From: Candidatus Aramenus sp. CH1
GTDB lineage: Archaea > Thermoproteota > Thermoprotei_A > Sulfolobales > Sulfolobaceae
NCBI GenBank assembly: GCA_022678445.1
Contig: JALBWU010000010.1
Coordinates: forward strand, 1-64,000
Reading direction: 5' to 3'
DNA length: 64,000 nucleotides
Shown: piece by piece, positions 1 to 64,000 of the stretch
Layout of the letters: each line of letters opens with the position of its first letter
Numbering within the stretch: position 1 is the stretch's first letter
Notes under the pieces: generated by a model
Database searches by the model: none
Told to the model about the DNA's origin: nothing
The model's input: only the letters and a program-made list of their open reading frames with translations
Program-made: the position numbers and the translations under genes

Positions 1-180
1 ATAAGCTTCACAGCGACGTCAACGGAGCGTTAAACATTGTAAAACTTGGAGTGAAGAAGATTGTTAACGCGTTGAAGAAGCCTTTTTCTTTTCTCTTCAC
101 ATCACGGAGTAACTCCCATAAAGGGGAGTAACGCCTTAGACCTAGGCAGAACCCTCGCATGGCGGGGAGTAGGTCAGTTT
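1..180 (+). mobile_element. 3' end of an IS200/IS605-type element (tnpB tail plus right end)
   Basis: The window opens inside the last codons of a TnpB-type gene and continues into a short non-coding right end. Two small stem-loops are visible. ACTCCC at 112-117 pairs with GGGAGT at 124-129 across the stop codon, and CCTCGC at 153-158 pairs with GCGGGG at 162-167 (one G.T pair) around an ATG loop. Subterminal hairpins are typical of IS200/IS605 ends, and TnpB guide (omega) RNAs overlap the 3' end of tnpB and the right end. The exact outer boundary is not visible because the left end lies outside the window. Confidence 0.6.
3..131 (+). CDS. tnpB: TnpB-like RNA-guided nuclease, C-terminal fragment (5' end outside window)
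   Basis: Frame 3 reads into the window without a start and ends with TAA at 129-131, giving about 42 residues. They begin KLHSDVNGALNI, which is the RuvC-III signature of TnpB/IS605 OrfB with its catalytic Asp, followed by a basic tail. The zinc-ribbon Cys pairs and the first two RuvC motifs would lie upstream, so it cannot be told whether the gene is intact. TnpB proteins are RNA-guided DNA nucleases that help retain IS200/IS605 elements. The stop codon sits inside the 112-129 stem-loop. Confidence 0.75.
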   Translation, partial: KLHSDVNGALNIVKLGVKKIVNALKKPFSFLFTSRSNSHKGE

Positions 181-218
181 GATTTACGTTTTTATTCCCA
201 GTTGCCGTTACTTATTCT

Positions 219-1550
219 GTGGTAACTTTAAGATACTACAAGGGACTTCTGCTGTCTGACCACTACGCCCCTGGATTAAAGTGGAATGAGAAGTTCGACG
301 CATATGTTTCCCTTGCCTATAAGTACAGGGAAGTGCTCAACTTCTTCAGGGAGGGAAACGTTGAAGTAGAGGACTCTGTCATGGACCCCTTGCCTTTTCC
401 CTTCGTCGAGGACAAACTAACACTGAGGGAATACCAAGAGAGGGCTTTGGGCGCGTGGCTGAAGACTAAGCGCGGAGTTATAGTAATACCTACCGGAGGA
501 GGGAAGACTGCCATTGCCATAAAGGCCATGACAAAGCTGAAGGTATCCACGTTAGTTGTGGTACCAACCCTTGAGTTAATAGACCAGTGGTACGAGAAGA
601 TCCTGACCTTTTTGGGTACAGAGCCAGGAAGGATAGGAGGGGGATACGACGAGTTAAAGGGGATAACGGTGATAACTTACGACTCAGCCTACACTAGAGC
701 TGAGGAACTAGGAAACAAGTTCTACTTCGTAGTCTTTGACGAGGTACATCACCTCCCCTCAGAAGGGTACTCGCAGATAGCCGAACTAATGGCCTCTCCT
801 TACAGGATGGGGCTCTCGGCTACCGTGGAGAGAGAGGACGGGAGGCACGTGGAGCTACCCAGACTGGTCGGTCCCGTTGTGTTTAGGTTAGCGCCTAAAG
901 ACCTCGTGGGGAAGTACATTGCCCCCTACGAGATAAAGAAAGTGTACGTGGAACTCACGGAGGATGAAAAGGAGAGGTACAAGGAGCTGAGGAAAAAGCT
1001 GAAGAAGTTCCTAGAGGAGAAAAAGATGAAACTAGACAGTCTGAGGGCATTTCACAGGCTCCTCTATATGAGCGCGAAGTCCAAGGAAGCAAGGGAGGCC
1101 CTCCTGGCGTGGCACGAGGCTTTGAGGCTAGCTGTGAACTCCAGGGCAAAGATAGAGAAGTTGAGGGAAATACTAAAGGAAAATCCAGACAAGAAGATCA
1201 TAGTGTTTACCAGGGACGTGGAGATGTGTTACGCCGTCTCGAGGGAGTTCCTCATACCTGCAGTGACCTATGTTACGCCTAAGGACGAAAGGGAAGAGAT
1301 CATGAGAAAGTTCAAGGAGAACAAGTATAGGGTAATAGCCGTGTCTAACGTCTTCGACGAGGGAGTGGACATACCAGACGCCGACATGGCAGTGGTGCTA
1401 GGAGGGTACGGGACTTCAAGGCAATTCATACAGAGGTTGGGAAGAATACTCAGGAAGAGTGGAAACAAAAGAGCTACCTTATTTGAGATAGTGACCAAGG
1501 GCACTTCTGACTACAACTTGAGCAAGAGGAGGTCCCGTGCTCCCGTATGA
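219..1550 (+). CDS. xpb: Archaeal XPB-type DNA helicase (SF2)
   Basis: A 443-residue superfamily 2 helicase. Walker A is PTGGGKT (about 91-97), the DEVH box is at about 174-177, SAT (about 200-202) is followed by the XPB-specific RED motif (about 205-207), and motif VI is QRLGRILR near 413. The short N-terminal damage-recognition domain and the basic, helical thumb-like insert (about 245-290) fit archaeal XPB. The start is GTG; a TATA-like TTTTTATTCC lies about 25 nt upstream. It overlaps the next gene, the nuclease Bax1, by 14 nt. Archaeal XPB and Bax1 form a helicase-nuclease complex thought to act in nucleotide excision repair. Function is by family; the partner gene next door strengthens it. 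Confidence 0.93.
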   Translation: MVTLRYYKGLLLSDHYAPGLKWNEKFDAYVSLAYKYREVLNFFREGNVEVEDSVMDPLPFPFVEDKLTLREYQERALGAWLKTKRGVIVIPTGGGKTAIAIKAMTKLKVSTLVVVPTLELIDQWYEKILTFLGTEPGRIGGGYDELKGITVITYDSAYTRAEELGNKFYFVVFDEVHHLPSEGYSQIAELMASPYRMGLSATVEREDGRHVELPRLVGPVVFRLAPKDLVGKYIAPYEIKKVYVELTEDEKERYKELRKKLKKFLEEKKMKLDSLRAFHRLLYMSAKSKEAREALLAWHEALRLAVNSRAKIEKLREILKENPDKKIIVFTRDVEMCYAVSREFLIPAVTYVTPKDEREEIMRKFKENKYRVIAVSNVFDEGVDIPDADMAVVLGGYGTSRQFIQRLGRILRKSGNKRATLFEIVTKGTSDYNLSKRRSRAPV

Positions 1551-2982
1551 ACTAGGAAGGTTTAAGGTAGTTGGAGACAAGGTGTTTCCCCTCTTCGCTA
1601 CGGAGGAGGATAAGGACGTCGCAGAGGAAGTAATAGGACTGTTTACAGTAGGCAAGAAGTTCGGAGAGATCCAGGAAGAGGAAAAAATGCTGGAGAAGGC
1701 CTACTCGGGGAACTCAAACGAGATAAAGCTAGTCAGGGGACTCTTTAAACTCATGGCTAGGAAGGTCGCGCTTTCCGGCAAGTCCAACGTCGAACCCGTG
1801 CTGATTAGGAGGGATGCGTTCTCCAGGGGCCCTGCGTTAACGAAGGAGGAAAGGGAGAAAATACTAAGGGAGGTCTCCCAGAAACTAGGCGTCAACGCTG
1901 AGGAAAACTTGTACGCTGACCTAGACAGCGAAAAGGTAGTGTCCTCGGTGCAACAGACCTCCCCAATCCAGCTAATCAAGGAGTACAACCTCTCCCTACT
2001 GCAGACGCTCATGTTTAGGTGTTATAAGCTTACGGTTGAGGTCCAGGACAACTGGAAGGAAATAGCCAGGAGAATAAAGCTCCTGGGCCTAATGTACACA
2101 GCCTATAGCGACCCAGTGAGGATAGAGGTCGTCGGACCAGCGACGCTCCTAAAGCTAACCGAGAAGTACGGGAGGAACATGGCCGTGCTCTTGCCTTACA
2201 TTGTGGCGTCAAAGGACTGGAAAATAAGCGCCGAGGTAGTGCTGGGAAAGAGGAAAAAGAGAGTGTACGCAATGGAAGTCTCCGACTTCCCCTTAATAGA
2301 TTCAAACACCGCGTTGTACGAGAGCGAGTTCGACAGCTCACTAGAGGAGAAGTTCTTCAAGGACTTCGTGTCGTCAATAAGGGACTGGAAGCTCAGGAGG
2401 GAGCCATCTGCCCTGGTCGTCAAGGACAGACTCTTCATACCGGACTTCTCTGCGACAAAGGGCAACTTGGAGGTCTATATAGAGATAGTGGGCTTTTGGA
2501 CCAAGAACTACGTGAGAGAGAAGCTAGAGAAGTTGAGAGAGGTGAAAGTCCCCATATTAGTTCTCCTCAATTCCGAGTTGGGCAAGGAGGACTTTAACGG
2601 CTTTGAGGTCATTAAGTTCAAGGGAAAGGTGAACGTCGCAGAGGTCTATAAGTGGCTCAAGGAATACGAGAGGAAGAACGCCAACTACAACGTGACCTTT
2701 ACCTTGGACAAGGACGTGGTGTCCCTAGAGGAGATCTCAAAGTCGTTAAACGTACCGTTGTATGTGGTGAGGAAAAACGCCAAGCCCGTCATTGGGTACA
2801 CGCTCCTCAGAAACTACTACGTTAAAAACGAACTACTAGAGAAGCTAAAAACGGAGGACTTCCAGGGCAGGAGGCTCAGCGATCTTATAAGCGAGTACGG
2901 GAGCTACATAGTGGAAGTCCTAGAGTACCTCGGCTATAGGCTTAAATGGCTCAACATTACAGATGCTATAGTGCAGAGATGA
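1537..2982 (+). CDS. bax1: Bax1 nuclease, partner of archaeal XPB (DUF790 family)
   Basis: A 481-residue protein of the Bax1/DUF790 family. The nuclease-like core in the C-terminal half carries IPDFSATKGN followed by LEVYIEIVGFW (about 306-330), the acidic residues expected of a PD-(D/E)XK-type active site. Bax1 binds XPB and cuts DNA near the junction opened by the helicase. It starts with GTG inside the end of xpb and its stop (TGA 2980-2982) overlaps the ATG of the following HAD gene, so the three genes look co-transcribed. Length and order match the Sulfolobales pair. Confidence 0.9.
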   Translation: MLPYELGRFKVVGDKVFPLFATEEDKDVAEEVIGLFTVGKKFGEIQEEEKMLEKAYSGNSNEIKLVRGLFKLMARKVALSGKSNVEPVLIRRDAFSRGPALTKEEREKILREVSQKLGVNAEENLYADLDSEKVVSSVQQTSPIQLIKEYNLSLLQTLMFRCYKLTVEVQDNWKEIARRIKLLGLMYTAYSDPVRIEVVGPATLLKLTEKYGRNMAVLLPYIVASKDWKISAEVVLGKRKKRVYAMEVSDFPLIDSNTALYESEFDSSLEEKFFKDFVSSIRDWKLRREPSALVVKDRLFIPDFSATKGNLEVYIEIVGFWTKNYVREKLEKLREVKVPILVLLNSELGKEDFNGFEVIKFKGKVNVAEVYKWLKEYERKNANYNVTFTLDKDVVSLEEISKSLNVPLYVVRKNAKPVIGYTLLRNYYVKNELLEKLKTEDFQGRRLSDLISEYGSYIVEVLEYLGYRLKWLNITDAIVQR

Positions 2983-3608
2983 TCAAAGGAGCTATCTTTG
3001 ATTTAGACGGGACTTTGGTCTCCACTGCTGTAGCTCACAAAACCGCGTGGGAGCTAGCCCTAAAGGAGATGGGCATAGAGAGGGAAGTAAACCTTGACAT
3101 GCTAATGGGAATGAGAACCTTAGAAATAGCTAAAATCCTAGCAAACGAGAGGTACATGGAACTCTACGAGAAAAAGAACAACCATTACAGGGAGTTAGTA
3201 AAGAGATTGGCTAGCCCCACTTGCTGTGCAGAGGAGATACTCTGGGAGCTAAGAAAAAGAGGAGTAAAGATTGCAGTAGTGACTTCGTCAATAAGATCGT
3301 CAGCCCAACTTTCCTTAAGCGTCCTTAACTTTAAGCCCGACCTCATCGTAGCAGGGGATGATGTTGAAAGGGGAAAGCCAGACCCCGAACCCGTCATTAA
3401 GGCACTAAAAGCCATGAATCTAAGTCCTAAGGAGGTCTTTGGAGTAGGCGATACATTGCAAGACGTAATAGCTTACTACAAGGCTAACATAGAACGAATA
3501 TTTCTTGTTGTAAGCGAGTTAAACATAAACAGAGAAGAAGGTGTAAAGTATGGGGCAAAAATCATACAAACTTTATGCAAGTTAAGGGACTTAGTTAATA
3601 CATCTTGA
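2979..3608 (+). CDS. HAD-superfamily phosphatase (phosphoglycolate phosphatase/beta-PGM-like)
   Basis: A 209-residue HAD hydrolase. Motif I is FDLDGTLV near residues 7-14 (Asp nucleophile and Asp+2 acid/base), motif II is VVTSS, motif III Lys sits in GKPDPEP, and motif IV is GVGDTLQD. The cap between motifs I and II is helical, as in the beta-phosphoglucomutase/phosphoglycolate phosphatase group. An upstream in-frame ATG (2946) exists, but 2979 puts the HAD motif at the proper distance and gives an ATGA overlap with the bax1 stop. The substrate cannot be deduced; a housekeeping role in removing phosphorylated by-products is a family-level guess. Confidence 0.85.
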   Translation: MIKGAIFDLDGTLVSTAVAHKTAWELALKEMGIEREVNLDMLMGMRTLEIAKILANERYMELYEKKNNHYRELVKRLASPTCCAEEILWELRKRGVKIAVVTSSIRSSAQLSLSVLNFKPDLIVAGDDVERGKPDPEPVIKALKAMNLSPKEVFGVGDTLQDVIAYYKANIERIFLVVSELNINREEGVKYGAKIIQTLCKLRDLVNTS

Positions 3609-3673
3609 CCACCCTCTCAACTTCTTAATCTCCTGTAGTTCACCCCATATTGGTAGTTCTTTCGTAAACTATT

Positions 3674-3784
3674 TCATGGCCCGTGTTTGACCCTCCGCAG
3701 ATTTGTTAATTCAAGGCGGAAGTTCTTTGCCTTGAATGCATTTTTGAACATTTTTTGGTCAATACTAGCTATGTGCTTATCCAT
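3674..3784 (-). other. Short orphan reading frame (36 codons), possible gene remnant
   Basis: On the minus strand an ATG at 3784 opens 36 codons (MDKHIASIDQKMF...) ending at 3674. Beyond the stop, other frames continue with protein-like stretches such as HEIVYERTTNMG, which suggests a decayed gene rather than an intact small one. No motif is recognised and no clear promoter is seen. It may equally be chance coding in an intergenic region. Confidence 0.2.
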
Positions 3785-4337
3785 TTATGTTAGTTTTCAG
3801 GATAATACCAAAAACCTATTTTCTCTTTACGTAAATTAGATAAATAGTTTTTATACTTTTGCACTTTTCATAGACTAAGAATAAAATGAGTTTTAACATA
3901 ATCTATCATTTGTTTTGCAGTTTAACGGACATGGAAAATTTTTATTACTTAGAAAAGGTAACACTTTGATTTCCTAATCAAAACGCTAGGTAAGTTTTCT
4001 CACAAAGTGCCCCCATATTGAGAGGTAAAAAGGTTCTCAGCTGGATTTACGGATATGGGGCTAGCACTTAACATCGAAAAGGAAACTAACTCAACGTCCA
4101 GTCACGAGTCTTTCATCGCCAGGCCAATTTTAGTACCTGCCTAAAATCCTTAATGCGCTAAGCATAAGCCTAAAGCTTTCGTCTAGGACCCTTTAATCTA
4201 ATCGCTACTCCTGTTTTCTACTGTAGTAATACTATTACCGTGAATCCCTTGAAGCTTTGTCTTTAGACAATGTCATATTAAAGTCTCAACATATTCTACA
4301 GTTAGTATCATAAGTAGTACTTGAGTTGTTAACGTAA

Positions 4338-4347
4338 GGTTTATAAC
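4338..4347 (+). promoter_or_regulatory. TATA box of the Sso7d gene
   Basis: GGTTTATAAC lies about 30-40 nt before the ATG at 4378, which predicts transcription starting about 10 nt or less upstream of the start codon. This fits a strong, nearly leaderless promoter for an abundant chromatin protein. Confidence 0.6.
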
Positions 4348-4377
4348 CCTTAAAGTTAACTATAATCTTGACCTAAA

Positions 4378-4563
4378 ATGGCTGCCAAAGTAAAGTTCAA
4401 GTACAAGGGAGAGGAGAAGGAAGTAGAGATCTCCAAGATAAAGAAGGTCTGGAGAGTAGGGAAGATGATATCCTTCACCTATGACGACAACGGCAAGACC
4501 GGAAGGGGAGCAGTAAGCGAGAAGGACGCTCCAAAGGAGCTGTTGGAGAAGCTAGGCAAATAA
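4378..4563 (+). CDS. sso7d: Sso7d/Sac7d-family chromatin protein
   Basis: A 61-residue basic SH3-like protein almost identical to known Sac7d/Sso7d: [12 protein letters not shown], the KKVWRVGKM strand with the intercalating hydrophobic residues, [21 protein letters not shown], and a short C-terminal helix. It binds the DNA minor groove without sequence specificity, kinks and stabilises DNA, and is very abundant in Sulfolobales. The C-terminal helix ends at KLGK, so the basic tail seen in Sac7d is shorter here. The gene stands alone between its own TATA box and a T-rich terminator. The family is essentially confined to Sulfolobales, which makes this the best taxonomic marker in the window. 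Confidence 0.97.
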
Positions 4564-4567
4564 ATAA

Positions 4568-4612
4568 ATATTCTTTCTTCTTTTTATTTATGCATTTCTT
4601 TCTTTTATTACA
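4568..4612 (+). terminator. T-rich terminator after the Sso7d gene
   Basis: Several T-runs (TTCTTTCTTCTTTTTATTT and a second TTTCTTTCTTTT tract) directly follow the stop codon, as expected for archaeal termination at oligo-T tracts. Confidence 0.55.
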
Positions 4613-4705
4613 ATTAAACCGTGTTAAAGTTTTTTCTTTTTTGTTTCCATGATAACAATCTTTATAAACTTACCCGCCAATTGGTAGTTAGGAAAAAGTG
4701 AGACA

Positions 4706-5020
4706 ATGATTGGCGATCTTAACCCTTCGAATATAATAGTTTTGTTGATTGTAGCAGCTGTATTGTTTTTCGGAGCCTCTAAAATACCCGAGCTATTTAG
4801 GAACATGGGTAGAGCTGTCGGCGAATTTAAGAAGGGTAGGATTGAAGCTGAAATGGAGCTAAATCAGATGCAACAAACTACCCAAGTAACGCAACAGCCT
4901 CAAGTGATTCCAAGCAGTGCATCATCACAGAGCCACGTATCTCCTGAAGAGCTAGAGAAACAGATAAAGGATCTACAGAGCAAGCTCGAGCAATTAAAGA
5001 AGAACGGTTCTACGTCGTAA
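4706..5020 (+). CDS. tatA: Twin-arginine translocase subunit TatA
   Basis: A 104-residue TatA-type protein: a short N-terminal stretch, one transmembrane helix (about residues 7-22), the FFGASKIPELF hinge and amphipathic helix (about 20-40), then a charged, Gln/Ser-rich tail ending in a small coiled coil. TatA oligomers form the protein-conducting element of the Tat pathway, which exports folded proteins (many with cofactors) across the membrane. A second TatA-like gene and tatC follow, so this is the Tat operon. Confidence 0.93.
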   Translation: MIGDLNPSNIIVLLIVAAVLFFGASKIPELFRNMGRAVGEFKKGRIEAEMELNQMQQTTQVTQQPQVIPSSASSQSHVSPEELEKQIKDLQSKLEQLKKNGSTS

Positions 5021-5065
5021 CATCCCTTTTTGTTTTCATAAAGTCAAAAATTTTTGGGGTTTGCT

Positions 5066-5443
5066 ATGATAGACAACATCTCAGACTTTCTAATTATCCT
5101 TGTTGTAGGTATACTGCTTCTGTCAGGCCAAAAGGACATAAGCGGCACTGTGAAAAACATTGGGAAGACCTTGAACCAATTGAAGAGGACACAGGAGCAG
5201 TTCAGGCAAGAGCTAGCTAGAGAAATCAACGGACTAGGAGACGTAGTAGAGGAGACAAAGAAGAGTGTGGTAACTGACGTCACACCAACGTACAGGAGGA
5301 TTAACAAGATCTCTCCTCAGCCTATAACGACGCTCCCCAGCAACGGTAATAAGCAAGAAGACAAGATAAAGCAGATAGAGGACGAAATCAAGAGATTACA
5401 GATGGAGTTAGAAAGGTTGAAGCAAAATGGTAACAAGAACTGA
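5066..5443 (+). CDS. Second TatA/TatB-like subunit
   Basis: A 125-residue protein with an N-terminal membrane helix (about 5-20) followed by an amphipathic, Lys/Gln-rich helix and a C-terminal coiled coil, the TatA/B layout. The hinge reads LSGQKDISGTVKNIG, so the usual Phe-Gly before the amphipathic helix is replaced by Ser-Gly and the Pro-Glu-Leu segment is absent, which marks it as a divergent paralogue. The ATG at 5066 is preferred over an in-frame TTG at 5054 because it places the helix right at the N-terminus. It overlaps tatC by 17 nt, implying co-expression. It may be a TatB-like receptor partner. Confidence 0.8.
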   Translation: MIDNISDFLIILVVGILLLSGQKDISGTVKNIGKTLNQLKRTQEQFRQELAREINGLGDVVEETKKSVVTDVTPTYRRINKISPQPITTLPSNGNKQEDKIKQIEDEIKRLQMELERLKQNGNKN

Positions 5444-6260
5444 ACAAATAAAGGACCAAGAGAGGCCCCTGCTTGATCATCTAAGAGAGCTCGCTCTTAG
5501 GCTAAGAAGGGCACTAATCGTTCTCGCTGTTATCTTTGTCGTCCTGTTTGCTTTTGACTTCACTTTCGTAAAAGTCTACGGTTTTACGTTACCTGTCATC
5601 TACCCTAACCTCTTCCACAGTATCTCCTCTAGGCTCATTGTATTCTTTATACATCACGAACTACCTAAGGGTCTAGAGCTGATTAACATTAACCCGTTTG
5701 ATACGATCTACGCTTCCGCATACATCTCCTTTTTCTTCGCTCTCCTCGTGTCCATCCCTGTAATATTCTACGAGCTTTGGGGCTTTATCGCCCCTGGGCT
5801 TTACGAGAACGAGAAAAAGGCGATAAAGAACTTCGTGCTCCCTTCGTTCGTGCTCTTTCTCGCAGGGTCCAGTTTCGCTTACTTCATTATCATACCCTTT
5901 ATGATGAAGTTCATCGTTATATTCACCCAGTCACTAGGAGTTGAACCAACCTTAGGACTCAAATCCTTTATCAGTACTTTGGTCACCCTTATGCTAGCCA
6001 CAGGACTGGCCTTTGAGTTCCCCCTTGTAATGATCTCCCTCACCTACGTTGGACTAGTTAAAGCTGAGACATGGCAAAGGAACTGGAGATGGGGGGTTAT
6101 GGGATCTTTCATAATAGCATGGATGATTTCCCCTGGCACTACAGGCGGAATTATTGAGACGACCATAGGCGTCATACTGTCGACGCTGTTCTTTATAGGA
6201 GTAGGGGTATCTAAAGCGGTGGAGAGGAGGAGAAATCAAAATATTAATCGGGTGAGTTAA
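5427..6260 (+). CDS. tatC: Twin-arginine translocase subunit TatC
   Basis: A 277-residue, six-helix membrane protein with TatC hallmarks: an N-terminal LLDHLRELALRLRRAL segment, a first periplasmic loop leading to NPFDTIYASAYISFFFAL, the cytosolic FIAPGLYENEKK loop with the conserved Glu, and a C-terminal membrane region with SPGTTGG. TatC binds the twin-arginine signal of the cargo. The first extracytoplasmic loop is long, about 60 residues. It completes a three-gene tat operon, and a small ATP-cone gene follows after 10 nt. Confidence 0.95.
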   Translation: MVTRTEQIKDQERPLLDHLRELALRLRRALIVLAVIFVVLFAFDFTFVKVYGFTLPVIYPNLFHSISSRLIVFFIHHELPKGLELININPFDTIYASAYISFFFALLVSIPVIFYELWGFIAPGLYENEKKAIKNFVLPSFVLFLAGSSFAYFIIIPFMMKFIVIFTQSLGVEPTLGLKSFISTLVTLMLATGLAFEFPLVMISLTYVGLVKAETWQRNWRWGVMGSFIIAWMISPGTTGGIIETTIGVILSTLFFIGVGVSKAVERRRNQNINRVS

Positions 6261-6270
6261 CACTTAAATC

Positions 6271-6546
6271 ATGAAAGTTATTAAAAGAGATGGGAGCGAG
6301 GAAGATCTAATATACGAGAAAATAGTGGTCAGCGTCCTGAAGACCGGGGCCCCCATCTCAGTCTCGAGGAAAATAGCAATAATTGTCATAGGTAAGCTCT
6401 ACGATGAGGACAGGAAAGAAGTAACGACAAAGGAACTTGCCTCCATGATCCTTAGCCTCCTTAAGAAGGAGAACGAGGAGTGGTTTAGAAACTGGATAGT
6501 CTACGATAGAGTAGCTAAAAGGAGGGAAACCGAGAAAGAGCTCTAA
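6271..6546 (+). CDS. Stand-alone ATP-cone domain protein
   Basis: A 91-residue protein that is essentially one ATP-cone: MKVIKRDGSEEDLIYEKI at the N-terminus (the strand and Lys-Arg-Asp-Gly turn that contact the nucleotide), followed by the helical part with ELASMILSLLKKENEEW. ATP-cones sense ATP/dATP in ribonucleotide reductases and in NrdR regulators, but here there is neither a zinc ribbon nor a reductase domain. It lies 10 nt after tatC and ends one base before the stop of the convergent gluconate dehydratase gene. A nucleotide-sensing role is inferred; its partner is unknown. Confidence 0.75.
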   Translation: MKVIKRDGSEEDLIYEKIVVSVLKTGAPISVSRKIAIIVIGKLYDEDRKEVTTKELASMILSLLKKENEEWFRNWIVYDRVAKRRETEKEL

Positions 6547-7722
6547 TTACTTCCACGTCCCCTTCACTACCCATACGGGCTCCTCTTGTACCTCCAACTC
6601 CTTTGGCTCTACCTTGAGTTCCTCGAGTAGTTTCTCGTTAACCTTAACCCCAATTCCGGGAGCGTCAGAGACGGAAACATGTCCGTTGCCTACCGTTATT
6701 GAGTTGTAGATGAGATCCCTCTTCCACTGGGGGAACCAGTCGTAAAATGACTCCATTAGCAGTAGGGTAGGAGTTGCTGCGCTTAGCTGTACGGTAACGG
6801 CATACTGTATTGGCCCAAAAGCGTTGTGGTACGCTACTTCCACGTCAAAGGCCTCCGCCAAAGCGATAACCTTCCTCGCAATAGTTACGCCCCCAATGTT
6901 AGTTATATCAGGCTGTAGGACGTCTACTAGCCTCTCTCTCACGTAAAACGCTGTCTCCTTTAAGCTCAACAACCTTTCGCCCAGCGCCACCCTAGATGAG
7001 GTAGCTGAGCGATATCTCTTTAACCCTTCCACGTCCTCGTGGTGCACTGGTTCCTCCATGAATAACGGCCTGTACTTTTCAAGGGCCTTCGCTATCATGA
7101 TTGCTGAGTCGGCGTTAAATCTGCCGTGGTGCTCTATCATAATCTCCCTCTCCTTCCCTATTGCCTCTCTGACAGACTTGACCCTCTCCTCTGCGTCCCT
7201 CAGCCCCTTAAAGTCAATCCAGTTGTAGTACCTGCCAAACGGGTCGAACTTCATGGAGCTGTAACCCATCTTGACTACTTCCTTTGCCTTTTCAGCGAAG
7301 TCCTGTGGGGAGACGCAATCCAAATACCAGCCGTTGGCGTATATAGGAATCCTTTCTCTTACCTTCCCGCCGAGGAGTTTGTAAATGGGAGCTCCCAGCT
7401 CTTTACCCATGATGTCCCACGATGCTATGTCAATTGCGCTAAACGCCGTTACTGACTCAAAGGACCTCGAGTAGTAGAAGTCCTGCTTGTACCACTCTTC
7501 GTAATTCCTCTCCACATCTTCTACCTCTTTTCCCACGAATGCCTTACTGACTTGCCTTACTGCGCTGTAGACCGGTAAAACTCTAAGCGTCGGAACTGCT
7601 TCTCCAAAGCCAACCTCTCCCTTTGTAGTGACTACCTTTACTATAATCGAAGTTGAGGCCCAAGTGGCGCTCCCCTTTTCCTTGTGTGTTACAACTATGG
7701 GCTCGATCTCTGAGATTTTCAT
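6547..7722 (-). CDS. gad: D-gluconate dehydratase (enolase superfamily)
   Basis: A 391-residue enolase-superfamily enzyme closely resembling the characterised Sulfolobus gluconate dehydratase: it starts [17 protein letters not shown], has the [14 protein letters not shown] segment, [18 protein letters not shown] and LGERL metal-site motifs, and ends in [12 protein letters not shown]. It converts gluconate (and galactonate) to 2-keto-3-deoxy sugar acids, the entry of the branched Entner-Doudoroff pathway, in the cytoplasm. A TATA box at 7745-7752 is 23-30 nt before the ATG, so the mRNA is probably leaderless. The gene is monocistronic. Confidence 0.93.
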
Positions 7723-7744
7723 ATTACTATTTTTAACGGTACCA

Positions 7745-7752
7745 ATATAAAC
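7745..7752 (-). promoter_or_regulatory. TATA box of gad
   Basis: On the minus strand GTTTATATTGG sits about 26 nt before the gad ATG, the spacing expected for a leaderless archaeal transcript. Confidence 0.5.
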
Positions 7753-7778
7753 CTTCAGAGCTTGCCTTAGAGACGTGA

Positions 7779-7784
7779 TTTAAA
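7779..7784 (+). promoter_or_regulatory. TATA box of the C/D box sRNA at 7808
   Basis: GATTTAAAGC places transcription start near 7808, a few nucleotides before the C box at 7816. The box is oriented away from gad and no protein gene follows on this strand. Confidence 0.5.
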
Positions 7785-7807
7785 GCTAAATACCCTGAAA
7801 GGAAAGA

Positions 7808-7868
7808 CATAATGGATGATGAGCTTTCAGGCTAGTGAGAAGTGATCAGAGGTGCAAACTCTGAAAAT
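7808..7868 (+). ncRNA. C/D box guide sRNA (candidate)
   Basis: The full archaeal C/D architecture is present: C box ATGATGA (7816-7822), 9-nt guide, D' box CTAG (7832-7835, variant), 6-nt spacer, C' box GTGATCA (7842-7848, variant), 12-nt guide GAGGTGCAAACT (7849-7860), and D box CTGA (7861-7864). A TATA box sits about 30 nt upstream. Such RNAs bind L7Ae, Nop5 and fibrillarin and direct 2'-O-methylation of rRNA or tRNA, the target base pairing with the fifth guide nucleotide before D or D'. The D guide resembles the complement of the conserved 23S motif GUUUGGCACCUC with one nucleotide missing; that is from memory and uncertain. It extends a few bases past the stop of the convergent regulator gene (7868). 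Confidence 0.65.
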
Positions 7869-8209
7869 CACCAGTCGAAGGGGCAACTGTTTCCGTCCTT
7901 AAGCGTCTTTTTCCTCGCCAAGCTGCAAAGGGGACAGAGGTTTATTACCTCGTCCTCTTTGACTATCTTCTCGGCCGTAATCCTCACGGCCTCAACGAAC
8001 TCCTCGTCCTGTTGAAGTTTAAATATCAAGTCCGAGTTTCCCCTCTTCCCTTTTATGTAATAGTTTACCTCTGCAGTGGTTATACCCAGGAAGGAGGCTA
8101 TTTGTGTCTGTGGCACTTTCCTCCTATAGAGCTCTATAACTATCATTGCCTTTATCGCTGGGATTACACTTCTACTTACCACTTCACAAGGTGCAATAAC
8201 TTTCTTCAA
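7868..8209 (-). CDS. HTH transcriptional regulator with C-terminal Cys cluster (COG2522-like)
   Basis: A 113-residue protein. Residues about 33-53 (PQTQIASFLGITTAEVNYYI) form a helix-turn-helix. The C-terminus has Cys92, Cys95 and Cys109 (LCPLC...SCPFDW), and there is a Cys at position 8, so a metal or Fe-S site is possible. The layout resembles the archaeal COG2522 predicted regulators. It is transcribed alone; the downstream neighbour on the same strand is gad, separated by the sRNA region. Its ligand and target genes are unknown; regulation of gad would be pure guesswork. Confidence 0.75.
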   Translation of the reverse strand: MKKVIAPCEVVSRSVIPAIKAMIVIELYRRKVPQTQIASFLGITTAEVNYYIKGKRGNSDLIFKLQQDEEFVEAVRITAEKIVKEDEVINLCPLCSLARKKTLKDGNSCPFDW

Positions 8210-8270
8210 GGTTAAAATTACTTAGCATTAACAGTATTAAAGATTATTTTAGATAAAACTAAAACTTTAG

Positions 8271-8711
8271 TTATACCAACAGTTTTAAACCAAATACCTC
8301 ATCCTCGCTAAACTTAAGATAAAAACCCAATCTTTTCCCTATTTTGATCATGGGTATGTTGTCCGGGAGCGTGTAGAACTTTACTTTCTCCATTTTTAGC
8401 CTCTTTGCTTCCTTTATTATGCTCTCTACTAGTTTGGTCCCTATCCCATTTCGTCTATACGCTGGGGATACCACCAGCGAAAACTCTCCGTCGTCGTAAA
8501 GGGATATCTCCCCCACCACTTCACCGTCTAGCCTTGCAATGAGCATGACTAGGGCCCTCTTGATTATTAACTCCTTTACCTCCTCTTTCGAGACCTTCCT
8601 AAACGAGAAAAACCTCATGTAGAGGTCGTCTGGACTGAGGGAGTTATAGAGCTTGTATACCTCCTCCACGTCGTCTGGAGTAGCTTTGGATATTCTTAAC
8701 TTGGAGATCAC
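8271..8711 (-). CDS. GNAT-family N-acetyltransferase
   Basis: A 146-residue single-domain GNAT protein. The acetyl-CoA motif A is YRRNGIGTKLVESIIKEAK (R/Q-x-x-G-x-G near residue 86), and the C-terminal motif B reads GKRLGFYLKF. It begins with the ATGA overlap at the 3' end of pyruvate kinase (8708-8711), so the two are probably in one transcript. The substrate, protein or small molecule, cannot be read from the sequence. Confidence 0.85.
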   Translation of the reverse strand: MISKLRISKATPDDVEEVYKLYNSLSPDDLYMRFFSFRKVSKEEVKELIIKRALVMLIARLDGEVVGEISLYDDGEFSLVVSPAYRRNGIGTKLVESIIKEAKRLKMEKVKFYTLPDNIPMIKIGKRLGFYLKFSEDEVFGLKLLV

Positions 8712-10054
8712 TTTTGCTTCCCTATGACGTGAAGCTTTATGAAGTTAGTCCTTCCCTCCTCTAACTTGGGGTCTCCGCCAACCACTACTATTTCATCACC
8801 CTCGTTTACGTAGTCCCTAGAGCACTCCTCCGCAAGCTGGGTTACTTCGTCTAGGCCCTTTGCCTCCCTTACGTGTACTGGAAGGACGCCCCAACAGAGC
8901 CTCAAGCGCCTTACAAGCTTCTGGTTAGGGCAAAGCCCAAGGATCACGCTCTTTGGCCTCAGTCTTGATATCCTTATCACGGATATTCCGCTCCTGCTGT
9001 GGACTGCAATAACTTTAGCCTTGGATAGCTCTGCCACGTTAATAGCTGCAAAGGCAATAGCGTCGTCGCTACTACTCAAGGGCGACGGCCTAGTGACCTT
9101 GACCCTTTTCTCCACTGAGACAATAATGTCGTGGAGGTACTTCACCGCCTCCAATGGGTAGTTACCTATGGCCGTCTCGTCGCTCAGCATTATGGAGTCT
9201 ACTCCTTGATAGACGGAGTTAGACACGTCTATTACCTCAGCCCTAGTAGGGATTGGATTGGTAACCATCGACTCCAGTACTTGTGTTGCCAGTATTACCG
9301 GCTTTCCGTAGAGTTTGGACGTCCTCACTATCTTCCTCTGGATAAAGGGCAAGTTCTCCAGCCCTATTTCTACACCTAGGTCCCCTCTTGCCACCATTAT
9401 TCCGTCACTGGCCTTTACTATCTCCCTCAAGTCTGCAAGGGCGTTTTTCTTCTCTATTTTCGCAATTATCCAAGTGTCTCCTCCAGCTAAGTCCCTGGCC
9501 TTCTGTACATCTGCGTGGCTTATCACAAAGGAAAGGCCAACGTAGTCGGCACCCAGGTTCAACGCCTCCTTCAGCAGTTCTAGGTCCCTACTGGTAATTC
9601 CCTCTGACAGTGAGATGTCTGGGACATTTATGCCCTTCTTCGAAGTTATTATACCACCTTCTAGAACTACTCCCTCAACCTTGTCCCTCTCTACCGAGGT
9701 CACCTTCACCTTGACGTTTCCGTCAGCTATGAGAACGAGGGTACCCGGCTTGACCCCCCGGTAAAACAGTGGATCCTCTACCGGTATACCTTTATTCTGC
9801 GAAAAAGTTACCTTCTCTCCGGGCTTTACCTCAATCCTTCCCTCAATCTGGCCTACCCGGATCTTTGGACCAGGGAGGTCAACCAAAATAGAGGAGTCCT
9901 TTGCGTAGTCGTGGATTAGGTCAAAGTACTTCCTGCGGCTCTCCTCGTCTCCGTGGGCGAAATTTATCCTAAAAACGTTAACGTATTTGGAGAGCTCCTT
10001 TACTTTTCCCTCGCTAGAGGGCCCAAGGGTTGCGACAATTTTCGTCTTCCGCAT
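8708..10054 (-). CDS. pyk: Pyruvate kinase
   Basis: A 448-residue pyruvate kinase with FRINFAHGD near the N-terminus (substrate-binding Arg and Asn), DLPGPKIRVG, the signature IAKIEKKNAL with the catalytic Lys, GIMVARGDLGVE with metal-binding Glu/Asp, and a B domain at about 70-150. It makes ATP and pyruvate from PEP, the last step of glycolysis and the Entner-Doudoroff branches. The ATG directly follows the TAA of the upstream 168-codon gene, and a GNAT gene overlaps its end, so the three form a likely operon. The C-terminal domain is complete. Confidence 0.96.
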   Translation of the reverse strand: MRKTKIVATLGPSSEGKVKELSKYVNVFRINFAHGDEESRRKYFDLIHDYAKDSSILVDLPGPKIRVGQIEGRIEVKPGEKVTFSQNKGIPVEDPLFYRGVKPGTLVLIADGNVKVKVTSVERDKVEGVVLEGGIITSKKGINVPDISLSEGITSRDLELLKEALNLGADYVGLSFVISHADVQKARDLAGGDTWIIAKIEKKNALADLREIVKASDGIMVARGDLGVEIGLENLPFIQRKIVRTSKLYGKPVILATQVLESMVTNPIPTRAEVIDVSNSVYQGVDSIMLSDETAIGNYPLEAVKYLHDIIVSVEKRVKVTRPSPLSSSDDAIAFAAINVAELSKAKVIAVHSRSGISVIRISRLRPKSVILGLCPNQKLVRRLRLCWGVLPVHVREAKGLDEVTQLAEECSRDYVNEGDEIVVVGGDPKLEEGRTNFIKLHVIGKQK

Positions 10055-10552
10055 TTAAGAATATGTGGAAACTTGATTTATATTTTCACAAGCCTCCCTC
10101 TCTCCCTGCTCGCACGCCTTCTTCATTAGCTCCTTTGCCTTCTTCTCCTCGAACCTCGCGTAGACTTGAGACAACTTTAGCAGTATCTTTCCGTAGGTAA
10201 GCTCTGGGAGGAGCTTGTCTAGCTGGTCCTTCTTCCCCCTGGCTATAAGTGCGTTGATGGCTATATCCACGAACTCGCTGTCCTTCTTTGCCGAGTCGTA
10301 GCACTTTATTACCCTCTTTACGTTGCCACATGCGGAAATGTCGAATATCTTACCAATCGAGTCCAGCACGCTTACGACAGCGTTGCAATTGGCAGCGTCT
10401 ATTATGTTGCATATGACCCAGTTCGCCTCCTTTATGTTGCTTGAATTAACGGCCTTTTCTATTACCTCGATACCTTCCTTCACGTGACCGTTTATTATTA
10501 ATTCCTTAGCGTAAGTGAGGCTCTTAAATAACTGCCTAGTTTCGCTCGCCAT
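10055..10552 (-). CDS. Conserved helical protein of unknown function (upstream of pyk)
   Basis: About 165 residues, almost entirely alpha-helical, with repeating Ala/Leu-rich helix pairs (for example LTYAKELIINGHVKEGIEVIEKAV and GKILLKLSQVYARFEEKKAKELMKKA) that look TPR- or Sel1-like. There are four Cys residues between about 45 and 81. No catalytic motif is recognised. The ATG at 10552 is chosen over one three codons upstream because it starts MASETRQLF without a hydrophobic lead. Its stop abuts the pyk start codon, indicating co-expression. A protein-interaction role is the most one can infer. Confidence 0.7.
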   Translation of the reverse strand: MASETRQLFKSLTYAKELIINGHVKEGIEVIEKAVNSSNIKEANWVICNIIDAANCNAVVSVLDSIGKIFDISACGNVKRVIKCYDSAKKDSEFVDIAINALIARGKKDQLDKLLPELTYGKILLKLSQVYARFEEKKAKELMKKACEQGEREACENINQVSTYS

Positions 10553-10596
10553 TAATATCATTATCCACTCCCCAGATTAAATACATTTCATCAAAA

Positions 10597-11688
10597 TTAG
10601 TTTGAACCGCTAAAGTCCACTAGCCTCGATATAAACCCTAAGGAATTTTCCCTTCCTAATACTAGATCTGTTGCCTTTTTACCCATAGCTGGGGCGTAGC
10701 TCCACCCTAACCTGCACGCCCCTGTGGCTACAACAACTTTTCCCCTTTTACCTATGATGGGGAACCCGTCTGGCGAGCAAGGCCTAAATCCCATGTTCAA
10801 GTCGTAGACGTAATCAACGTCGACTATCCTCTTTGCCTTCTCTAGGAACATCTGAGCTCTGGTGGAGTCGTAGGAGAAGTCTGCGTCGAATCCCCCAGTT
10901 ATTTTAACGTGGTCAGAAAGGGGTGATATTGCTACTCCCTCGTCTGCTATGACTACGGCATTCTTAAACCTGGAGGTCCCTTTAACCCTGTAACCATACC
11001 CCTTGAACGCTGTCAAAGGAATCTTGAGGAACTTGGTTGTCCACACGCCAGTTGCCAGCACAACGGAATCGAACTCCTTGAGCTCCTCCAGCGAGTTAAC
11101 TTCCCTTTTTACTACCTTCGCCTTGTTTAGTTCCCTTGTTATCCTCTCTACGAACTTCTCCGTGGAAAGCCTTGAGAGCTCTGGAAAGTAAATTGCCCCC
11201 GCGAAGCCCTCCATTTCGACGACCTCGAACTTTGCGTGGAACGGGCTCCTCTTTTCTTCCTCTATTGCCCTCTCTAGGCTGTTCTTCCCGTAATGGGCCT
11301 CGTAGAGGCCGTCTTCGTAGTAGTCAAAGTCGTTTTTCTCCTCACTTTTGGCCTTGTAGAAGGATAGGGAGAACTTGGCCATTTCCCTTACCGTGTCCCA
11401 CGCCTCTTGTGGCGGTTTCACGTTAAGTTCCCTCAGGAGCGCAAACAGCCAGTCCCTGTTAACGGACTTAATTACCGTGTCCTTCTTGACAACGTAGTTC
11501 AGCATTTTCACTATCATCCCAGTGGTGTTTATCCTGTCAAATCTGTAGGGTTCAATGAGTCCTGCAGCGTGAATCGAGTAACTTCCGAGTTCAGCCTTTT
11601 CGAAGAGCGTCACGTCAACGCCTTCTTGTTGGAGAAAATAGGACGTGAGTAGACCTACAATTCCCCCTCCGACCACTGCAACTTTCAA
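10597..11688 (-). CDS. FAD-dependent oxidoreductase, DAO family (glycine/D-amino-acid oxidase-like)
   Basis: A 363-residue DAO-fold flavoprotein: the N-terminal dinucleotide motif VVGGGIVGLLTSYFLQ, LFEKAELGSYSIHAAG (FAD contact), VVLATGVWT in the middle, and the C-terminal MGFRPCSPDGFPIIGKRGKVVVATG. Members oxidise amine substrates such as glycine, D-amino acids or sarcosine, making H2O2. The start overlaps the stop of the HEAT-like gene by 4 nt, and that gene overlaps a ThiS-like carrier gene. The order carrier, HEAT-like, DAO recalls thiS/thiO of bacterial thiazole synthesis, but no thiazole synthase is present and the substrate is unknown. Confidence 0.85.
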   Translation of the reverse strand: MKVAVVGGGIVGLLTSYFLQQEGVDVTLFEKAELGSYSIHAAGLIEPYRFDRINTTGMIVKMLNYVVKKDTVIKSVNRDWLFALLRELNVKPPQEAWDTVREMAKFSLSFYKAKSEEKNDFDYYEDGLYEAHYGKNSLERAIEEEKRSPFHAKFEVVEMEGFAGAIYFPELSRLSTEKFVERITRELNKAKVVKREVNSLEELKEFDSVVLATGVWTTKFLKIPLTAFKGYGYRVKGTSRFKNAVVIADEGVAISPLSDHVKITGGFDADFSYDSTRAQMFLEKAKRIVDVDYVYDLNMGFRPCSPDGFPIIGKRGKVVVATGACRLGWSYAPAMGKKATDLVLGRENSLGFISRLVDFSGSN

Positions 11689-12335
11689 ACACCTAGCACC
11701 TTCAATATACGTTGTGCCATTTTCTTTATATTACTTTCCTTTGTTAAAAGTTCATTTATATAGTTTAGATTATTTGAAATATCTTCTTTAGTTAGAAATC
11801 CTAGATTTACGAGTACTACTGCCTTCTGCCACGCCTTGATCCTGATGCTGGGTTTTGGGCTCCTCATAAAAGAGATGTACCTCTCCCTGTCACCTTTCTG
11901 GAACACTCCCTCCTTGACGAGGACCGGAAAGACGTTCCAAGCCCTCTTCCTTATAGTGGGATAGTAGCTCTTGAGGAGTTTCCAGAAGTGCTCCCTCTCC
12001 TTTATCAAGTCGTCCTTAGTCACTATTTCCAGGTTGAGCAGGTCATAATAGTGCGACCACGCCTCTATTTTCACCTTGTCAGATTTAGCTGACAACGTCT
12101 TTTTAAGGCCCTCAATGTAAAGCAACTTATACACTGCTAAGTGCTTCCACGCGTCCTCCCTAACGCTCTTCAGCCTGTGCCAGAGGAGGGATCTTAGGTA
12201 CAGCTTGTACCTAGCCAAGTAGGATATGTCGTATTCGGCTATCTTCTCCACTTCTTCCCAAGACCTTTGCCTAACCTTCTCGTCAGGATCTCTCAGCCCA
12301 TCTAATATCTTCCTAATTCTCGACAACTCACCCAC
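11685..12335 (-). CDS. HEAT-like repeat protein with five V-R/K-x-x-(A/S)-W repeats
   Basis: A 216-residue helical repeat protein. Five units share a V/I-R/K-x-x-A/S-W core: KVRQRSW, SVREDAW, KVKIEAW, TIRKRAW and SIRIKAW, spaced about 35-40 residues apart and each followed by a second amphipathic helix. This is the HEAT/PBS-like pattern of an alpha-solenoid scaffold. It overlaps the ThiS-like gene upstream (8 nt) and the DAO gene downstream (4 nt), so it is translationally coupled to both. A scaffold for its neighbours is an inference; no enzymatic motif is seen. Confidence 0.75.
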   Translation of the reverse strand: MGELSRIRKILDGLRDPDEKVRQRSWEEVEKIAEYDISYLARYKLYLRSLLWHRLKSVREDAWKHLAVYKLLYIEGLKKTLSAKSDKVKIEAWSHYYDLLNLEIVTKDDLIKEREHFWKLLKSYYPTIRKRAWNVFPVLVKEGVFQKGDRERYISFMRSPKPSIRIKAWQKAVVLVNLGFLTKEDISNNLNYINELLTKESNIKKMAQRILKVLGV

Positions 12336-12534
12336 CTGAGGCCGTTAATATAATCTTGAGCTCGTCTCCGTTCCTGAGGAAATCGTCCTCCACGATGGGG
12401 ACGTCATTTCTCAGCACAACCACTCCTTGGACGTTGTAACCAAGGCTTTTTACTAGATCCTTCACCCTCGAGTTCTCCGGCAGGTCTACTAGAACTTCCC
12501 TCTTCTCCCTTACCAGTAATACCTTGACCTTCAT
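12328..12534 (-). CDS. Ubiquitin-like sulfur carrier/modifier protein (ThiS/MoaD/SAMP-like)
   Basis: A 68-residue beta-grasp protein: VKVLLVREKREVLVDLPENSRVKDLVKSLG, then VVVLRNDVPIVEDDFLRNGDELKIILTASGG. It ends exactly in Gly-Gly, the form needed for adenylation by an E1-like enzyme and for thiocarboxylation or conjugation to lysines. In archaea such proteins act as sulfur donors (tRNA thiolation, molybdopterin, thiazole) and as protein modifiers. No E1/ThiF is in the window. It is the first gene of a three-gene overlapping set. Confidence 0.85.
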   Translation of the reverse strand: MKVKVLLVREKREVLVDLPENSRVKDLVKSLGYNVQGVVVLRNDVPIVEDDFLRNGDELKIILTASGG

Positions 12535-12576
12535 AAAATTTCACTCTTAAGGCGTTTTAAGCTAAGGTATCGTTCC

Positions 12577-13407
12577 CTAGCTTTTTAATTTACCGCTTAT
12601 TTCCCTTAACCTTTCCACGTCCTTAATAGCCCTCTCTAACGACTGCTCGATTGAGGAGTAAAGGGAGATTCCGTCGCCAAAGGCGCAGTAAGCTGGTTCC
12701 TCTAATCTAAACTTCCCGCATATCCTGGTCTTGCCCACGTGCTTAATGGAGACTGCCAAGAAAGGTTGATAAAGGTAGCCCTTTCCATTATCTAGCTCAA
12801 ACTCCCCCTTGTATCCTCCTCTCAGTACGCTAAATAACGTTATGAACGCGGAGAGGTCGACGAACTCAGAGTATGGCTTTACAGGAAAACTGAGGGAACC
12901 TACGCTTACCTTCTCCCCTGTGACCTTGGCGTCGAGCTCTAGGCAGTTGACGAGGTCCCCGGCCTCGTAACTGAAGACGTTCCAGTCGACGTCGGAGCTG
13001 ACAAGCGAGAACTCGTCCACGACCGTTACCGTATAACCCTTTAGCTTTGACCAGTCGACCTTAGAGAGTTCTAAGTTGTACTCCCTTTCCTCGAGAGAAC
13101 CGTCGAGGAGTGCATGTGTGAGCCTTGAGAGGTTCTCATCTTCTAAGTCCACCTTCAGAATCCTGAACTCTCCGAAACCGAAGCCAAAGTTATACGTCAA
13201 TAAGTACCCGTCAAGGAACGCGTACTTATAGCCCTTTCTCACAGCCTCCGTCAGCTTCCCTAAGGCTTCAACGTTAGTATCTCGAGACTTCCTTACCTCC
13301 ACTCCCTTGGCTTTGATCAACACGTCTATTCCTCTGTCCAAGAGGAAGAAGTCCTTACCAATGTAGAACCTAAACCCGTCTGAAGCTCCGTTACCACAGA
13401 CCTTCAT
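12577..13407 (-). CDS. Uncharacterised protein next to glycogen synthase
   Basis: A 276-residue protein rich in beta-strand patterns (for example LLTYNFGFGFGEFRILKVDL, YKGEFELDNGKGYLYQPFLAV) with a helical C-terminus (SSIEQSLERAIKDVERLREI). No known domain is recognised and no signal peptide is present. It starts 1 nt after the glycogen synthase stop, so it is in the glycogen operon and is likely tied to polyglucan metabolism or its control. That link rests on context alone. Confidence 0.7.
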   Translation of the reverse strand: MKVCGNGASDGFRFYIGKDFFLLDRGIDVLIKAKGVEVRKSRDTNVEALGKLTEAVRKGYKYAFLDGYLLTYNFGFGFGEFRILKVDLEDENLSRLTHALLDGSLEEREYNLELSKVDWSKLKGYTVTVVDEFSLVSSDVDWNVFSYEAGDLVNCLELDAKVTGEKVSVGSLSFPVKPYSEFVDLSAFITLFSVLRGGYKGEFELDNGKGYLYQPFLAVSIKHVGKTRICGKFRLEEPAYCAFGDGISLYSSIEQSLERAIKDVERLREISGKLKS

Positions 13408-13408
13408 T

Positions 13409-15112
13409 TTACATATAAGACATCGCCCTATACTTAGCCATTAATAAGGTTTTTTCGTAGCAGTTTAACGCGTCGTCCGCTACCTTGTCCCACCTAAAGT
13501 GGCTGTCAACTCTTCTAATAGCGTTCTGCCTCACTTTAGACCAGAACTTTGTGTCGTTTACCTTGACCAACCTAACTGCGGTAAGGTAGGCTGGGTCGTT
13601 GTTCTCCTCGGCTAGTGAGAGGTAGAGAGAGTCCTTTATGGCCCTGGCCAGGTAGTCTATACTGCCCTCGTCTACCAAAAAGCCAGTTCCCTCGGTGCTC
13701 CACCTCACGTCCTGGACGCTCTCTGAGAGGCCCCCGACCGAGGTAGCGACAACAGGAGCCCCCACAGACATAGCCTCAACTGCGTTTATGCCAAAGGGCT
13801 CCCACCTAGATGGGACAGCGAAGACGGATGAGGCATAATGGAACAGCTTGTACACGTTGAAGTCCAACCTACCTAAGATCAGCCTTACGTTGTCCCTGAG
13901 CTCTGAGGCCCTGTCTATGAGGTCTTGTAGGAGACCGTAGTCCCCTGCAGGTATCCCAAGGACTACCAACCTCGCGTTGTGTATCTCGTCCACTACCTGC
14001 CTAAAAGCCCTAAGTAGGATGTCAACTCCCTTCTGGTAAACTATCCTCCCGGTGAAGAGGACTAGGGGGCCTTGGCCTAGGCCCTCGTAAGTCCAGTCGT
14101 CGTTTATCCCAATCCTCCTCCTGTTGTTCCACAGCATCGAACCTGTGGAGAAGTCCTCTGGGACTGACTTTAAGCTGGTCAAGTATTTAAAGAGCCTCTC
14201 CCTGGCCTTGTGCCTCTCGCTCTCCCCAAAAAGCGAAATTGCGTAGTTTACAACTTCCTCTACCTTCCAGTCTGTGCCGTTGTAAGTTACACATCCCTTG
14301 TTCTCCATGAAGCTACTAACAAAAGGTAACACCTCCGAGGATAAGTAGTTCTTGCTAACGCTCGCTATAGTGTCCGCCTCGTAACACCCGAACCTCTCTA
14401 TCTTTCCCTCGCACTTGTCCCACAAGTCCCTAGTCTTGTACAAGACGTGCCTGGAGACCATCCAGACGTAGTGGCCGTAGTTTTCGAGACCAGCCCAGTC
14501 CTCAGACGCGTAGTGCCACGGAGCCCCCACCTTATTAAGCAAGTGGACGGTGTACATTACCGGTACTACTATCCTCCTCTCCTCGAAGGAGAGCTTCGCC
14601 TTCACCCCTGGGAGAACCGAGTGCCAATCGTTTATGTGTATGAGGGAAGGCACATCCTCGAAACCGAGGTGAGAAATGTAGGTCTCAATTGCCCTAGTCA
14701 TGAGGGCTGACTTTTCCATGGCGTAGTCGTATACTCCCCAGCTGTCCATGAGTTTCCCGGTCTCGTAGTCCAACCCCTTCACCATTAGCACCTTGACGCC
14801 TTCAATCTCTCCCTTTTCAAAGCCAAGTCTGTAGCCGTAGTAGTTCCCATCCACGCCTCTCCTGGCTCCGTATGATACTAAGGACAGGGGCTGTAGCTTC
14901 AGCCTCTGACGGTAGTACTCGTTCAAGTGCCTCCCATGACTGGGCATAATGACCGTTACGTCTATGCCCCTCTGCACTAGGGCCTTGCTCAAGTTAAAGA
15001 CAGCGTTGCCCAGACCCCCCATAGAGGCTATTCCCTGTAGCTCAAAGGAGAACATCCAGACTTTGTCTACCTTTTCCGGCAACCAGAGGGACTCAATCCT
15101 TTTCATGCCCAA
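13409..15112 (-). CDS. glgA: Glycogen synthase, GT5 family
   Basis: A 567-residue GT-B glycosyltransferase. The N-terminal nucleotide-sugar loop reads SMGGLGNAVFNLSKAL, HINDWHS is in the acceptor region, LFTGRIVYQKGVDILLRAF starts the C-terminal domain, and the E-x7-E motif is EPFGINAVEAM. It extends alpha-1,4-glucan from ADP- or UDP-glucose in the cytoplasm. It overlaps the GH57 gene by 20 nt, so expression is coupled. The sugar-nucleotide preference cannot be read; the nucleotidyltransferase across the divergent promoter is the likely donor supplier. Confidence 0.93.
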   Translation of the reverse strand: MGMKRIESLWLPEKVDKVWMFSFELQGIASMGGLGNAVFNLSKALVQRGIDVTVIMPSHGRHLNEYYRQRLKLQPLSLVSYGARRGVDGNYYGYRLGFEKGEIEGVKVLMVKGLDYETGKLMDSWGVYDYAMEKSALMTRAIETYISHLGFEDVPSLIHINDWHSVLPGVKAKLSFEERRIVVPVMYTVHLLNKVGAPWHYASEDWAGLENYGHYVWMVSRHVLYKTRDLWDKCEGKIERFGCYEADTIASVSKNYLSSEVLPFVSSFMENKGCVTYNGTDWKVEEVVNYAISLFGESERHKARERLFKYLTSLKSVPEDFSTGSMLWNNRRRIGINDDWTYEGLGQGPLVLFTGRIVYQKGVDILLRAFRQVVDEIHNARLVVLGIPAGDYGLLQDLIDRASELRDNVRLILGRLDFNVYKLFHYASSVFAVPSRWEPFGINAVEAMSVGAPVVATSVGGLSESVQDVRWSTEGTGFLVDEGSIDYLARAIKDSLYLSLAEENNDPAYLTAVRLVKVNDTKFWSKVRQNAIRRVDSHFRWDKVADDALNCYEKTLLMAKYRAMSYM

Positions 15113-16439
15113 GCCACTCTTTCAAGTACTTCTCGCTATCCTTTAGGCTCTCGTCCCTTTTAATTATTTCATAGAATTCCTTTACGTTCCAGGCTACGTC
15201 CACCCTTTTGCCGTCCTTAACGAAGAAGAAAGGTTCGTTGTTCACCTTAAGCTCTTTCAGTTCGTCAAAGAGAAACGAGTTTACGGCGTAGAACTCGTTA
15301 AGGAAAGCGTCAACTGGAGAAGAGTACGAACTAAAGTAGGAGTGGACTTCCCCTGGGCCCCCTCCTCCAGTGAACAAGTAGTAGTAGTTGTCGCTGGTCG
15401 TGAAATACCTCCATGCCTTTAGGTAGTTCCCGCCCAGCTCCCTCGATGGCATTTCCGCCCTCCTCACAGCCTCGTCGTAAGCCCACTGCATCAAGTTTCC
15501 TAACCAAGAACTCTCGTCCTTGTTTATGTCCGCCCACGAGGAAGTAGACGTTATGTCGACCTCGTCGTACACGTCGTTGAGCACTTCTCTGGGCATCACC
15601 ATTTTCACCCCCCTCCTGTTGAGTTCCCTGGGCAACCATCTTAGGAAGTCTAGAATACCGCTTTCGGGCCAGTGGTGTTCTCCAAAGGTCTCGTAGTCGA
15701 CAAAGACTGTAACCACTTCCCCTAGAGAGTCCCTCACCCACGTAGCAAACTTCTCAGCAGTTAAAGGGTATTGGTCCCAGTTCCTGCTAGAGAACCTAAA
15801 GGCTATGTCGTCGCTCAGCCTGAAGTTCCTGAACAAAAGGGATATCTTACCGCCCTTTAGCCTGTACACGAAGTTTGGGCTCCTGCCGTTTAAGGTAGTC
15901 TCCTTTCCCTCGAGCACGTATCCCTTGAACCCCATCCTTTCCGCCTCTTGCACTATGTCCTTCCTCGTCAATAGCTCTGTGTTCTCAAAGACTACAGGTT
16001 CCTGTTTAAAGTATTCCCTTATCAAGGAAGTGTGAGCCTTGACCTGCTCCTTCCACTCGTATTTGTCCTTCCAAAGCGACGTGACTGAATGATAGTAGGT
16101 CTGGGCAAGGAATTCCACCTTTTTGGTGGACGCCAGGAGCTGTAACAGTTCAATTACCTCTTTTCCCCACCTCTCCGCTTGTTCGATAAAAGTCCCAGAA
16201 ATCGAGAAGAAGAACTTTACGTCCTTACCCTCGTTCTCCCCGTTCTCTATTTCCTCGAGGATGATGTTGGTAGCAGGTATATAGCACTTTTTCTTGACCC
16301 TCTCGAAGATCTCCCTGTTTAGCTTGCTGTCAAAGTACTTTTCCGTGGGGTCTCCGGTGAATCTGGGGTTCCAAAAGGCGTCCTTCCTCACCCTGAAGGG
16401 CTGGTGTACTTCAAATCCAAGGGCAATTCTCTGTGTCAT
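15093..16439 (-). CDS. GH57 glycoside hydrolase (alpha-amylase / glucanotransferase type)
   Basis: A 448-residue GH57 protein: GFEVHQPFR near the N-terminus (conserved family start with the active-site His), VFENTELLTR with the Glu nucleophile, and VTVFVDYETFGEHHWPESGILDFLRWLP with the catalytic Asp. Family members are alpha-amylases, 4-alpha-glucanotransferases or branching enzymes; the size and operon fit a cytoplasmic glucan-modifying role, with no signal peptide. It is the first gene of the leftward glycogen operon and has a TATA box about 26 nt before its ATG. Confidence 0.88.
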   Translation of the reverse strand: MTQRIALGFEVHQPFRVRKDAFWNPRFTGDPTEKYFDSKLNREIFERVKKKCYIPATNIILEEIENGENEGKDVKFFFSISGTFIEQAERWGKEVIELLQLLASTKKVEFLAQTYYHSVTSLWKDKYEWKEQVKAHTSLIREYFKQEPVVFENTELLTRKDIVQEAERMGFKGYVLEGKETTLNGRSPNFVYRLKGGKISLLFRNFRLSDDIAFRFSSRNWDQYPLTAEKFATWVRDSLGEVVTVFVDYETFGEHHWPESGILDFLRWLPRELNRRGVKMVMPREVLNDVYDEVDITSTSSWADINKDESSWLGNLMQWAYDEAVRRAEMPSRELGGNYLKAWRYFTTSDNYYYLFTGGGGPGEVHSYFSSYSSPVDAFLNEFYAVNSFLFDELKELKVNNEPFFFVKDGKRVDVAWNVKEFYEIIKRDESLKDSEKYLKEWLGHEKD

Positions 16440-16473
16440 AAACTCTTATATGATTAATTATAAATAAAATTAC
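16440..16473. promoter_or_regulatory. Bidirectional promoter of the glycogen region
   Basis: Only 34 nt separate two divergent ATGs. CTTATATG (16444-16451) is about 26 nt before the rightward ATG, and minus-strand ATTTATAATT (16459-16468) is about 26 nt before the leftward ATG, so both transcripts are probably leaderless and the two promoters overlap. Confidence 0.6.
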
Positions 16474-17718
16474 ATGGATTGGAGACCAGAGGACATTAAA
16501 GTTGTAGTCCCAATAGGTGGAGAGGCTACAAGGCTAAGGCCACTTACCATAGAGACGTCGAAGGCCACAGTAAGGCTATTGAATAGACCCCTACTAGAGT
16601 TCCCCATACTTGAGTTGGCGAAACAGGGAGTAAAGGAGTTCATCTTCGGCGTCAGGGGCTACATAAACTACAAGTCGTTGTTCGACACGTTCAAGGAGGG
16701 AATTGGGTTCTCCGCTAGGTATAAGATAAAGCCCAGGGTGCACTTCAAGTACCAACCTAGGGTAGACAGCGTAGGTAACGCAGACTCCTTGAGGATAAAC
16801 ATGGAGTACTACAGGGTCGAGGACATAACCTTGGTGATACAAGGGGACAACATCTTCAGGATAGACCTCAAAAAGCTAATTAACTTCCACCTTAGCAAGG
16901 GAGCAATGATGACCATAGCGCTGAAGAAGTGGGACAACGTGGAGGATTTCGGCGTTGCAGACGTAGCTGGGGACATGAGGATAAGGAGGTTCGTGGAGAA
17001 GCCCAAAAAAGAAGAGGCACCCTCCAACCTAATAAACACTGGCATTTACGTCCTCTCTCCAAAGATCCGAGAGGTATTTGAAAACGACGACATGAGGGAA
17101 ATGCTGAAGCTGGGGAAGATGGACTTCGGGAAAGACGTTATACCGTACTTGATAGAGAAGGGGTACTCAGTCTACGGCTTCGAAATGGAGGACGTGTGGT
17201 TTGACGTCGGAACTCCGGATAGGTACTTAGACGCCATGGAGACCCTCTTGGCGACCTTGCCCGACAACGAGATAGGAGGTAAGAGGATAGACCAAGATAA
17301 GAGGATATTCGTCCAAGGCTCTAGCCCAGACTCCATTAGGAGGAGGAATATAATCATCAGCAAGTACAAGAAGGGCAGGCTGGACATTCAGGGAAACGCG
17401 TTAATAGGTCGCCACTGCCAGATAGGTAACGAGATATTCATACAGAACTCCACCATAGACAACTTCTCCATCGTGGAGAACAACGTGAAGATAATAAGGA
17501 GCGCTGTAATGGACAGGGTATACATAGGTAGGAATGTGGTTATTCAAAATTCCATAATAGGCAGACATGCAGAGATTAAGAGCGGTTCGAAGATAATAGA
17601 TAGTGTCATTGGGGACGACGTCTCCATTGGAGAGGGAAGCGAGATCATTAGGTCCAAGATTTACCCGCACAGGGTTATAAACGCCGGTAGCAAGATCCAC
17701 GACACAATTTTAACATAA
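16474..17718 (+). CDS. Sugar-phosphate nucleotidyltransferase with left-handed beta-helix (GlgC-like)
   Basis: A 414-residue protein. The N-terminal Rossmann-like nucleotidyltransferase domain has VVPIGGEATRLRPLTIETSKA (Gly-rich nucleotide loop and Lys) and LVIQGDNIF (metal-binding Asp). The C-terminal third carries hexapeptide repeats (IGRNVVIQNSIIGRHAEIKSGSKII). The loop reads GGEATRLRPLT instead of the usual GGxGTRLRPLT. It makes an NDP-sugar; in this operon most likely ADP- or UDP-glucose for glycogen synthase. Glucoamylase follows after 30 nt. Confidence 0.88.
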   Translation: MDWRPEDIKVVVPIGGEATRLRPLTIETSKATVRLLNRPLLEFPILELAKQGVKEFIFGVRGYINYKSLFDTFKEGIGFSARYKIKPRVHFKYQPRVDSVGNADSLRINMEYYRVEDITLVIQGDNIFRIDLKKLINFHLSKGAMMTIALKKWDNVEDFGVADVAGDMRIRRFVEKPKKEEAPSNLINTGIYVLSPKIREVFENDDMREMLKLGKMDFGKDVIPYLIEKGYSVYGFEMEDVWFDVGTPDRYLDAMETLLATLPDNEIGGKRIDQDKRIFVQGSSPDSIRRRNIIISKYKKGRLDIQGNALIGRHCQIGNEIFIQNSTIDNFSIVENNVKIIRSAVMDRVYIGRNVVIQNSIIGRHAEIKSGSKIIDSVIGDDVSIGEGSEIIRSKIYPHRVINAGSKIHDTILT

Positions 17719-17748
17719 GTAACAGAGTTAACATAAAGTAATAGGAAC

Positions 17749-19602
17749 ATGAGGTTCGCTACCCTTGGCAACGGGAGGTTGCTGGTAAACCTTGACGAGA
17801 TAGGGAGGATCGTCGACCTTTATTACCCTTACGTAGGAATGGAAAACCAGACCTCGGGAAACCCAGTCAGGGAAGCCTTGTGGGGTAACGAAAGGCTAAT
17901 CCTTGACGAGCAGTGGAAGACAAACGTAGAGTACATGGACGACGTTAACATAGTCGAGGTCAATAGCAAGGTAGATCCCTTAGGGCTGTCGATAAACAGC
18001 TACAGCTTCGTAGATCCCTCTGAGCCGATCTACTTCTCTATCATAAAGGTGTTGAACAACGGCAACAATAAGGCTAGGTTTAAGCTGTTTTATTACCACG
18101 ACTTCAACATCTACTCTAACCCCTTTGGGGACACCGCGTTTTACGACCCGTATACGTTCTCTTTGGTGCACTACAAGTCCAAGAGGTACATTGCGGTAAA
18201 GTTGTTTACAACTGGGACTGCGGAACCCGACTTCTCCACATCAAAGGACAATCTCATCGATGACATGAAGGACGGAAAGCTTGGCAAGAACTCAATAACC
18301 CACGGGAACGTCCAGTCAGCTATGGGGATCGAGGGAGAAGTCGACCCAGGCTCCTTTACTAAGCTCTACTACGTAATCGTAGCTGACAGGACACTAGAGG
18401 GCGTCAGGAACGCTATAAGTAAGGTCACGCCAGCGCAGATAGAGTCCAAGTTCGTCTCCACTTACATGTTCTGGAAGAGCTGGCTGAACAAGGGGGGCAA
18501 GGGAGAGGAAGACCTCCTAAAGCTGTACAACGTGAGTCTGATAGTCATTAAAAACCACATGGACATCAACGGCTCCTTCATAGCCTCCTCCGACTACTCC
18601 TTTGTAAATTTGTACGGCGACTCCTACCAGTACTGTTGGCCGAGGGACTGCGCATACGCTGCCTACGCTTTGGACATCTCGGGCTACGGGGAACTGGCTG
18701 TGAGGCACTTCAACTTTATAAAGGACTTGGCCAACGACGAGGGGTTCTTGTACCACAAGTACAACCCCAACAAGACCTTGGCCAGCTCCTGGCACCCCTG
18801 GCTCTACAACGGCAAGAGGATATATCCCATACAGGAGGACGAAACGGCCCTAGAGGTGTGGGCAATAGGTAACCACTACGAGAGGTATAAGGACCTCGAC
18901 GAGCTCGTTGAAATATACAAGAAGTTCGTTAAGCCCGCCTTACACTTCATGATCAGATTTACGGAGGACGGGCTTCCTAAGCCTTCATTTGACCTCTGGG
19001 AGGAGAGGTTCGGCATACACATTTATACCGTAGCAACCGTCTACGGTGGGCTCATAAAGGGCTCCGTCTTGGCCAGGGACATGGGAGATGAATCCCTGAG
19101 TGACGATGCTAAGGACGTGGCAAAGGTAATGGCTGAGCAGACAAAGAAGAGAATGGTCAAAAACAACGTGCTTGTGAGGAGGATAGACGAGTACGGAAAC
19201 CTCGACACTACAATAGATGCAAGCATGTACGCACCGTACTTCTTTGGCATGTACAGCCCAAGAGACCCAGTAGTGGTAAACACGATGAAGGCAATCCAAC
19301 AAACGTTGACCGTGAACGGCGGGATAATAAGGTACGAGAACGACTACTACCAGAGGAGGGATACCCAGCCAAACCCGTGGATAATAACCACGTTATGGCT
19401 TTCTGAGTATTACTCGGACATAGGCGACCTCAACAACGCAAAGAAGCTCATAGACTGGGTAAAGGGGAGGGCCACTCCCTCTGGCCTACTACCAGAACAA
19501 GTCCACCCAGTGACTCTAGAGTCCACTTCGGTAATACCTCTGGTCTGGTCGCACGCCGAGTATATAATTAGTTTAAATAAATACTTGAACAATAAAAGGT
19601 AA
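17749..19602 (+). CDS. Glucoamylase, GH15 family
   Basis: A 617-residue GH15 enzyme with an N-terminal beta-sandwich domain and a C-terminal (alpha/alpha)6 barrel. Landmarks are [30 protein letters not shown] (general acid Glu at about 417-418) and GLLPEQVHP (catalytic base Glu near 580). It releases beta-glucose from the non-reducing ends of glucan. There is no signal peptide, so it acts on internal glycogen. It is followed after 5 nt by the debranching enzyme, forming the breakdown half of the region. Confidence 0.93.
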
Positions 19603-19607
19603 AGCAG

Positions 19608-21443
19608 ATGATTAGCCCAGAGGAGTGCGAGGAGAGGGAGTGGATAATCCCAAACGGGGTCGGGGGTTACGCTTCTTCCACCATATGCGGTATTAACGCC
19701 AGGACGTACCACGGCTACCTTGTCGTCCCCCTCAACCCTCCTCACAAGAGGTACCTTCTGCTTTCCAAGTTCGAGGACTTCTTTCTCCTCGACGGCAAGG
19801 AGTACCCAATGAGCACTAACAGGTACAACTTTGACGTATATTACCCCCAGGGTTATAAGTACATAACTAGGACGACGTTCGGGGAAAACTTCGTCACGTG
19901 GGTCTACGACTTTGACGGCAACGAGGCGAGAAAAACCCTCGTTGTCAATAGGGGCTCAGACTCGGTAACTGTTGAGTACTCCTCCGATTCGGGGAAGTTT
20001 AGGATATGCCCGCTGGTGACGTTTAGGAGCCACCACTTAGCGTTGAAGAGCAGGCCCGGGTTCTTTTCCTACGCGGTTTCGGGGAATAAAATAACGATAT
20101 TCCTAAACGAAAGGCTGATCCTCAACTTCGAGATATCTAGCGTCTATAAGGTTGAGAGAACTGAGTACTGGTACTACAACTTCTTTTACAAGCTCGACTA
20201 CGAGAGGGGAAGCAACTACTTGGAGGACTTGTACAATCCATTTTGCATTACCACTGAAAACAGCGAAGTAACGATAGATGCCTACATGACTTCCTTGAAG
20301 AAGTGCGGTTTGGTTCACTTGAAGAGGGATATAGCTAAGCTACTAGCCTCCAGCAGTAAGAATTTTGTGGTCAAGGGGAAGGAGTGGGCTATAATTGCGG
20401 GCTACCACTGGTTCGACGAGTGGGGTAGGGACACCTTTGTTTCCCTCGAAGGAGTGCTTCTGCTCAACGGCGAGTACAATATAGCCAAGGAGATCATCTT
20501 GAGGTATCTTTCCTACGAAGAGAAGGGGTTACTGCCAAATAACTTCCTCCACAACGGCGAACCTCAGTACAAGGGAGTTGACGTGTCCCTCTGGGCTATA
20601 AACGCCATATACAAGTACTACCAATACACAAAGGACAAGGAACTAGCCAAGAAGGTGTTTCCCAAGGTACTCGACATAGTTGACTGGTATTGGAAAGGCA
20701 ACGGCATCGTGATAAACAGGGGCGGCCTAGTGTTTCACTACGGGGCCCCTAGGACGTGGATGGACGCCCAGTTCGACGGCACGGTAGTGACGCCCAGAGA
20801 AGGGGCTGCAGTGGAGGTAAACGCCTTGTGGTACAACGCGTTAATGATAACCGCCAAACTGGCAGACGAGATAGGATATAAAGGAGACGAGTTTAAGGAA
20901 AAAGCGATGAAGGTAAAGTCGAGCTTCTTAGAGCATTTCGTCGGCAACTACGGCCTCTACGACTTTATCGACCACGACATGAAGCCTGACGAGAAAGTAA
21001 GGCCTAATCAGATCTTCGCGATTTCCTTGCCTTTCCCCGTTATAGACAACCCTAACACTGCTAAGGGCGTCCTGAAAATAGTGGAAGAAGAACTGCTAAG
21101 GCCATATGGGCTCAGCACTTTATCTAGGAACGACCCCTCTTACATACCATATTACAGGGGGGGCAGGGCAAGTAGGGATTTGGCATACCACAACGGGCCA
21201 ATATGGCCGTGGCTAATAGGAGCATACGTAGACGCAAAGCTCAGGTTTGAGGACAACGTCATAGAGCTAAAGGGGTTGCTTAACAAGCTGAGGCCATTGC
21301 TTGACGTAGCGGAGAAAAACAACGGCTACATTCAAGAACTATTCGAGGACATCCCGCCCTATAAGCCTGGAGGTTGCTTAGCACAAGCTTGGAGCGTAGC
21401 TGAAGTGTACAAGGCGGTTAACAAGATAATTCAGTTCACATGA
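19608..21443 (+). CDS. Glycogen debranching enzyme (archaeal amylo-alpha-1,6-glucosidase type)
   Basis: A 611-residue protein. The N-terminal domain begins [29 protein letters not shown], typical of archaeal debranching enzymes; the C-terminal (alpha/alpha)6 domain has [16 protein letters not shown] (catalytic Asp region), [12 protein letters not shown], and ends [14 protein letters not shown]. It hydrolyses alpha-1,6 branch points left by chain-shortening enzymes, complementing the glucoamylase 5 nt upstream. No signal peptide is present. The operon ends here and the next genes point the other way. Confidence 0.92.
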
Positions 21444-21466
21444 GGAAAAAAGAAAGACTAGACACT

Positions 21467-22885
21467 TTACTTCTTCCTCTGGTCCACGAACACTTGTAGC
21501 TTGTACCCTGTCCAGATTGTCTTCCCTGGCTCCACCCACTCTATTTCTACGTCGTCCGGTTGTAGCCCTATCCTGTTTGCCAGGATTTCCCTAGCCTTAG
21601 CGTCGTAGTCCTTGTCTACGCTGGTCTTGTAAGTTTCTATCCTTATCTTTAACTTTTCCATTTCGTTGGCGTAGACGAATATGTTAAACATTCCAGTGGT
21701 GTCAGGTATCTCGTTAACGGCGTCCTCAACGTAAATGGGAAGCAACAACTTCCCCTTAACCTTGAACATCCACTCTACCCTACCCGGTATGGGCTCTGTG
21801 AACTTCATGTGCGTAATACCAAACTGTGGGTCTGGATCAGTGGTGAACTCGTTCTTGACGTAGTCCCCAAGGCTGTACCTAATCAGGGGCATCGTGAAGT
21901 GGTTAAGCAGGGTAGCGATCAGTTCTCCCCTCTCCCCCTCGCTCGCCGGTTCGTCTGTCTTAGGGTCTACTATGTCGAAGATCTCCATGTCCTCCCACAC
22001 TACTAGCTGGCCGTCTAGGCCAGGGACTTCTACTGCCATGTGGCCGTCAGTTGTACCCCAGACGCTTATGGCTAGCTTGGCGTTGGGGTGCACTTGGAAC
22101 AGTTTCTCTTTAGTGTTCTTTGCAGCAGCTCCGCCGTGAAGCAGGAGGACTTTAAACGGAGTCTCCCAGCCCTCCTTCTTAGCCTCTTCCCCTATAAGCC
22201 TGTGTAACCAAGGGGTCGTTGCTAAAACATCAACTTTCCAGAGTCTAAAGATCAAGTTGTGTCTGCTCTTCCAGCTGAAGTACGTCTCTCCTCCTCCTGC
22301 AATCGCCGTGGCCCCGCACCTCCAAATAGCAGCCTCAACTACTGGGGGTCCCCAGCTGTAAAAACCGCTCATGTTCAAGTAGTTGGCGTATACGGTGGTC
22401 GGCTTCACTCCAGCGAAGGTCCATAAGTACCTAGCTTGGGCCTCCTCGAAGTAGTCCAGCTCCAGTGCGCCCCAACCCTGGAAGGTAGGCATCCCTGTGG
22501 AGCCAGAGGTAGCGCCCACGAATCTAATCCTCCTGGCCAGCTCCGGAACCATTATCGACCCAAAGGGCGGGTTCGCGGACAGGTCGTTCCTGAGGTCGTC
22601 CTTCCTCAGGATGGGGATCTTTACGACGTCCCTCCAGTCCTTTATTACTTCAGGGTCGAAGCCCTTTGACTTCCAGAACTTCCTATAGAACTCCGAGTTT
22701 TCCCAAGCCCACTTAACTATCCTCTTGAGCCTCTGGGTCTTCAGCTTGTCCAGCTCTTCCCTCTTCATTGTCATTACTTTCCTGTTCCACAGCTTCTCTG
22801 AGGGGTCTGGCATCGTCGTTGTTATGAAGCCCTCTCTCCTTAGCTCCTCGTGTACCGACTGGTAGAAACTTAAAACTGAGGACAT
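21467..22885 (-). CDS. Phenylacetate-CoA ligase-like adenylate-forming enzyme (PaaK family)
   Basis: A 472-residue AMP-forming CoA ligase. The phosphate-binding loop is [11 protein letters not shown] (about 128), the middle motif is [16 protein letters not shown], and the YSLGDYV core precedes a C-terminal domain with [10 protein letters not shown]. PaaK-family enzymes activate aryl or short acyl acids to CoA thioesters. It is followed on the same strand, in the upstream direction, by a 3-hydroxyacyl-CoA dehydrogenase gene (32 nt gap), so the two may process one acyl-CoA. The substrate is not deducible; phenylacetate is only the family name. Confidence 0.85.
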
Positions 22886-22917
22886 GAATCTAATATTGCT
22901 TAAACTACTTAAAAACT

Positions 22918-24084
22918 TTAAGAGTACTTGTAGAAGCCCTCTCCTGCCTTCCTTCCTAGCTTCCCCTTTCTCACCATCTCGTCCAAGAGCTCATTTGGCT
23001 TGTACGCCTCGTAGCCCTTGGAGTAGATATCCCTTAGCTCCTCAACTATCCTGTCTAACCCTATGTTGTCTGCCATTTCCAATAGGCCCTGCGGGAAGTT
23101 GAAGCCGTACTTCATTACTGTATCTATCTCCTGGGCGTTCACTATCTTGTTCTGGATGAGCCACGCAGCCTCGTTCACAGCCAACGACAGCAACCTAGAC
23201 TCTCTAACCGGCGAGTCAGCAGGTAAGGATGGCTTTACGTACTTGCTTCCCGGATACTCGTAGAAGCCCTTCCCGGTCTTAACGCCCAGCTGCTTTGCCT
23301 CTACCTTTTCCCTAAACATGTTACACTTAACGTCGCTAGCACTCCTCCCCACTATCACCTTCCACAAGTCTAGGGCGACGTCTAGGCCCACGTAGTCGGA
23401 AAGCTCAAACACCCCCATGGGCAACTTTAACTTGTTCCTAGCTGTGCTGTCTACCTGCTGTATTGTAGCCTCACCGCTCTCAACCTCCCTACAAGCCTCT
23501 TGCATGAGCCTCAAGTAGATCCTGTTTGACACAAAGCCGGGGACCTCTACCCTTAGCCTCACCGGTATCTTGTTCATCTGCCTAGCTATCTCGACGACCT
23601 TGTTGGTGGTCTCCTCTGAGGTGTACTTGCTCGGTATTACCTCCACAAGCTTCATAATGGGCGGTGGGTTGAAGAAATGCATCCCAATCACCTTGTCCTT
23701 CCTGTTGGTCGCCTCTGCTATGTCGGAGATGGGGATGGAACTAGTGTTGGTCGCCAGTATAGCGTGCTGAGGGGCTATCCTGTCCAGCTCCTGGAAGACC
23801 TTCCTCTTGAGGTCCATGTTTTCTGGTACAGCCTCTATAGCTAGGTCTATGTCCTTAGCGACGTCGTAGGACACCGACATGGTCACCTTGGACATTACAG
23901 CCTCTGGAGTCTCCTTTATTGTGCCCCTCTCGTATAGCCTCCTAAGTGAGTCCGTCATCCTCTCCTTAGCCCTGTTGAGTATGTCCCACGATATGTCCAC
24001 TAGCTTTACCTCAAAGCCAGAGATCGCCGCTACTTCTGCTATTCCGTGGCCCATTGTCCCAGAGCCAACAACTAAGACCTTCAT
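22918..24084 (-). CDS. 3-hydroxyacyl-CoA dehydrogenase with two C-terminal domains
   Basis: A 388-residue NAD-dependent enzyme. The N-terminal Rossmann motif is [17 protein letters not shown], the catalytic His is in [16 protein letters not shown], and PGFVSNR links to the first helical domain. A second copy of the C-terminal domain follows ([21 protein letters not shown], then a related [21 protein letters not shown]). No enoyl-CoA hydratase domain is attached, unlike the bifunctional Sulfolobales enzyme of the hydroxybutyrate cycle. It likely oxidises a 3-hydroxyacyl-CoA in fatty or aromatic acid degradation together with the CoA ligase downstream. Confidence 0.9.
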
Positions 24085-24152
24085 TTCGGGGTCTGTTTAA
24101 TAAAGAATAAACTTGATTAAATAATTTATACTCGACGGCATTACTTCATTAT

Positions 24153-25241
24153 GTGAAGGCTGCAGTTCTTTTCAAATACAACGAGCCGTTAAAGGTAGTT
24201 GACAACGTCAAGATATCCCAGCCAAAGGCAGGGGAAGTAAAAATAAAGGTGGTAACTACTGGGCTCTGCCACTCGGACGTAAACGTGTTTGAGGGCAAGA
24301 CCCCTGTGCCGCCTCCCGTTGTGGCGGGACACGAGATAGCGGGAATAGTGGAGGAAGTAGGAGAAGGGGTTACCAGGGTTAAGCCCAGGGACAGGGTAGT
24401 CTCAGCTTTCATACACCCCTGCGGCAAGTGCAGGAACTGTGCGTCCGGCAAGGAGAACTTGTGCGAGACGTTTTCGCAGGCGAGGCTAAAGGGCACTATG
24501 CCCGACGGCACTACGAGGCTGTCGCTGGACGGCCAAGAGATAAGGACGTTCTTGGGAGGGGGGTTCGCAGAATACGCCATAGTTGGGGAAAACGCCCTAG
24601 CTGTAGTGCCCCCAGAGATGGACTTGGAGAAGGTAGCTGTCCTAGGATGTGCTGGGCTTACTGGGTATGGGGCTGTGAACTCGGCCAGGATCGAGCCCGG
24701 AGAGACTGTGGCGGTAGTAGGGGTTGGAGGAGTTGGGCTCTCTGTAGTCCAGATGCTCAAGGCATCTGGAGCAGGAAGGATCATAGCACTTGGCACCAAG
24801 AAGTGGAAGCTCCAGAGGGCCATGGAACTAGGGGCTACTGACGTGGTGAACACAGAGGAGGTCGACCCCGTGAAGGTAGTTAAGGAGATTACGAACGGAG
24901 GAGCTGACGTGGTCATAGAGGCTGGCGGTAACGAAAAGACTGTACAGATGGCGCTTGACTTGGTGAGGATTGGGGGAAGAGTTGTACTTGTTGGCCTTCC
25001 ACCAGCTAACGCCATGATACCAGTAAGGATCGCGTCCATAGTGAGGAACGGCGTTACGATCATTGGGAACTACGGCGGTAGACCAAGGGTAGACATGCCC
25101 AGGCTACTGGAGATGGTAAGGCTAGGGAAGTACGACCCAACAAAGCTGATTACGGGCAAGTACAAATTGGAGGAAATAAACGAAGCGGTTAAGCTATTGG
25201 AACAAGGAGAGGCCATAAGGAGCTTAATAGTGATGAAGTAG
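24153..25241 (+). CDS. Zinc-dependent alcohol dehydrogenase (MDR family)
   Basis: A 362-residue medium-chain dehydrogenase. Catalytic-zinc residues are in GLCHSDV and AGHEIAG; the structural zinc site is [15 protein letters not shown] (four Cys); the NAD loop is [14 protein letters not shown]. It starts with GTG at 24153; an ATG two bases earlier is out of frame. It oxidises alcohols or reduces aldehydes with NAD(H). It lies divergent from the 3-hydroxyacyl-CoA dehydrogenase, with 68 nt between them, so shared control is possible. The physiological substrate is unknown. Confidence 0.9.
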
Positions 25242-25242
25242 C

Positions 25243-25641
25243 TCACCACACGGATAGGTCGGCAGTCACAAGTCCTAGAGCTCTAGCAACGTCCCTCAAC
25301 GAGATAACCCCTATTATTTTTCCCCCTTCGACTACAGCCAAGTGCCTAATCTTCCTGCTCGTCATGATGAGCGCTGCGTCACTGACATCAGTTGTTGAGT
25401 CTACAGTAACCAAGTTTGAGCTCATAATGGACGACACTCTCTTCGTAAGGGGGACTCCGTCTGCTATAGCATACACCACGTCCCTCTCCGTGACTATTCC
25501 CCTGGCCACACCGTCCATGAGGACTAGCAATGAGCCAACTGACTCCTTTTTCATTAACCTACACGCATCGACTATTGAGCTATTCCCATCTATCGTGATG
25601 GGGGCCCTTGTGACAAGATCCTTTATTATCATTTTTGTCAT
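25243..25641 (-). CDS. Two-CBS-domain protein
   Basis: A 132-residue protein made of one Bateman pair: [36 protein letters not shown]...[12 protein letters not shown], then [34 protein letters not shown]...[12 protein letters not shown]. Such pairs bind adenine nucleotides and often regulate partner enzymes. It is convergent with the alcohol dehydrogenase gene, 1 nt apart. A TATA-like CTATTTAATG on the minus strand (about 25666-25674) is about 26 nt before its ATG, so it is a single-gene leaderless unit. Confidence 0.88.
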
Positions 25642-25768
25642 TAGAGATACTTACGTTGAATTGCATTAAATAGTTTACGTAAAACCTCATCATCTAGCGT
25701 CGTTCAACTTCAGTTACTTGTTCATTATTCAAAAGTTTCGTCCAAGTCTGGCATTTTATTTACTTATT

Positions 25769-26086
25769 ATGCATGACATGCTAGAGCACAAAGGCTCAGT
25801 TGTGCTTAACCTTGATCTTGAGACATCCAAGGGTCTGGTAGCTAAAAGGTTACATAAGGTGAAGGAGATTATGGGGAAGAGGGGATTCAAGTTAGGCGTA
25901 AGCGCGATAAAGGATCTGTTCGAGGTCAAGGTAGAGAAGGATGACCTAAAATACAACGTTGTTATAATCTTCAGGGACTTCCATCGTTTTACGGTACTTG
26001 ACTTCTTTGCTGAGTCTGGTAGCATTAATTTCAAAAATAATGGAAAAATCGAAAAAATTATGTTAGGTGACTTGGGATGGAAGTAG
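25769..26086 (+). CDS. Small uncharacterised protein, first gene of the pilin-like trio
   Basis: About 105 residues from the ATG at 25769 (25778 is also possible), alternating strands and helices: VVLNLDLETSKGLVAKRLHKVKEIMGKRGFKLG, then YNVVIIFRDFHRFTVLDFFAE. No membrane segment or known motif. A T-rich TATA-like TTTTATTTA ends about 7-8 nt before the ATG at 25769 and is better placed for 25778. Its 3' end overlaps the next gene by 10 nt, so it is translationally coupled to two membrane-anchored, pilin-like proteins. A cytoplasmic assembly or control role would be inference. Confidence 0.6.
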   Translation: MHDMLEHKGSVVLNLDLETSKGLVAKRLHKVKEIMGKRGFKLGVSAIKDLFEVKVEKDDLKYNVVIIFRDFHRFTVLDFFAESGSINFKNNGKIEKIMLGDLGWK

Positions 26087-26547
26087 TATCGTCTTTCCTG
26101 ATAGTCGTTGCTACTGTGGTCATAGGGCTGGTGGTTTTTTCTCTCTTCTCAGTATACAGCGTGGCCGAGTACTCTAGGCAGGTAACCCTTAACGAGGCAA
26201 GGAGTTACGCGGAAGGCCTCTACTACCAAGTTGGCACGCCAGCAGGTGACGAATATCCCGTCGTGATAAAGGACTTCAACTACAATGGGACGCTCTACTT
26301 GTACTGCTTAACGTTTAGCCCTAGCGAGGCTAACTCCGCCCAGTACTTGACACCTACCCCTGGGAAGGGCAACACGTTTATATATAGCGTGACTGGACAA
26401 GAGCTATATCAGGGACAACTACCCCTAGTAAAGTACGAACAGGGGACTCCCGTGTTAGTGCAGAACCTTACGGTGGTGTGGGTAATAGCCAACGTCTCTG
26501 GGGGGCTATTTAGGATAGGCGAAGTGGTGGTGGGGTGGCCACAGTGA
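26077..26547 (+). CDS. Membrane-anchored pilin-like protein (small)
   Basis: A 156-residue protein with an N-terminal hydrophobic helix (about residues 5-27, SSFLIVVATVVIGLVVFSLFSV) directly after a four-residue start, then an extracytoplasmic beta-rich domain with N-glycosylation sequons (NGT, NLT, NVS). The helix resembles a type IV pilin N-terminus, but there is no clear class III signal peptide before it. It overlaps its neighbours at both ends (10 nt and 4 nt), so all three genes are probably made together as parts of one surface structure. Confidence 0.65.
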   Translation: MEVVSSFLIVVATVVIGLVVFSLFSVYSVAEYSRQVTLNEARSYAEGLYYQVGTPAGDEYPVVIKDFNYNGTLYLYCLTFSPSEANSAQYLTPTPGKGNTFIYSVTGQELYQGQLPLVKYEQGTPVLVQNLTVVWVIANVSGGLFRIGEVVVGWPQ

Positions 26548-28091
26548 GGACAGGGAGGAAGCCGAATAGGGAGGACAAGGGCATCTCTGAAGTAATAGGA
26601 ATGCTCTTCGTGTTGCTTATCATGTTGGCTGTATTGATACCGCTTATCACTTACACGGAATCGTCCCCCACTGTGCAGGAGCAGGCAATACAACAAGCCC
26701 AACCCTACTTACAGCAGGCACAGGAACAGCTAAGAGAAGTTAACCAGCAAAACTCCCCTGTGCACGTCTATTACTACAGCGGTAACGTGTACTTGGTTTA
26801 CTCCTCTACTCCTCCAGTGCCAGTTAACGTCTCTTACTTCTTGCTCTACGATGGAGGGACAGTAAAGGAGGTGATGGCACCACAGCCCACCAAGACCACC
26901 TTCAACAGCTACGTAGCTTATGCCTACCAAGTAGGTAACGGCTATTCCCTAGTGGCGCTAGTCACTACCGTGGGCAACATAATCTACGCCGATCCTTACA
27001 CGCTCCCAGACAATGCGTCCACAAGCAGTACGTCTGTAAATGGGGGAGCCTTACCGCCACTGCCCTTGGTTATTAGCTTGAACTCTAACACCACCCCGCA
27101 AGAGATCAGGTTTGACATGAACCAGAACCCCATAGAGGGCTATTTCTCTTCCTATAATGCCATCTCTAACAAGGGATTGCTGTTTACCTTCACGGGCAAT
27201 AATTGGGTCAACTTGACCTTTTCGTTGCTTTATAGATGGGGGCCCTTTGACCCCTCTATGGACACTATAGACCTCCTACTTCCGACCACTGGCAACCCAT
27301 GGCCTGTGATAGTGACGTTTAACGACGTAGGAGGTTATTGGAATTACACGACGTGGCAATACGTTCCAGGGAGCTGGTACATGCTAATATGGACTCCACA
27401 GCCTGGAGGTCAACCAACAACTTGGGGGAAGTACTGGTCTTTCGGAATGTTTGACGTGGTTAAGATACCGAGCTACGAATATTCTTGGCAATTTTATCCC
27501 CGCACCTACCCAATAAAGCTAGCGTTCCACATCACGCAAGGTGGTGTTACCCTCTACGCTTATTATCAAGACAATGGGCAGTGGTACCCAATACCCTTAC
27601 CAGACCAGCAACTACCCCAAGAGTTATGGAACAGAATACAGAGTGACTGGTGGGGCGATTTGCTTGAATTATTACCTTACTCAGCGTGGCTCAACTATGT
27701 AGGCTCATTCAATATTACAAATCAACAAATGATGGAAGTTTTTAAAGTGAGCTATGGAGGATACGAGCAGAAAGTTAACGAGTGGGTTACCAATTACTCG
27801 CTAGACGGTAAGCTTGGAGGTGCGTCTAACAGCAATCAGATGCCGACCGCATTAACGGACTATTATGGTTCGCAGTGGTGGCAGGCATATTATAATATCT
27901 ATAACCCTAGTGAGTACGGGTTCATAACAGTCCCCGGCTACAACCTCACCACTGACGGCATGCCCATAGGGATATACCAAGGGGCCGGCTACCCTACCCT
28001 ACCATCTTTCGTTGTTTTAGACCCAGGGTTGAGCGAGATAATGGTCGCTTGGGGACCCGGTATAGGAGTTGAAAACTACGCAATAAGCTAA
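26544..28091 (+). CDS. Large surface protein with type IV pilin-like N-terminus
   Basis: About 515 residues. The N-terminus is a short basic leader (RTGRKPNREDKG) followed by ISEVIGMLFVLLIMLAVLIPLI, the archaeal class III signal pattern cut by a PibD-type peptidase after KG. The rest is a large Trp/Tyr/Asn-rich, beta-strand-like outer domain with many N-x-S/T sequons and a helical Gln-rich stalk near residues 45-70. The start is GTG at 26544 (GTGA overlap); GTG at 26535 is an alternative. It is far larger than structural pilins, so it may be an adhesin, a sugar-binding or a pseudopilin-tip protein. No ATPase or platform gene is nearby. Confidence 0.7.
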   Translation: MRTGRKPNREDKGISEVIGMLFVLLIMLAVLIPLITYTESSPTVQEQAIQQAQPYLQQAQEQLREVNQQNSPVHVYYYSGNVYLVYSSTPPVPVNVSYFLLYDGGTVKEVMAPQPTKTTFNSYVAYAYQVGNGYSLVALVTTVGNIIYADPYTLPDNASTSSTSVNGGALPPLPLVISLNSNTTPQEIRFDMNQNPIEGYFSSYNAISNKGLLFTFTGNNWVNLTFSLLYRWGPFDPSMDTIDLLLPTTGNPWPVIVTFNDVGGYWNYTTWQYVPGSWYMLIWTPQPGGQPTTWGKYWSFGMFDVVKIPSYEYSWQFYPRTYPIKLAFHITQGGVTLYAYYQDNGQWYPIPLPDQQLPQELWNRIQSDWWGDLLELLPYSAWLNYVGSFNITNQQMMEVFKVSYGGYEQKVNEWVTNYSLDGKLGGASNSNQMPTALTDYYGSQWWQAYYNIYNPSEYGFITVPGYNLTTDGMPIGIYQGAGYPTLPSFVVLDPGLSEIMVAWGPGIGVENYAIS

Positions 28092-28194
28092 ATGTTTTTT
28101 GTCTAATCGTGGTTTTTGTAAAACACCCTGTCCCTACCTACAGTTCCTCACGCTTTCCATGTATGCTTTTAAACAATATAAGCATGCTTAAATT

Positions 28195-29196
28195 ATGAAA
28201 GCCGTCATTGTAGTAGGGCCTAAACAGGGTTACAAGGTTCAGGAAGTCCCAGACCCGAGGCCTGGACCAGACGAGGTAGTAATAAAGGTAGACAGGGCAG
28301 CGCTGTGCTACAGAGACCTCCTACAGCTACAGGGGTATTACCCAAGGATGAAGTATCCCGTAATCCTGGGCCACGAGGTAGTTGGGACGATAGTGGAAAA
28401 GGGATCACAAGTGACGGACTTTGAGGTGGGCGACAAAGTGACCTCTCTGCTTTACGCCCCTGACGGTCACTGCAAGTACTGTAAGATAGGGGAGGAAGCG
28501 TACTGCCACAACAGGCTAGGTTACTCAGAGGAATTGGAGGGGTTCTTCTCAGAGTACGCGAAAATCAAGATGACAAGCCTTGTGAAGGTGCCCAAGGGAA
28601 CCCCAGATGAAGGAGCCGTTCTGGCTCCATGTGTTACAGGAATGATCTACAGAGGATTGAGCAGAGCTAAGCTGAGACCTGGAGAGACAGTTTTAGTAAC
28701 TGGAGCTAGTGGTGGTGTTGGAATACATGCCTTACAAGTGGCAAAAGCAATGGGAGCTAAAGTAATAGGCGTCACAACATCTGAGGAAAAAGCTCCTATT
28801 GTAAAGAAATTCGCAGATCACGTTATCGTTGGCAGAGAATTTTCAAAGGAATCAAAGAAAATAGGAGACGTTAACGTGGTCATTGACACGGTAGGAACTC
28901 CAACTTTCGACGAAAGCTTGAAATCACTATGGTTGGGGGGCAGAATAGTGCAAATAGGCAACGTAGATCCCTCACAAGCTTATCAGCTAAAGCTGGGATA
29001 TGTAATACTCAAGGACATTGAAATCATAGGCCACGCTAGCGCGACAAAGAAGGAAATAGAGGCTGTACTTAAGCTTACGCAAGAGGGAAAGATAACGCCA
29101 GTTATAGCTGGGACAGTTTCCTTAGAGGAAATAGATAAGGGTTATGAAATGCTAAAAGATAAGCACAAGATTGGAAAAGTATTACTCAAAGCGTAA
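28195..29196 (+). CDS. Acryloyl-CoA reductase (NADPH) of the 3-hydroxypropionate/4-hydroxybutyrate cycle
   Basis: A 333-residue MDR enzyme very like the characterised Sulfolobales acryloyl-CoA reductase: ALCYRDLLQLQGYYPRMKYPVILGHEVVG, HCKYCKIGEEAYC, LAPCVTGMIYRGL, the NADPH loop TGASGGVG, and VIDTVGTPTFDESLKSLW. It reduces acryloyl-CoA to propionyl-CoA in autotrophic CO2 fixation. TTTTAAAC about 26 nt upstream is a good TATA box. The 5' part uses GC-rich, AGG-type codons; from about 28600 the gene switches to AT-rich, AGA-type codons that continue into the two genes downstream. Function call is by close resemblance from memory. Confidence 0.87.
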   Translation: MKAVIVVGPKQGYKVQEVPDPRPGPDEVVIKVDRAALCYRDLLQLQGYYPRMKYPVILGHEVVGTIVEKGSQVTDFEVGDKVTSLLYAPDGHCKYCKIGEEAYCHNRLGYSEELEGFFSEYAKIKMTSLVKVPKGTPDEGAVLAPCVTGMIYRGLSRAKLRPGETVLVTGASGGVGIHALQVAKAMGAKVIGVTTSEEKAPIVKKFADHVIVGREFSKESKKIGDVNVVIDTVGTPTFDESLKSLWLGGRIVQIGNVDPSQAYQLKLGYVILKDIEIIGHASATKKEIEAVLKLTQEGKITPVIAGTVSLEEIDKGYEMLKDKHKIGKVLLKA

Positions 29197-29228
29197 AAAT
29201 TTTTATTGAGTTATCCAAATACTTGATT

Positions 29229-29840
29229 GTGGAAGTAGAAATCAGATGGGCATTTCTAAACTCTAGCGAAATTCCTATGGACAAGAAAAATACAGAGAAA
29301 GATCTAAAGGAATTCACTAAAGGAATGGCATCAAAACTAGAGAAGGAAAGAGGAGAAACGTTAAGGCTAGATCTAAAGCTGCTTTATCCTTTAGGCATAT
29401 TCTCTGGAAGGATCTTGGAGGGAATAGCTGAAAATATTGGGGCCTATGGGGTGAGGTGGGCTGGTAAACTCTTCTCTGGAGACATTTCCTCAGTCATAGG
29501 AGAAACAATTACCTATGCAGTTTTGGATAGCAAGTTTAAAGTCGACGTATCTTCGCTAGTTCCATTTAGATTAGTAAAGTACTTGGGAATGGGGCCTGAC
29601 CTAGTTGTTCCGATAGCTGAGTACAAGGAACTAAAGGACTTCTTGAGAGCCAAAGGAAACGAGCTACTTTTGGTGAACTCTAGGTCAATGGTGAGATTTT
29701 CCTTATCTACTTTGGTAAGTAACCTAGTGAAGGACTTAAGCGTAACCGAAGTTCTTAGATATCCAGATAATTTTTCTCTCCTCTCCTACGTAACTTACGA
29801 TAAAGGAATAAAGGACTTAATGGTGGTGGTGAGACCTTGA
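29229..29840 (+). CDS. Uncharacterised protein, first of an AT-rich gene pair
   Basis: About 203 residues from GTG 29229 (a TTG two codons upstream also fits). It is mostly helical in the first half and mixed later, with no recognised domain and no membrane segment. A TTTTTATTG box around 29200-29208 predicts transcription near 29228, matching a leaderless GTG. It overlaps the next gene by 4 nt (TTGA). Base composition is lower in G+C than the surrounding genes, like the 3' half of the upstream reductase gene, suggesting shared ancestry of the tract or relaxed codon choice. Confidence 0.65.
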   Translation: MEVEIRWAFLNSSEIPMDKKNTEKDLKEFTKGMASKLEKERGETLRLDLKLLYPLGIFSGRILEGIAENIGAYGVRWAGKLFSGDISSVIGETITYAVLDSKFKVDVSSLVPFRLVKYLGMGPDLVVPIAEYKELKDFLRAKGNELLLVNSRSMVRFSLSTLVSNLVKDLSVTEVLRYPDNFSLLSYVTYDKGIKDLMVVVRP

Positions 29841-30322
29841 ATTGCGTTGAAGAGTTGAACAAGGCTTTCCTTTTAGCCTGGGTAGGTGATTTGGAAGAGG
29901 CAAAGAAGATTGCTAGGGATTGCGAAAACGAGCTCAAAGACGTAAAGGAGGTAAGGGAAAAGCTAATTAAAGTGAAGGGAGAAGTTGACTACGATTTTCA
30001 GCTAGCTAAGGCTTTAAGGGAAGCAAAGGTTGAAACTGAAGACATACTTAGGTTGGCTTTGTTTGCTCTATCCAAAAGGTTAAGGAAAGGGGAGTTTAAG
30101 GCTGAAGTAAAGAAAGAAGGAAATCTAATTTACTCCGTGATAGACATCGAGTTCAAGAAAATGCTTAGAGGAGTGATTTTCAACAGAAAGGGATATAGTT
30201 ACTCATTACTTAACACTTGTCCAGGGTTTTTCGTGGCTTATAACCAAATTGTGTACGGAGAGTTTCAGTGCAATAAAGTGGAGGATGTGGTAAAGGAGAT
30301 CGTGGGGAAAATCAGAGCGTAA
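29837..30322 (+). CDS. Uncharacterised protein, second of an AT-rich gene pair
   Basis: A 161-residue protein starting at TTG that overlaps the upstream stop. The N-terminal half is helical (VEELNKAFLLAWVGDLEEAKKIARDCENEL), the C-terminal half has strands with LLNTCPGFFVAYNQIVYGEFQC. Four Cys residues are present but form no known metal motif. No family is recognised. It is coupled to the upstream orphan gene, so the two products probably act together. The transcript ends before a 300-nt non-coding stretch. Confidence 0.6.
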   Translation: MNCVEELNKAFLLAWVGDLEEAKKIARDCENELKDVKEVREKLIKVKGEVDYDFQLAKALREAKVETEDILRLALFALSKRLRKGEFKAEVKKEGNLIYSVIDIEFKKMLRGVIFNRKGYSYSLLNTCPGFFVAYNQIVYGEFQCNKVEDVVKEIVGKIRA

Positions 30323-30624
30323 AATTGTTTGAGGGAAGTTTAGAAGGGTAAGCAAAAAGGCAAACCGAAATATATTATATGCCACTATCTATTTTATGTG
30401 GAAAATTAGCTAACTATTCTATACCTAAGCGATCTTTTGTACCTTTCGGCCAGACCAATGTTCTCATGCATATACACTATAAGTAACTGAAACAGTGCTT
30501 TGTCCCCTCAACTCTCAGTAAGACAGACCTAAGCATCTCATTATGCCCTTATCCAGAGAAAGGGTGAGGTAATCGAACTTGATCGAAGAGGAGATTTGAG
30601 AAAAGCACAAGGGTATTAAGGAAG
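30323..30624. other. Intergenic stretch without recognised features
   Basis: AT-rich, with stops in all frames and no convincing RNA. A small inverted repeat CCAC/GTGG around 30382-30402 is weak. The right edge is the 3' end of the tRNA-Glu gene on the minus strand. Confidence 0.5.
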
Positions 30625-30726
<102 letters not shown>

Positions 30727-30752
30727 ACTGTGATAATAATTGATAACTTAGA

Positions 30753-30758
30753 TTTAAA
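30753..30758 (-). promoter_or_regulatory. TATA box of tRNA-Glu
   Basis: Minus-strand CGAAAACTTTAAATC has a purine-rich BRE-like sequence followed by TTTAAA, 27-32 nt before the tRNA 5' end. Confidence 0.6.
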
Positions 30759-30798
30759 GTTTTCGCGTATATTAACTCCAGATGAGTATATCTAGTTA

Positions 30799-31230
30799 AT
30801 GAAGTTGAAGCTACCTCCCCGGATAAAGATCCTCGAGGCCCTAGGCGCAATAGCCGACGGAAGGGTAAAGAAAGTGGATGATCACTACGAGGTGGTGTCC
30901 TCGGAGGGCGACAGGACTTACATCGTGAAAGTTGACGGAAACAGGGTCTCCAGCACAGACAACGGCACCACCTACAGGGGATACGTGGGCTACCCCATCA
31001 TTGCAGTGCTGATGTCAGAGGGCAGGCTTCCGTTCAACGAGAGGGTCTCTAAGGCCTTGAAGGGGATAGACTGGAGGAGGCTAAACGAGTACTACAAGAG
31101 CTACGCCAAGGTAGAGGAGCTCGTGAAGAAGGTGGCAGAGGAGAGAGGAGTTAAAAGGGAGGAAGTCGACTCTACTGTGGAGGTAGTCCTAAACGAGCTC
31201 AAGCGAATCCCTCTCGAGAAAGCTCCCTGA
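30799..31230 (+). CDS. Uncharacterised archaeal protein (143 aa)
   Basis: A basic, helical protein. The N-terminus (PPRIKILEALGAIADGRVKKVDDHYEVVSSEGDRTYIVKV) looks like a small winged or strand-loop unit, and the C-terminus (YKSYAKVEELVKKVAEERGVKREEVDSTVEVVLNEL) is helical. It has no Cys or catalytic motif that I recognise. It is divergent from tRNA-Glu and is followed after 23 nt by the amidase on the same strand. A nucleic-acid-binding role is possible from the charge but is not shown. Confidence 0.65.
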   Translation: MKLKLPPRIKILEALGAIADGRVKKVDDHYEVVSSEGDRTYIVKVDGNRVSSTDNGTTYRGYVGYPIIAVLMSEGRLPFNERVSKALKGIDWRRLNEYYKSYAKVEELVKKVAEERGVKREEVDSTVEVVLNELKRIPLEKAP

Positions 31231-31253
31231 ACCCCTCTTCACGGTGAGCAGGG

Positions 31254-32459
31254 ATGTCGTTAGAGGAATTAAATACAAAGTACAACGCGTTCATAACGCT
31301 TAAGGAGATGAAGGGGGGAGAGGGCCCCCTCTCTGGCCTCACCTTCGGCGTTAAGGACGTCATCTTGACCAAGGGAGTGAGGACGACTGCGGGCTCGAAG
31401 ATACTCCAGGACTACGTCCCCGAGGAGAACGCGTGGATAGTAGACAAGATACTCTCCCTGGGCGGGAGGATCATAGGGAAGACCAACACCCACGAGTTCG
31501 CGGTGGGCGCTACAAACACCTCGTCCATTGCAGGCCCTGCGAGGAACCCGGTCGACCCAGAGAGGATAAGCGGGGGCTCAAGCGGTGGCTCGGCAGTTGC
31601 AGTAGCGCTGAAGATGGTGGACGTGGGGGTCGGGACGGACACTGGGGGCTCGGTCAGGATCCCCGCCTCCCTCTGCGGGGTGATAGGCTTCAAGCCCACC
31701 ACCGGCGTCATACCTACCAGTGGGGTGATACCCTTCAGCTGGACCCTCGACACGATTGGCCTCCTGACCAGGGACTTAGCTACCATGAGAAAAGTTGTGG
31801 AAAGCCTCTTCCCCAACGAGCACAAGGACGTGTTGGTCTCCAAGTCCAGGCTGAAGTACAGACTTGGCCTCTTCCTCTTCGAGGACGACCCCGCTTCGAG
31901 GGCCTTCAAGCCCGTGGTAAACAAGCTCACCGAGAAGTTCGACGTAGAGGTCGTGGAGCTCAACTTCCTCCGATTCTTTGGGGGCAACATAAGGAGGACT
32001 ATAGCTGTAGCCGAGGGGGCAAGTTACCACAGGGACTGGCTAGAGTCAACTCCTGGCATGTACTTCCCAGACGTAAAGGGCATCCTCATGGAGGGGCTCA
32101 AGCTAAGGGCAGTGGACTACTTGGAGGCCATGAGGGCAAGGAGGGTAGTCCTGGAGGAGTACTTGAAGGCGTTCGACAGGGTTGACGCCCTCGTCTCCCC
32201 CACTACGAAGGTCCCAGCCCCAAAGATATCCGAGGTCGTGGGTAAGGAGGCAGAATTCAGGGAAAAGCTCATATCCAACACGGAGCTCTTTAACGTGGTA
32301 AACGCGCCCTCCATAAGCCTTCCCCTGGGGAAGGTAGACGGCCTCCCTGTGGGCCTGATGGTCAGCGCCGAGCCCTACGAGGACGGAAAAGTGCTGGACA
32401 TAGCTCAAAAAATCCTTGAGGTCAGCCAATCGACTTCCTTATTACGGCCATCTCCTTAG
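31254..32459 (+). CDS. Amidase (amidase-signature family)
   Basis: A 401-residue amidase-signature enzyme. The Ser-cisSer-Lys triad is visible: Lys34 in FGVKD, cis-Ser109 in [10 protein letters not shown], and nucleophile Ser133 in [12 protein letters not shown]. It hydrolyses amides to acid plus ammonia. It is shorter than GatA (about 470-480), and no gatB/gatC is nearby, so a role in tRNA amidation is unlikely; a small-molecule amide is more probable. Its 3' end overlaps the convergent PEP carboxylase gene by 38 nt. Confidence 0.9.
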
Positions 32460-33963
32460 CGTACTTCCTTATTTCGTCTTCTTTCTCCTCCTTGAAGGCC
32501 AACAGCAACAGAGACGAGAGTAGGACGTGCTTCCTCGAGTTGAAGTCCTTGTTGTCCACTTTTATCCCTAGGTTGTTCTGCAGGAACTCCACGTCCTCCC
32601 TTATTGCCTTTATTACCTTCTCGTCCATCTTCCAGACCTCTAGTATCAAGTCGAGGGCCTCCACGTTCAAGTACTTGGCGCTCTGCTCTAGGTCCCTCCT
32701 CATGTTCACGTAGCTGTCCTTTAGTAGTTCCCACTCCCTCTCGCTGAGGGACTGTAGTGACGCTAGTCCAAACAGCTCCGGGGGAAGGCCTATGGAGTAG
32801 AGCGTCCCCACAAACGTTATGGCCCTAGGCAATGTCACCTTCCCTGTGCTCCTGGCGTAACCGAACAAGCTAATGTGGAGCTTCCTCGCCCTCCTCTTCG
32901 GCAGGAAGAAGGCTATCTGGTTTATTGCTGTAGCCAAGTTCTCTATTATCATCTGGTACCGGGCCACGTACTTCTCCACTATCCCCTTCAGCACCTTCTC
33001 CTCCTCTTCCGTGTAGAGCCTAGGCTCGCGGATCGGGGAGCTGTTTATATTGTTAACTGCCTCCTTCACCTTCCCCTCGTCGTAGTCGTACTTGAAGGCT
33101 GACTGCACGGTGTAGGTGTAGACTCCCCTGTACTCCAGCAACTGGTTCTCGTAGTTCTCAGGGTTGAAGTGCCCCCTGAATGGCAGGGATCCCACGCCTA
33201 TTATCGGGAAGATCGGTAGGTTGAGCTCTTCCCTTATCTTGTAGAGCTCGCTTATGGCGAACTTAGCTAGCAGGACTGCCGAGAGCATGCCGTAGTTCAT
33301 TGCTGGGTCTGACCTAGCTATGAACACCCTCATGTAGGCGGGCTTTATGGCCTTCACGTAACCCGTGATTATCTCCCTAACCTTCAGCAGGGAGTCCTTG
33401 TCCTCTATTAAGGGGATTACTTCCACCTTCTTGGGGTTAATCTCGCCCACGAAGTCCCTCACGCTGATATCGTCCACTAGCTTTACGTCCTCCTTTCCTG
33501 CCACGACGTTCTCGTAGTACTTTGCCACTGCTATGACTTCCTTGTAGTCCGTGGTAAATGGTAGGATTACCTCAAAGACCGGGGTTACGCTCTTACCGTA
33601 GAACTTCTCCGCCAAGTCGTAGGCTATTGGTATGCCCTCCATGGTCTCGGCGAAGACCTTCCTCTCCGCCCCCTCTATCCTTGGGTTTGGAAGGCGGTAG
33701 GTCAAGAAGACGTCCTGCCCTAGTACTTTCTCCTTGAAGAACTCTGGGTAGTTGGAGAGGAGCTTCCTGACAACGTGGGTGTCCACGTCCTTGCCCTCTG
33801 CGTCCCACATGTCTTCGTGTATCCCTAGAGTCATGTAGGCGTAGTAGGCCTCAACTACCTCGTCATCACCCTCTATTACCTCGCTCCTACTCCACTCCGG
33901 TACCTTGGCGTTGTCTGGGTGTTGGGTGGACATTGTCCTAGGTATTTTTCTTGAGAGACTCAT
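32422..33963 (-). CDS. ppcA: Phosphoenolpyruvate carboxylase, archaeal type
   Basis: A protein of about 513 residues, the short archaeal PEPC type. It has the characteristic [13 protein letters not shown]-terminus, [16 protein letters not shown] and the C-terminal [20 protein letters not shown]. It adds bicarbonate to PEP to give oxaloacetate, linking the autotrophic cycle and glycolysis to the citric acid cycle. The ATG at 33963 is chosen because the CTTAAAAAG box centred near 33988 is about 26 nt upstream; another ATG lies at 33981. The gene is divergent from a peroxiredoxin. Confidence 0.94.
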
Positions 33964-33981
33964 TAGGCAAACTTTAGGCAT

Positions 33982-34013
33982 GCCTTTTTAAGCGTTTATT
34001 ATAAGGTTTACAC
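33982..34013. promoter_or_regulatory. Compact divergent promoter of PEP carboxylase and peroxiredoxin
   Basis: The near-palindrome CTTTTTAAG (33984-33992) is about 26 nt from both the PEPC ATG at 33963 and the peroxiredoxin ATG at 34014. A second box, TTATAAGG, lies at 33999-34006. Confidence 0.45.
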
Positions 34014-34463
34014 ATGGCCATAGAAATAGGCCAAGAGGCTCCGGACTTCGAGGCGGAGAGCAACCAAGGCACACTCAAACTCTCTTCACTAAGGGGAAAG
34101 AAAGTAGTCTTGTACTTCTACCCCAAGTCCTTTACGCCCGGTTGCACTAGGGAACTGCAGAGATTTACGGAGCTCTACAGCGAGTTCAAGCAGAACAACG
34201 CTGAAGTAATAGGGGTGAGCGTCGACTCGGTGTCGACGCAGAAGAGGTTCGCCGAGAAGTACAACTCCCCCTTCCCCCTGGTGTCGGACAAGGAAAAGAA
34301 AGTTGCAACCATCTACGGGGTGTTAAACGAGAAGGGCACAAGCGCCCAGAGGGTCACCTTCGTAATAGACGAGAACGGGAAAGTCGTAGCAGTGCTGAGG
34401 AACTTGAAGAAGGCGGAGGAGCACGCGGACAGGGCGCTAGAGATAATCAAGGGAAAGGCCTAA
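34014..34463 (+). CDS. bcp: Peroxiredoxin, Bcp/PrxQ type
   Basis: A 149-residue thioredoxin-fold peroxidase. The peroxidatic Cys is in FTPGCTRELQRF (about residue 44); the PrxQ resolving Cys five residues on is missing (Leu-Gln instead), and there is no other Cys, so it works as a 1-Cys enzyme needing an external thiol partner. It reduces H2O2 and alkyl hydroperoxides in the cytoplasm, important for an aerobic thermoacidophile. Its stop overlaps that of the convergent Nnr gene by 4 nt. Confidence 0.93.
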   Translation: MAIEIGQEAPDFEAESNQGTLKLSSLRGKKVVLYFYPKSFTPGCTRELQRFTELYSEFKQNNAEVIGVSVDSVSTQKRFAEKYNSPFPLVSDKEKKVATIYGVLNEKGTSAQRVTFVIDENGKVVAVLRNLKKAEEHADRALEIIKGKA

Positions 34464-35965
34464 TCCAAGACCCTGACGTACGCCTTCTTTTTAAACGCCT
34501 CCACTGGGTTCTGCAGGACTGTGGGTATCTCAGCTACTAGCTCAGTTGGGGTGAAGTGGTTCCCCACCCTGGAGTAGACTAACGACCCTGCCAGACCGTT
34601 GACGAAGGCGCCTAGGGCTGCGGCGTAAAATGGCTCTACCCCTTGGGCCATTAGGGTAGCAACTATTCCCGTGAGCGTGTCGCCCGTCCCCCCGACCGTC
34701 ATGCCCGGGTTTCCGGTCTTGTTTAACTTCGTCCTCTCGCCGTCAGTTATGACGTCAAAGTAGCCCTTGAGCAAGACGACGCAGTTGCAGTCCTTAGCCC
34801 TCGCCTCAGCTTGGGCGATCCTCTCCCTTGGGTCTTGGGAGGGCTCCTCGCCGAAAAATATCTTGAACTCGCCTGCGTGGGGCGTTATGACGAAGTCCTT
34901 AGTGAGCCTCGTCCCCTTTATCGCCTTTAGGGCGTCGGCGTCGACAACGGTCTTCATTCCCCTTTCCTTTAAGTACTCCACTATGGCCTTTGAGGCCTCC
35001 ACGGTCTCCTCCTCCAAGCCCATCCCGGGGCCTATCACCACTACGTTCACTTTGTCTATCCACGGTTTCAGCTCCTCCAAGTTCCCTGGGTTGACGTTCT
35101 CTCCCTTCAGCTTGATAGCTATTAAGTCCGGGGAGTAAGACGCTACGATGTTCGCAGTGTTCACGGGGGACGCTACGTATACCAGATCTGCCCCAGTCTT
35201 CAGAGACGCTAGAGCTGAGAGCAAGGGGGCTCCGCTGTAGGTCTTACTCCCCCCTATTATTAACACCCTTCCCCCAGCTCCCTTCTTGCTCTTCATGTCC
35301 CTCTTCTTTACCCTGGTGAGCAAGTCTCCAGGGCCTACGTATACATAGGCCTCCGGAGGTATCCCTATACCCTTGACCACGATATTGAAGCCCCTTCTCG
35401 CCAAACCTGGCTTTAGGTCGTGGAAAGTAACCACCAAGTCTGGAACCACGAACTCACCAGGGGCCTCTCCAGTGTCGCTGTCGATCCCTGAGGGAACGTC
35501 TATTGACACCTTAAACCCCTTGCTCCTGTTGAACACATTTATCGCAGTCCTAAAGGGCTCCCTGGGCTTACCAGAGAAGCCTGTCCCCAACATCCCGTCT
35601 ATTAGGACGTCCCCCTCTACCGGAGCCAATTGCTCCACGTCCTTTATCTCAACGAGCCTAATCGAGTAGTCCATCTCCCTTATTGCAGAGAGGTTGAACG
35701 CTGCGTCCCTGTGCTTGTTCTCCCCTAGCAAGAAGACAACTGCTCTTGCCCCCTCTCCCACGAGGTGCCTTACCGCTACTAGGGCGTCCCCTCCTTTCCC
35801 TCCGTGGCCCACAAACGCGTACACGGTCTTTCCCTTTACGTCCCCTAAGGCCATCGCTACCTCGTCCTTTACTGACCGGCCCGCGTTCTCCATGAGGAGC
35901 AAAGTCGGCACGCCAAGGGCTTCGCTGTTGACCTCGAGAGCTCTCATTTCCAGGGAGGTTATCAT
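34460..35965 (-). CDS. nnr: Bifunctional NAD(P)H-hydrate repair enzyme (epimerase plus ADP-dependent dehydratase)
   Basis: A 501-residue fusion. The N-terminal YjeF_N epimerase domain (about 1-215) has LLMENAGRSV, FVGHGGKGGDALVAVRHL and DVPSGIDSDTG. The C-terminal ribokinase-like YjeF_C dehydratase domain (about 220-490) has VIGPGMG, ITPHAGEF and NPGMTVGGTGDTLTG. Together they repair damaged NAD(P)H hydrates (NADHX/NADPHX) back to NAD(P)H, which matters at high temperature where the damage forms quickly. It stands alone on its strand. Confidence 0.94.
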   Translation of the reverse strand: MITSLEMRALEVNSEALGVPTLLLMENAGRSVKDEVAMALGDVKGKTVYAFVGHGGKGGDALVAVRHLVGEGARAVVFLLGENKHRDAAFNLSAIREMDYSIRLVEIKDVEQLAPVEGDVLIDGMLGTGFSGKPREPFRTAINVFNRSKGFKVSIDVPSGIDSDTGEAPGEFVVPDLVVTFHDLKPGLARRGFNIVVKGIGIPPEAYVYVGPGDLLTRVKKRDMKSKKGAGGRVLIIGGSKTYSGAPLLSALASLKTGADLVYVASPVNTANIVASYSPDLIAIKLKGENVNPGNLEELKPWIDKVNVVVIGPGMGLEEETVEASKAIVEYLKERGMKTVVDADALKAIKGTRLTKDFVITPHAGEFKIFFGEEPSQDPRERIAQAEARAKDCNCVVLLKGYFDVITDGERTKLNKTGNPGMTVGGTGDTLTGIVATLMAQGVEPFYAAALGAFVNGLAGSLVYSRVGNHFTPTELVAEIPTVLQNPVEAFKKKAYVRVLD

Positions 35966-36007
35966 TAGCCCACCATATATGAAATAAACGTAGTAGTTTT
36001 AAATTCC

Positions 36008-36070
36008 GCACGGTCAGCTTCGAGTTACCTCGTCACTGCTAGGAATTGGAGTCACTCATCACTCTTAAGT
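36008..36070 (-). ncRNA. C/D box guide sRNA (candidate)
   Basis: Reading the minus strand: C box GTGATGA (36062-36056), 13-nt guide GTGACTCCAATTC (36055-36043), D' CTAG (36042-36039), 2-nt spacer, C' GTGACGA (36036-36030), 12-nt guide GGTAACTCGAAG (36029-36018), and D box CTGA (36017-36014). GCAC upstream and GTGC downstream could close a terminal stem. Spacings match archaeal double-guide sRNAs that direct 2'-O-methylation, and the D' variant CTAG is the same as in the sRNA at 7808. Targets would be GAATTGGAGTCAC and CTTCGAGTTACC, not assigned here. A TATA box lies about 26 nt upstream. Confidence 0.7.
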
Positions 36071-36084
36071 GCTTTCGCTTCCCC

Positions 36085-36093
36085 TCTTTTTAA
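36085..36093 (-). promoter_or_regulatory. TATA box of the C/D box sRNA
   Basis: Minus-strand CATTTAAAAAG is centred about 26 nt before the predicted sRNA 5' end (about 36064-36070). Confidence 0.5.
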
Positions 36094-36099
36094 ATGCAA

Positions 36100-36289
36100 A
36101 TGGCTGAAAGCTCCATATAGGAAAGGTTAATTAAGGTAAATCATCACTCTAATTTCATATATAAGACTAGGAATTTTAAAACGAACAATGAATAAATTAA
36201 ACAATATTGATTAATTGACAGTTGTGTTATAATGAACTATTGATCAAAGTTTATAAACTACCATATTTACTTATTTAAAGGGATCAAAT
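36100..36289. other. AT-rich promoter region of the rubrerythrin-like gene
   Basis: No gene. AGTTTATAAAC near 36249-36259 is the probable TATA box, about 35 nt before the ATG. An imperfect inverted pair TTGATC/GGATCAA flanks the promoter (36241-36246 and 36281-36287) and could be an operator. Confidence 0.4.
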
Positions 36290-36838
36290 ATGGCCCTCGG
36301 AAAGGAAACCGAAATGGGATTAAAGGAACTATTTAAGGCAAACGCAGAGGACTACATGTTGTTAACCCTTCTCGCCAATAAGCTGGAGAGAATGGGAAAG
36401 GTAGAGGAGGCCAAGATACTTAAGGAGAAGGCACTCGTGGAGTTAGCCCACGCCTCCGGGATTTTCGAGAAGCTACTGACCAACTACGACGTAAGTGGGG
36501 CGCTAGAGCAGTTTGCAAAGGAGGAGGGTGAGGAGCACGTGAGCGAGTACAACAACGTTGCCATGAAGGCTAAGGCTGAGGGACACGCAGACGTGGAAGC
36601 CATGCTATGCGCCTACGCCGAACAGGAGAAGGGCATCGCTGAGGCTACCGCCAAGGTCGTGGCAATGCTCAAGAGCTTCGCCAAGGAGGAGGGTGAGGAG
36701 CACGTGAGCGAGTACAACAACGTTGCCATGAAGGCTAAGGCTGAGGGACACGCAGACATAGAGGCTATGCTGTGTGCGTACGCTGAGCAAGAAAAGGGAA
36801 TAGCTGAGGCAGTGAGCAAAGCCGCCAAGGCACTTTAA
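36290..36838 (+). CDS. Rubrerythrin/ferritin-like protein with duplicated second helix pair
   Basis: A 182-residue helical protein. Helices A and B keep ferritin-like ligands: Glu20 and E51-x-x-H54. The second helix pair occurs twice in tandem (residues about 76-119 and 131-174), each with E-x-x-E plus Tyr in helix C and EQEKGIAEA in helix D, where rubrerythrins have E-x-x-H. The ligand His is Ile116 and Ile171. No rubredoxin domain follows, as in sulerythrin. A 75-bp stretch is identical between the copies (36518-36592 and 36683-36757), so the duplication is recent or kept equal by gene conversion. Peroxide handling or metal storage is the family expectation; the altered site makes it uncertain. 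Confidence 0.75.
   Translation: MALGKETEMGLKELFKANAEDYMLLTLLANKLERMGKVEEAKILKEKALVELAHASGIFEKLLTNYDVSGALEQFAKEEGEEHVSEYNNVAMKAKAEGHADVEAMLCAYAEQEKGIAEATAKVVAMLKSFAKEEGEEHVSEYNNVAMKAKAEGHADIEAMLCAYAEQEKGIAEAVSKAAKAL
36518..36757 (+). repeat. Exact 75-bp tandem duplication core inside the rubrerythrin-like gene
   Basis: 36518-36592 and 36683-36757 are identical, offset 165 bp (55 codons). Outside this core the copies diverge at synonymous sites and a few amino acids (for example V/I at residues 102 and 157). Confidence 0.9.
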
Positions 36839-36843
36839 ATCTA

Positions 36844-36863
36844 GTAGTTTTTCTTTTTCCTAG
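36844..36863 (+). terminator. T-rich terminator after the rubrerythrin-like gene
   Basis: TAGTTTTTCTTTTTCCTAG shortly after the stop codon contains two T5 tracts. Confidence 0.5.
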
Positions 36864-36933
36864 TTCTTTCAGCGTTTTCCCTTATCTAGCCCGTTTTCTC
36901 AGCGTACCGTATTACCTAGCCTACCCTAGAATA

Positions 36934-36946
36934 GTTTTTATTTAAG
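36934..36946 (+). promoter_or_regulatory. TATA box of the herA-mre11-rad50-nurA operon
   Basis: GTTTTTATTTAAGG is centred about 22-26 nt before the first herA ATG (36962), giving a leaderless transcript. Confidence 0.5.
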
Positions 36947-36961
36947 GTATCTATTATAAAA

Positions 36962-38452
36962 ATGATGGAGCAAATAGTTGGATACGTAATAGGCACTTCC
37001 ACTACCCAACAAGCGACAATGCTGGCAAAGCAGGCAGTGAGACTAGGGAGGTACGTAACCCTGGAGTACGACGGGCAAAAAGTGTTGGGGCTCATAACCT
37101 CAGTGACTAGGGGGAGCCCTCTCATCAACGACAGCTTAGACGACGTGGAGATCTTGGACGACATCATATACGTCCAGAAGGTACCTAGGTTCATAAGGGC
37201 TGAAATAAAGTTGCTTTACGACCTTACCTCTAAGTCTCTCCCCCAAGTGCCCCCTCCTCCCGGGACTCAGGTTAGATTTTCCCAGGAGAACGAGCTCCAG
37301 TCGCTCTTCTCCGAGGGCGAAATCGAGATAGGCAAGCTAATAGGCACAAATGTTGCTGTTAAGATCAAGGTAAATTCCCTAGCAAGGCACTTAGCCATCC
37401 TGGCGGCCACTGGGAGCGGAAAGTCAAACACAGTGGCGGTGCTGACTCAGAGGATTTCAGAAATTGGAGGATCAGTATTAATATTTGACTATCACGGCGA
37501 GTATTACAATAGCGATATAAAGAATTTAAATCCTATTGAACCAAAATTAAATCCTAGATATCTATCTCCCAGAGAATTTGCAACACTTTTAGAAATACCT
37601 AGGAATGCAACTATACAATATAGGATTTTAAGGAAGGCATTCACGGAGTACTTGAAGGACCTGGAGAACAGCTTTAACTCTGGGCAAGTTGACCTATCTA
37701 AGCTAAACGAGACCTTTGTTGCTGACCTAGAGAGCAGGATAGAGAAGTCCTTGGAAGAGTCCTCCAGGAAGAACAAGGACTCGGCAGAGGAGGTGGAGAA
37801 CAAACTAGAAGAGTTCTTTGAAAGGTACTCCAACGTCATAGACTTGACTGCCCCGGACATAACGTCTAGGATAAGGAGCCGCAGCGTAAACGTGGTGGAC
37901 ATAAGCCACCTCGACGAGGACTCGATGGACGCCATAGTCTCCCACTACTTGAGGAGAGTACTTGACAGCAGGAAGAGCTACAAGAGGACTGGAAACGGAC
38001 TTAGATTCCCCGTCATACTGGTCATAGAGGAAGCTCACGTGTTTATCTCCAAGACGGAGAACACCTTGACGAAGGCTTGGGCTGGGAAGATAGCCAGGGA
38101 GGGGAGAAAGTTCGGCGTCAGCATGGTCATCGTGAGCCAAAGACCAAAGGGATTAGACGACACGATCTTGAGTCAGATGACTAACAAGATAATCCTGAAG
38201 ATAGTTGAGCCTAACGACAAGAAGTACGTCCTTGAGTCCAGCGACAACTTGAGCGAGGACCTCGTGAGTCAGCTCTCCTCCCTCGACGTAGGGGAGGCTA
38301 TAGTCATAGGCAATCTCGTGAGGATACCCTCGTTCGTGAAAATCGATAAGTTCGAGGGAAAGCTAGGAGGCTCTGATCCAGACATGATTGGGGAGTGGAG
38401 GAAAGAGGAAGAGGAGAACAACGTCCGCTCCTCTGTGGCAGACTTTGGGTGA
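36962..38452 (+). CDS. herA: HerA bipolar DNA helicase/translocase
   Basis: A 496-residue hexameric FtsK-HerA-type ATPase. An N-terminal beta-barrel HAS domain (about 1-140) precedes Walker A ATGSGKSN (about 150-156), Walker B VILVIEEAHVF (about 345-355), the arginine-finger region KIAREGRKFGVSMVIVSQRPKGL and a C-terminal brace. HerA works with NurA, Mre11 and Rad50 to resect double-strand breaks to 3' overhangs for RadA. It starts the operon; mre11 follows after 5 nt. Codons between about 37465 and 37635 are markedly AT-rich compared with the rest of the gene. Confidence 0.96.
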   Translation: MMEQIVGYVIGTSTTQQATMLAKQAVRLGRYVTLEYDGQKVLGLITSVTRGSPLINDSLDDVEILDDIIYVQKVPRFIRAEIKLLYDLTSKSLPQVPPPPGTQVRFSQENELQSLFSEGEIEIGKLIGTNVAVKIKVNSLARHLAILAATGSGKSNTVAVLTQRISEIGGSVLIFDYHGEYYNSDIKNLNPIEPKLNPRYLSPREFATLLEIPRNATIQYRILRKAFTEYLKDLENSFNSGQVDLSKLNETFVADLESRIEKSLEESSRKNKDSAEEVENKLEEFFERYSNVIDLTAPDITSRIRSRSVNVVDISHLDEDSMDAIVSHYLRRVLDSRKSYKRTGNGLRFPVILVIEEAHVFISKTENTLTKAWAGKIAREGRKFGVSMVIVSQRPKGLDDTILSQMTNKIILKIVEPNDKKYVLESSDNLSEDLVSQLSSLDVGEAIVIGNLVRIPSFVKIDKFEGKLGGSDPDMIGEWRKEEEENNVRSSVADFG

Positions 38453-38457
38453 TTGAC

Positions 38458-39597
38458 GTGCAGTTCCTCCACATCTCAGATACCCACTTGGGTTCTAGGA
38501 GGTATAACTTGGAGTCCAGAGAAAAGGACGTCTACGATACGTTCAACAACTTGATCGAAATCGCCATCAAGGAACACGTCAAGGCAGTAGTGCACACAGG
38601 GGACTTGTTCGACGTCTACAATCCTCCCACCAGCGCGTTGAAGGTGTGCGTGGAGGGGCTGAAGAAGCTGAAGGACAAGGGGATACCCTTCATCTCTATA
38701 CCCGGGGACCACGACACGCCAAAGAAGAGGGGAGAGATCTACACCCACAGGCTCTTGAGCGAGACCCTCGAGCTCCTCCGCTTCCTAGACGGGGAGAACA
38801 ACAAGTTCTACGAGGCCACAGACGGCAACTTGAGGGTTAGATTCTACGGGGTGAGGCACATACCCACGGTCGCGAGGCAGAGGCTCCTCGAGATCCTCTC
38901 ATCCCTCAAGCCCGAGGGGGACAGGAACGTGCTAATGCTCCACCAAGGGCTTAGGAGTAAGCTACCCTACGACGGGGCGTGGCAGTTAGAGGAGGGAAAC
39001 CTACCCAAGGGCTTCAACTACTACGCCCTAGGCCACTTCCACACTAGGTTTAAGGAGAGGTTGCCGTTTGGCACCTTGGCGATAGCCGGGTCTCCAGAGA
39101 TCATAAGGGAGGAGGAAATAGAGGGCTACCAGAAATACGGGAAGGGAGGCTACCTTGTAGACATGTCGAAGGACGAAGCTACGACCCAGGACGTAAACGT
39201 GAAGATAAGGCCCCAGGAGGTGGTGACAATCAACACTAACACCCTTGATTTGGACGTCCAGAACTTAATCAGGAAGTACCAAGGGTACCAGAGGTTCAGG
39301 CCAATCCTCCACATTGTCCTAGAGGGAGAGAGGGTGGGTACTAGAGCCCTTTACGAGAAGCTTTCCGCGCTGAACAGAGTGGCGGAGTTCTACAGGATAT
39401 ACAAGGACAACACCAAGGACAGCAACGAGAAGAAGATCGAGGTTCCAACCGGCTCCACAGTAAACCAGGTCATATCTAGTTTCTTGAAGTCAAGGGGCTA
39501 CACCGAGGAGGAGGTCAGCCAAATCATAGAGTTGATAAACAACTACGACTCCGACTCGGTAGGCGACATCCTGGAAAGGATAGGCGGTCTAAAGTGA
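38458..39597 (+). CDS. mre11: Mre11 double-strand-break repair nuclease
   Basis: A 379-residue calcineurin-like nuclease: LHISDTHLGSRRY (motif I), HTGDLFDVYNPP (II), SIPGDHDTPKKRG (III; Asp replaces the usual Asn) and ALGHFHTRF (V), then a capping domain and Rad50-binding tail. The start is GTG at 38458, right before QFLHISDTH; an in-frame ATG at 38395 would add 21 residues that overlap herA and do not look conserved. With Rad50 it binds and trims DNA ends. Its stop overlaps the rad50 GTG by 4 nt. Confidence 0.95.
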   Translation: MQFLHISDTHLGSRRYNLESREKDVYDTFNNLIEIAIKEHVKAVVHTGDLFDVYNPPTSALKVCVEGLKKLKDKGIPFISIPGDHDTPKKRGEIYTHRLLSETLELLRFLDGENNKFYEATDGNLRVRFYGVRHIPTVARQRLLEILSSLKPEGDRNVLMLHQGLRSKLPYDGAWQLEEGNLPKGFNYYALGHFHTRFKERLPFGTLAIAGSPEIIREEEIEGYQKYGKGGYLVDMSKDEATTQDVNVKIRPQEVVTINTNTLDLDVQNLIRKYQGYQRFRPILHIVLEGERVGTRALYEKLSALNRVAEFYRIYKDNTKDSNEKKIEVPTGSTVNQVISSFLKSRGYTEEEVSQIIELINNYDSDSVGDILERIGGLK

Positions 39598-42191
39598 GGA
39601 TAGACAGGATAGACCTTAAGAACTTCCTGAGCCACAGCGAAAGTTCGGTCAATTTCAAGGGGAGAATAAACGTCCTAATTGGCCACAACGGGGCGGGAAA
39701 GAGCTCCATAATCGACGGCATCGTTTTCGCCCTCTTCAGGGAGAGCAGTAGGGGCAACGCCAACAAGAACCTAGTGAGGATGGGCAATAGGTCGGCTTCG
39801 GTCAGGCTGACCCTCGCCAACGGTAACCAGATCATTATAGAGAGGCACTTGCCAGACTCCGGTAGCGACCTACTTATAGTCGGTTCCGTGCCTAGGGCCA
39901 GGGGAGCGGAAAAGGTAACCGAGGAGGTGCAGAAGATCATTAACATAGACGAGGAGGTGCTGCTCTCCACCCTGATAGTGAGACAAGGGGAGATAGAGTC
40001 CATATTTGAGGACTTAACGAACGTGCTGAAGAAGGTAATGAAGATTGAAAACTTGGAGAAGTTGACCGAGGCCTCTGGCCCAATATATTTCAAGATGAAG
40101 GAAATCCAGGGTAAGTTGGAGCAAATCCAAACCTTTGAGAAGGAATACACTGACACAAGCAGGAAACTAGATGATTTAATTAGAGAAAAGAGCAAAATTG
40201 AAGAAGAACTAGAAGAACTTAGAAAATCTGAAGAGACCTTAAACGGGCAACTACAGGAGGCTCAAAGGTCGTTAGATGACGCCCAGAGGAAAAGGGACGA
40301 GTACTTACTCTTAGTCAGCAGGAGGAACCAGCTGACAAGGGACAAGAAGGAGGTTGAGGATCGTCTCTCACAGCTAGCGGGGGCAGAAGAGAAAAAGAGC
40401 GCGATAGAGGAGAGGATAAGGGAACTGGAGAAATACGAGGAAGCAAGGGGCCTTTTAGACCAGTTAAGGGAAGTAGAAAAGGACATCGTTAGAATAGGGC
40501 AGAGCCTAGAGAAGGCCATGAAGGAGAGGGACGCCATTAAGGACAAGCTAAGGAGGAAGGAGGAACTCTACCCGGACTACTTAAGCTACGTTGCCAACAA
40601 AGAGGAACTTGAGTCCATTGAGGAAAAGGAGAGGGAATACAACGGCCTCAAAGCCACATACAAGAACATCCAAGAGGAGATCTCGAGGATAGACAAGGCC
40701 TTGAGTTCGCTCAAGGTGATCGACACAAGCAAAATAGAGGACGAGATACGTAAGGTTGAGGACGAGATAAGCGAGCTAAACAGCAGGAAGGGGAAGCTCA
40801 CGGCACAGCTGGACGAAGCAAAAAAGATCTTGAGTGGCTTAGAGCAGGTAAAGGGGGGACAGTGCCCGGTCTGTAGGAGGCAACTGGACGAGTCGCACAG
40901 GTTAAGCCTAATCCAGGAGGCAAAGAGCGTTATTAAGTCGTCTAAAGAAGAGTTGGACAACGTGTCCAGGAGGCTAAGCGAACTTGCCAAGAGAAAGGAA
41001 GACTTGAGGAGACAGCTCAGTAACGCCAACCAAAACAACTCCAGGTACAACACGTTAGCGGAGAAAAAGACAGAGCTAGAAAAGCAACTCGCAGATGTGC
41101 AATCGAGGCTAGAGGAGCTAAAAAAGGTACACGAAGAGTACGTTAAGCTCAAGGACATCCTAAACAAACTGGAGCCTGCATATAAGGAATATCTAACCTT
41201 AAGCAAAGTTAACGAAGAGGATCTTAAGGAAAAGGAAGAAGAGATATGCAAGTTAAACCGGCAGATGGAGGAGAAACAGACCAAGAAAAATGAGATAATG
41301 AACAAACTGACTGAAATGGACCTGGAGTCCATTGAGGAGAAGTTGAGGGAACTTGAGGAATTGAAGAAGAGGCTAAACGACGTGCTACAGAAGTTGGGCG
41401 AGAGGTCATCGCTCGAGATGAGACTAAACGACATACAAAAGAGCCTAGAGGAGATTGGGAAGAAGATCGCCGAGTTAAACTTCTCGGAGGAAGAGTACCA
41501 AGAGGCTAAGAGAAAGGTGGAAGAGCTTCGCAATAAGTTACTGGATACCTCTAACAAGATAGCTGAGTACAATGGCAGGCTTAACCAAATAAGGAAGGAC
41601 ATAGAGGAGAAGGAGAAGAGGCTAAAGGAGCTAGAGGCTTTGATAGACCAGAAACCCAGGCTAGAGAAGGCGTTAAAGAAGCTCGCCAAGCTGAGGGAAG
41701 ACCTAGGCGAGAAGGGGCTTCAAAGTTACATCATCTCCGCAGTAAAGAGCAAGATAGAGAACAACTTGAACGAGATAACCTCAATGTTTAACCTGGCGTT
41801 CACAAGGGTGTCCTTGGAATTCAATACCTCGACCAGGGGGCAAAAGATCAAGGCTAGCTTGTCCGCTTACGACAATTACGGTAGGGAGTACGCCGTGGAC
41901 ATGTTGAGCGGAGGAGAGAAGATATCCATTGCCCTAGCTCTAAGGCTGGCAATTGCCAAGTCCCTCATGGACTCCCTGGGGTTCATAATCCTAGACGAGC
42001 CCACAGTCCACCTAGACGAGGAGAGGAGGAAGGAGCTCATGAACGTCATTAGGGGTGCCCTAGACGTAGTTCCTCAAATAATAGTAGTCACACACGACGA
42101 CGAGATCCTCGAGATAGGCGACTACATCATTAGGGTAGAGAAAAGGGGTTCAGAGAGCAAGGTAACCGAGGAGGTGCCGGGAAACGATTGA
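39594..42191 (+). CDS. rad50: Rad50 ATPase with zinc hook
   Basis: An 865-residue ABC/SMC-like ATPase. Walker A is GHNGAGKSS (about 32-40); a long coiled coil (about 170-700) is centred on the zinc hook CPVC at about 424-427; the signature is MLSGGEKISIALALRLA and Walker B is FIILDEPTVHLDEE. It dimerises through the hook and clamps DNA ends for Mre11. It starts at GTG overlapping mre11, and its TGA stop overlaps the proposed ATT start of nurA. The coiled coil produces long Ser/Leu-rich antisense frames that are not genes. Confidence 0.96.
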   Translation: MRIDRIDLKNFLSHSESSVNFKGRINVLIGHNGAGKSSIIDGIVFALFRESSRGNANKNLVRMGNRSASVRLTLANGNQIIIERHLPDSGSDLLIVGSVPRARGAEKVTEEVQKIINIDEEVLLSTLIVRQGEIESIFEDLTNVLKKVMKIENLEKLTEASGPIYFKMKEIQGKLEQIQTFEKEYTDTSRKLDDLIREKSKIEEELEELRKSEETLNGQLQEAQRSLDDAQRKRDEYLLLVSRRNQLTRDKKEVEDRLSQLAGAEEKKSAIEERIRELEKYEEARGLLDQLREVEKDIVRIGQSLEKAMKERDAIKDKLRRKEELYPDYLSYVANKEELESIEEKEREYNGLKATYKNIQEEISRIDKALSSLKVIDTSKIEDEIRKVEDEISELNSRKGKLTAQLDEAKKILSGLEQVKGGQCPVCRRQLDESHRLSLIQEAKSVIKSSKEELDNVSRRLSELAKRKEDLRRQLSNANQNNSRYNTLAEKKTELEKQLADVQSRLEELKKVHEEYVKLKDILNKLEPAYKEYLTLSKVNEEDLKEKEEEICKLNRQMEEKQTKKNEIMNKLTEMDLESIEEKLRELEELKKRLNDVLQKLGERSSLEMRLNDIQKSLEEIGKKIAELNFSEEEYQEAKRKVEELRNKLLDTSNKIAEYNGRLNQIRKDIEEKEKRLKELEALIDQKPRLEKALKKLAKLREDLGEKGLQSYIISAVKSKIENNLNEITSMFNLAFTRVSLEFNTSTRGQKIKASLSAYDNYGREYAVDMLSGGEKISIALALRLAIAKSLMDSLGFIILDEPTVHLDEERRKELMNVIRGALDVVPQIIVVTHDDEILEIGDYIIRVEKRGSESKVTEEVPGND

Positions 42192-43176
42192 CGAGGTATA
42201 CAAGGAGCTCTCAGAGAACTTCGCCGAGCTAAGGGAGAAGATAAGGCTCTTCCACAGGGACCTAGGGAAAGAAGTTGAGGAAGAGGTGAGGAAGAGGTGG
42301 ATCTCCTACACTCCCAACAAATCCCTGAAGAGGTACTTGGCAATAGATGGAGGGGAATACGTCAAGGAATTGAGGGTAGGAACAATTTACGTGGTGAACG
42401 CAGAGGCCCTCTTAAGTGAGGGCATGGAAACCAAGCCAGTGGACAAGTTCAGCAAGGTTGGGGTGTTTAGGCCAGCCAACTACGCCAAGGAGAGGGTCTC
42501 TGAGCTCATGGCCACTGCGGAAGTCAAGCTGGCGCTCAAAAACGGGGAGAGGGCAGACCTAATCCTCATGGACGGTAGCTTCTCCAAGAAGCTCGGGAAC
42601 GCAAACGGTATGGAGAGCAGGCTGGACTTCAACGTCGACGGGATAGCGTCACTCTCGCTAAAGGACGAGAACGAGATGTACAGATCCCTCGTGGTGGAGA
42701 AGCAAGTGGTTATATCTAGGCTACTCAATACTTACGGTAGTAAGGCGCTGTGGATCTCCAAGACCAGCAGGAACATGGACATGTTTCACAGGGGTCTCCC
42801 GGACATAGTAGTCTTGGAGACCTTCACGGAGGAGGTGGGCTATACGAGCCCCGAATGCAAGGGGGTAGACGTGACAAAGCTAGCTTACCACCCCGAGGTG
42901 AACCTCCAGAGCTTCGTCGTGTGCAGGTCCTTTATAAGGCTAAAGAGGGCGAGCAAGGTATTGAAGCTTGACGTGGTGTCGAAGCTCCCTATAGACGAGG
43001 CGTTTGTAAGGAAGGTGATAGACGACCTATCTGCCGTGGCGGTGAAGGGCTATCCTTATCCGCTCTTGAAGGTCCACTTTGACGTGAAGATCAAGAAGGG
43101 GGACAGGGAGAGGATTACTAGGATGCTAGGCCTGCACAAGCCGGGGGTAGACTGGTGGCCAAACCAGTTCTTCTAG
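42187..43176 (+). CDS. nurA: NurA 5'-3' nuclease (apparent ATT start)
   Basis: A NurA nuclease: LAIDGGEYVKELRVGTIYVVNAEAL (motif with catalytic Asp), ILMDGSFS, and a C-terminal YPYPLLKVHFDVKI...GLHKPGVDWW. The reading frame is open back to 42166, but no ATG, GTG or TTG occurs before GTG 42286. Coding-like residues (TIDEVYKELSENFAELREKI) extend upstream to an ATT at 42187 that overlaps the rad50 stop. Starting there gives 329 residues, close to the usual Sulfolobales length; starting at 42286 would give 296 and lose the first helix. NurA forms a complex with HerA that resects DNA ends. Confidence 0.88.
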   Translation: MDEVYKELSENFAELREKIRLFHRDLGKEVEEEVRKRWISYTPNKSLKRYLAIDGGEYVKELRVGTIYVVNAEALLSEGMETKPVDKFSKVGVFRPANYAKERVSELMATAEVKLALKNGERADLILMDGSFSKKLGNANGMESRLDFNVDGIASLSLKDENEMYRSLVVEKQVVISRLLNTYGSKALWISKTSRNMDMFHRGLPDIVVLETFTEEVGYTSPECKGVDVTKLAYHPEVNLQSFVVCRSFIRLKRASKVLKLDVVSKLPIDEAFVRKVIDDLSAVAVKGYPYPLLKVHFDVKIKKGDRERITRMLGLHKPGVDWWPNQFF

Positions 43177-44000
43177 TCCTCCTTTTCTGATTCGAACTGT
43201 ATAGTTACGTGAGTGATGTTGTACTCCTTGAGCATCTCCTCGATTTTCCTTCTCTTCTCGTCCAGTTCCCTCAGCGTGATGTTGGGGTTCTCCCTCACGT
43301 GAAGAGTTGCCAACTTGGTGTGCTCGCATACGGCCCAGACGTGGACGTGATGGACACCGGGAAACACCGTCTTAACTCTCTCCACGACTTCATCAACGTC
43401 AACTGGCGACCTCTCCATCAGTACGTAAAAGGAGTCCCTGAGGTCCTTATAGTTAAGTATGAAGACGGTCAACACAACTGCTAAGGCCACTACCAAGTTA
43501 GCCAAGTCACCCAGTCCTAAGAGGAGTACAGCCAGCGCACCTACTCCCCCTATTACGTAACTTACTACGTCTGAAACGGCGTGTAGCTTCACTCCCCTGT
43601 CCTCGTGACCTGTAGCCAGCATAAGGAACAGCGCGATGGCAAACGACGACAGGATAACGGGGAGCTCCTTTTCCTCAACGTGAAATTCCAAGTATATTAA
43701 GGACAGGGCTACCGATATAACGCTCCCCACAACCACTACCGAAGTGTTGACCAAAGCGGATAGAACCTCCAGCCTGTGTACTCCGTAGGTGTAGTTCTTA
43801 CCGTTAATCGCTCTATAGGCGTAAATGGACAAGCTCACTACGAGGGCGTCGAAAAGGGAATGGATAGCCTCTGAAAGGGCTATCACGTTATTGGTTATTA
43901 GGAACACTAGGACAAGTATAGCAAAGGAGGCCCAGAACGCTATTAGCCCTTTGTCCATCAGTACCTTCTCGGAGTCTAGGCTTTTATTCCTTTCACACAA
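43173..44000 (-). CDS. Cation diffusion facilitator (CDF) transporter
   Basis: A 275-residue membrane protein with about six helices. Helix II keeps ALSEAIHSLFDALVVS (a site with E/H/D ligands in place of the usual HxxxD) and helix V has KLHAVSDVVSYVIGG. The C-terminal cytosolic ferredoxin-like domain includes FPGVHHVHVWAV with the conserved His residues. CDF proteins export Zn2+, Fe2+, Mn2+ or similar ions in exchange for protons. It is convergent with nurA (4-nt overlap) and overlaps the upstream methyltransferase gene by 25 nt. Metal specificity cannot be read. A second CDF gene is at 58115. Confidence 0.88.
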   Translation of the reverse strand: MCERNKSLDSEKVLMDKGLIAFWASFAILVLVFLITNNVIALSEAIHSLFDALVVSLSIYAYRAINGKNYTYGVHRLEVLSALVNTSVVVVGSVISVALSLIYLEFHVEEKELPVILSSFAIALFLMLATGHEDRGVKLHAVSDVVSYVIGGVGALAVLLLGLGDLANLVVALAVVLTVFILNYKDLRDSFYVLMERSPVDVDEVVERVKTVFPGVHHVHVWAVCEHTKLATLHVRENPNITLRELDEKRRKIEEMLKEYNITHVTIQFESEKED

Positions 44001-44581
44001 AAGAACGCTCCGGAAGCGTCGTCAACTAGGGGCTCCTCGTCCCTCTCGTCCTCAAGTGGCGAAAACGTCAGAGTGGACACGATTTTCACCACTTTAAAGT
44101 ACTTGCTGACGACTTTGATCAGTTCATTCCTCGTAATGAAATGTGCCCTAGAGTAGTACTTGTGACCCCTTTTACCTAGCTCCTGGTAAAACTCCCCCCA
44201 AGGGGAATCTGCAGCCACTATGCACACGTTGACAGAGCAGGACACCCTCGCAACCTCCTTAAGCAAGGCGTCTACGTCGTTAATGAAACACACGGTAACT
44301 GAAATGAAAATACAATTTAGCGAGTTGTCCCTTATGGGCAGATGTAAAGCGTCTGCCAGTATCTTGTCCTCGTCCTCTTTTCCTTCCTTCAGCATCAGCT
44401 CTGAGATATCAAGGGATATCACCCTCCCCTTTATCGCCTCGTGAAAAATTGACGGCCCGGACCCTATGTCTAGACAGTCCTTCAGTCCTAGAGCCTCTAC
44501 CGCCTTCTTCTCCGTGTCGTATATTTTCTTGTGAGTTAAATACCACTCCCTATATTGACGCGGGTTGTTGAAAATCTCCAT
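43976..44581 (-). CDS. Class I SAM-dependent methyltransferase
   Basis: A 201-residue protein. The SAM motif I reads CLDIGSGPSIF, motif II RVISLDISELML, then ILADALHLPIRDNSLNCIFISVTVCFI (motifs III-IV). The C-terminal half carries the substrate-binding part with AADSPWGEFYQELGKRGHKYYSRAHFIT. It resembles the UbiE/Methyltransf_11 group acting on small molecules, perhaps quinones or lipids, but the substrate is unknown. It overlaps genes on both sides (25 nt with CDF, 32 nt with the Cys-rich protein), a tightly packed leftward operon. Confidence 0.85.
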   Translation of the reverse strand: MEIFNNPRQYREWYLTHKKIYDTEKKAVEALGLKDCLDIGSGPSIFHEAIKGRVISLDISELMLKEGKEDEDKILADALHLPIRDNSLNCIFISVTVCFINDVDALLKEVARVSCSVNVCIVAADSPWGEFYQELGKRGHKYYSRAHFITRNELIKVVSKYFKVVKIVSTLTFSPLEDERDEEPLVDDASGAFFCVKGIKA

Positions 44582-45047
44582 TACTCTCCTCCTTGAAAAT
44601 CGACTTTATAAGCGTTAGAGCTACGTTCCTTTTCCCCTCTATGTCTTGGAGGACTAAAATGAGCTCTTCCCTTCTCTTCCTCAAAGACGAGGACGTGTGG
44701 AGGAACTCGTTAAGCCTTGCCTCAAGGTACTCTATTTCCTTGATAATATTCCCCCTTATCTTTTCATAGTATGATAAAATCTCAAACAAGTCTATATTTG
44801 AGTGAAGCCCCTCATCCCTTAGCGAGAAATAGGGACATAAGTAACACAGGATAGGATGGGGGTTGATTTTATCTCCAGATCTCCAGATGGCTAAAACCTC
44901 TTCCTTTATAGTAATTCGTTTGCAAAACTTCCCGTCAAAATAAGCACACGAGTTCTTCTTGTTCAACCCCTCGTTGTAGGCCTCACTAAAGTTCTTAATC
45001 CTCGAGGAGAGGTAAACGTCTAATATCTTTTGCCGGAATTCCTCCAT
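44550..45047 (-). CDS. Uncharacterised protein with N-terminal Cys cluster and coiled coil
   Basis: A 165-residue protein. The N-terminal half holds CAYFDGKFC (about 34-42) and CYLC (about 68-71), four Cys that could bind a metal or Fe-S cluster; the C-terminal half is a coiled coil (EYLEARLNEFLHTSSSLRKRREELILVLQDIE). I do not recognise the family. Its stop lies 32 nt inside the methyltransferase gene, so the two are coupled. It is the first gene of the leftward operon. Confidence 0.65.
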   Translation of the reverse strand: MEEFRQKILDVYLSSRIKNFSEAYNEGLNKKNSCAYFDGKFCKRITIKEEVLAIWRSGDKINPHPILCYLCPYFSLRDEGLHSNIDLFEILSYYEKIRGNIIKEIEYLEARLNEFLHTSSSLRKRREELILVLQDIEGKRNVALTLIKSIFKEESNGDFQQPASI

Positions 45048-45308
45048 TAGATACTAGTTACTCCTCTACTCTATTAATTCTTTACTGGACGTGGACACAC
45101 TAACCATTTAGCGAAGTCTCCACATTCTCTAGCCAATAACTGAGCTCACTAAAACCGTTATGTTGTCCTCTCTTAATGCTTAATGCGCTAAAAGCTAAAA
45201 CTGTTTTGTATAAATCAAAGCGTTTACTTTTCAACATTTATTCTCCCTTTTAGAACAGTAAAAATCCTACTACACTGGTTTTTTAAGCTAGAATTCTAAG
45301 AATAACAT
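45048..45308. other. Intergenic region with divergent promoters
   Basis: No gene or RNA recognised. TTTTTTAAGC (45279-45288) is about 26 nt before the ATG of the CBS gene at 45309 and is its likely TATA box. Confidence 0.45.
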
Positions 45309-46115
45309 ATGGGAATTATTAGGGAGTCCTTGATCCTCAGGCCTTACGATTCACTGCTATACGCCATAAAGGTCATGATCATGGAGTCCGTGCCAAAGGC
45401 CATAGTGACAGACGAGAAACAAATACCTTTAGGCTACATAACCCAGAAGGACATCATAAAGTTCCTTTTTGAGAGGACAGAGAAAAGACACTTAAGCCAA
45501 GCCTTTGTTTCCGAAGTGATGAGTAAGGACTTCGTGTGCGTCAACCAGAACATAGACCCACTTGAAGCAGCGGAAGTGATGGTGGACAAGAGGCAACCGC
45601 TATTGGTTGTATGCAACGACGACGGAAAACTAGTTGGGATGATAATCAAGAGCGATCTAAGTAGTTACTACTCTGGCCAGATTAAGGGCCTTCAGAAGGT
45701 CAGCGAGTTCATGAGCTCCCCTGCTGTGACTGTTAGCCCCGACGACGACTTGTCTAGGGCGATCAAGCTGATGCTGGATAAAAACATAAGCAGGCTAATA
45801 GTAGTAGGAGAGAGAATCGAGGGAACCATAACTACCACGGACATCTTGTATATGGCCCCTGTGTTAAAGTACAAGGAGAACAGGATTGACGTAGCTGACG
45901 TGATGAGCCCCAACTTGATAGTTATAGACGAAGAAGAGGACTTAGCTAACGCCGCAAAGCTAATGGCCTCCAGGAAAATCAAGGGTATACCAGTAGTCAA
46001 AAGGGATGGTTCTCTTTCCGGGGTGGTTACCACTACCGACATAGTAAGGGCAATGCTTGACGAAAAGGTAAGGAAGTACTTGTACGAGGTAAAGATGTAC
46101 ACGTCTACTTTTTAA
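45309..46115 (+). CDS. Four-CBS-domain protein
   Basis: A 268-residue protein consisting of two Bateman pairs. Repeated units end in [36 protein letters not shown] and [12 protein letters not shown], each preceded by a P/V-rich strand such as [25 protein letters not shown] tandems bind AMP/ATP/SAM and act as energy sensors. No enzymatic or DNA-binding domain is attached. It is leaderless from the 45279 TATA box and overlaps the convergent thiamine-binding-like gene by 11 nt. Confidence 0.9.
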
Positions 46116-46407
46116 CCCCTATGACCTCTAGTTTATGGTCTATGGAGTTCTCCTTGTCCCGCCTGTCGTCTACCTTTAAGATAGTGACTATTCTCTTCAC
46201 TCCCTGTTCTGCCAAGGCGTCGTCTATTTCCTTGATGAGGTAACCTAATTGTGTTATGTCGTCTAGCTCTACGCTAGTCATTGAGGGAGCAGGGTAAAAC
46301 TTTAAGCCCCTTTTCCTCAATACCTCATATACCGTCTTTATATAAGGAGATAGGCTAGTTGATCCCGTGCCTATTGGCTCTACGCTTATGTCGACTATGT
46401 ACTTCAT
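46105..46407 (-). CDS. MTH1187/YkoF-like thiamine-binding family protein
   Basis: A 100-residue protein with a ferredoxin-like fold pattern: [58 protein letters not shown]...[16 protein letters not shown]. This is the small MTH1187/YqgV family (Thiamine_BP), some members of which bind thiamine or HMP. The ATG at 46407 is chosen over one 16 codons upstream because the family begins right before the VDISVEPIG strand. It is divergent from fur. The actual ligand is unknown. Confidence 0.85.
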
Positions 46408-46462
46408 AAATATTATCACTTCTAAATCGGTAAAAATGCTTTTCCCAGTTGACAATGGATAA

Positions 46463-46470
46463 TTTTAAAT
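46463..46470 (+). promoter_or_regulatory. TATA box of the Fur-family gene
   Basis: TTTTAAAT is about 26-30 nt before the ATG at 46497 and supports that start over the upstream TTG 46449 and ATG 46455. Confidence 0.5.
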
Positions 46471-46496
46471 CACTTCAAATTGATAATAACTATAGC

Positions 46497-46913
46497 ATGG
46501 AGACCGATACCATCGAACTGCTGAGAAAGAGCGGATTGAAAGTAACTCCGCAGAGGATAGCAGTACTAAGGCTCTTAAGTAAAGGAGGCCACTACAATGG
46601 TGAACAGATATACGAGGAGCTCAAGAAGACCGAGCCTAGCATTAGCTTGTCGACTGTCTACAACACGTTGGAGGCGCTAGAGAAGGCTGGAATAATAAAC
46701 TCATTTGAGGCCGGTGGGATAACGTGGTACGAAATGAGAAGAGTTCCTCACATAAACATATTCTGCGTGGACACCAACGAGATTGTAGACGCCGAGGCAA
46801 ACGTGGAAACCATTTACAGACAGCTTGAGGAGAAGGGGATAAAAGTAAAAAGCTTGAGCATTGTAGCCTACTCCGAGTGCGCTAACTTGAAAGAACGCTC
46901 AGAAGGAAGTTGA
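46497..46913 (+). CDS. Fur-family metalloregulator
   Basis: A 138-residue Fur/PerR/Zur-type repressor. The winged helix (about 5-80) has [15 protein letters not shown] and [20 protein letters not shown] with the recognition helix. The metal region reads [17 protein letters not shown]: the first Cys of the structural zinc site is kept but the second (usually CxxCG) is not, and the typical HHDH cluster is reduced. The regulated metal is therefore unclear. It is divergent from the thiamine-binding-like gene with 89 nt between. Its 3' end overlaps the convergent nucleoside hydrolase gene by 32 nt. Confidence 0.88.
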
Positions 46914-47790
46914 CGAACTTGTCCCTGTCCCCCTTTAGGACTATTTCAGCGTTCGGTTTTCCGTTAAGTCCGTACCAGTCCACCAACATGGCTCCCCTAG
47001 CGCTTGAGCACGTCTCAACGTCGACGTGGTGACTCTCCTTCCTGAGGATCGCCGACTGATCGTAGGCCAGGAACACTGTAAACGAGTCAGTCTGCACGCT
47101 TCCCCTCTGCCCGTGGGACTTTGAGTAGTCCCTCAATGTCCTGTTTACCCTAACGAAAAACTCAGACGCCTTGGACTTGAGCCCCCCAATTTTGCCCCAC
47201 AAATCGTCGTCCACGTACGCGTATTCCTCAGTGACTTCCCAAGGGACGATCGTGATGTCAAAGCCAGCGTTGAGCACGATGCTTGCCGCCTCTGGGTCTA
47301 CCCAGAAGTTAAACTCGGCTATAGGGGTCGTGTTTCCCCTCGAAAAGGTACCTCCCATTATCCAGACCTTTTTTATCCTTTTGGCAATTGACGGGTCCTT
47401 TAAGTACGCTAAGGCCAAGTTTGTGAGGGGAGACACAGCTAAGATCTCCAGGTTGTCGTATTCCTTGGACAGCCTAATTATTGCGTCCACAGCGTGTTCC
47501 CTCTCTGGCTTTACGGACGGTTCGCCGTAGTCCCAGTCCCCCATGCCGTTCTTGCCGTGGACTTCCTCTACCGTCCTCCATTTGCCCATGATTGGCCTAC
47601 TACTACCTAGGAACACTGGCGACTTTATGTTAAAGTACTCCACTGTAAACAAGGCATTCTTAACCTCCTGCTCATAGCTTACATTACCTGCTACAATAGT
47701 TATTCCAACTAAATTAAATAGTCTGCTTGAAAGTAAAATTGCTATAGCATCGTCGCTCGCAGTATCAGAATCGATTACTGCGTTTCTCAT
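46882..47790 (-). CDS. Inosine/uridine-preferring nucleoside hydrolase
   Basis: A 302-residue IU-nucleoside hydrolase. The N-terminal Ca2+-binding cluster is [12 protein letters not shown] (usually DxDxxxDD), followed by [45 protein letters not shown] and a later [11 protein letters not shown] segment with a metal ligand. It splits ribonucleosides into base and ribose for salvage. No signal peptide, so it is cytoplasmic. It is convergent with fur, and divergent from the SMC-like ATPase gene. Confidence 0.92.
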
Positions 47791-47926
47791 ATGATAGGTA
47801 AACGGAGTAAGGAATATTTATGTTTAGGACTATTACACAAGCACAAGCTCATGGCATCTTATTATCTTTAATACTACAATAATTTATAAAATTTGTAGTG
47901 AAGAGTACGATGTGCCGGATGAAAAG

Positions 47927-47935
47927 TTTTTTAAC
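47927..47935 (+). promoter_or_regulatory. TATA box of the zinc-hook ATPase gene
   Basis: TTTTTTAAC is about 26 nt before the ATG at 47958, supporting that start rather than the ATG codons further upstream. Confidence 0.5.
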
Positions 47936-47957
47936 TTATAAGTTGAAAGCTTACTTG

Positions 47958-49706
47958 ATGAAGTTAAGAGTATCGAATATAGGAGGTATAACGTCTCCGC
48001 TCGAGTTAGAGATATCAAAGGGAGTGACCGTCTACAAGGCGCCTAACGCCTACGGTAAGACCTCAATAGCTAAGGCTTTAATATCGCTTTTAACGCAAGA
48101 AATAAAGCCCGACGACTTACTTAACGTCTTCTCCAACAGCGGATACGTAGAGCTAGAGCACGAGGGAAGACTCTACTACAGGAGAATTACTAGGCGCAAG
48201 AACAGGATCTACGAAAGCGCCAGGTTGCTGATGGACGACAATAGGGTGCTTCTACTATCTTACTTCTCCCCAGATAACGCTCTGTTGAACCAGATCCTTG
48301 GTGGACAGGATAACGTAGAGTGGTTCATCTCCACTACCTCAAAGATAGACGAAATAAGGAAAAAGAAGGACGAGGTAGAGGCAAAACTAGCGTCGCTTCA
48401 AAAGGAAAGGGAAGAACTAAACGACAAGTACAAGCAGGCCCTGGATCTAAGGGCGAAGATAAGGAGCGTGGAGGAGGAGATAGCCAAGTTAGAGAAGGAG
48501 AAGGAGAGCGATAAGCTACTAAACAGGACAACTCACGCAGTAGCAACCACGTGGCAGAACAGGCTCAACGAAATAGTGGAAAAGATAAACGCTAAGAAGA
48601 GCGAACTAAACGAACTACAGAGGAGGCTGACGAGACTAGAACTAGAGATACAGCAAAAGGAAAGCATGATTAAGCCCGAGGTAATAAATTACTTCCAGTC
48701 CCAAATATCGCAGATAGACTCTGAACTGCAGAAGAAGAGCTCGCTTAGGAATGAAACGGAGATTGAGATAAGACTACTGGAGAGGGTACTTGACGAGATC
48801 AAGGAATCTGAGAAGAAGCACTTGTCCTTTTGCTACGTCTGCGGAAGCCACGTGGATCCAGAAACGTGGAGGGTCAGAATAGACGTAATAGCCAAGGAGC
48901 TCAAGGAGAAGATGTCCACGTTTGAGGGAATTAGGAAGGAGACAGAGGAACTGCTGAGACGGAAAGAAGAGCTTTCCAGAAAGATAAAGGACATAGAGAA
49001 CCTTCAAAACGAGGTAGCCAGGCTAAAGAAGTCCAGGGAGGACCTGCTCTCAAAGATCGAGGCTGTCAAGTCGCAGATAGAGAACTACGAGAGGCAAAAG
49101 AGGGAGATGGAGGAGAAATTCAACAAGGGAAGTGAGACGTTGAGGGTGGTGGAGCTGGAGGACGACCCTGCTAAGAGAATTAAGGACTTGCAGAGGACGA
49201 AGAGCCAGCTGGAGTACGAACTATCACTATCGGGAGTCCCAAGCGCTCTCCTAGAAAAACTGGAAGAGAAGGACAAGGAAATCCAGGAACTGCAGAAGGT
49301 GGCTGAGGATCTAAAGAAGGAGTACATAAGAAGGTTAACAGCAGTTAAGGAGGAGTTCGTCAGGACAGCTAATTCCTTGCTAAGACAGCTAGAATTCAAC
49401 CTAGAAGCTGAAATAAACGACAACTACCAGTTGGTTGTGAGGAGGAATGGGACCGTGATGGACCTCAAGAAGCTCTCGTCATCGGAGAGGACGTCCTTAG
49501 CGTTGATCCTAGTACTTACCGCGCTTAAGGCCTTCTTCAAGACCCCGTACTTCATCGTAGACGAGTCGTTCATGACCTTCGACCAGAAAAGGTTTGACGC
49601 TCTCGTAAAATACTTGGCTAACGTTACGGACTACGTAATAGTGACAAAGAGCGATGAAAACTTGCAGATAGCTAAGGAGACCATGGAACCTCAAGTTTCT
49701 TCATAA
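47958..49706 (+). CDS. Rad50/SMC-like ATPase with zinc hook (coalescin ClsN-like candidate)
   Basis: A 582-residue SMC-family protein. The Walker A is unusual, [10 protein letters not shown] (about 29-38); long coiled coils flank a zinc hook CYVC at residues 292-295, exactly mid-protein; the ABC signature is degenerate, [11 protein letters not shown], and Walker B reads [12 protein letters not shown]. It is shorter than Rad50 and has no Mre11 partner beside it. Size, hook and odd signature fit the archaeal SMC-related proteins that include Sulfolobus coalescin, which organises chromosome compartments; that assignment is an inference. It stands alone, leaderless. Confidence 0.75.
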
Positions 49707-49998
49707 GTATCTTGTTTAGGTCAGTGTTTATTGCGTCCATCACCTGCGGTGGAACATTAGATATGGGCGTAAACCAGCCCACTGCAGTGGTCATACCGAG
49801 TTCTTCCGCCTTTGCCTTTAGCCATAAGGCAACCGCAAGACCTGCTAAAGTTGGCTTAAATATTACAATTGATGGGCCTATGGAGGAACTGGAGATTTTG
49901 AGGGCATGCTTGGATATGGTTTTCCACCTAGTCTTAGTTATTATTCTAACAAGTTCTTTTGCCCTATCTTTTTCGCCTACTGCGTAAAATATTATCAT
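49672..49998 (-). CDS. Small uncharacterised protein
   Basis: About 108 residues from the ATG at 49998: [29 protein letters not shown]..., then [36 protein letters not shown]. It looks like a compact alpha/beta protein with no known motif. A TATA box TTTTTAAAGG on the minus strand (50018-50027) is about 26 nt upstream, just past the stop of the neighbouring CBS gene, so it has its own promoter. Its 3' end overlaps the convergent SMC-like gene by 35 nt. Confidence 0.6.
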
Positions 49999-50032
49999 AA
50001 TAAGAAAACAGTGGTAACCTTTAAAAATTTTT

Positions 50033-50530
50033 TCAACCGGAACCGGTTCCGCAACCACAATACCCGTATTCGTCTATCTCGATACCGCATACGGGACACA
50101 CTACCCCGGTGCCCTTTACCTCAGTCCACTCCTTGCCGAACTGCAGGAAATGAGGATCTAGGACTCCCTTGACCAGATCCCTTATCGACACTATTCCACT
50201 CAGTTTACCTGTCTTTTTGTCTATAATTGGGAGGTGCCTAAAGCCGTTCTCTAGCATTATATTTAAAGCGTCCGCAACAGGAGTGTCGTCAGTGACGCCT
50301 TTCACGTCCTTAGTCATGTACTCTGAGACCTTCGCGTCGCACTTACTGTCGGCGAACGCCCTAACTATATCCCTCTCAGTTATAATGCCCACTACAGTGT
50401 CGTTGGCGTCTATTACGAGCAGAGAGCCGAGGTTGTGTTTTTTCATTTCCTGTGCAGCAGTCAAGACGCTATCGTCGGCCTTAATCACGTGGACTCTCTT
50501 CGTACTAACTTGAGAAACAGTGACCGCCAT
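50033..50530 (-). CDS. CBS-domain protein with C-terminal zinc ribbon
   Basis: A protein of about 165 residues: one Bateman pair ([22 protein letters not shown]...[12 protein letters not shown], then [22 protein letters not shown]...[12 protein letters not shown]) followed by a short tail [21 protein letters not shown] with four Cys that looks like a rubredoxin-type knuckle. The ATG at 50530 starts [15 protein letters not shown]. The zinc knuckle may mediate binding to a partner regulated by nucleotides. It lies downstream of a metallophosphoesterase gene, so both may be one unit. Confidence 0.85.
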
Positions 50531-50563
50531 ATGATAAGTTACCGTTCTATCGCTTAAAAACAT

Positions 50564-51538
50564 TTACCCTATGATGAACTGGTAAGCCTTAACCTTCTTT
50601 CCCTCTAGCACTACGTAAACAGCGTGGAGAATTCCCTCACCGTACTCGCTACCAGGGTTTATTACAAGGGTTTTCTCGACCTTATCGAATCCCCTGGACT
50701 CGTGTATGTGGCCGTGAAGCCCTAGAAGGGGTTGGTACTCCTCTTCAACCTTCCTCACGGAAGTGGAACCTACGTGGGTCATAACTATTTCCCCTCCCCT
50801 AACTACTGGCCTTAGATCGTTATCTAAGAGGGGTGCGTTGTCTATGTTCGTGTTGTACGGTGGAGCGTGGAAGTTGAATATGGCCATCTCTGCGTCGCTT
50901 ACCTTCTCCGCTTCCTCCTTTAACTTTACGTAAAGCTTGTCCTCTTCCATTTCCCTAGGCGTGTGCCAAGGCGTGGGGTTTACGTACCCGAAGGACACCA
51001 TTTCGTACTTCCCTATCTGAATTACCCTACCCTCAGTTTTCACGAACTTGTCGCTCTCTGAGAGCACGTCAAACATGTACTCTGGGTCGTCGTTGCCAAG
51101 GTTGTAGTACACAGGAACGTTAAAGTCGGAGAGCTTCTCCTCCGCTATTTTCATCCAGTTCCTTAGAACGTCGGATATCGCGTTTTTGAAAGCTTCGTCC
51201 AGTTTCCTCTTGTCCTCTTTCATCAATTCAACCTCTTTCCTGTCGGTTATGACGTAGTAATTGCCCGAGTTTCTTATCTCGGCAATGACCTGCTGTAGCC
51301 CCTCTTTCCCCACTACTTTTCCATCAACTTCGTATTTTCCTTCGCCCAAGTCTACGATAGGGTACAGCGCCTTGCCCGCGAGGTCTCCACCGATTACGAG
51401 GGCGTCTACTTTATACATCTTCCCGGCGTTAAGGAATTTCTTGAAAACGATGTCGGAGCCGTGAACGTCGGAAGTGAACAACAGCTTTACTGTGCCGGCA
51501 GAAGACTGGGAATTGTTCTTCCTTCCAAATAGCCCCAT
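50564..51538 (-). CDS. Calcineurin-like metallophosphoesterase
   Basis: A 324-residue phosphoesterase. Motifs in order: [11 protein letters not shown] (I, Asp and His), VIGGDLAGK (II), [11 protein letters not shown] (III; Asp replaces the usual His-Glu), [14 protein letters not shown] (IV) and [13 protein letters not shown] (V). This is an archaeal metallophosphoesterase of unknown substrate. The first 15 residues ([12 protein letters not shown]) are a low-complexity lead. It is divergent from the histidine phosphatase gene with 73 nt between them. Confidence 0.88.
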
Positions 51539-51611
51539 ACAGCTAATACCTATATCGAGTAATTAAAAAATTTAATTTACCACCGAAAACCGTAATTAGT
51601 GCAACATAAAA

Positions 51612-52247
51612 ATGGTGGTAGTGGTATTTGTTAGACACGGTCAGAGCGAGTCCAACGTTAACAAGGTATTGTCACACGACGTGCACTCGTACCCTTTAAC
51701 CGAAGAAGGAAAGGAGCAGAGTAAGAGAACTGCAAAGGAACTAAAGAAACTTAAGGTGGGCAAGATCTTCACGAGTCCTGTCCTAAGGGCCTACCAGACT
51801 GCCACTATAATAGGCAACGAGCTTGGCTTGATCCCCATAATAGACGACAGACTTAAGGAAAGACATTTGGGAGACCTAAATAACAAGAGGTTTGACCCTA
51901 ACAGCCACTGGAAGCTCAAGCTGATTAGGGGAGAGATAGAGGTTAAGGACCTAGAGCCGTGGGAGTCAATGAAAAGGAGGATGACGGACTTCTTGAATTC
52001 GGTGCCAGAGTCCGACTCGGTAGTTGTAGCAGTTAGCCATTACGACCCTATACGGGCTCTAATAGGGCACATCCTAGACCTAGACGACATCTCAGCCTAC
52101 GGGATCTCTTTACTCAACGCCAGCATGACAGTAATAGAACACGAGAGGGAGAAAGGTAGGTTCTACATACACTCAATAGGTTCTCCAGTAATATCTTCTA
52201 CACTGTTATCTAAACTCAACAGATATATTATAAGTACTAATATATGA
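51612..52247 (+). CDS. Histidine phosphatase (phosphoglycerate mutase-like) family protein
   Basis: A 211-residue branch-1 histidine phosphatase. The catalytic RHG is in [10 protein letters not shown] (about 7-14), with [21 protein letters not shown] (Glu) and [12 protein letters not shown] carrying the second catalytic His. It could be a cofactor-dependent phosphoglycerate mutase or a small-molecule phosphatase; the length and sequence fit the archaeal broad phosphatase group. Its 3' end overlaps the convergent D-aminoacyl-tRNA deacylase gene by 42 nt. Confidence 0.88.
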
Positions 52248-52913
52248 TAGTATTTTTTGACGTAGATCTCTGTTTATACTATCGAAAATAATAGTATCAA
52301 TTCTATCAATTGACTTTTCTATAGCTTGTAAAATAATGTTCGAGTCTATTTCTGTTAAATAGTGTTTAGAGATAATATGTGATATACAACTACTTTTTGC
52401 TAGATTGCTAAAGAGCCTGGAGTAGTGGGGTCCCCCAAGGCCTAACACCACCTTGTCGCAGGTCACTTTCTCGTAATTTTCCACTCCCCTTAGCACAGCC
52501 TCTGCCAGCTTCCTGACGAGTTCTTGGTTAGTCCAGTAGCTGACGTCACTCCCTATCTCCGCGAAGACTACTGGCTTATCTAACGTTGGTCCGTGGTGAG
52601 TAGCCTCTATCACCTTGTCTATTGGGATGTCAATTTTCAGTAACTCCCTGTATATGGAAGTGAGTAGCCTTGGAAAGGCGACGCCCAAGGTCCTTGGCTT
52701 ACCCCCCATGGCCTTGTCAGAGGAGTTTCCGGGGAAGTGGACGGTTAGAGAAGGAATCCCGGCTGAGCTCTCGTGCCTGCTCAGGATAACAATCGCGTCC
52801 GCCCTGTCGTAGGTGAAATCGGTCACGTCTTCCCCTACAGAGTCGAAGCCAAATAGCTTCTTCGCGGTTTGCCCTACCGGGTCCTTTTCAGAGACTATGA
52901 CCTTGATGTTCAT
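52206..52913 (-). CDS. dtdA: D-aminoacyl-tRNA deacylase, archaeal type DTD2
   Basis: A 235-residue protein of the archaeal/plant DTD2 family: [44 protein letters not shown], and [14 protein letters not shown] with conserved His residues. It removes D-amino acids (and related adducts) mis-loaded onto tRNA. The start overlaps the stop of the upstream FAD oxidoreductase gene by 4 nt, so they share a transcript. The pairing with a DAO-type oxidase that could oxidise D-amino acids is suggestive, but the oxidase substrate is not known. Confidence 0.93.
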
Positions 52914-53800
52914 AGCTGAGACCTAGCCCTCTCGACCAAGACTGGGGCCAGAGCAAAGCCAAATCTATACCCCGTTATAAGCAAGGCGTTCTCTGCCACC
53001 TTTCTCACTATGGGTCTGCCGTCCTGCGACGCTGTCCTAAAGCCCACCCTTATGGAGATATCGTGGGTGTCTATGCTTAAGACCTCAGATAACGTCCTCA
53101 AAGTTCTGTTCACCTCCTCGTAGTTCACTTCCTTTGAGGTGTCTTTTACGGAATCTCCGTTCAAGTATAAATACCTTCCCTCCACCGCTATCCTATCCTT
53201 GTAGATTAAGATGCCTCTTAGGCCAGCTTTTCGGGTGGTTATCAAGTGGCCTTTATACAGCTGGAGAGGGATCTCTGGAAACAGGGTGCTGGTCTTGAAC
53301 CCCGTGGTGAACGCGAAGTTGCTCGCCCTTATCTCGCCCTTGCTAGTCAACACGGAGTCGACTCTATTCCCCTTTCTGACTACCTCCACTACCTCAGCCT
53401 TCACCACGTTGAGGTTCTCCCTTAGTTTCATCAGCAAATCTTCCCCCTCCACAAATAGGCCATTGTCAAAGTACTCAGCCTCGTCGAGGTCTATTGAGGG
53501 CTCCAAGGCTCTTATGTCTTCCCTACTGATCTTCTTCCCGTTCAGACCCTTTTCAGACTTTCTTATTATGTGAACCCTCCTGAAAGGCACTCCCAGTTTC
53601 TTGCACAGTTCCTCGTATGCCCTTACCACTGATAGACAGTCATCGTAGAGCTCTCCGCACAATGGTGGCATTATGCTCCATAAACTGGCCTTAGAGTTTT
53701 TGGAGTCGCTATCGTCAATGACAACTACTTTCTCGTGCTGAAACCTATTTGCCAGCAATAGCCCAGTTACTCCCCCTCCTATGACTGCTAGGTCATACAT
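52910..53800 (-). CDS. FAD-dependent oxidoreductase, DAO family (short)
   Basis: A 296-residue flavoprotein with VIGGGVTGLLLANRF, SLWSIMPPLCGELYDD (FAD region), NFAFTTGF and the closing VGFRTASQDGRPIVR...LLITGYRFGFALAPVLVER. It is shorter than most DAO oxidases (about 360) but has both FAD and substrate portions. It is translationally coupled to the D-aminoacyl-tRNA deacylase downstream. The electron donor and acceptor are unknown. Confidence 0.83.
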   Translation of the reverse strand: MYDLAVIGGGVTGLLLANRFQHEKVVVIDDSDSKNSKASLWSIMPPLCGELYDDCLSVVRAYEELCKKLGVPFRRVHIIRKSEKGLNGKKISREDIRALEPSIDLDEAEYFDNGLFVEGEDLLMKLRENLNVVKAEVVEVVRKGNRVDSVLTSKGEIRASNFAFTTGFKTSTLFPEIPLQLYKGHLITTRKAGLRGILIYKDRIAVEGRYLYLNGDSVKDTSKEVNYEEVNRTLRTLSEVLSIDTHDISIRVGFRTASQDGRPIVRKVAENALLITGYRFGFALAPVLVERARSQL

Positions 53801-53861
53801 GTGGTATTAATTAATTTAACCGAATATAAACTTTTTAAACTAGAGATGAGAGTGATTGTGT

Positions 53862-54281
53862 ATGAGCTCGGACTACGACTCTGAACTTGAAAAGCTCCTA
53901 AACAAAAAGCTTAAACAGCTCATCAACGAAAATAAGCGTATGCAAGAAAAACACGAAGAAAAGGAACTAGTTGCTCACCTCACTTCAGAGACATTCGACG
54001 ATTTCATAAGATCGCACAAGGTAGCTATAGTCGACTTCTGGGCAGAGTGGTGCGCCCCATGTATAATCTTGGCGCCAATAATCGAAGAGCTAGCCAGGGA
54101 CTACCCACAAGTGGGCTTTGGGAAGCTCAACTCTGACGAGAACCCAGACATAGCATCTAGGTATGGCGTGATGAGCCTGCCTACCGTGATATTCTTCAAG
54201 GACGGTGAACCAGTGGACGAAGTCCTAGGGGCAGTCCCCAGGGAAGAGCTAGAGGTAAGGCTTAAACAGCTGATAAAGTGA
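53862..54281 (+). CDS. Thioredoxin with N-terminal helical extension
   Basis: A 139-residue protein. A charged helical lead (SELEKLLNKKLKQLINENKRMQEKHEEKE, about residues 8-37) precedes a thioredoxin domain with VDFWAEWCAPCIILAP (active Cys pair) and the cis-Pro loop SLPTVIFF. It reduces protein disulfides; the extension could anchor or dimerise it. The ATG at 53862 is preferred over TTG at 53856. CTTTTTAAAC about 30 nt upstream serves as TATA box. The next gene follows after 7 nt. Confidence 0.92.
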   Translation: MSSDYDSELEKLLNKKLKQLINENKRMQEKHEEKELVAHLTSETFDDFIRSHKVAIVDFWAEWCAPCIILAPIIEELARDYPQVGFGKLNSDENPDIASRYGVMSLPTVIFFKDGEPVDEVLGAVPREELEVRLKQLIK

Positions 54282-54288
54282 TAGAGAG

Positions 54289-54927
54289 ATGAAACCGCTT
54301 CTATTGGGAGTAGACGCGTTAAGTTACACTAGCTTTATGAAGTGTAACCCTAGGTTTCTCCTAGCGTTGTTCAGCAGTACGTTCAGGGGCGTCGTGCTCA
54401 ACAAAAAACCCCAACACCCAGCGTCCTCATGGATGAGCGTACTGGAGATGCAGGAAGTAAAGGGAGACTCCTTCTTCAAAGACGTGGAGACCCCCAAGCT
54501 CATTAAGGAAACCAACGCAGTTGCGATTAACATTCCCATAACTAATCCCACGTACGGCGAGGTAAGTTTTGAGTACAACGACTCTGTGTCCCCACAGGAG
54601 GAGATATCGAAGGTCGCGGAGGCCATTTTGGAGGAGCTTGAAAGCAGACCAGTCATAGCTAGCATAACGGTACTTGACAGGATGCTCCACAAGAGCAAGG
54701 AAAACAAGTGCGAACTCTACAAGCAGGTGGACGACGCAATAAGGAAAATTGTAAACAAGGCAGATGACTTCGTGCTGTTCTCGCCCTTTGGGGAACCGAC
54801 CTCAGATAGGCCAAAAGAACACGAAGATTACGGAGTCTACTTGTCTACTATGCCTAGGCCAAACGAACACGAGACCGTAAAGCTGTACGAAATAGGTGTG
54901 CTCTTTAAAAGGCTAGTGGGACAATAG
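54289..54927 (+). CDS. Alkaline-phosphatase-superfamily-like protein (short)
   Basis: A 212-residue protein starting KPLLLGVDALSYTSFM, which resembles the first metal motif (Asp) of type I phosphodiesterase/AlkP proteins, and ending with FVLFSPFGEPTSDRPKEHEDYGVYL, which recalls the late metal-binding region. The middle is much shorter than in full-length enzymes (about 400 aa), so it may be a minimal or inactive relative. It follows thioredoxin closely. Its 3' end overlaps the convergent flavoprotein locus by 15 nt. Confidence 0.5.
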   Translation: MKPLLLGVDALSYTSFMKCNPRFLLALFSSTFRGVVLNKKPQHPASSWMSVLEMQEVKGDSFFKDVETPKLIKETNAVAINIPITNPTYGEVSFEYNDSVSPQEEISKVAEAILEELESRPVIASITVLDRMLHKSKENKCELYKQVDDAIRKIVNKADDFVLFSPFGEPTSDRPKEHEDYGVYLSTMPRPNEHETVKLYEIGVLFKRLVGQ

Positions 54928-56059
54928 CGGGGCTGCATGGTAGGGCACATCGAACGCCCTCCTAACCAACATAGCCGAATAAGTCTTTTTCAGCTGGACG
55001 AAGATCCTGCCAAAGGTAAACGTTAACCTAGTTTTATCCCCTTCCCTATCAAACCTTAGGAGCCCATCATCGTCGCCCGCGATCATCATGCACAGGATGC
55101 CCTGCGAGTAGAATGGAAGGTCTAACCCTTTCTTCTGCTTAACAAAGTCAGAGACGGCGTTTTCAGCAGATATCATAGCGCCCCTGGCGGTTTTAGCTGG
55201 GACCATACCCTTGGCGGAGTCGCCGAAAACGTATATGTTGGAGAACTTCTTGTGCCTAAACGTGGGCAACTCTACGTCAGCGAAGTTGCCCTCGACTAGG
55301 CCAGACTTCCTGAGAAATGAAGAAGCGCTCAGCTTGGGGAGTACAGACTTGATGTCTGCCTCAACCTCTGTACCGTTGTTTAACACTACCTTATCCTTCT
55401 TTATTTCCTTAACTCCCTTGCCTTTTAGCACCTTCACCCCTCTCTTCTCAAAGTACTTATTGGCAGTGTCGGAGACCCACTTTGCTGGAATCTGGCCGAA
55501 CACCCCGTTGGGGCTCTGCGTGGACAAGTAAATTTCGCCCTTAATACCCCTCTTCCTTAGCAAATACTCGGCGATGAGGACAACTTGATAGGACGGTCCC
55601 TCGATTGGGTTTTCCGTATGGTTGCCCACAAAGACCTTCACCCCATCTTCTGCACTATTTAGCGAATCCCTCAGTCCCAGAAAGCCCTCCAATACGTGAT
55701 GCATGAAGGCGTGCTCATGGCCGGGGATGGCGTTGAATGTCTCTTCATAGGAACCACCCAGAGCTACGAAAAGGTAATCGTAATCGTACTTGCCCTTACT
55801 TGTCTTCACCTCGTTTGACTCGGGGAGAACGTCTTGGACTTCTGCCTCTACAAACTCTATCCTCCTTTTTAGAGTCCTCAGCAGCGTCAAATTGGGTGTC
55901 GTTTACGTCCACCAACCCTATCAACAGACCAGGGAATATCGTGTTTTCCATGACGACTCTAGACTTGGATATTAATGTAATGTCGAAGTCGGTGAACTTC
56001 TTAAGCTTATACGCTGCTGTTAACCCTGCATAGCCTGAACCTAGGACTAAGATTTTCAT
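54913..56059 (-). pseudogene. NDH-2/sulfide-quinone reductase-like flavoprotein, split by a +1 frameshift
   Basis: Two overlapping frames together encode one flavoprotein of about 381 residues. The first (from ATG 56059) gives KILVLGSGYAGLTAAYKL...FPGLLIGLVDVND; the second continues TLLRTLKRRIEFVEAEVQDVLPES...DYLFVALGG...IYVFGDSAKGM...KTARGAMISAEN. One base must be dropped near 55894-55896 (a CCC run on the coding strand) to join them. That is either a real frameshift mutation, a sequencing error or, least likely, programmed. The combined length suits NDH-2/SQR proteins that feed quinones. The paired Cys of true SQR are absent, so NADH or another donor is likelier. Confidence 0.8.
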
Positions 56060-56082
56060 GGAGTTTTTACAACAAAAACTAA

Positions 56083-56592
56083 CTATTCAACATTGTTATA
56101 AAACGGGTATAATGCCATTATAACTGGGTCGACGTAGAGCCTCGTCCTGTCGATGTACTTGGTGAGAACGCCTATTGCTCCAACGTTGTACTTGGAGCCA
56201 GTGAGGGAAAACAACTTGTCCACTGCTTCTCCGAGCTCCACCCCCCTTAGTACCATTTCGAATACGCTCTTGGGCAAGGTGAAGGAGGCCGACCTCGACA
56301 TGTTCTCCTTTCCCTCATTGCTTACAACGTACACTACCGCAAAGGCCACGGGAAAGCCCATATCTACGCATACTCCCCCTTCTATGCCTATCCCTAGGTC
56401 TGCCCCAGTCTTTTTTAACGACTTCACGGCCCTATTCCTAGCACCTACGTAGGTCTCTTCGCACATGGGCTGGGGTGACACCCCAGGCTCAACTTCCACA
56501 GGCACTACTTCTGCATTAAGTCCCACGGTCTCTATTGCAATCCTGACCGCGTCAACCTTGGCCGGATTTGTACTGCCCACTGAAACTAACAT
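56083..56592 (-). CDS. yjjX: Inosine/xanthosine triphosphatase (YjjX family)
   Basis: A 169-residue NTPase: VGSTNPAKVDAVRIAI (phosphate loop Asn-Pro-x-Lys), SPQPMCEETYVGARNRA, GADLGIGIEGGVC and SRSASFTLPKSV. It hydrolyses ITP/XTP to keep deaminated purines out of nucleic acids. The architecture matches the YjjX/DUF84 family rather than the RdgB one. It is divergent from the MqnA/D-like gene, with 28 nt between start codons, so their promoters overlap. Confidence 0.92.
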   Translation of the reverse strand: MLVSVGSTNPAKVDAVRIAIETVGLNAEVVPVEVEPGVSPQPMCEETYVGARNRAVKSLKKTGADLGIGIEGGVCVDMGFPVAFAVVYVVSNEGKENMSRSASFTLPKSVFEMVLRGVELGEAVDKLFSLTGSKYNVGAIGVLTKYIDRTRLYVDPVIMALYPFYNNVE

Positions 56593-56620
56593 TTTTAACC
56601 GCCCTAAAGTCCTCTATTTT

Positions 56621-57487
56621 ATGGTAACAATAAAAGTTGGTGCCCTAGCAGACTCCGGAGACCTATATCCCTTTATCCCACTCATGGAGGGAAGGGTAAG
56701 GCCAGAAGGGTTTAACCTCGAGTTTGAGGTGATACCGACGGTCCAGAAAGTGAACGAGAAAGTCTTAAAGAGGGAAGTTGACGTCTCTGTCCCATCGGCT
56801 GCCATGTACCCCTATATTCAGGGCGACTACTTTATCCTGAGCAACGCAGTCGCTTCAGCCATAGACGGGATCACCGGTATGCCAATACTTTCCAGCGAAA
56901 AGATGGACGTAAAGGACTTGAGCAACTCAAGGCTTATAGTTCACGGTCCTAACACCACTGCCTTCACTCTTTATAGGCTCCTCATAGGCAAGTACAAGAA
57001 GCTGGTCATCATAGAGAGGGTGTTGGACGAGATAAAAGCCCTTGGTAAGGAGGGTGACGTCCTAGTAGCTGTTCACGAGATTAAGATGATGTATGCCATG
57101 AAGAAGCTTGGCGTCACCCCCAACGTTGTCACCAGCATGTGGGACTTATGGAAGAGGGTGTCCAACGACACTCCTATGCCCATGGGAATGGTGGTCTTCA
57201 ACAAGGACTTGGGAAGGGACCTAGCACTAAAGTTCAAGGAAACCTACGAGAAGAGCAAGAAGTACGCTGAAAAGCACTTGGACGAGATAATTCCCAAGGA
57301 CGTTGAGATAATGAGGGAAGCCCAAGGCGTAAACATAGACAAGGAGATCGTAGAAAGGACTATATGGGCTGACATCCAGGAGTACAACGTCCCACAAGAG
57401 AAGGTGATAGAGGGGCTGAACAAGTTCTACAAGTTGGCCGAGGAAAGGGGAGTATTACCTAATGTGATCAACCTAGACGTCGTCTAA
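56621..57487 (+). CDS. MqnA/MqnD-like solute-binding-fold protein
   Basis: A 288-residue periplasmic-binding-protein-like fold without a signal peptide: IKVGALADSGDLYPFIPLMEGRV, then FEVIPTVQKVNEKVLKREVDVSVPSAAMYPYI, IVHGPNTTAFTLYRLL and a helical C-terminus. This pattern resembles MqnA/MqnD of the futalosine route to menaquinone. Sulfolobales make benzothiophene quinones (caldariellaquinone) by an unsettled route, so an involvement there is possible but is inference. The ATG at 56621 follows a T-rich stretch. Convergent with the next gene (4-nt overlap). Confidence 0.7.
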   Translation: MVTIKVGALADSGDLYPFIPLMEGRVRPEGFNLEFEVIPTVQKVNEKVLKREVDVSVPSAAMYPYIQGDYFILSNAVASAIDGITGMPILSSEKMDVKDLSNSRLIVHGPNTTAFTLYRLLIGKYKKLVIIERVLDEIKALGKEGDVLVAVHEIKMMYAMKKLGVTPNVVTSMWDLWKRVSNDTPMPMGMVVFNKDLGRDLALKFKETYEKSKKYAEKHLDEIIPKDVEIMREAQGVNIDKEIVERTIWADIQEYNVPQEKVIEGLNKFYKLAEERGVLPNVINLDVV

Positions 57488-58182
57488 ATGACCCCGTGAA
57501 AGTACGGGATCTTCTTTTTAGTAAAAAGGATCTCTACCTCCTCCCTCATCTCCTTCAGTACCTCTAGGACGATAAGGAGGTAGTCCTTTGGTATCATGAG
57601 TTCAGTAAGGTATATATCTCCTTGGTCGCTCTCCAGGATAGCTGAATACCTAATAAAAGGTACGTACTCAAGCCTTTCCCTGACTACCTCGTTGAAAGAG
57701 AAGACGTCTATCACGTAGTCCCTCCTTCCGTAGTCGAGGATAAAACTGGTAACTATTCCCTTGTTGAGAAATTCCTTGAGTATCTCGTTAAAGGAGTAGA
57801 TAGACCTTAATGAAGAGTACAGGATAACTTCGGAATCCCCTTCGTACTGGAAGTGGGGCCTTTCTCCCTCAGCCTTGATCTTAAAGGATAGATCCCACAT
57901 ATCGTAGGCAAAGTCGTACGCCTCTGGGATCCCCGAGTAGTTCAAGAACTCCTTTACCCTTAGTCCTTCCTTGCCAAGGGACATGCAAAGGTCCTCCCTT
58001 ATGTTCCTCCTCACGCATTCCTTTTCGTCGAAGTTAAACCTCAAGCTACTAAAGGAGAAGACTGGCGTAAAGTAAAGGTCCTTTATTCCCTCCAGCTCCT
58101 TTTTGACGTCCTCTTCAGACTCTCGTAGAACTTTTGCCAGTAGGCTTGGGTTGGGCCCTATCGACCTCATTAACTTTATCAT
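57484..58182 (-). CDS. Uncharacterised protein, possible HTH regulator
   Basis: About 232 residues; several in-frame starts (58203, 58182, 58170) all lie inside the upstream CDF gene. The N-terminus (MRSIGPNPSLLAKVLRESEEDVKKELEGIKD) reads like a helix-turn-helix, followed by mixed alpha/beta with three repeated ligand-domain-like segments (YSSLRSIYSFNEILKEFLNKG; VIDVFSFNEVVRERLEYVP). This is reminiscent of archaeal regulators with a HTH plus sensor half, but no family is certain. The overlap of 68-89 nt with the CDF gene suggests co-transcription. Confidence 0.55.
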   Translation of the reverse strand: MIKLMRSIGPNPSLLAKVLRESEEDVKKELEGIKDLYFTPVFSFSSLRFNFDEKECVRRNIREDLCMSLGKEGLRVKEFLNYSGIPEAYDFAYDMWDLSFKIKAEGERPHFQYEGDSEVILYSSLRSIYSFNEILKEFLNKGIVTSFILDYGRRDYVIDVFSFNEVVRERLEYVPFIRYSAILESDQGDIYLTELMIPKDYLLIVLEVLKEMREEVEILFTKKKIPYFHGVI

Positions 58183-59059
58183 TCGCGCTTTTTTCAAGTA
58201 CATTTGCCAATTTCTTCCCCTTGGTGGTTTTAACCTTTTTAGGTACTATCTTTACCTCTACCATGACCACCGAGTCAAACGAGTAGACTATCCTGTTGAC
58301 CTTTTTCCTGACCTTGTATGCCTTCCTAAGCTCCGCGTTCTCCGGCATCCTAACTATAACGTATACCATGAAGAACGAGCCAAGCCTCCTCACGTATACC
58401 TTGGACACGTCAATGTTGAAACCTTTGAGTATCTCATATATCCTCTCCTTCATAGGGCACTCGCAACTGGCCCCTACTAGGGACAGGATAGATTCCTTGA
58501 CTTCCCTGGCGGTATCTACCAGGATAAATAGTATTATGACAACTATCACTGAAACGTTGAAGTAGTAGTTCTCAGAAATTATTGCAATCCCACTGATTAT
58601 TTCCATGACGAAATCCAGCTTGCTGTGAAGCAGGTCAGTCCTTACAACGCCTATCCAGCTGTAACTCCTCTCTATGAGGTAGGCAACGAGGGTTATTCCA
58701 GAGGAGGCCCAAGCAAATGCGGACAACCAGCTTGGCACCTCGTAGTTGGCCTTAAACACCATGGAAAGGTAGTCCACCGAGAGAAAGACAATGACGCCAG
58801 AGGTCATCAAGATAGCTAGGCTCTCGAGATTGTAGAGGCCCCATGGGAACCGCCTTGTCCTTCTGTACACTATCTTTAACAGAATGGAATAGAGCAGTGC
58901 CCCAAACGCGTCCAAGAAACCGTGGTAGGAGTCGACTATAAGTAAGGAAGAGTTGTAAATCCTGGCGAAAACTATTTCAATGCCCGTGACCCCAAAAATC
59001 ATGACGCTGGTAACAAGGAATACCCTGGAGGCTGAGTTTAGCTTCTCTAATGGAAGCAA
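58115..59059 (-). CDS. Cation diffusion facilitator (CDF) transporter, long form
   Basis: A 314-residue CDF-type membrane protein: about six helices with a first metal motif SSLLIVDSYHGFLDAFGALL (D/H/D ligands), a partner site LLHSKLDFVMEIISG, and a C-terminal cytosolic domain with CECPMKERIYEILKGFNIDVSKVYVRR and a basic tail. It starts at TTG 59059; an ATG 9 nt upstream is out of frame and a stop lies just before TTG. A GGAG lies upstream as a ribosome site. It differs strongly from the CDF gene at 43173. Metal specificity is unknown. Confidence 0.85.
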   Translation of the reverse strand: MLPLEKLNSASRVFLVTSVMIFGVTGIEIVFARIYNSSLLIVDSYHGFLDAFGALLYSILLKIVYRRTRRFPWGLYNLESLAILMTSGVIVFLSVDYLSMVFKANYEVPSWLSAFAWASSGITLVAYLIERSYSWIGVVRTDLLHSKLDFVMEIISGIAIISENYYFNVSVIVVIILFILVDTAREVKESILSLVGASCECPMKERIYEILKGFNIDVSKVYVRRLGSFFMVYVIVRMPENAELRKAYKVRKKVNRIVYSFDSVVMVEVKIVPKKVKTTKGKKLANVLEKSANDKVNEVDRAQPKPTGKSSTRV

Positions 59060-59129
59060 TTCTCATCACTCTCCACTCATAAATTTGTATGAATATTTTA
59101 AAATATTAGCCTTCTAATGTAAAAAGTCT

Positions 59130-59148
59130 TCGTCTAAGCATTAGACGA
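59130..59148. promoter_or_regulatory. 8-bp perfect inverted repeat between divergent genes (operator or hairpin)
   Basis: TCGTCTAA-GCA-TTAGACGA is an exact palindrome with a 3-nt centre. It lies about 70 nt upstream of the CDF TTG start and about 110 nt upstream of the small membrane protein gene, outside both TATA boxes, so it may be a regulator-binding site. Confidence 0.45.
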
Positions 59149-59224
59149 GTTACGTTACTAGCGTTCATGGTCCTATGATCTCAACCCAGTTGAAGTCCTT
59201 TTTACGTCTCGATTTAAAGTAAAG

Positions 59225-59232
59225 TTTATAAT
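59225..59232 (+). promoter_or_regulatory. TATA box of the 46-aa membrane protein
   Basis: AAGTTTATAATTATT is centred about 26 nt before the ATG at 59255. Confidence 0.55.
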
Positions 59233-59254
59233 TATTAAATTATGATGTAGAACT

Positions 59255-59395
59255 ATGTCTGATGAAAAGTACGAGATCAAAAGTTTCAAGGACTTAATAG
59301 AAGCTCTATTTAAGTACGATAACTGGTATTTAGGCGGGTTTATTATAGCTTTAATACTGTTTGTAATATTTGACCTGGCTGTCTATCATCCTTAA
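59255..59395 (+). CDS. 46-residue single-pass membrane protein
   Basis: A short gene with a good promoter: an ATG at 59255 with a TATA box at -26 opens 46 codons. The protein has a charged N-terminus (SDEKYEIKSFKDLIEALFKYDNW), one hydrophobic helix (YLGGFIIALILFVIFDLAV) and ends YHP. The positive-then-hydrophobic layout is typical of small accessory subunits of membrane complexes. No family is recognised. It is followed by a T-rich stretch (59410-59416) that also serves the next gene's promoter. The strong promoter spacing and clean membrane helix argue that it is real. Confidence 0.7.
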   Translation: MSDEKYEIKSFKDLIEALFKYDNWYLGGFIIALILFVIFDLAVYHP

Positions 59396-59449
59396 ATAAA
59401 ATAAGAAGATTTTTTTATACATTCGTACATACACTTTTGTGGGATATAG

Positions 59450-60031
59450 TTGGCAAGGGTAAACATAGCTGCGGACGCGGATATAGTTAAGGAGCTGGAG
59501 AAGGAGGTAAAAAGTAGAGGATATACGATATACGCCGTCACAAACATCGCACTCAGAGCTATCCTAGAGGTACTTAAGAGCGGGGAGGACTCCACCACGC
59601 TACTAGATCTCGTAGAACTTTACAAGATAAGTAAAGACCTTGATCTAATACCTATCCCTTCCTGGTTTATAGAAAGCCTGGTAAAGCTCGGATACGAAAA
59701 AGACCAGAAGAAGTTTGAGGAGGTATGCGAAGGCGCAGGAAAGCAACTCTCCTCCTACTTGAAATCGAGGGCATCTAACTTCGAGGACTTAATCCAGATA
59801 TACTCCGAGATCAAGGGAGTATTACCCGTAAAGGACATTAACGTTAAGAGCGGTGGCGACGGAATGTTTGACATAAGGCTCACGGGGACGGGATTTAACG
59901 TTGAGGCTACTCTGTGTGCGGGTCTGGCGTTTAAGAAGATCTTGGAGACCTATTCCTTAGAAGTAAAGGAGATAAATCCTTCGCCCGGGGGTATAATCTT
60001 CATAAGGGCAAGGTATTCAGGGCCAGCCTAG
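59450..60031 (+). CDS. Ribbon-helix-helix-type regulator with C-terminal sensor domain
   Basis: A 193-residue protein starting at TTG. The N-terminus (ARVNIAADADIVKELEKEVKSRGYTIYAVTNIALRAILEVL) has the strand-helix-helix pattern of an RHH DNA-binding domain. The C-terminal half (KDINVKSGGDGMFDIRLTGTGFNVEATLCAGLAFKKIL) looks like a small alpha/beta ligand or dimer domain. A T-rich TATA (TTTTTTTATAC, 59410-59420) precedes it by about 30 nt. The 3' end overlaps the convergent nep1 gene by 15 nt. Target genes are unknown. Confidence 0.7.
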   Translation: MARVNIAADADIVKELEKEVKSRGYTIYAVTNIALRAILEVLKSGEDSTTLLDLVELYKISKDLDLIPIPSWFIESLVKLGYEKDQKKFEEVCEGAGKQLSSYLKSRASNFEDLIQIYSEIKGVLPVKDINVKSGGDGMFDIRLTGTGFNVEATLCAGLAFKKILETYSLEVKEINPSPGGIIFIRARYSGPA

Positions 60032-60703
60032 TTTCTCGTTGCAACTCGAGAGTATTCTGCACAGCACTTGGTTAGTCTCCAATGGCACGGAGCTGATCGA
60101 ATAAGATTCCTTGAAAAGCTCCAAGACCTCTCTAGAAAACTTCCCATGGGGAAAGGCCCCAATGCCTAACAAGGTTTTATCGTCTATTTCCTCGCACAGC
60201 TTAGTGGGAGGGACGTAAATACCGTCCTCGTTGAGTAGGACTAGCTTATATTCCTTGGAGAGGTCGGAGAGAGTGAGGTCTGTCACTTCCATTAGGGGGT
60301 TCTGTGATCCAGGGGGAACCTTTCCGTTAATTAAAAGCTGTTCCATTAAGCTCACAAATCTGTTATAGTTCTTGGGTGGTCTTACCTCCCTGTTTACCTT
60401 GATAATCTTCGAGCCTATCGTGTGTATGTAGAGGTCTCCCCTCACAAACGGTTCCGTGAGGAAAAGGATCATGGCCGAGTGGACAATGTCAGGCCGTCCC
60501 CTCTTTTCCCTGTCCTTCAAGTTTTTCATTGCGAAGTAATGCACAGATATGTCAAGGAGGACTTCCGTGGGCTTCTTACCTCTCTTCTTGGCGTTCTTCA
60601 CCACGCTAGGGTGATTGGAGATTTCGCGGGGGATAAGTTCTAGAGACGACTCGAGCAAAACGACGTTAACTCTCAAGTTGTTCCCCGCGGTCAGAACAAT
60701 CAC
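60017..60703 (-). CDS. nep1: Nep1, small-subunit rRNA pseudouridine methyltransferase
   Basis: A 228-residue SPOUT methyltransferase of the Nep1/Emg1 family: LLESSLELIPREISNHPSVVKNAKKRGKKPTEVLLDISVHYFAM, KRGRPDIVHSAMILFL, and the SAM-binding knot LLGIGAFPHGKFS. It N1-methylates a pseudouridine in 16S rRNA helix 35 and assists 30S assembly. The GTG at 60703 is used; a TTG at 60676 fits one possible TATA box and the usual Nep1 N-terminus and is a serious alternative. It is divergent from the Rpp21 gene, in line with its role in RNA maturation. Confidence 0.93.
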   Translation of the reverse strand: MIVLTAGNNLRVNVVLLESSLELIPREISNHPSVVKNAKKRGKKPTEVLLDISVHYFAMKNLKDREKRGRPDIVHSAMILFLTEPFVRGDLYIHTIGSKIIKVNREVRPPKNYNRFVSLMEQLLINGKVPPGSQNPLMEVTDLTLSDLSKEYKLVLLNEDGIYVPPTKLCEEIDDKTLLGIGAFPHGKFSREVLELFKESYSISSVPLETNQVLCRILSSCNEKLGWP

Positions 60704-60771
60704 AGACTACTTGAGATTAAAGCTTTTCATGACAAACACGCTTTAATTTTGCCACTCAATTACCGTGAAGA

Positions 60772-61101
60772 ATGAAAGGAAGGATACTTAAGAGGGCTAT
60801 GAGGCTTATTGACGACGCCGTCGACTTAGCCAGAAGGGGCGAGATAGAACTAGCAAAAGATTACGTAACGCTGGCAAAGGAGTACTGTTCAAAGACTAGA
60901 ACCAAGTTGCCGTTAAATTACAAGAGAAAGGTCTGCAGGAAGTGCAATGTCCCCCTTATTCCCGGAGTAACTGAGAGAAGGAGGATAAGGGGAAAGATTT
61001 TAATTAGGACTTGCCTATTATGTGGGTGGACAAGACGCTATGACCTCAGAAAGAATAAACGAGAGAATAAAGAGGCTAAAGATGGGGGAAACAGACGTTA
61101 G
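60772..61101 (+). CDS. rnp4: RNase P protein component 4 (Rpp21/Rpr2)
   Basis: A 109-residue basic protein: a helical N-terminus (MKGRILKRAMRLIDDAVDLARRGEIELAKDYVTLAKEYC) and a zinc ribbon made of CRKC and CLLC (about 56-59 and 82-85), with RTRTKLP-like basic linkers. It is the Rpp21 subunit that, with Rpp29, supports RNase P RNA in trimming tRNA 5' leaders. The next gene, a CRM-domain protein, starts 62 nt before its stop, so expression is coupled. Confidence 0.92.
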   Translation: MKGRILKRAMRLIDDAVDLARRGEIELAKDYVTLAKEYCSKTRTKLPLNYKRKVCRKCNVPLIPGVTERRRIRGKILIRTCLLCGWTRRYDLRKNKRENKEAKDGGNRR

Positions 61102-61303
61102 GATAGGTAAAAACGGAATCAGTGAGGGAGTCATAAATGAGATCAAGAGGAGACTTAAAGAGCACGAGGTCGTGAAGGTGAGGATAGGAATGAAAGACCT
61201 TGACAGAAGGGAAGTAGCACAAAGGGTGGCCAGCTTGACTAACTCGAAAGTTATTGAAGTAAGAGGTTATACGTTTATGCTGAGGAAAATTGATAGCAGT
61301 TGA
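61040..61303 (+). CDS. CRM/YhbY-domain RNA-binding protein
   Basis: An 87-residue CRM domain: the helix INERIKRLKMG, then TDVRIGKNGISEGVINEIKRRLKEHEVVKVRIG with the GxxG-like loop (GKNG), and LTNSKVIEVRGYTFMLRK. Such proteins bind structured RNA and, in bacteria (YhbY), pre-50S ribosomes. The ATG at 61040 is preferred over GTG 61022. It sits between rnp4 and DUF371 in one overlapping operon, so a tRNA/rRNA maturation role is likely. Confidence 0.9.
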   Translation: MTSERINERIKRLKMGETDVRIGKNGISEGVINEIKRRLKEHEVVKVRIGMKDLDRREVAQRVASLTNSKVIEVRGYTFMLRKIDSS

Positions 61304-61766
61304 CTGGTTTAGGATTTCCGGACACGCTAACGTAAAGGCAACCCATAGGAGTACCTTGGAGTTCACTAAGGACAACTTTCTTACGCCTAGGGGGAATTGC
61401 ATCTTAGGTATTTCTTCCGAGAAGGCCGTGAGCGACTTAAGCCAAAGCGTAAAGAACCTAATACAATCGGGATCCAACGTTTACGCCGTCGTTGTGGTTG
61501 AAGGGACATACGACATAATAAAGGCTGTTGGCTCAAGACTTCTAACCCTGAGCGACAAGAACAAGATGATCGTAAGAAAATCGGACTTCATCTCGGACTC
61601 GACTTTGGCAATAAGGGCAAACAAATCTGCCGCCGACGTAAATAGAAACCTAGTAGATAAGCTAAGGCGTGGATCTAAGGGGACTGTTTACGTTGTCGCA
61701 AGCGACGCTACACTTAAAGATGAAGAGGTCCTTGGCGTAGTCGTTAACCTTAACACAAGAGGTTAG
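61290..61766 (+). CDS. DUF371 protein
   Basis: A 158-residue archaeal DUF371 protein: SGHANVKATHRSTLEFTKDNFLTPRGNCILGISSEKAVSDLS, VYAVVVVEGTYDIIKAVGS and SDFISDSTLAIRANKSAADVNRNLV. It starts at TTG 61290, overlapping the CRM gene by 14 nt. The family is widespread in archaea but uncharacterised; the RISGHxN...H-x-STLE-x-T core and its location in an RNA-processing operon suggest an RNA-related role by context. Its 3' end overlaps the convergent Trm5-like gene by 105 nt, unusually long. Confidence 0.85.
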   Translation: MIAVDWFRISGHANVKATHRSTLEFTKDNFLTPRGNCILGISSEKAVSDLSQSVKNLIQSGSNVYAVVVVEGTYDIIKAVGSRLLTLSDKNKMIVRKSDFISDSTLAIRANKSAADVNRNLVDKLRRGSKGTVYVVASDATLKDEEVLGVVVNLNTRG

Positions 61767-62579
61767 CTCTGCTGTCCTCTCAAGGACGTAGTACGTTAAC
61801 TTTCCCTTTGTAACCCTGCACAGCTCGTGGAGGAATTCCCTCACCATTGTAGGGTTGTCCCCTATAACCACGTCGAACGACTTATCGCGGAAGGGCAGAA
61901 AGCTTGCGTCGTAGTTAATTACGTCAACCGAGCGGATCTTGTTCAACTCCATTGACCTCTTTAGCATGTACAGCCCTTCCAGGTTGAGATCCCCAGCTAC
62001 TACGTAAGCTCCTGTGACGGCTAGGTTTAGGGCTATGGGGCCGTATCCCGCGAACGCGTCCAAGACCTTATCTCCCTTCTTCACTTCTCTCCTCAGCTTT
62101 AGCCTCTCCCCTGCCATAGTGGGGTTAACGTAGACTTTTGCCACATCGACGTAGAACTTTAGGCCGTTTTCCTTGTAAACTGTGTCCGTCTTGTTCTCTC
62201 CAGCTATTAGCTCGAGCTCGTTTACCCTAAACTGCCCTGTCACTTTCTTCCTTAGGAACACGCTCCTTACTTTTCTGTTAACTGACATTATGACTTCTCC
62301 TACCTTACTTGTGTCCACATAGTCTTCCCTCATACTAACGAGAGCTATGTTCCCTATCACGTAGTAGCTCGAGACGCCCGGTACGAGTTGGTTTAGCCTG
62401 GGAGTCCTCTTCTTAGGAGCTGGTTTACACTCCACAAACTGAATTTGATCCGCTCTAATTTCCCTTACTGGAACCACGATGTAATCTCCCTCGTAGGAAA
62501 GCTCAAAATCTGGGTCAATAACTAGGCTTTTCCTTAACTCGTTAAACTGCCTCCTGGGTATCTTGGCGCATAAAACCAT
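61662..62579 (-). CDS. Trm5-family tRNA(m1G37) methyltransferase (Trm5/Taw2-like)
   Basis: A 305-residue SAM enzyme. A D2 domain (about 85-150) with YYVIGNIALVSM and KVRSVFLRK precedes VAKVYVNPTMAGERLKL and the SAM motif LDAFAGYGPIALNLA; GDLNLEGLYMLKRSMELN is motif II. The motif after the active site reads VIGDNPTMVREFLHEL, whereas Trm5 usually has NLP, so it may be a Trm5 paralogue or the wyosine enzyme Taw2. It methylates G37 or transfers the SAM side chain in tRNA-Phe. The last about 35 codons overlap the DUF371 gene on the other strand. Confidence 0.8.
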   Translation of the reverse strand: MVLCAKIPRRQFNELRKSLVIDPDFELSYEGDYIVVPVREIRADQIQFVECKPAPKKRTPRLNQLVPGVSSYYVIGNIALVSMREDYVDTSKVGEVIMSVNRKVRSVFLRKKVTGQFRVNELELIAGENKTDTVYKENGLKFYVDVAKVYVNPTMAGERLKLRREVKKGDKVLDAFAGYGPIALNLAVTGAYVVAGDLNLEGLYMLKRSMELNKIRSVDVINYDASFLPFRDKSFDVVIGDNPTMVREFLHELCRVTKGKLTYYVLERTAELTSCVKVNDYAKDLFIFKCSVACDNVNSPLRSTP

Positions 62580-62628
62580 TTTTCCTTGGATAAATAAAAA
62601 TGGCTCTAAAAAATAATAAATGCGATTC

Positions 62629-63630
62629 TTACTCCTTCTTAAACTTACTCATTTCTGAGCTGTGCCCTGCGAACACCGAGGCGTTAGGGTCTATGTACTT
62701 CTTTGCTACGCTGGTCGCTATTGCAGCCTGCCCGAAGCCTACCGCTATTAGTGCTAGCTTAGGCGCGCCTTCCACTTGGGCCACGTCTCCGGCAGCATAT
62801 ACGCCAGGCAAGTTGGTCTGCATCATGGCGTCTGTTACTATGTCCCTCCCCTTCATCTTTAGACCCCACTTAGGTATGTTCCCTAAGTCGCCCTTGTGGC
62901 CTATGCTAATTATGACAGCGTCTACGTCCAATACTTTTTCCTCCTTGGTTCTATTATCGAAGATGATAGCCTGGTTTACCCTCTGGCCGTCGCCCTTAAC
63001 TTCCTTTAACTCGTGCCAAGTATAGACCTTTGCCACTTGGAAGAGTTCCTTAACGCTCCTCTCGTGTGCCCTAAACTGATCCCTCCTATGTATTAAGGTC
63101 ACTGACTTGGCTATTGGGGCCAGAGTCAACGCCCAGTCCACTGCGGAGTCTCCACCGCCCACTATTAACACTCTCTTTCCTTCGAAGTCCTTCTTTCTCC
63201 TCACTGTGTAGTAAACTCCCCTATTTTCGTACTCTACTTCTCCTTTTGCGCCTAGCCTACTTGGCATTAACCTCCCTAGACCTACAGCCAATAAGATTGT
63301 CTTGGTCTTGAAGGAGTTTCCCTTATCTGTCTTCAATACGTACATCCCATCACTGGTCTTCTCTAGGCCATCAGCGACCTCGCCTGTCCTAATGTCTGGG
63401 GAGAACATTTTAGCCTGCTCAACTAGCTTTTGCGCAAGGTCGTAAGCTAGTATTCCTGGAAAACCGCCTACGTCGTAGACCATTTTCTCTGGGTAGAGTG
63501 TTACTAGCTGTCCTCCTAGCTCGTCTTGAGCATCTATAAGTAATACCTTCATGTCCCTGAGGCTGGCGTAGAAAGTCCCAAAAAGCCCTATAGGACCTCC
63601 TCCTACTACTATCATGTCATACTCGCTCAT
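62629..63630 (-). CDS. Ferredoxin-NADP reductase / thioredoxin-reductase-like flavoprotein
   Basis: A 333-residue two-Rossmann flavoprotein: [17 protein letters not shown] (FAD), [30 protein letters not shown] (NADPH) and [15 protein letters not shown]. It lacks the redox CxxC of thioredoxin reductases; this and its length and C-terminal tail ([14 protein letters not shown]) match the YumC/TrxR-like type of ferredoxin(flavodoxin)-NADP reductase. It would link reduced ferredoxin from 2-oxoacid oxidoreductases to NADPH. It is a lone leftward gene with a 370-nt non-coding stretch upstream to the window end. Confidence 0.9.
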
Positions 63631-64000
63631 ACCAAATCACTGGACAGTAGTTTTACTGTACTTAAAATATTTAAAACTTAGCTAAATGTGTAGTTATAGA
63701 TTCCGGAAATTGGGCATTTCCTTTGTCATCTGATTTTAGGGTAGGCTTTTAGGCATGTGCCCGCTTTTAGTGCTTGCGTGTTTCGACTATAGACAAGCTG
63801 AGTGGGTGCCACTTTTACTATATTCTTTATTCCCTATTCCTTGTAGTCAAAGACTTTACAGCACGACAACGCCATTAGCTGCTCTATCTGCCTTCGTCTA
63901 GGGCTTTGTTTGAGACCCCAGATACGTTATGTTCCGGGCTTAAGTTGCCAGAGCACCTTACTATTACATCGATGGAGAACACTTTGCTCTCGTTTATAAT
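63631..64000. other. Non-coding end of the window
   Basis: Stops occur in all frames and no promoter or RNA structure is clear beyond the TATA-like TTAAAATATTTAAAA near 63661-63676, which may serve the flavoprotein gene. It may hold decayed mobile-element sequence, but nothing specific can be assigned. Confidence 0.4.

What the first reader, a model, noticed from the sequence alone, without database searches (positions are those of the whole stretch)
36290..36838. Rubrerythrin-like protein with a duplicated helix pair and His-to-Ile change in both copies
The protein has helices A-B plus two tandem copies of C-D. Each C helix keeps E-x-x-E and Tyr as in sulerythrin, but each D helix has E-K-G-I where sulerythrin has E-K-S-H. 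One half of the diiron site therefore lacks its His ligand, twice. The 75-bp identical cores show recent duplication or ongoing conversion. Such a three-pair protein could form alternating or domain-swapped ferritin bundles, and the altered site may change metal or reaction.
Basis: partly seen in the sequence, partly recalled or inferred. Interest (0 to 1): 0.68.

Follow-up and report, generated by a model that had tools for sequence, protein, structure and literature searches.

The report
Iron-protein hairpins repeated in tandem
Heat- and acid-loving archaea of one family carry, usually beside their DNA-break-repair genes, a ferritin-like (metal-binding) protein built from a two-helix module that is repeated one to four times, is often identical at the DNA level within a genome, and has its metal-binding residues rearranged, so the number of possible metal sites per protein may be adjustable.

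Summary
Confirmed and extended. The 182-aa ORF at 36290-36838 is real: helices A-B plus two C-D hairpins, with a 75-bp identical core. It is not an assembly artefact: all 31 Sulfolobaceae species held have the family, upstream of herA-mre11-rad50-nurA in 28 of 31 loci. Copy number varies from AB(CD)1 to AB(CD)4. Six genera instead carry two genes, AB-AB' and a separate (CD)1-3. In many genomes CD copies are homogenised at DNA level (100% identical in six Metallosphaera), while orthologues differ synonymously.

Sulerythrin's His129 is Ile in all 65 CD repeats. But the helix-A Glu20 is also lost (Asn), 'ExxE' is not conserved, and every repeat has an invariant helix-C His (ExxxH) and helix-D Cys. 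The genome has a normal sulerythrin elsewhere.

AlphaFold2 of (CD)2 (pLDDT 89) joins D1 and C2 in one 52-residue helix. I infer a rod of hairpins pairing with other chains, generalising sulerythrin's domain-swapped dimer. Function (metal/peroxide handling) is inferred; the S. solfataricus orthologue SSO2253 was detected only in nickel-treated cells (PMC1995220). New variant of a known kind.

The parts
36290..36838 (+). whole gene: ferritin-like AB(CD)2 protein, 182 aa
   Evidence: orthologues in all 31 Sulfolobaceae species held
36302..36484 (+). A-B hairpin (residues 5-65); N18 at sulerythrin Glu20, E51 and H54 at Glu53 and His56
   Evidence: helices; alignment; N18, E51, H54 invariant in 30 of 30
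36503..36667 (+). first C-D repeat unit (165 nt): E79, E82, H83, Y87 in helix C; C107, E113, I116 in helix D
36668..36832 (+). second C-D repeat unit (165 nt): E134, E137, H138, Y142 in helix C; C162, E168, I171 in helix D
36518..36592 (+). 75-bp core identical to 36683-36757
   Evidence: six concerted sites against the sister species, no position-specific site
36683..36757 (+). 75-bp core, second copy
36587..36742 (+). predicted continuous helix D1-C2 (residues 100-151)
   Evidence: AlphaFold2 of the full protein (low confidence) and of the (CD)2 part (mean pLDDT 89)
36250..36257 (+). TATA-like TTTATAAA 33 nt upstream of the ATG
   Evidence: read from the sequence; not tested
36962..42191 (+). 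herA (36962-38452), mre11 (38395-39597 as the longest reading), rad50 (39594-42191): start of the conserved repair operon downstream
   Evidence: Pfam; adjacency in 28 of 31 loci
34014..34463 (+). peroxiredoxin (AhpC/TSA family) in the conserved neighbourhood
   Evidence: Pfam; synteny

Best explanation
This is a Sulfolobaceae ferritin-like protein, a distant rubrerythrin relative, whose functional module is the C-D helical hairpin. The locus carries one A-B hairpin and 1-4 head-to-tail C-D hairpins, or, in six genera, an AB-AB' gene next to a (CD)1-3 gene. Successive C-D hairpins are joined by continuous helices, so the chain is an extended rod of hairpins rather than a closed bundle. Rods associate, probably antiparallel as in the domain-swapped sulerythrin dimer, so that each hairpin is completed into a four-helix bundle by a hairpin of another chain. 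An AB(CD)n dimer would then contain n+1 bundles: two AB:CD ends and CD:CD bundles between. Each CD hairpin brings the equivalents of Glu92 and Glu126 plus an invariant helix-C His that may stand in for the lost His129; a CD:CD bundle would offer four Glu and up to two His. The likely job is binding iron or other transition metals, perhaps with peroxide consumption, in the metal/oxidative stress response. SHOWN: module architecture, copy-number variation, split genes, DNA-level homogenisation, residue conservation, synteny, remote homology to rubrerythrin. PREDICTED: helices and the continuous D1-C2 helix. INFERRED: rod pairing, metal binding, stress function.
For: Remote homology to rubrerythrin and sulerythrin over the full AB-CD length and hairpin-level fold matches to rubrerythrins. 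CD number 1-4 with AB fixed at 1 or 2, so CD hairpins cannot all pair with AB. (CD)2 model at pLDDT 89 with one 52-residue D1-C2 helix; no Pro in any linker, site Glu residues 21 residues (three heptads) apart in most fused forms and in the g3 split gene. Invariant Glu92/Glu126 equivalents, His and Cys in 65 of 65 repeats, E51/H54 in 30 of 30, so no repeat has decayed. CD-only genes always lie beside an AB-AB' gene, even where both have moved. SSO2253 and the peroxiredoxin Bcp3 of the same locus were found only in nickel-treated cells (PMC1995220).
Against: No metal has been measured. Glu20, His129 and conserved Glu95 of sulerythrin are missing, so the AB:CD site may be too poor to bind two metals. 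The full-length model is weak (pLDDT 67, pTM 0.37), folding alignments had 4-5 rows, no dimer was modelled, and Foldseek matches are above E 0.01 with large rmsd. The link to DNA repair is only gene order.
Confidence: 0.45

Rival explanations
1. It is a metal-free structural protein: a rubrerythrin descendant that lost its dimetal site and now works as a rod or scaffold. The conserved Glu, His, Tyr and Cys serve packing, salt bridges and disulphides.
For: Loss of Glu20 and His129 in all members, variable Glu95. A survey of acidophilic archaea describes a rubrerythrin group with a small domain lacking diiron motifs (PMC8773360), although whether it is this family was not shown. Extended helix in the model.
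Against: Five former site positions (Glu53, His56, Glu92, Tyr100, Glu126 equivalents) stay invariant across all genera and all repeats, which is unusual for a lost site.
Confidence: 0.3
2. It is essentially a sulerythrin-type H2O2 reductase in which the AB:CD pair makes one working dimetal site per bundle and the extra CD copies are neutral by-products of unequal exchange.
For: AB(CD)1 exists in g8, so one CD suffices there. Copy number changes often, and copies are homogenised by conversion. Neighbouring peroxiredoxin.
Against: The genome has a normal sulerythrin already. The site residues differ from sulerythrin. All extra copies keep every conserved residue, and two-copy forms persist in most genera.
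Confidence: 0.2
3. The tandem copy is an assembly artefact.
For: Long near-identical repeats are a known assembly hazard.
Against: In the window the copies are only 81% identical over 156 nt, and independent genomes, many in one contig, show 2-4 copies at the same place. Exact copy numbers in genomes with fully identical copies remain open to error.
Confidence: 0.01

Closest known systems
Sulerythrin (rubredoxin-less rubrerythrin, Sulfolobus tokodaii, PDB 1J30)
   Same: A-B and C-D hairpins; equivalents of Glu53, His56, Glu92, Tyr100 and Glu126; no rubredoxin domain; chain laid out for hairpin swapping.
   Different: Glu20 is Asn, His129 is Ile, Glu95 not conserved, extra invariant His and Cys; C-D hairpin repeated 1-4 times; different locus; about 26% identity in the profile alignment. 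A true sulerythrin coexists in 30 of 31 species.
SSO2253 / Saci_0054-Saci_0055 (uncharacterised Sulfolobus proteins at the herA locus)
   Same: Same locus and family as judged by position; ferritin-like fold already predicted for SSO2253, which was found only in nickel-treated cells (PMC1995220); Saci_0054 and Saci_0055 listed as mainly shared by Sulfolobus and Thermoplasmata (PMC1852104).
   Different: Those are the split form. The hairpin repeat, the fused forms, the copy-number range and the homogenisation were not described in the papers I could search. Assignment of the tags to the CD and AB genes is by position and gap length, not by sequence.
Encapsulated ferritin (EncFtn)
   Same: A two-helix hairpin that must pair with another to form a dimetal site (general knowledge); the 65-aa (CD)1 gene of g11 is of that kind.
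   Different: Different ligand pattern (Glu and His on the first helix, Glu on the second), tandem fusion; no EncFtn match found.

Membership tests
Rubrerythrin/sulerythrin family | Sequence homology to rubrerythrin over the ferritin-like domain | tested here: met
   Profile against PDB sequences: 9onm 9.2e-6, 4di0 1e-5, sulerythrin 0.008, full length; hhalign score 34.6 against shuffled maximum 20.8. Single sequence is below curated cut-offs.
Rubrerythrin/sulerythrin family | Full ligand set Glu20, Glu53, His56, Glu92, Glu95, Glu126, His129 | tested here: not met
   Glu20 is Asn18, His129 is Ile116/Ile171, Glu95 not conserved in the family.
Rubrerythrin/sulerythrin family | One A-B and one C-D hairpin per chain | tested here: not met
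   Only g8 has this; others have 2-4 C-D hairpins or split genes.
Rubrerythrin/sulerythrin family | Four-helix bundle completed by domain swapping | tested here: inconclusive
   Hairpins and an open chain predicted; no dimer modelled.
Rubrerythrin/sulerythrin family | Bound dimetal centre and peroxide reactivity | not testable with these tools
   Needs purified protein.
Encapsulated ferritin | Sequence match to EncFtn | tested here: not met
   No EncFtn among PDB or NCBIfam matches of the AB-CD or CD sequences.
Encapsulated ferritin | Encapsulin gene or targeting peptide | not tested
   No encapsulin gene was looked for specifically; neighbours examined are repair and redox genes.

The most novel reading that the evidence does not exclude
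A ferritin-like protein whose number of dimetal sites is set by how many DNA-homogenised hairpin repeats the gene carries: hairpins joined by continuous helices form rods, inner CD:CD bundles carry a symmetric four-Glu/two-His site with the His moved to the first helix, and gene conversion keeps all sites identical while unequal exchange changes their number between species.
Probability: 0.3. Interest if true: 0.78.

Novelty: new variant of a known kind. Interest (0 to 1): 0.6.

Why it matters
The ferritin-like fold is thought to have arisen by doubling of a two-helix hairpin (general knowledge). Here close relatives exist side by side as a single CD hairpin gene, AB-AB' and CD-CD doublets, four-helix AB-CD, and six-, eight- and ten-helix chains, with copies still being exchanged at DNA level. 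That makes hairpin duplication and swapping, and the tolerance of a dimetal site to moved ligands, directly testable in culturable organisms. It also gives an old unknown gene beside the archaeal double-strand-break repair operon, whose S. solfataricus orthologue was seen only in nickel-treated cells, a concrete molecular hypothesis.

Tried and rejected
No relatives in viral contigs, phages or plasmids. Outside Sulfolobaceae, searches of 398 phylum-level and 147 order-level genomes gave only three weak matches (E 1e-5 to 7e-4); one coincides with an ordinary rubrerythrin, the other two were not examined. Papers mention homologues in Thermoplasmata; I had no handle to those genomes, so this is untested. 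I first took the C-terminal half of the split AB gene for a decayed CD; profile comparison rejects that in favour of a duplicated AB. I expected (CD)2 to fold back into a closed bundle; the model does not. SSO2642 was considered as the orthologue, but it is reported as dissimilar to SSO2253. The order of fused and split forms could not be fixed: deep nodes of the herA-mre11-rad50-nurA tree have 31-60% support.

Full report
WHAT IS THERE. The ORF 36290-36838 (+) encodes 182 residues. Two 165-nt direct repeats, 36503-36667 and 36668-36832, make up its C-terminal two thirds; 134 nt of them are 89% identical, with an exactly identical 75-bp core (36518-36592 and 36683-36757). AlphaFold2 gives helices 5-34, 38-65, 71-96, 100-151 and 155-181: A, B, C1, a joined D1-C2, and D2.

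WHAT IT IS RELATED TO. The single sequence is below every curated threshold and its best solved-structure match is a rubrerythrin at E 0.14. A profile of seven AB-CD1 sequences matches rubrerythrins 9onm and 4di0 at about 1e-5 over the full length and sulerythrin at 0.008. A profile comparison with Sulfolobaceae sulerythrins scores 34.6, against a maximum of 20.8 for 60 column-shuffled controls. The CD profile aligns on its own to sulerythrin 92-140 in the expected register. The genome also has an ordinary sulerythrin at another locus (L054), as do 30 of 31 species of the family. This is therefore a second, distant rubrerythrin-like family.

THE FAMILY. All 31 Sulfolobaceae species held carry it; none of 29 genomes of other families of the order did in the first search, and wider profile searches found only three weak matches outside. 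Fused forms: AB(CD)1 in g8; AB(CD)2 in the window's genus, in g5 and in two Metallosphaera; AB(CD)3 in g6 and three Metallosphaera; AB(CD)4 in one Metallosphaera. Split forms (g2, g3, g4, g7, g9, g11): one gene of 135-147 aa with AB, and beside it a gene of CD hairpins only, with one (g11, 65 aa), two or three copies. The second half of the split AB gene is a duplicated AB (score 27.5, shuffled maximum 15.5) and not a CD (12.1, within the shuffled range). In g3 the two genes are divergent; in g2 both have moved together away from herA, next to a Rieske-type gene.

SYNTENY. In 28 of 31 loci the gene, or the CD gene of the pair, lies just upstream of herA. The order peroxiredoxin, NAD(P)HX epimerase/dehydratase, this gene, herA-mre11-rad50-nurA recurs in most genera. 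In the window 123 nt separate it from herA, with a T-rich stretch and an A+T-rich, TATA-like stretch between them, so it may be its own transcription unit.

THE SITE. Sulerythrin's metal ligands are Glu20, Glu53, His56, Glu92, Glu126 and His129, with Glu95 at the substrate (PMC9589262). Here they correspond to Asn18, Glu51, His54, Glu79/Glu134, Glu113/Glu168, Ile116/Ile171, and Glu82/Glu137. Asn18, Glu51 and His54 are invariant in 30 AB units. In 65 CD repeats the Glu92 and Glu126 positions are Glu, His129 is always Ile, the Glu95 position is E, Q or A, and a His one residue later (H83/H138) and a Cys in helix D (C107/C162) are always present. The repeat finder itself required H, Y, A, E, G, M, L, E and I at fixed places, so those counts are partly built in; the Glu92 position, the Cys and the variable Glu95 position were not required, and an 11-row alignment of representatives gives the same invariant columns. 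At 100 degrees per residue H83 lies 40 degrees from Glu79, between it and Tyr87, so it could be a ligand or a second-sphere residue (inference). The change is a re-arrangement rather than a simple loss.

HOMOGENISATION. In six Metallosphaera species all CD copies (2 to 4) are identical over 156 nt within the genome, while the species differ from each other by 5-21% of bases with many synonymous changes, e.g. only 29 of 51 shared-residue codons identical between two of them. g3 is 99-100% identical within genes. Older, partly diverged copies exist in g4 and g5 (75-87% protein identity). In the window compared with its sister species, the 75-bp core has six sites where both window copies share one base and both sister copies another, and none where copies differ by position; position-specific differences lie near the unit ends. 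This points to gene conversion or unequal exchange after the species split.

HOW IT MAY WORK. The (CD)2 part alone gives mean pLDDT 89 with a single 52-residue helix through D1 and C2. No linker in the family contains Pro, and the two site Glu residues on that helix are 21 residues apart in most fused forms and in the g3 split gene, which is three heptads (22 in g6, 27 in the other split genes with two copies). Such a chain cannot close CD1 on CD2; each hairpin needs a partner from another chain, as in the swapped sulerythrin dimer. Because AB is fixed at one or two while CD varies from one to four, CD:CD pairing is expected. I therefore propose an antiparallel rod dimer with n+1 bundles. This step is inference; no complex was modelled. 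Function is inferred from neighbours and from SSO2253, which was found only in nickel-treated S. solfataricus together with Bcp3 and had been predicted ferritin-like (PMC1995220). SSO2253 fits the (CD)2 gene by its distance of 87 nt to herA; corresponding gaps here are 72 to 124 nt.

LIMITS.

Noticed in passing
L054:1501-3120 (G000:C2, from 46757): The genome's ordinary sulerythrin is followed directly by a gene for a two-cluster Fe-S, CCG-domain-like oxidoreductase of 394 aa, as reported for SSO2642 and a glpC-like gene in S. solfataricus; a possible electron donor.
   Followed up: no
L050:10458-10772 (-): In g2, where the AB-AB' and (CD)2 genes have left the herA locus, the next gene upstream on the same strand encodes a 104-aa Rieske-type protein (Pfam E 3.6e-8), a possible redox partner.
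   Followed up: partly
L051:9782-9979 (+): g11 has a 65-aa gene that is a single C-D hairpin, beside an AB-AB' gene.
   Followed up: partly
L044:8888-10084 and L047:9147-10337: In g3 the AB-AB' gene is inverted relative to the (CD)3 gene, so the two are divergently transcribed from a shared intergenic region of about 0.2 kb.
   Followed up: no
L041:10466-10741 (+): In g6 the AB(CD)3 gene is away from herA and followed by a 91-aa gene without Pfam match.
   Followed up: no
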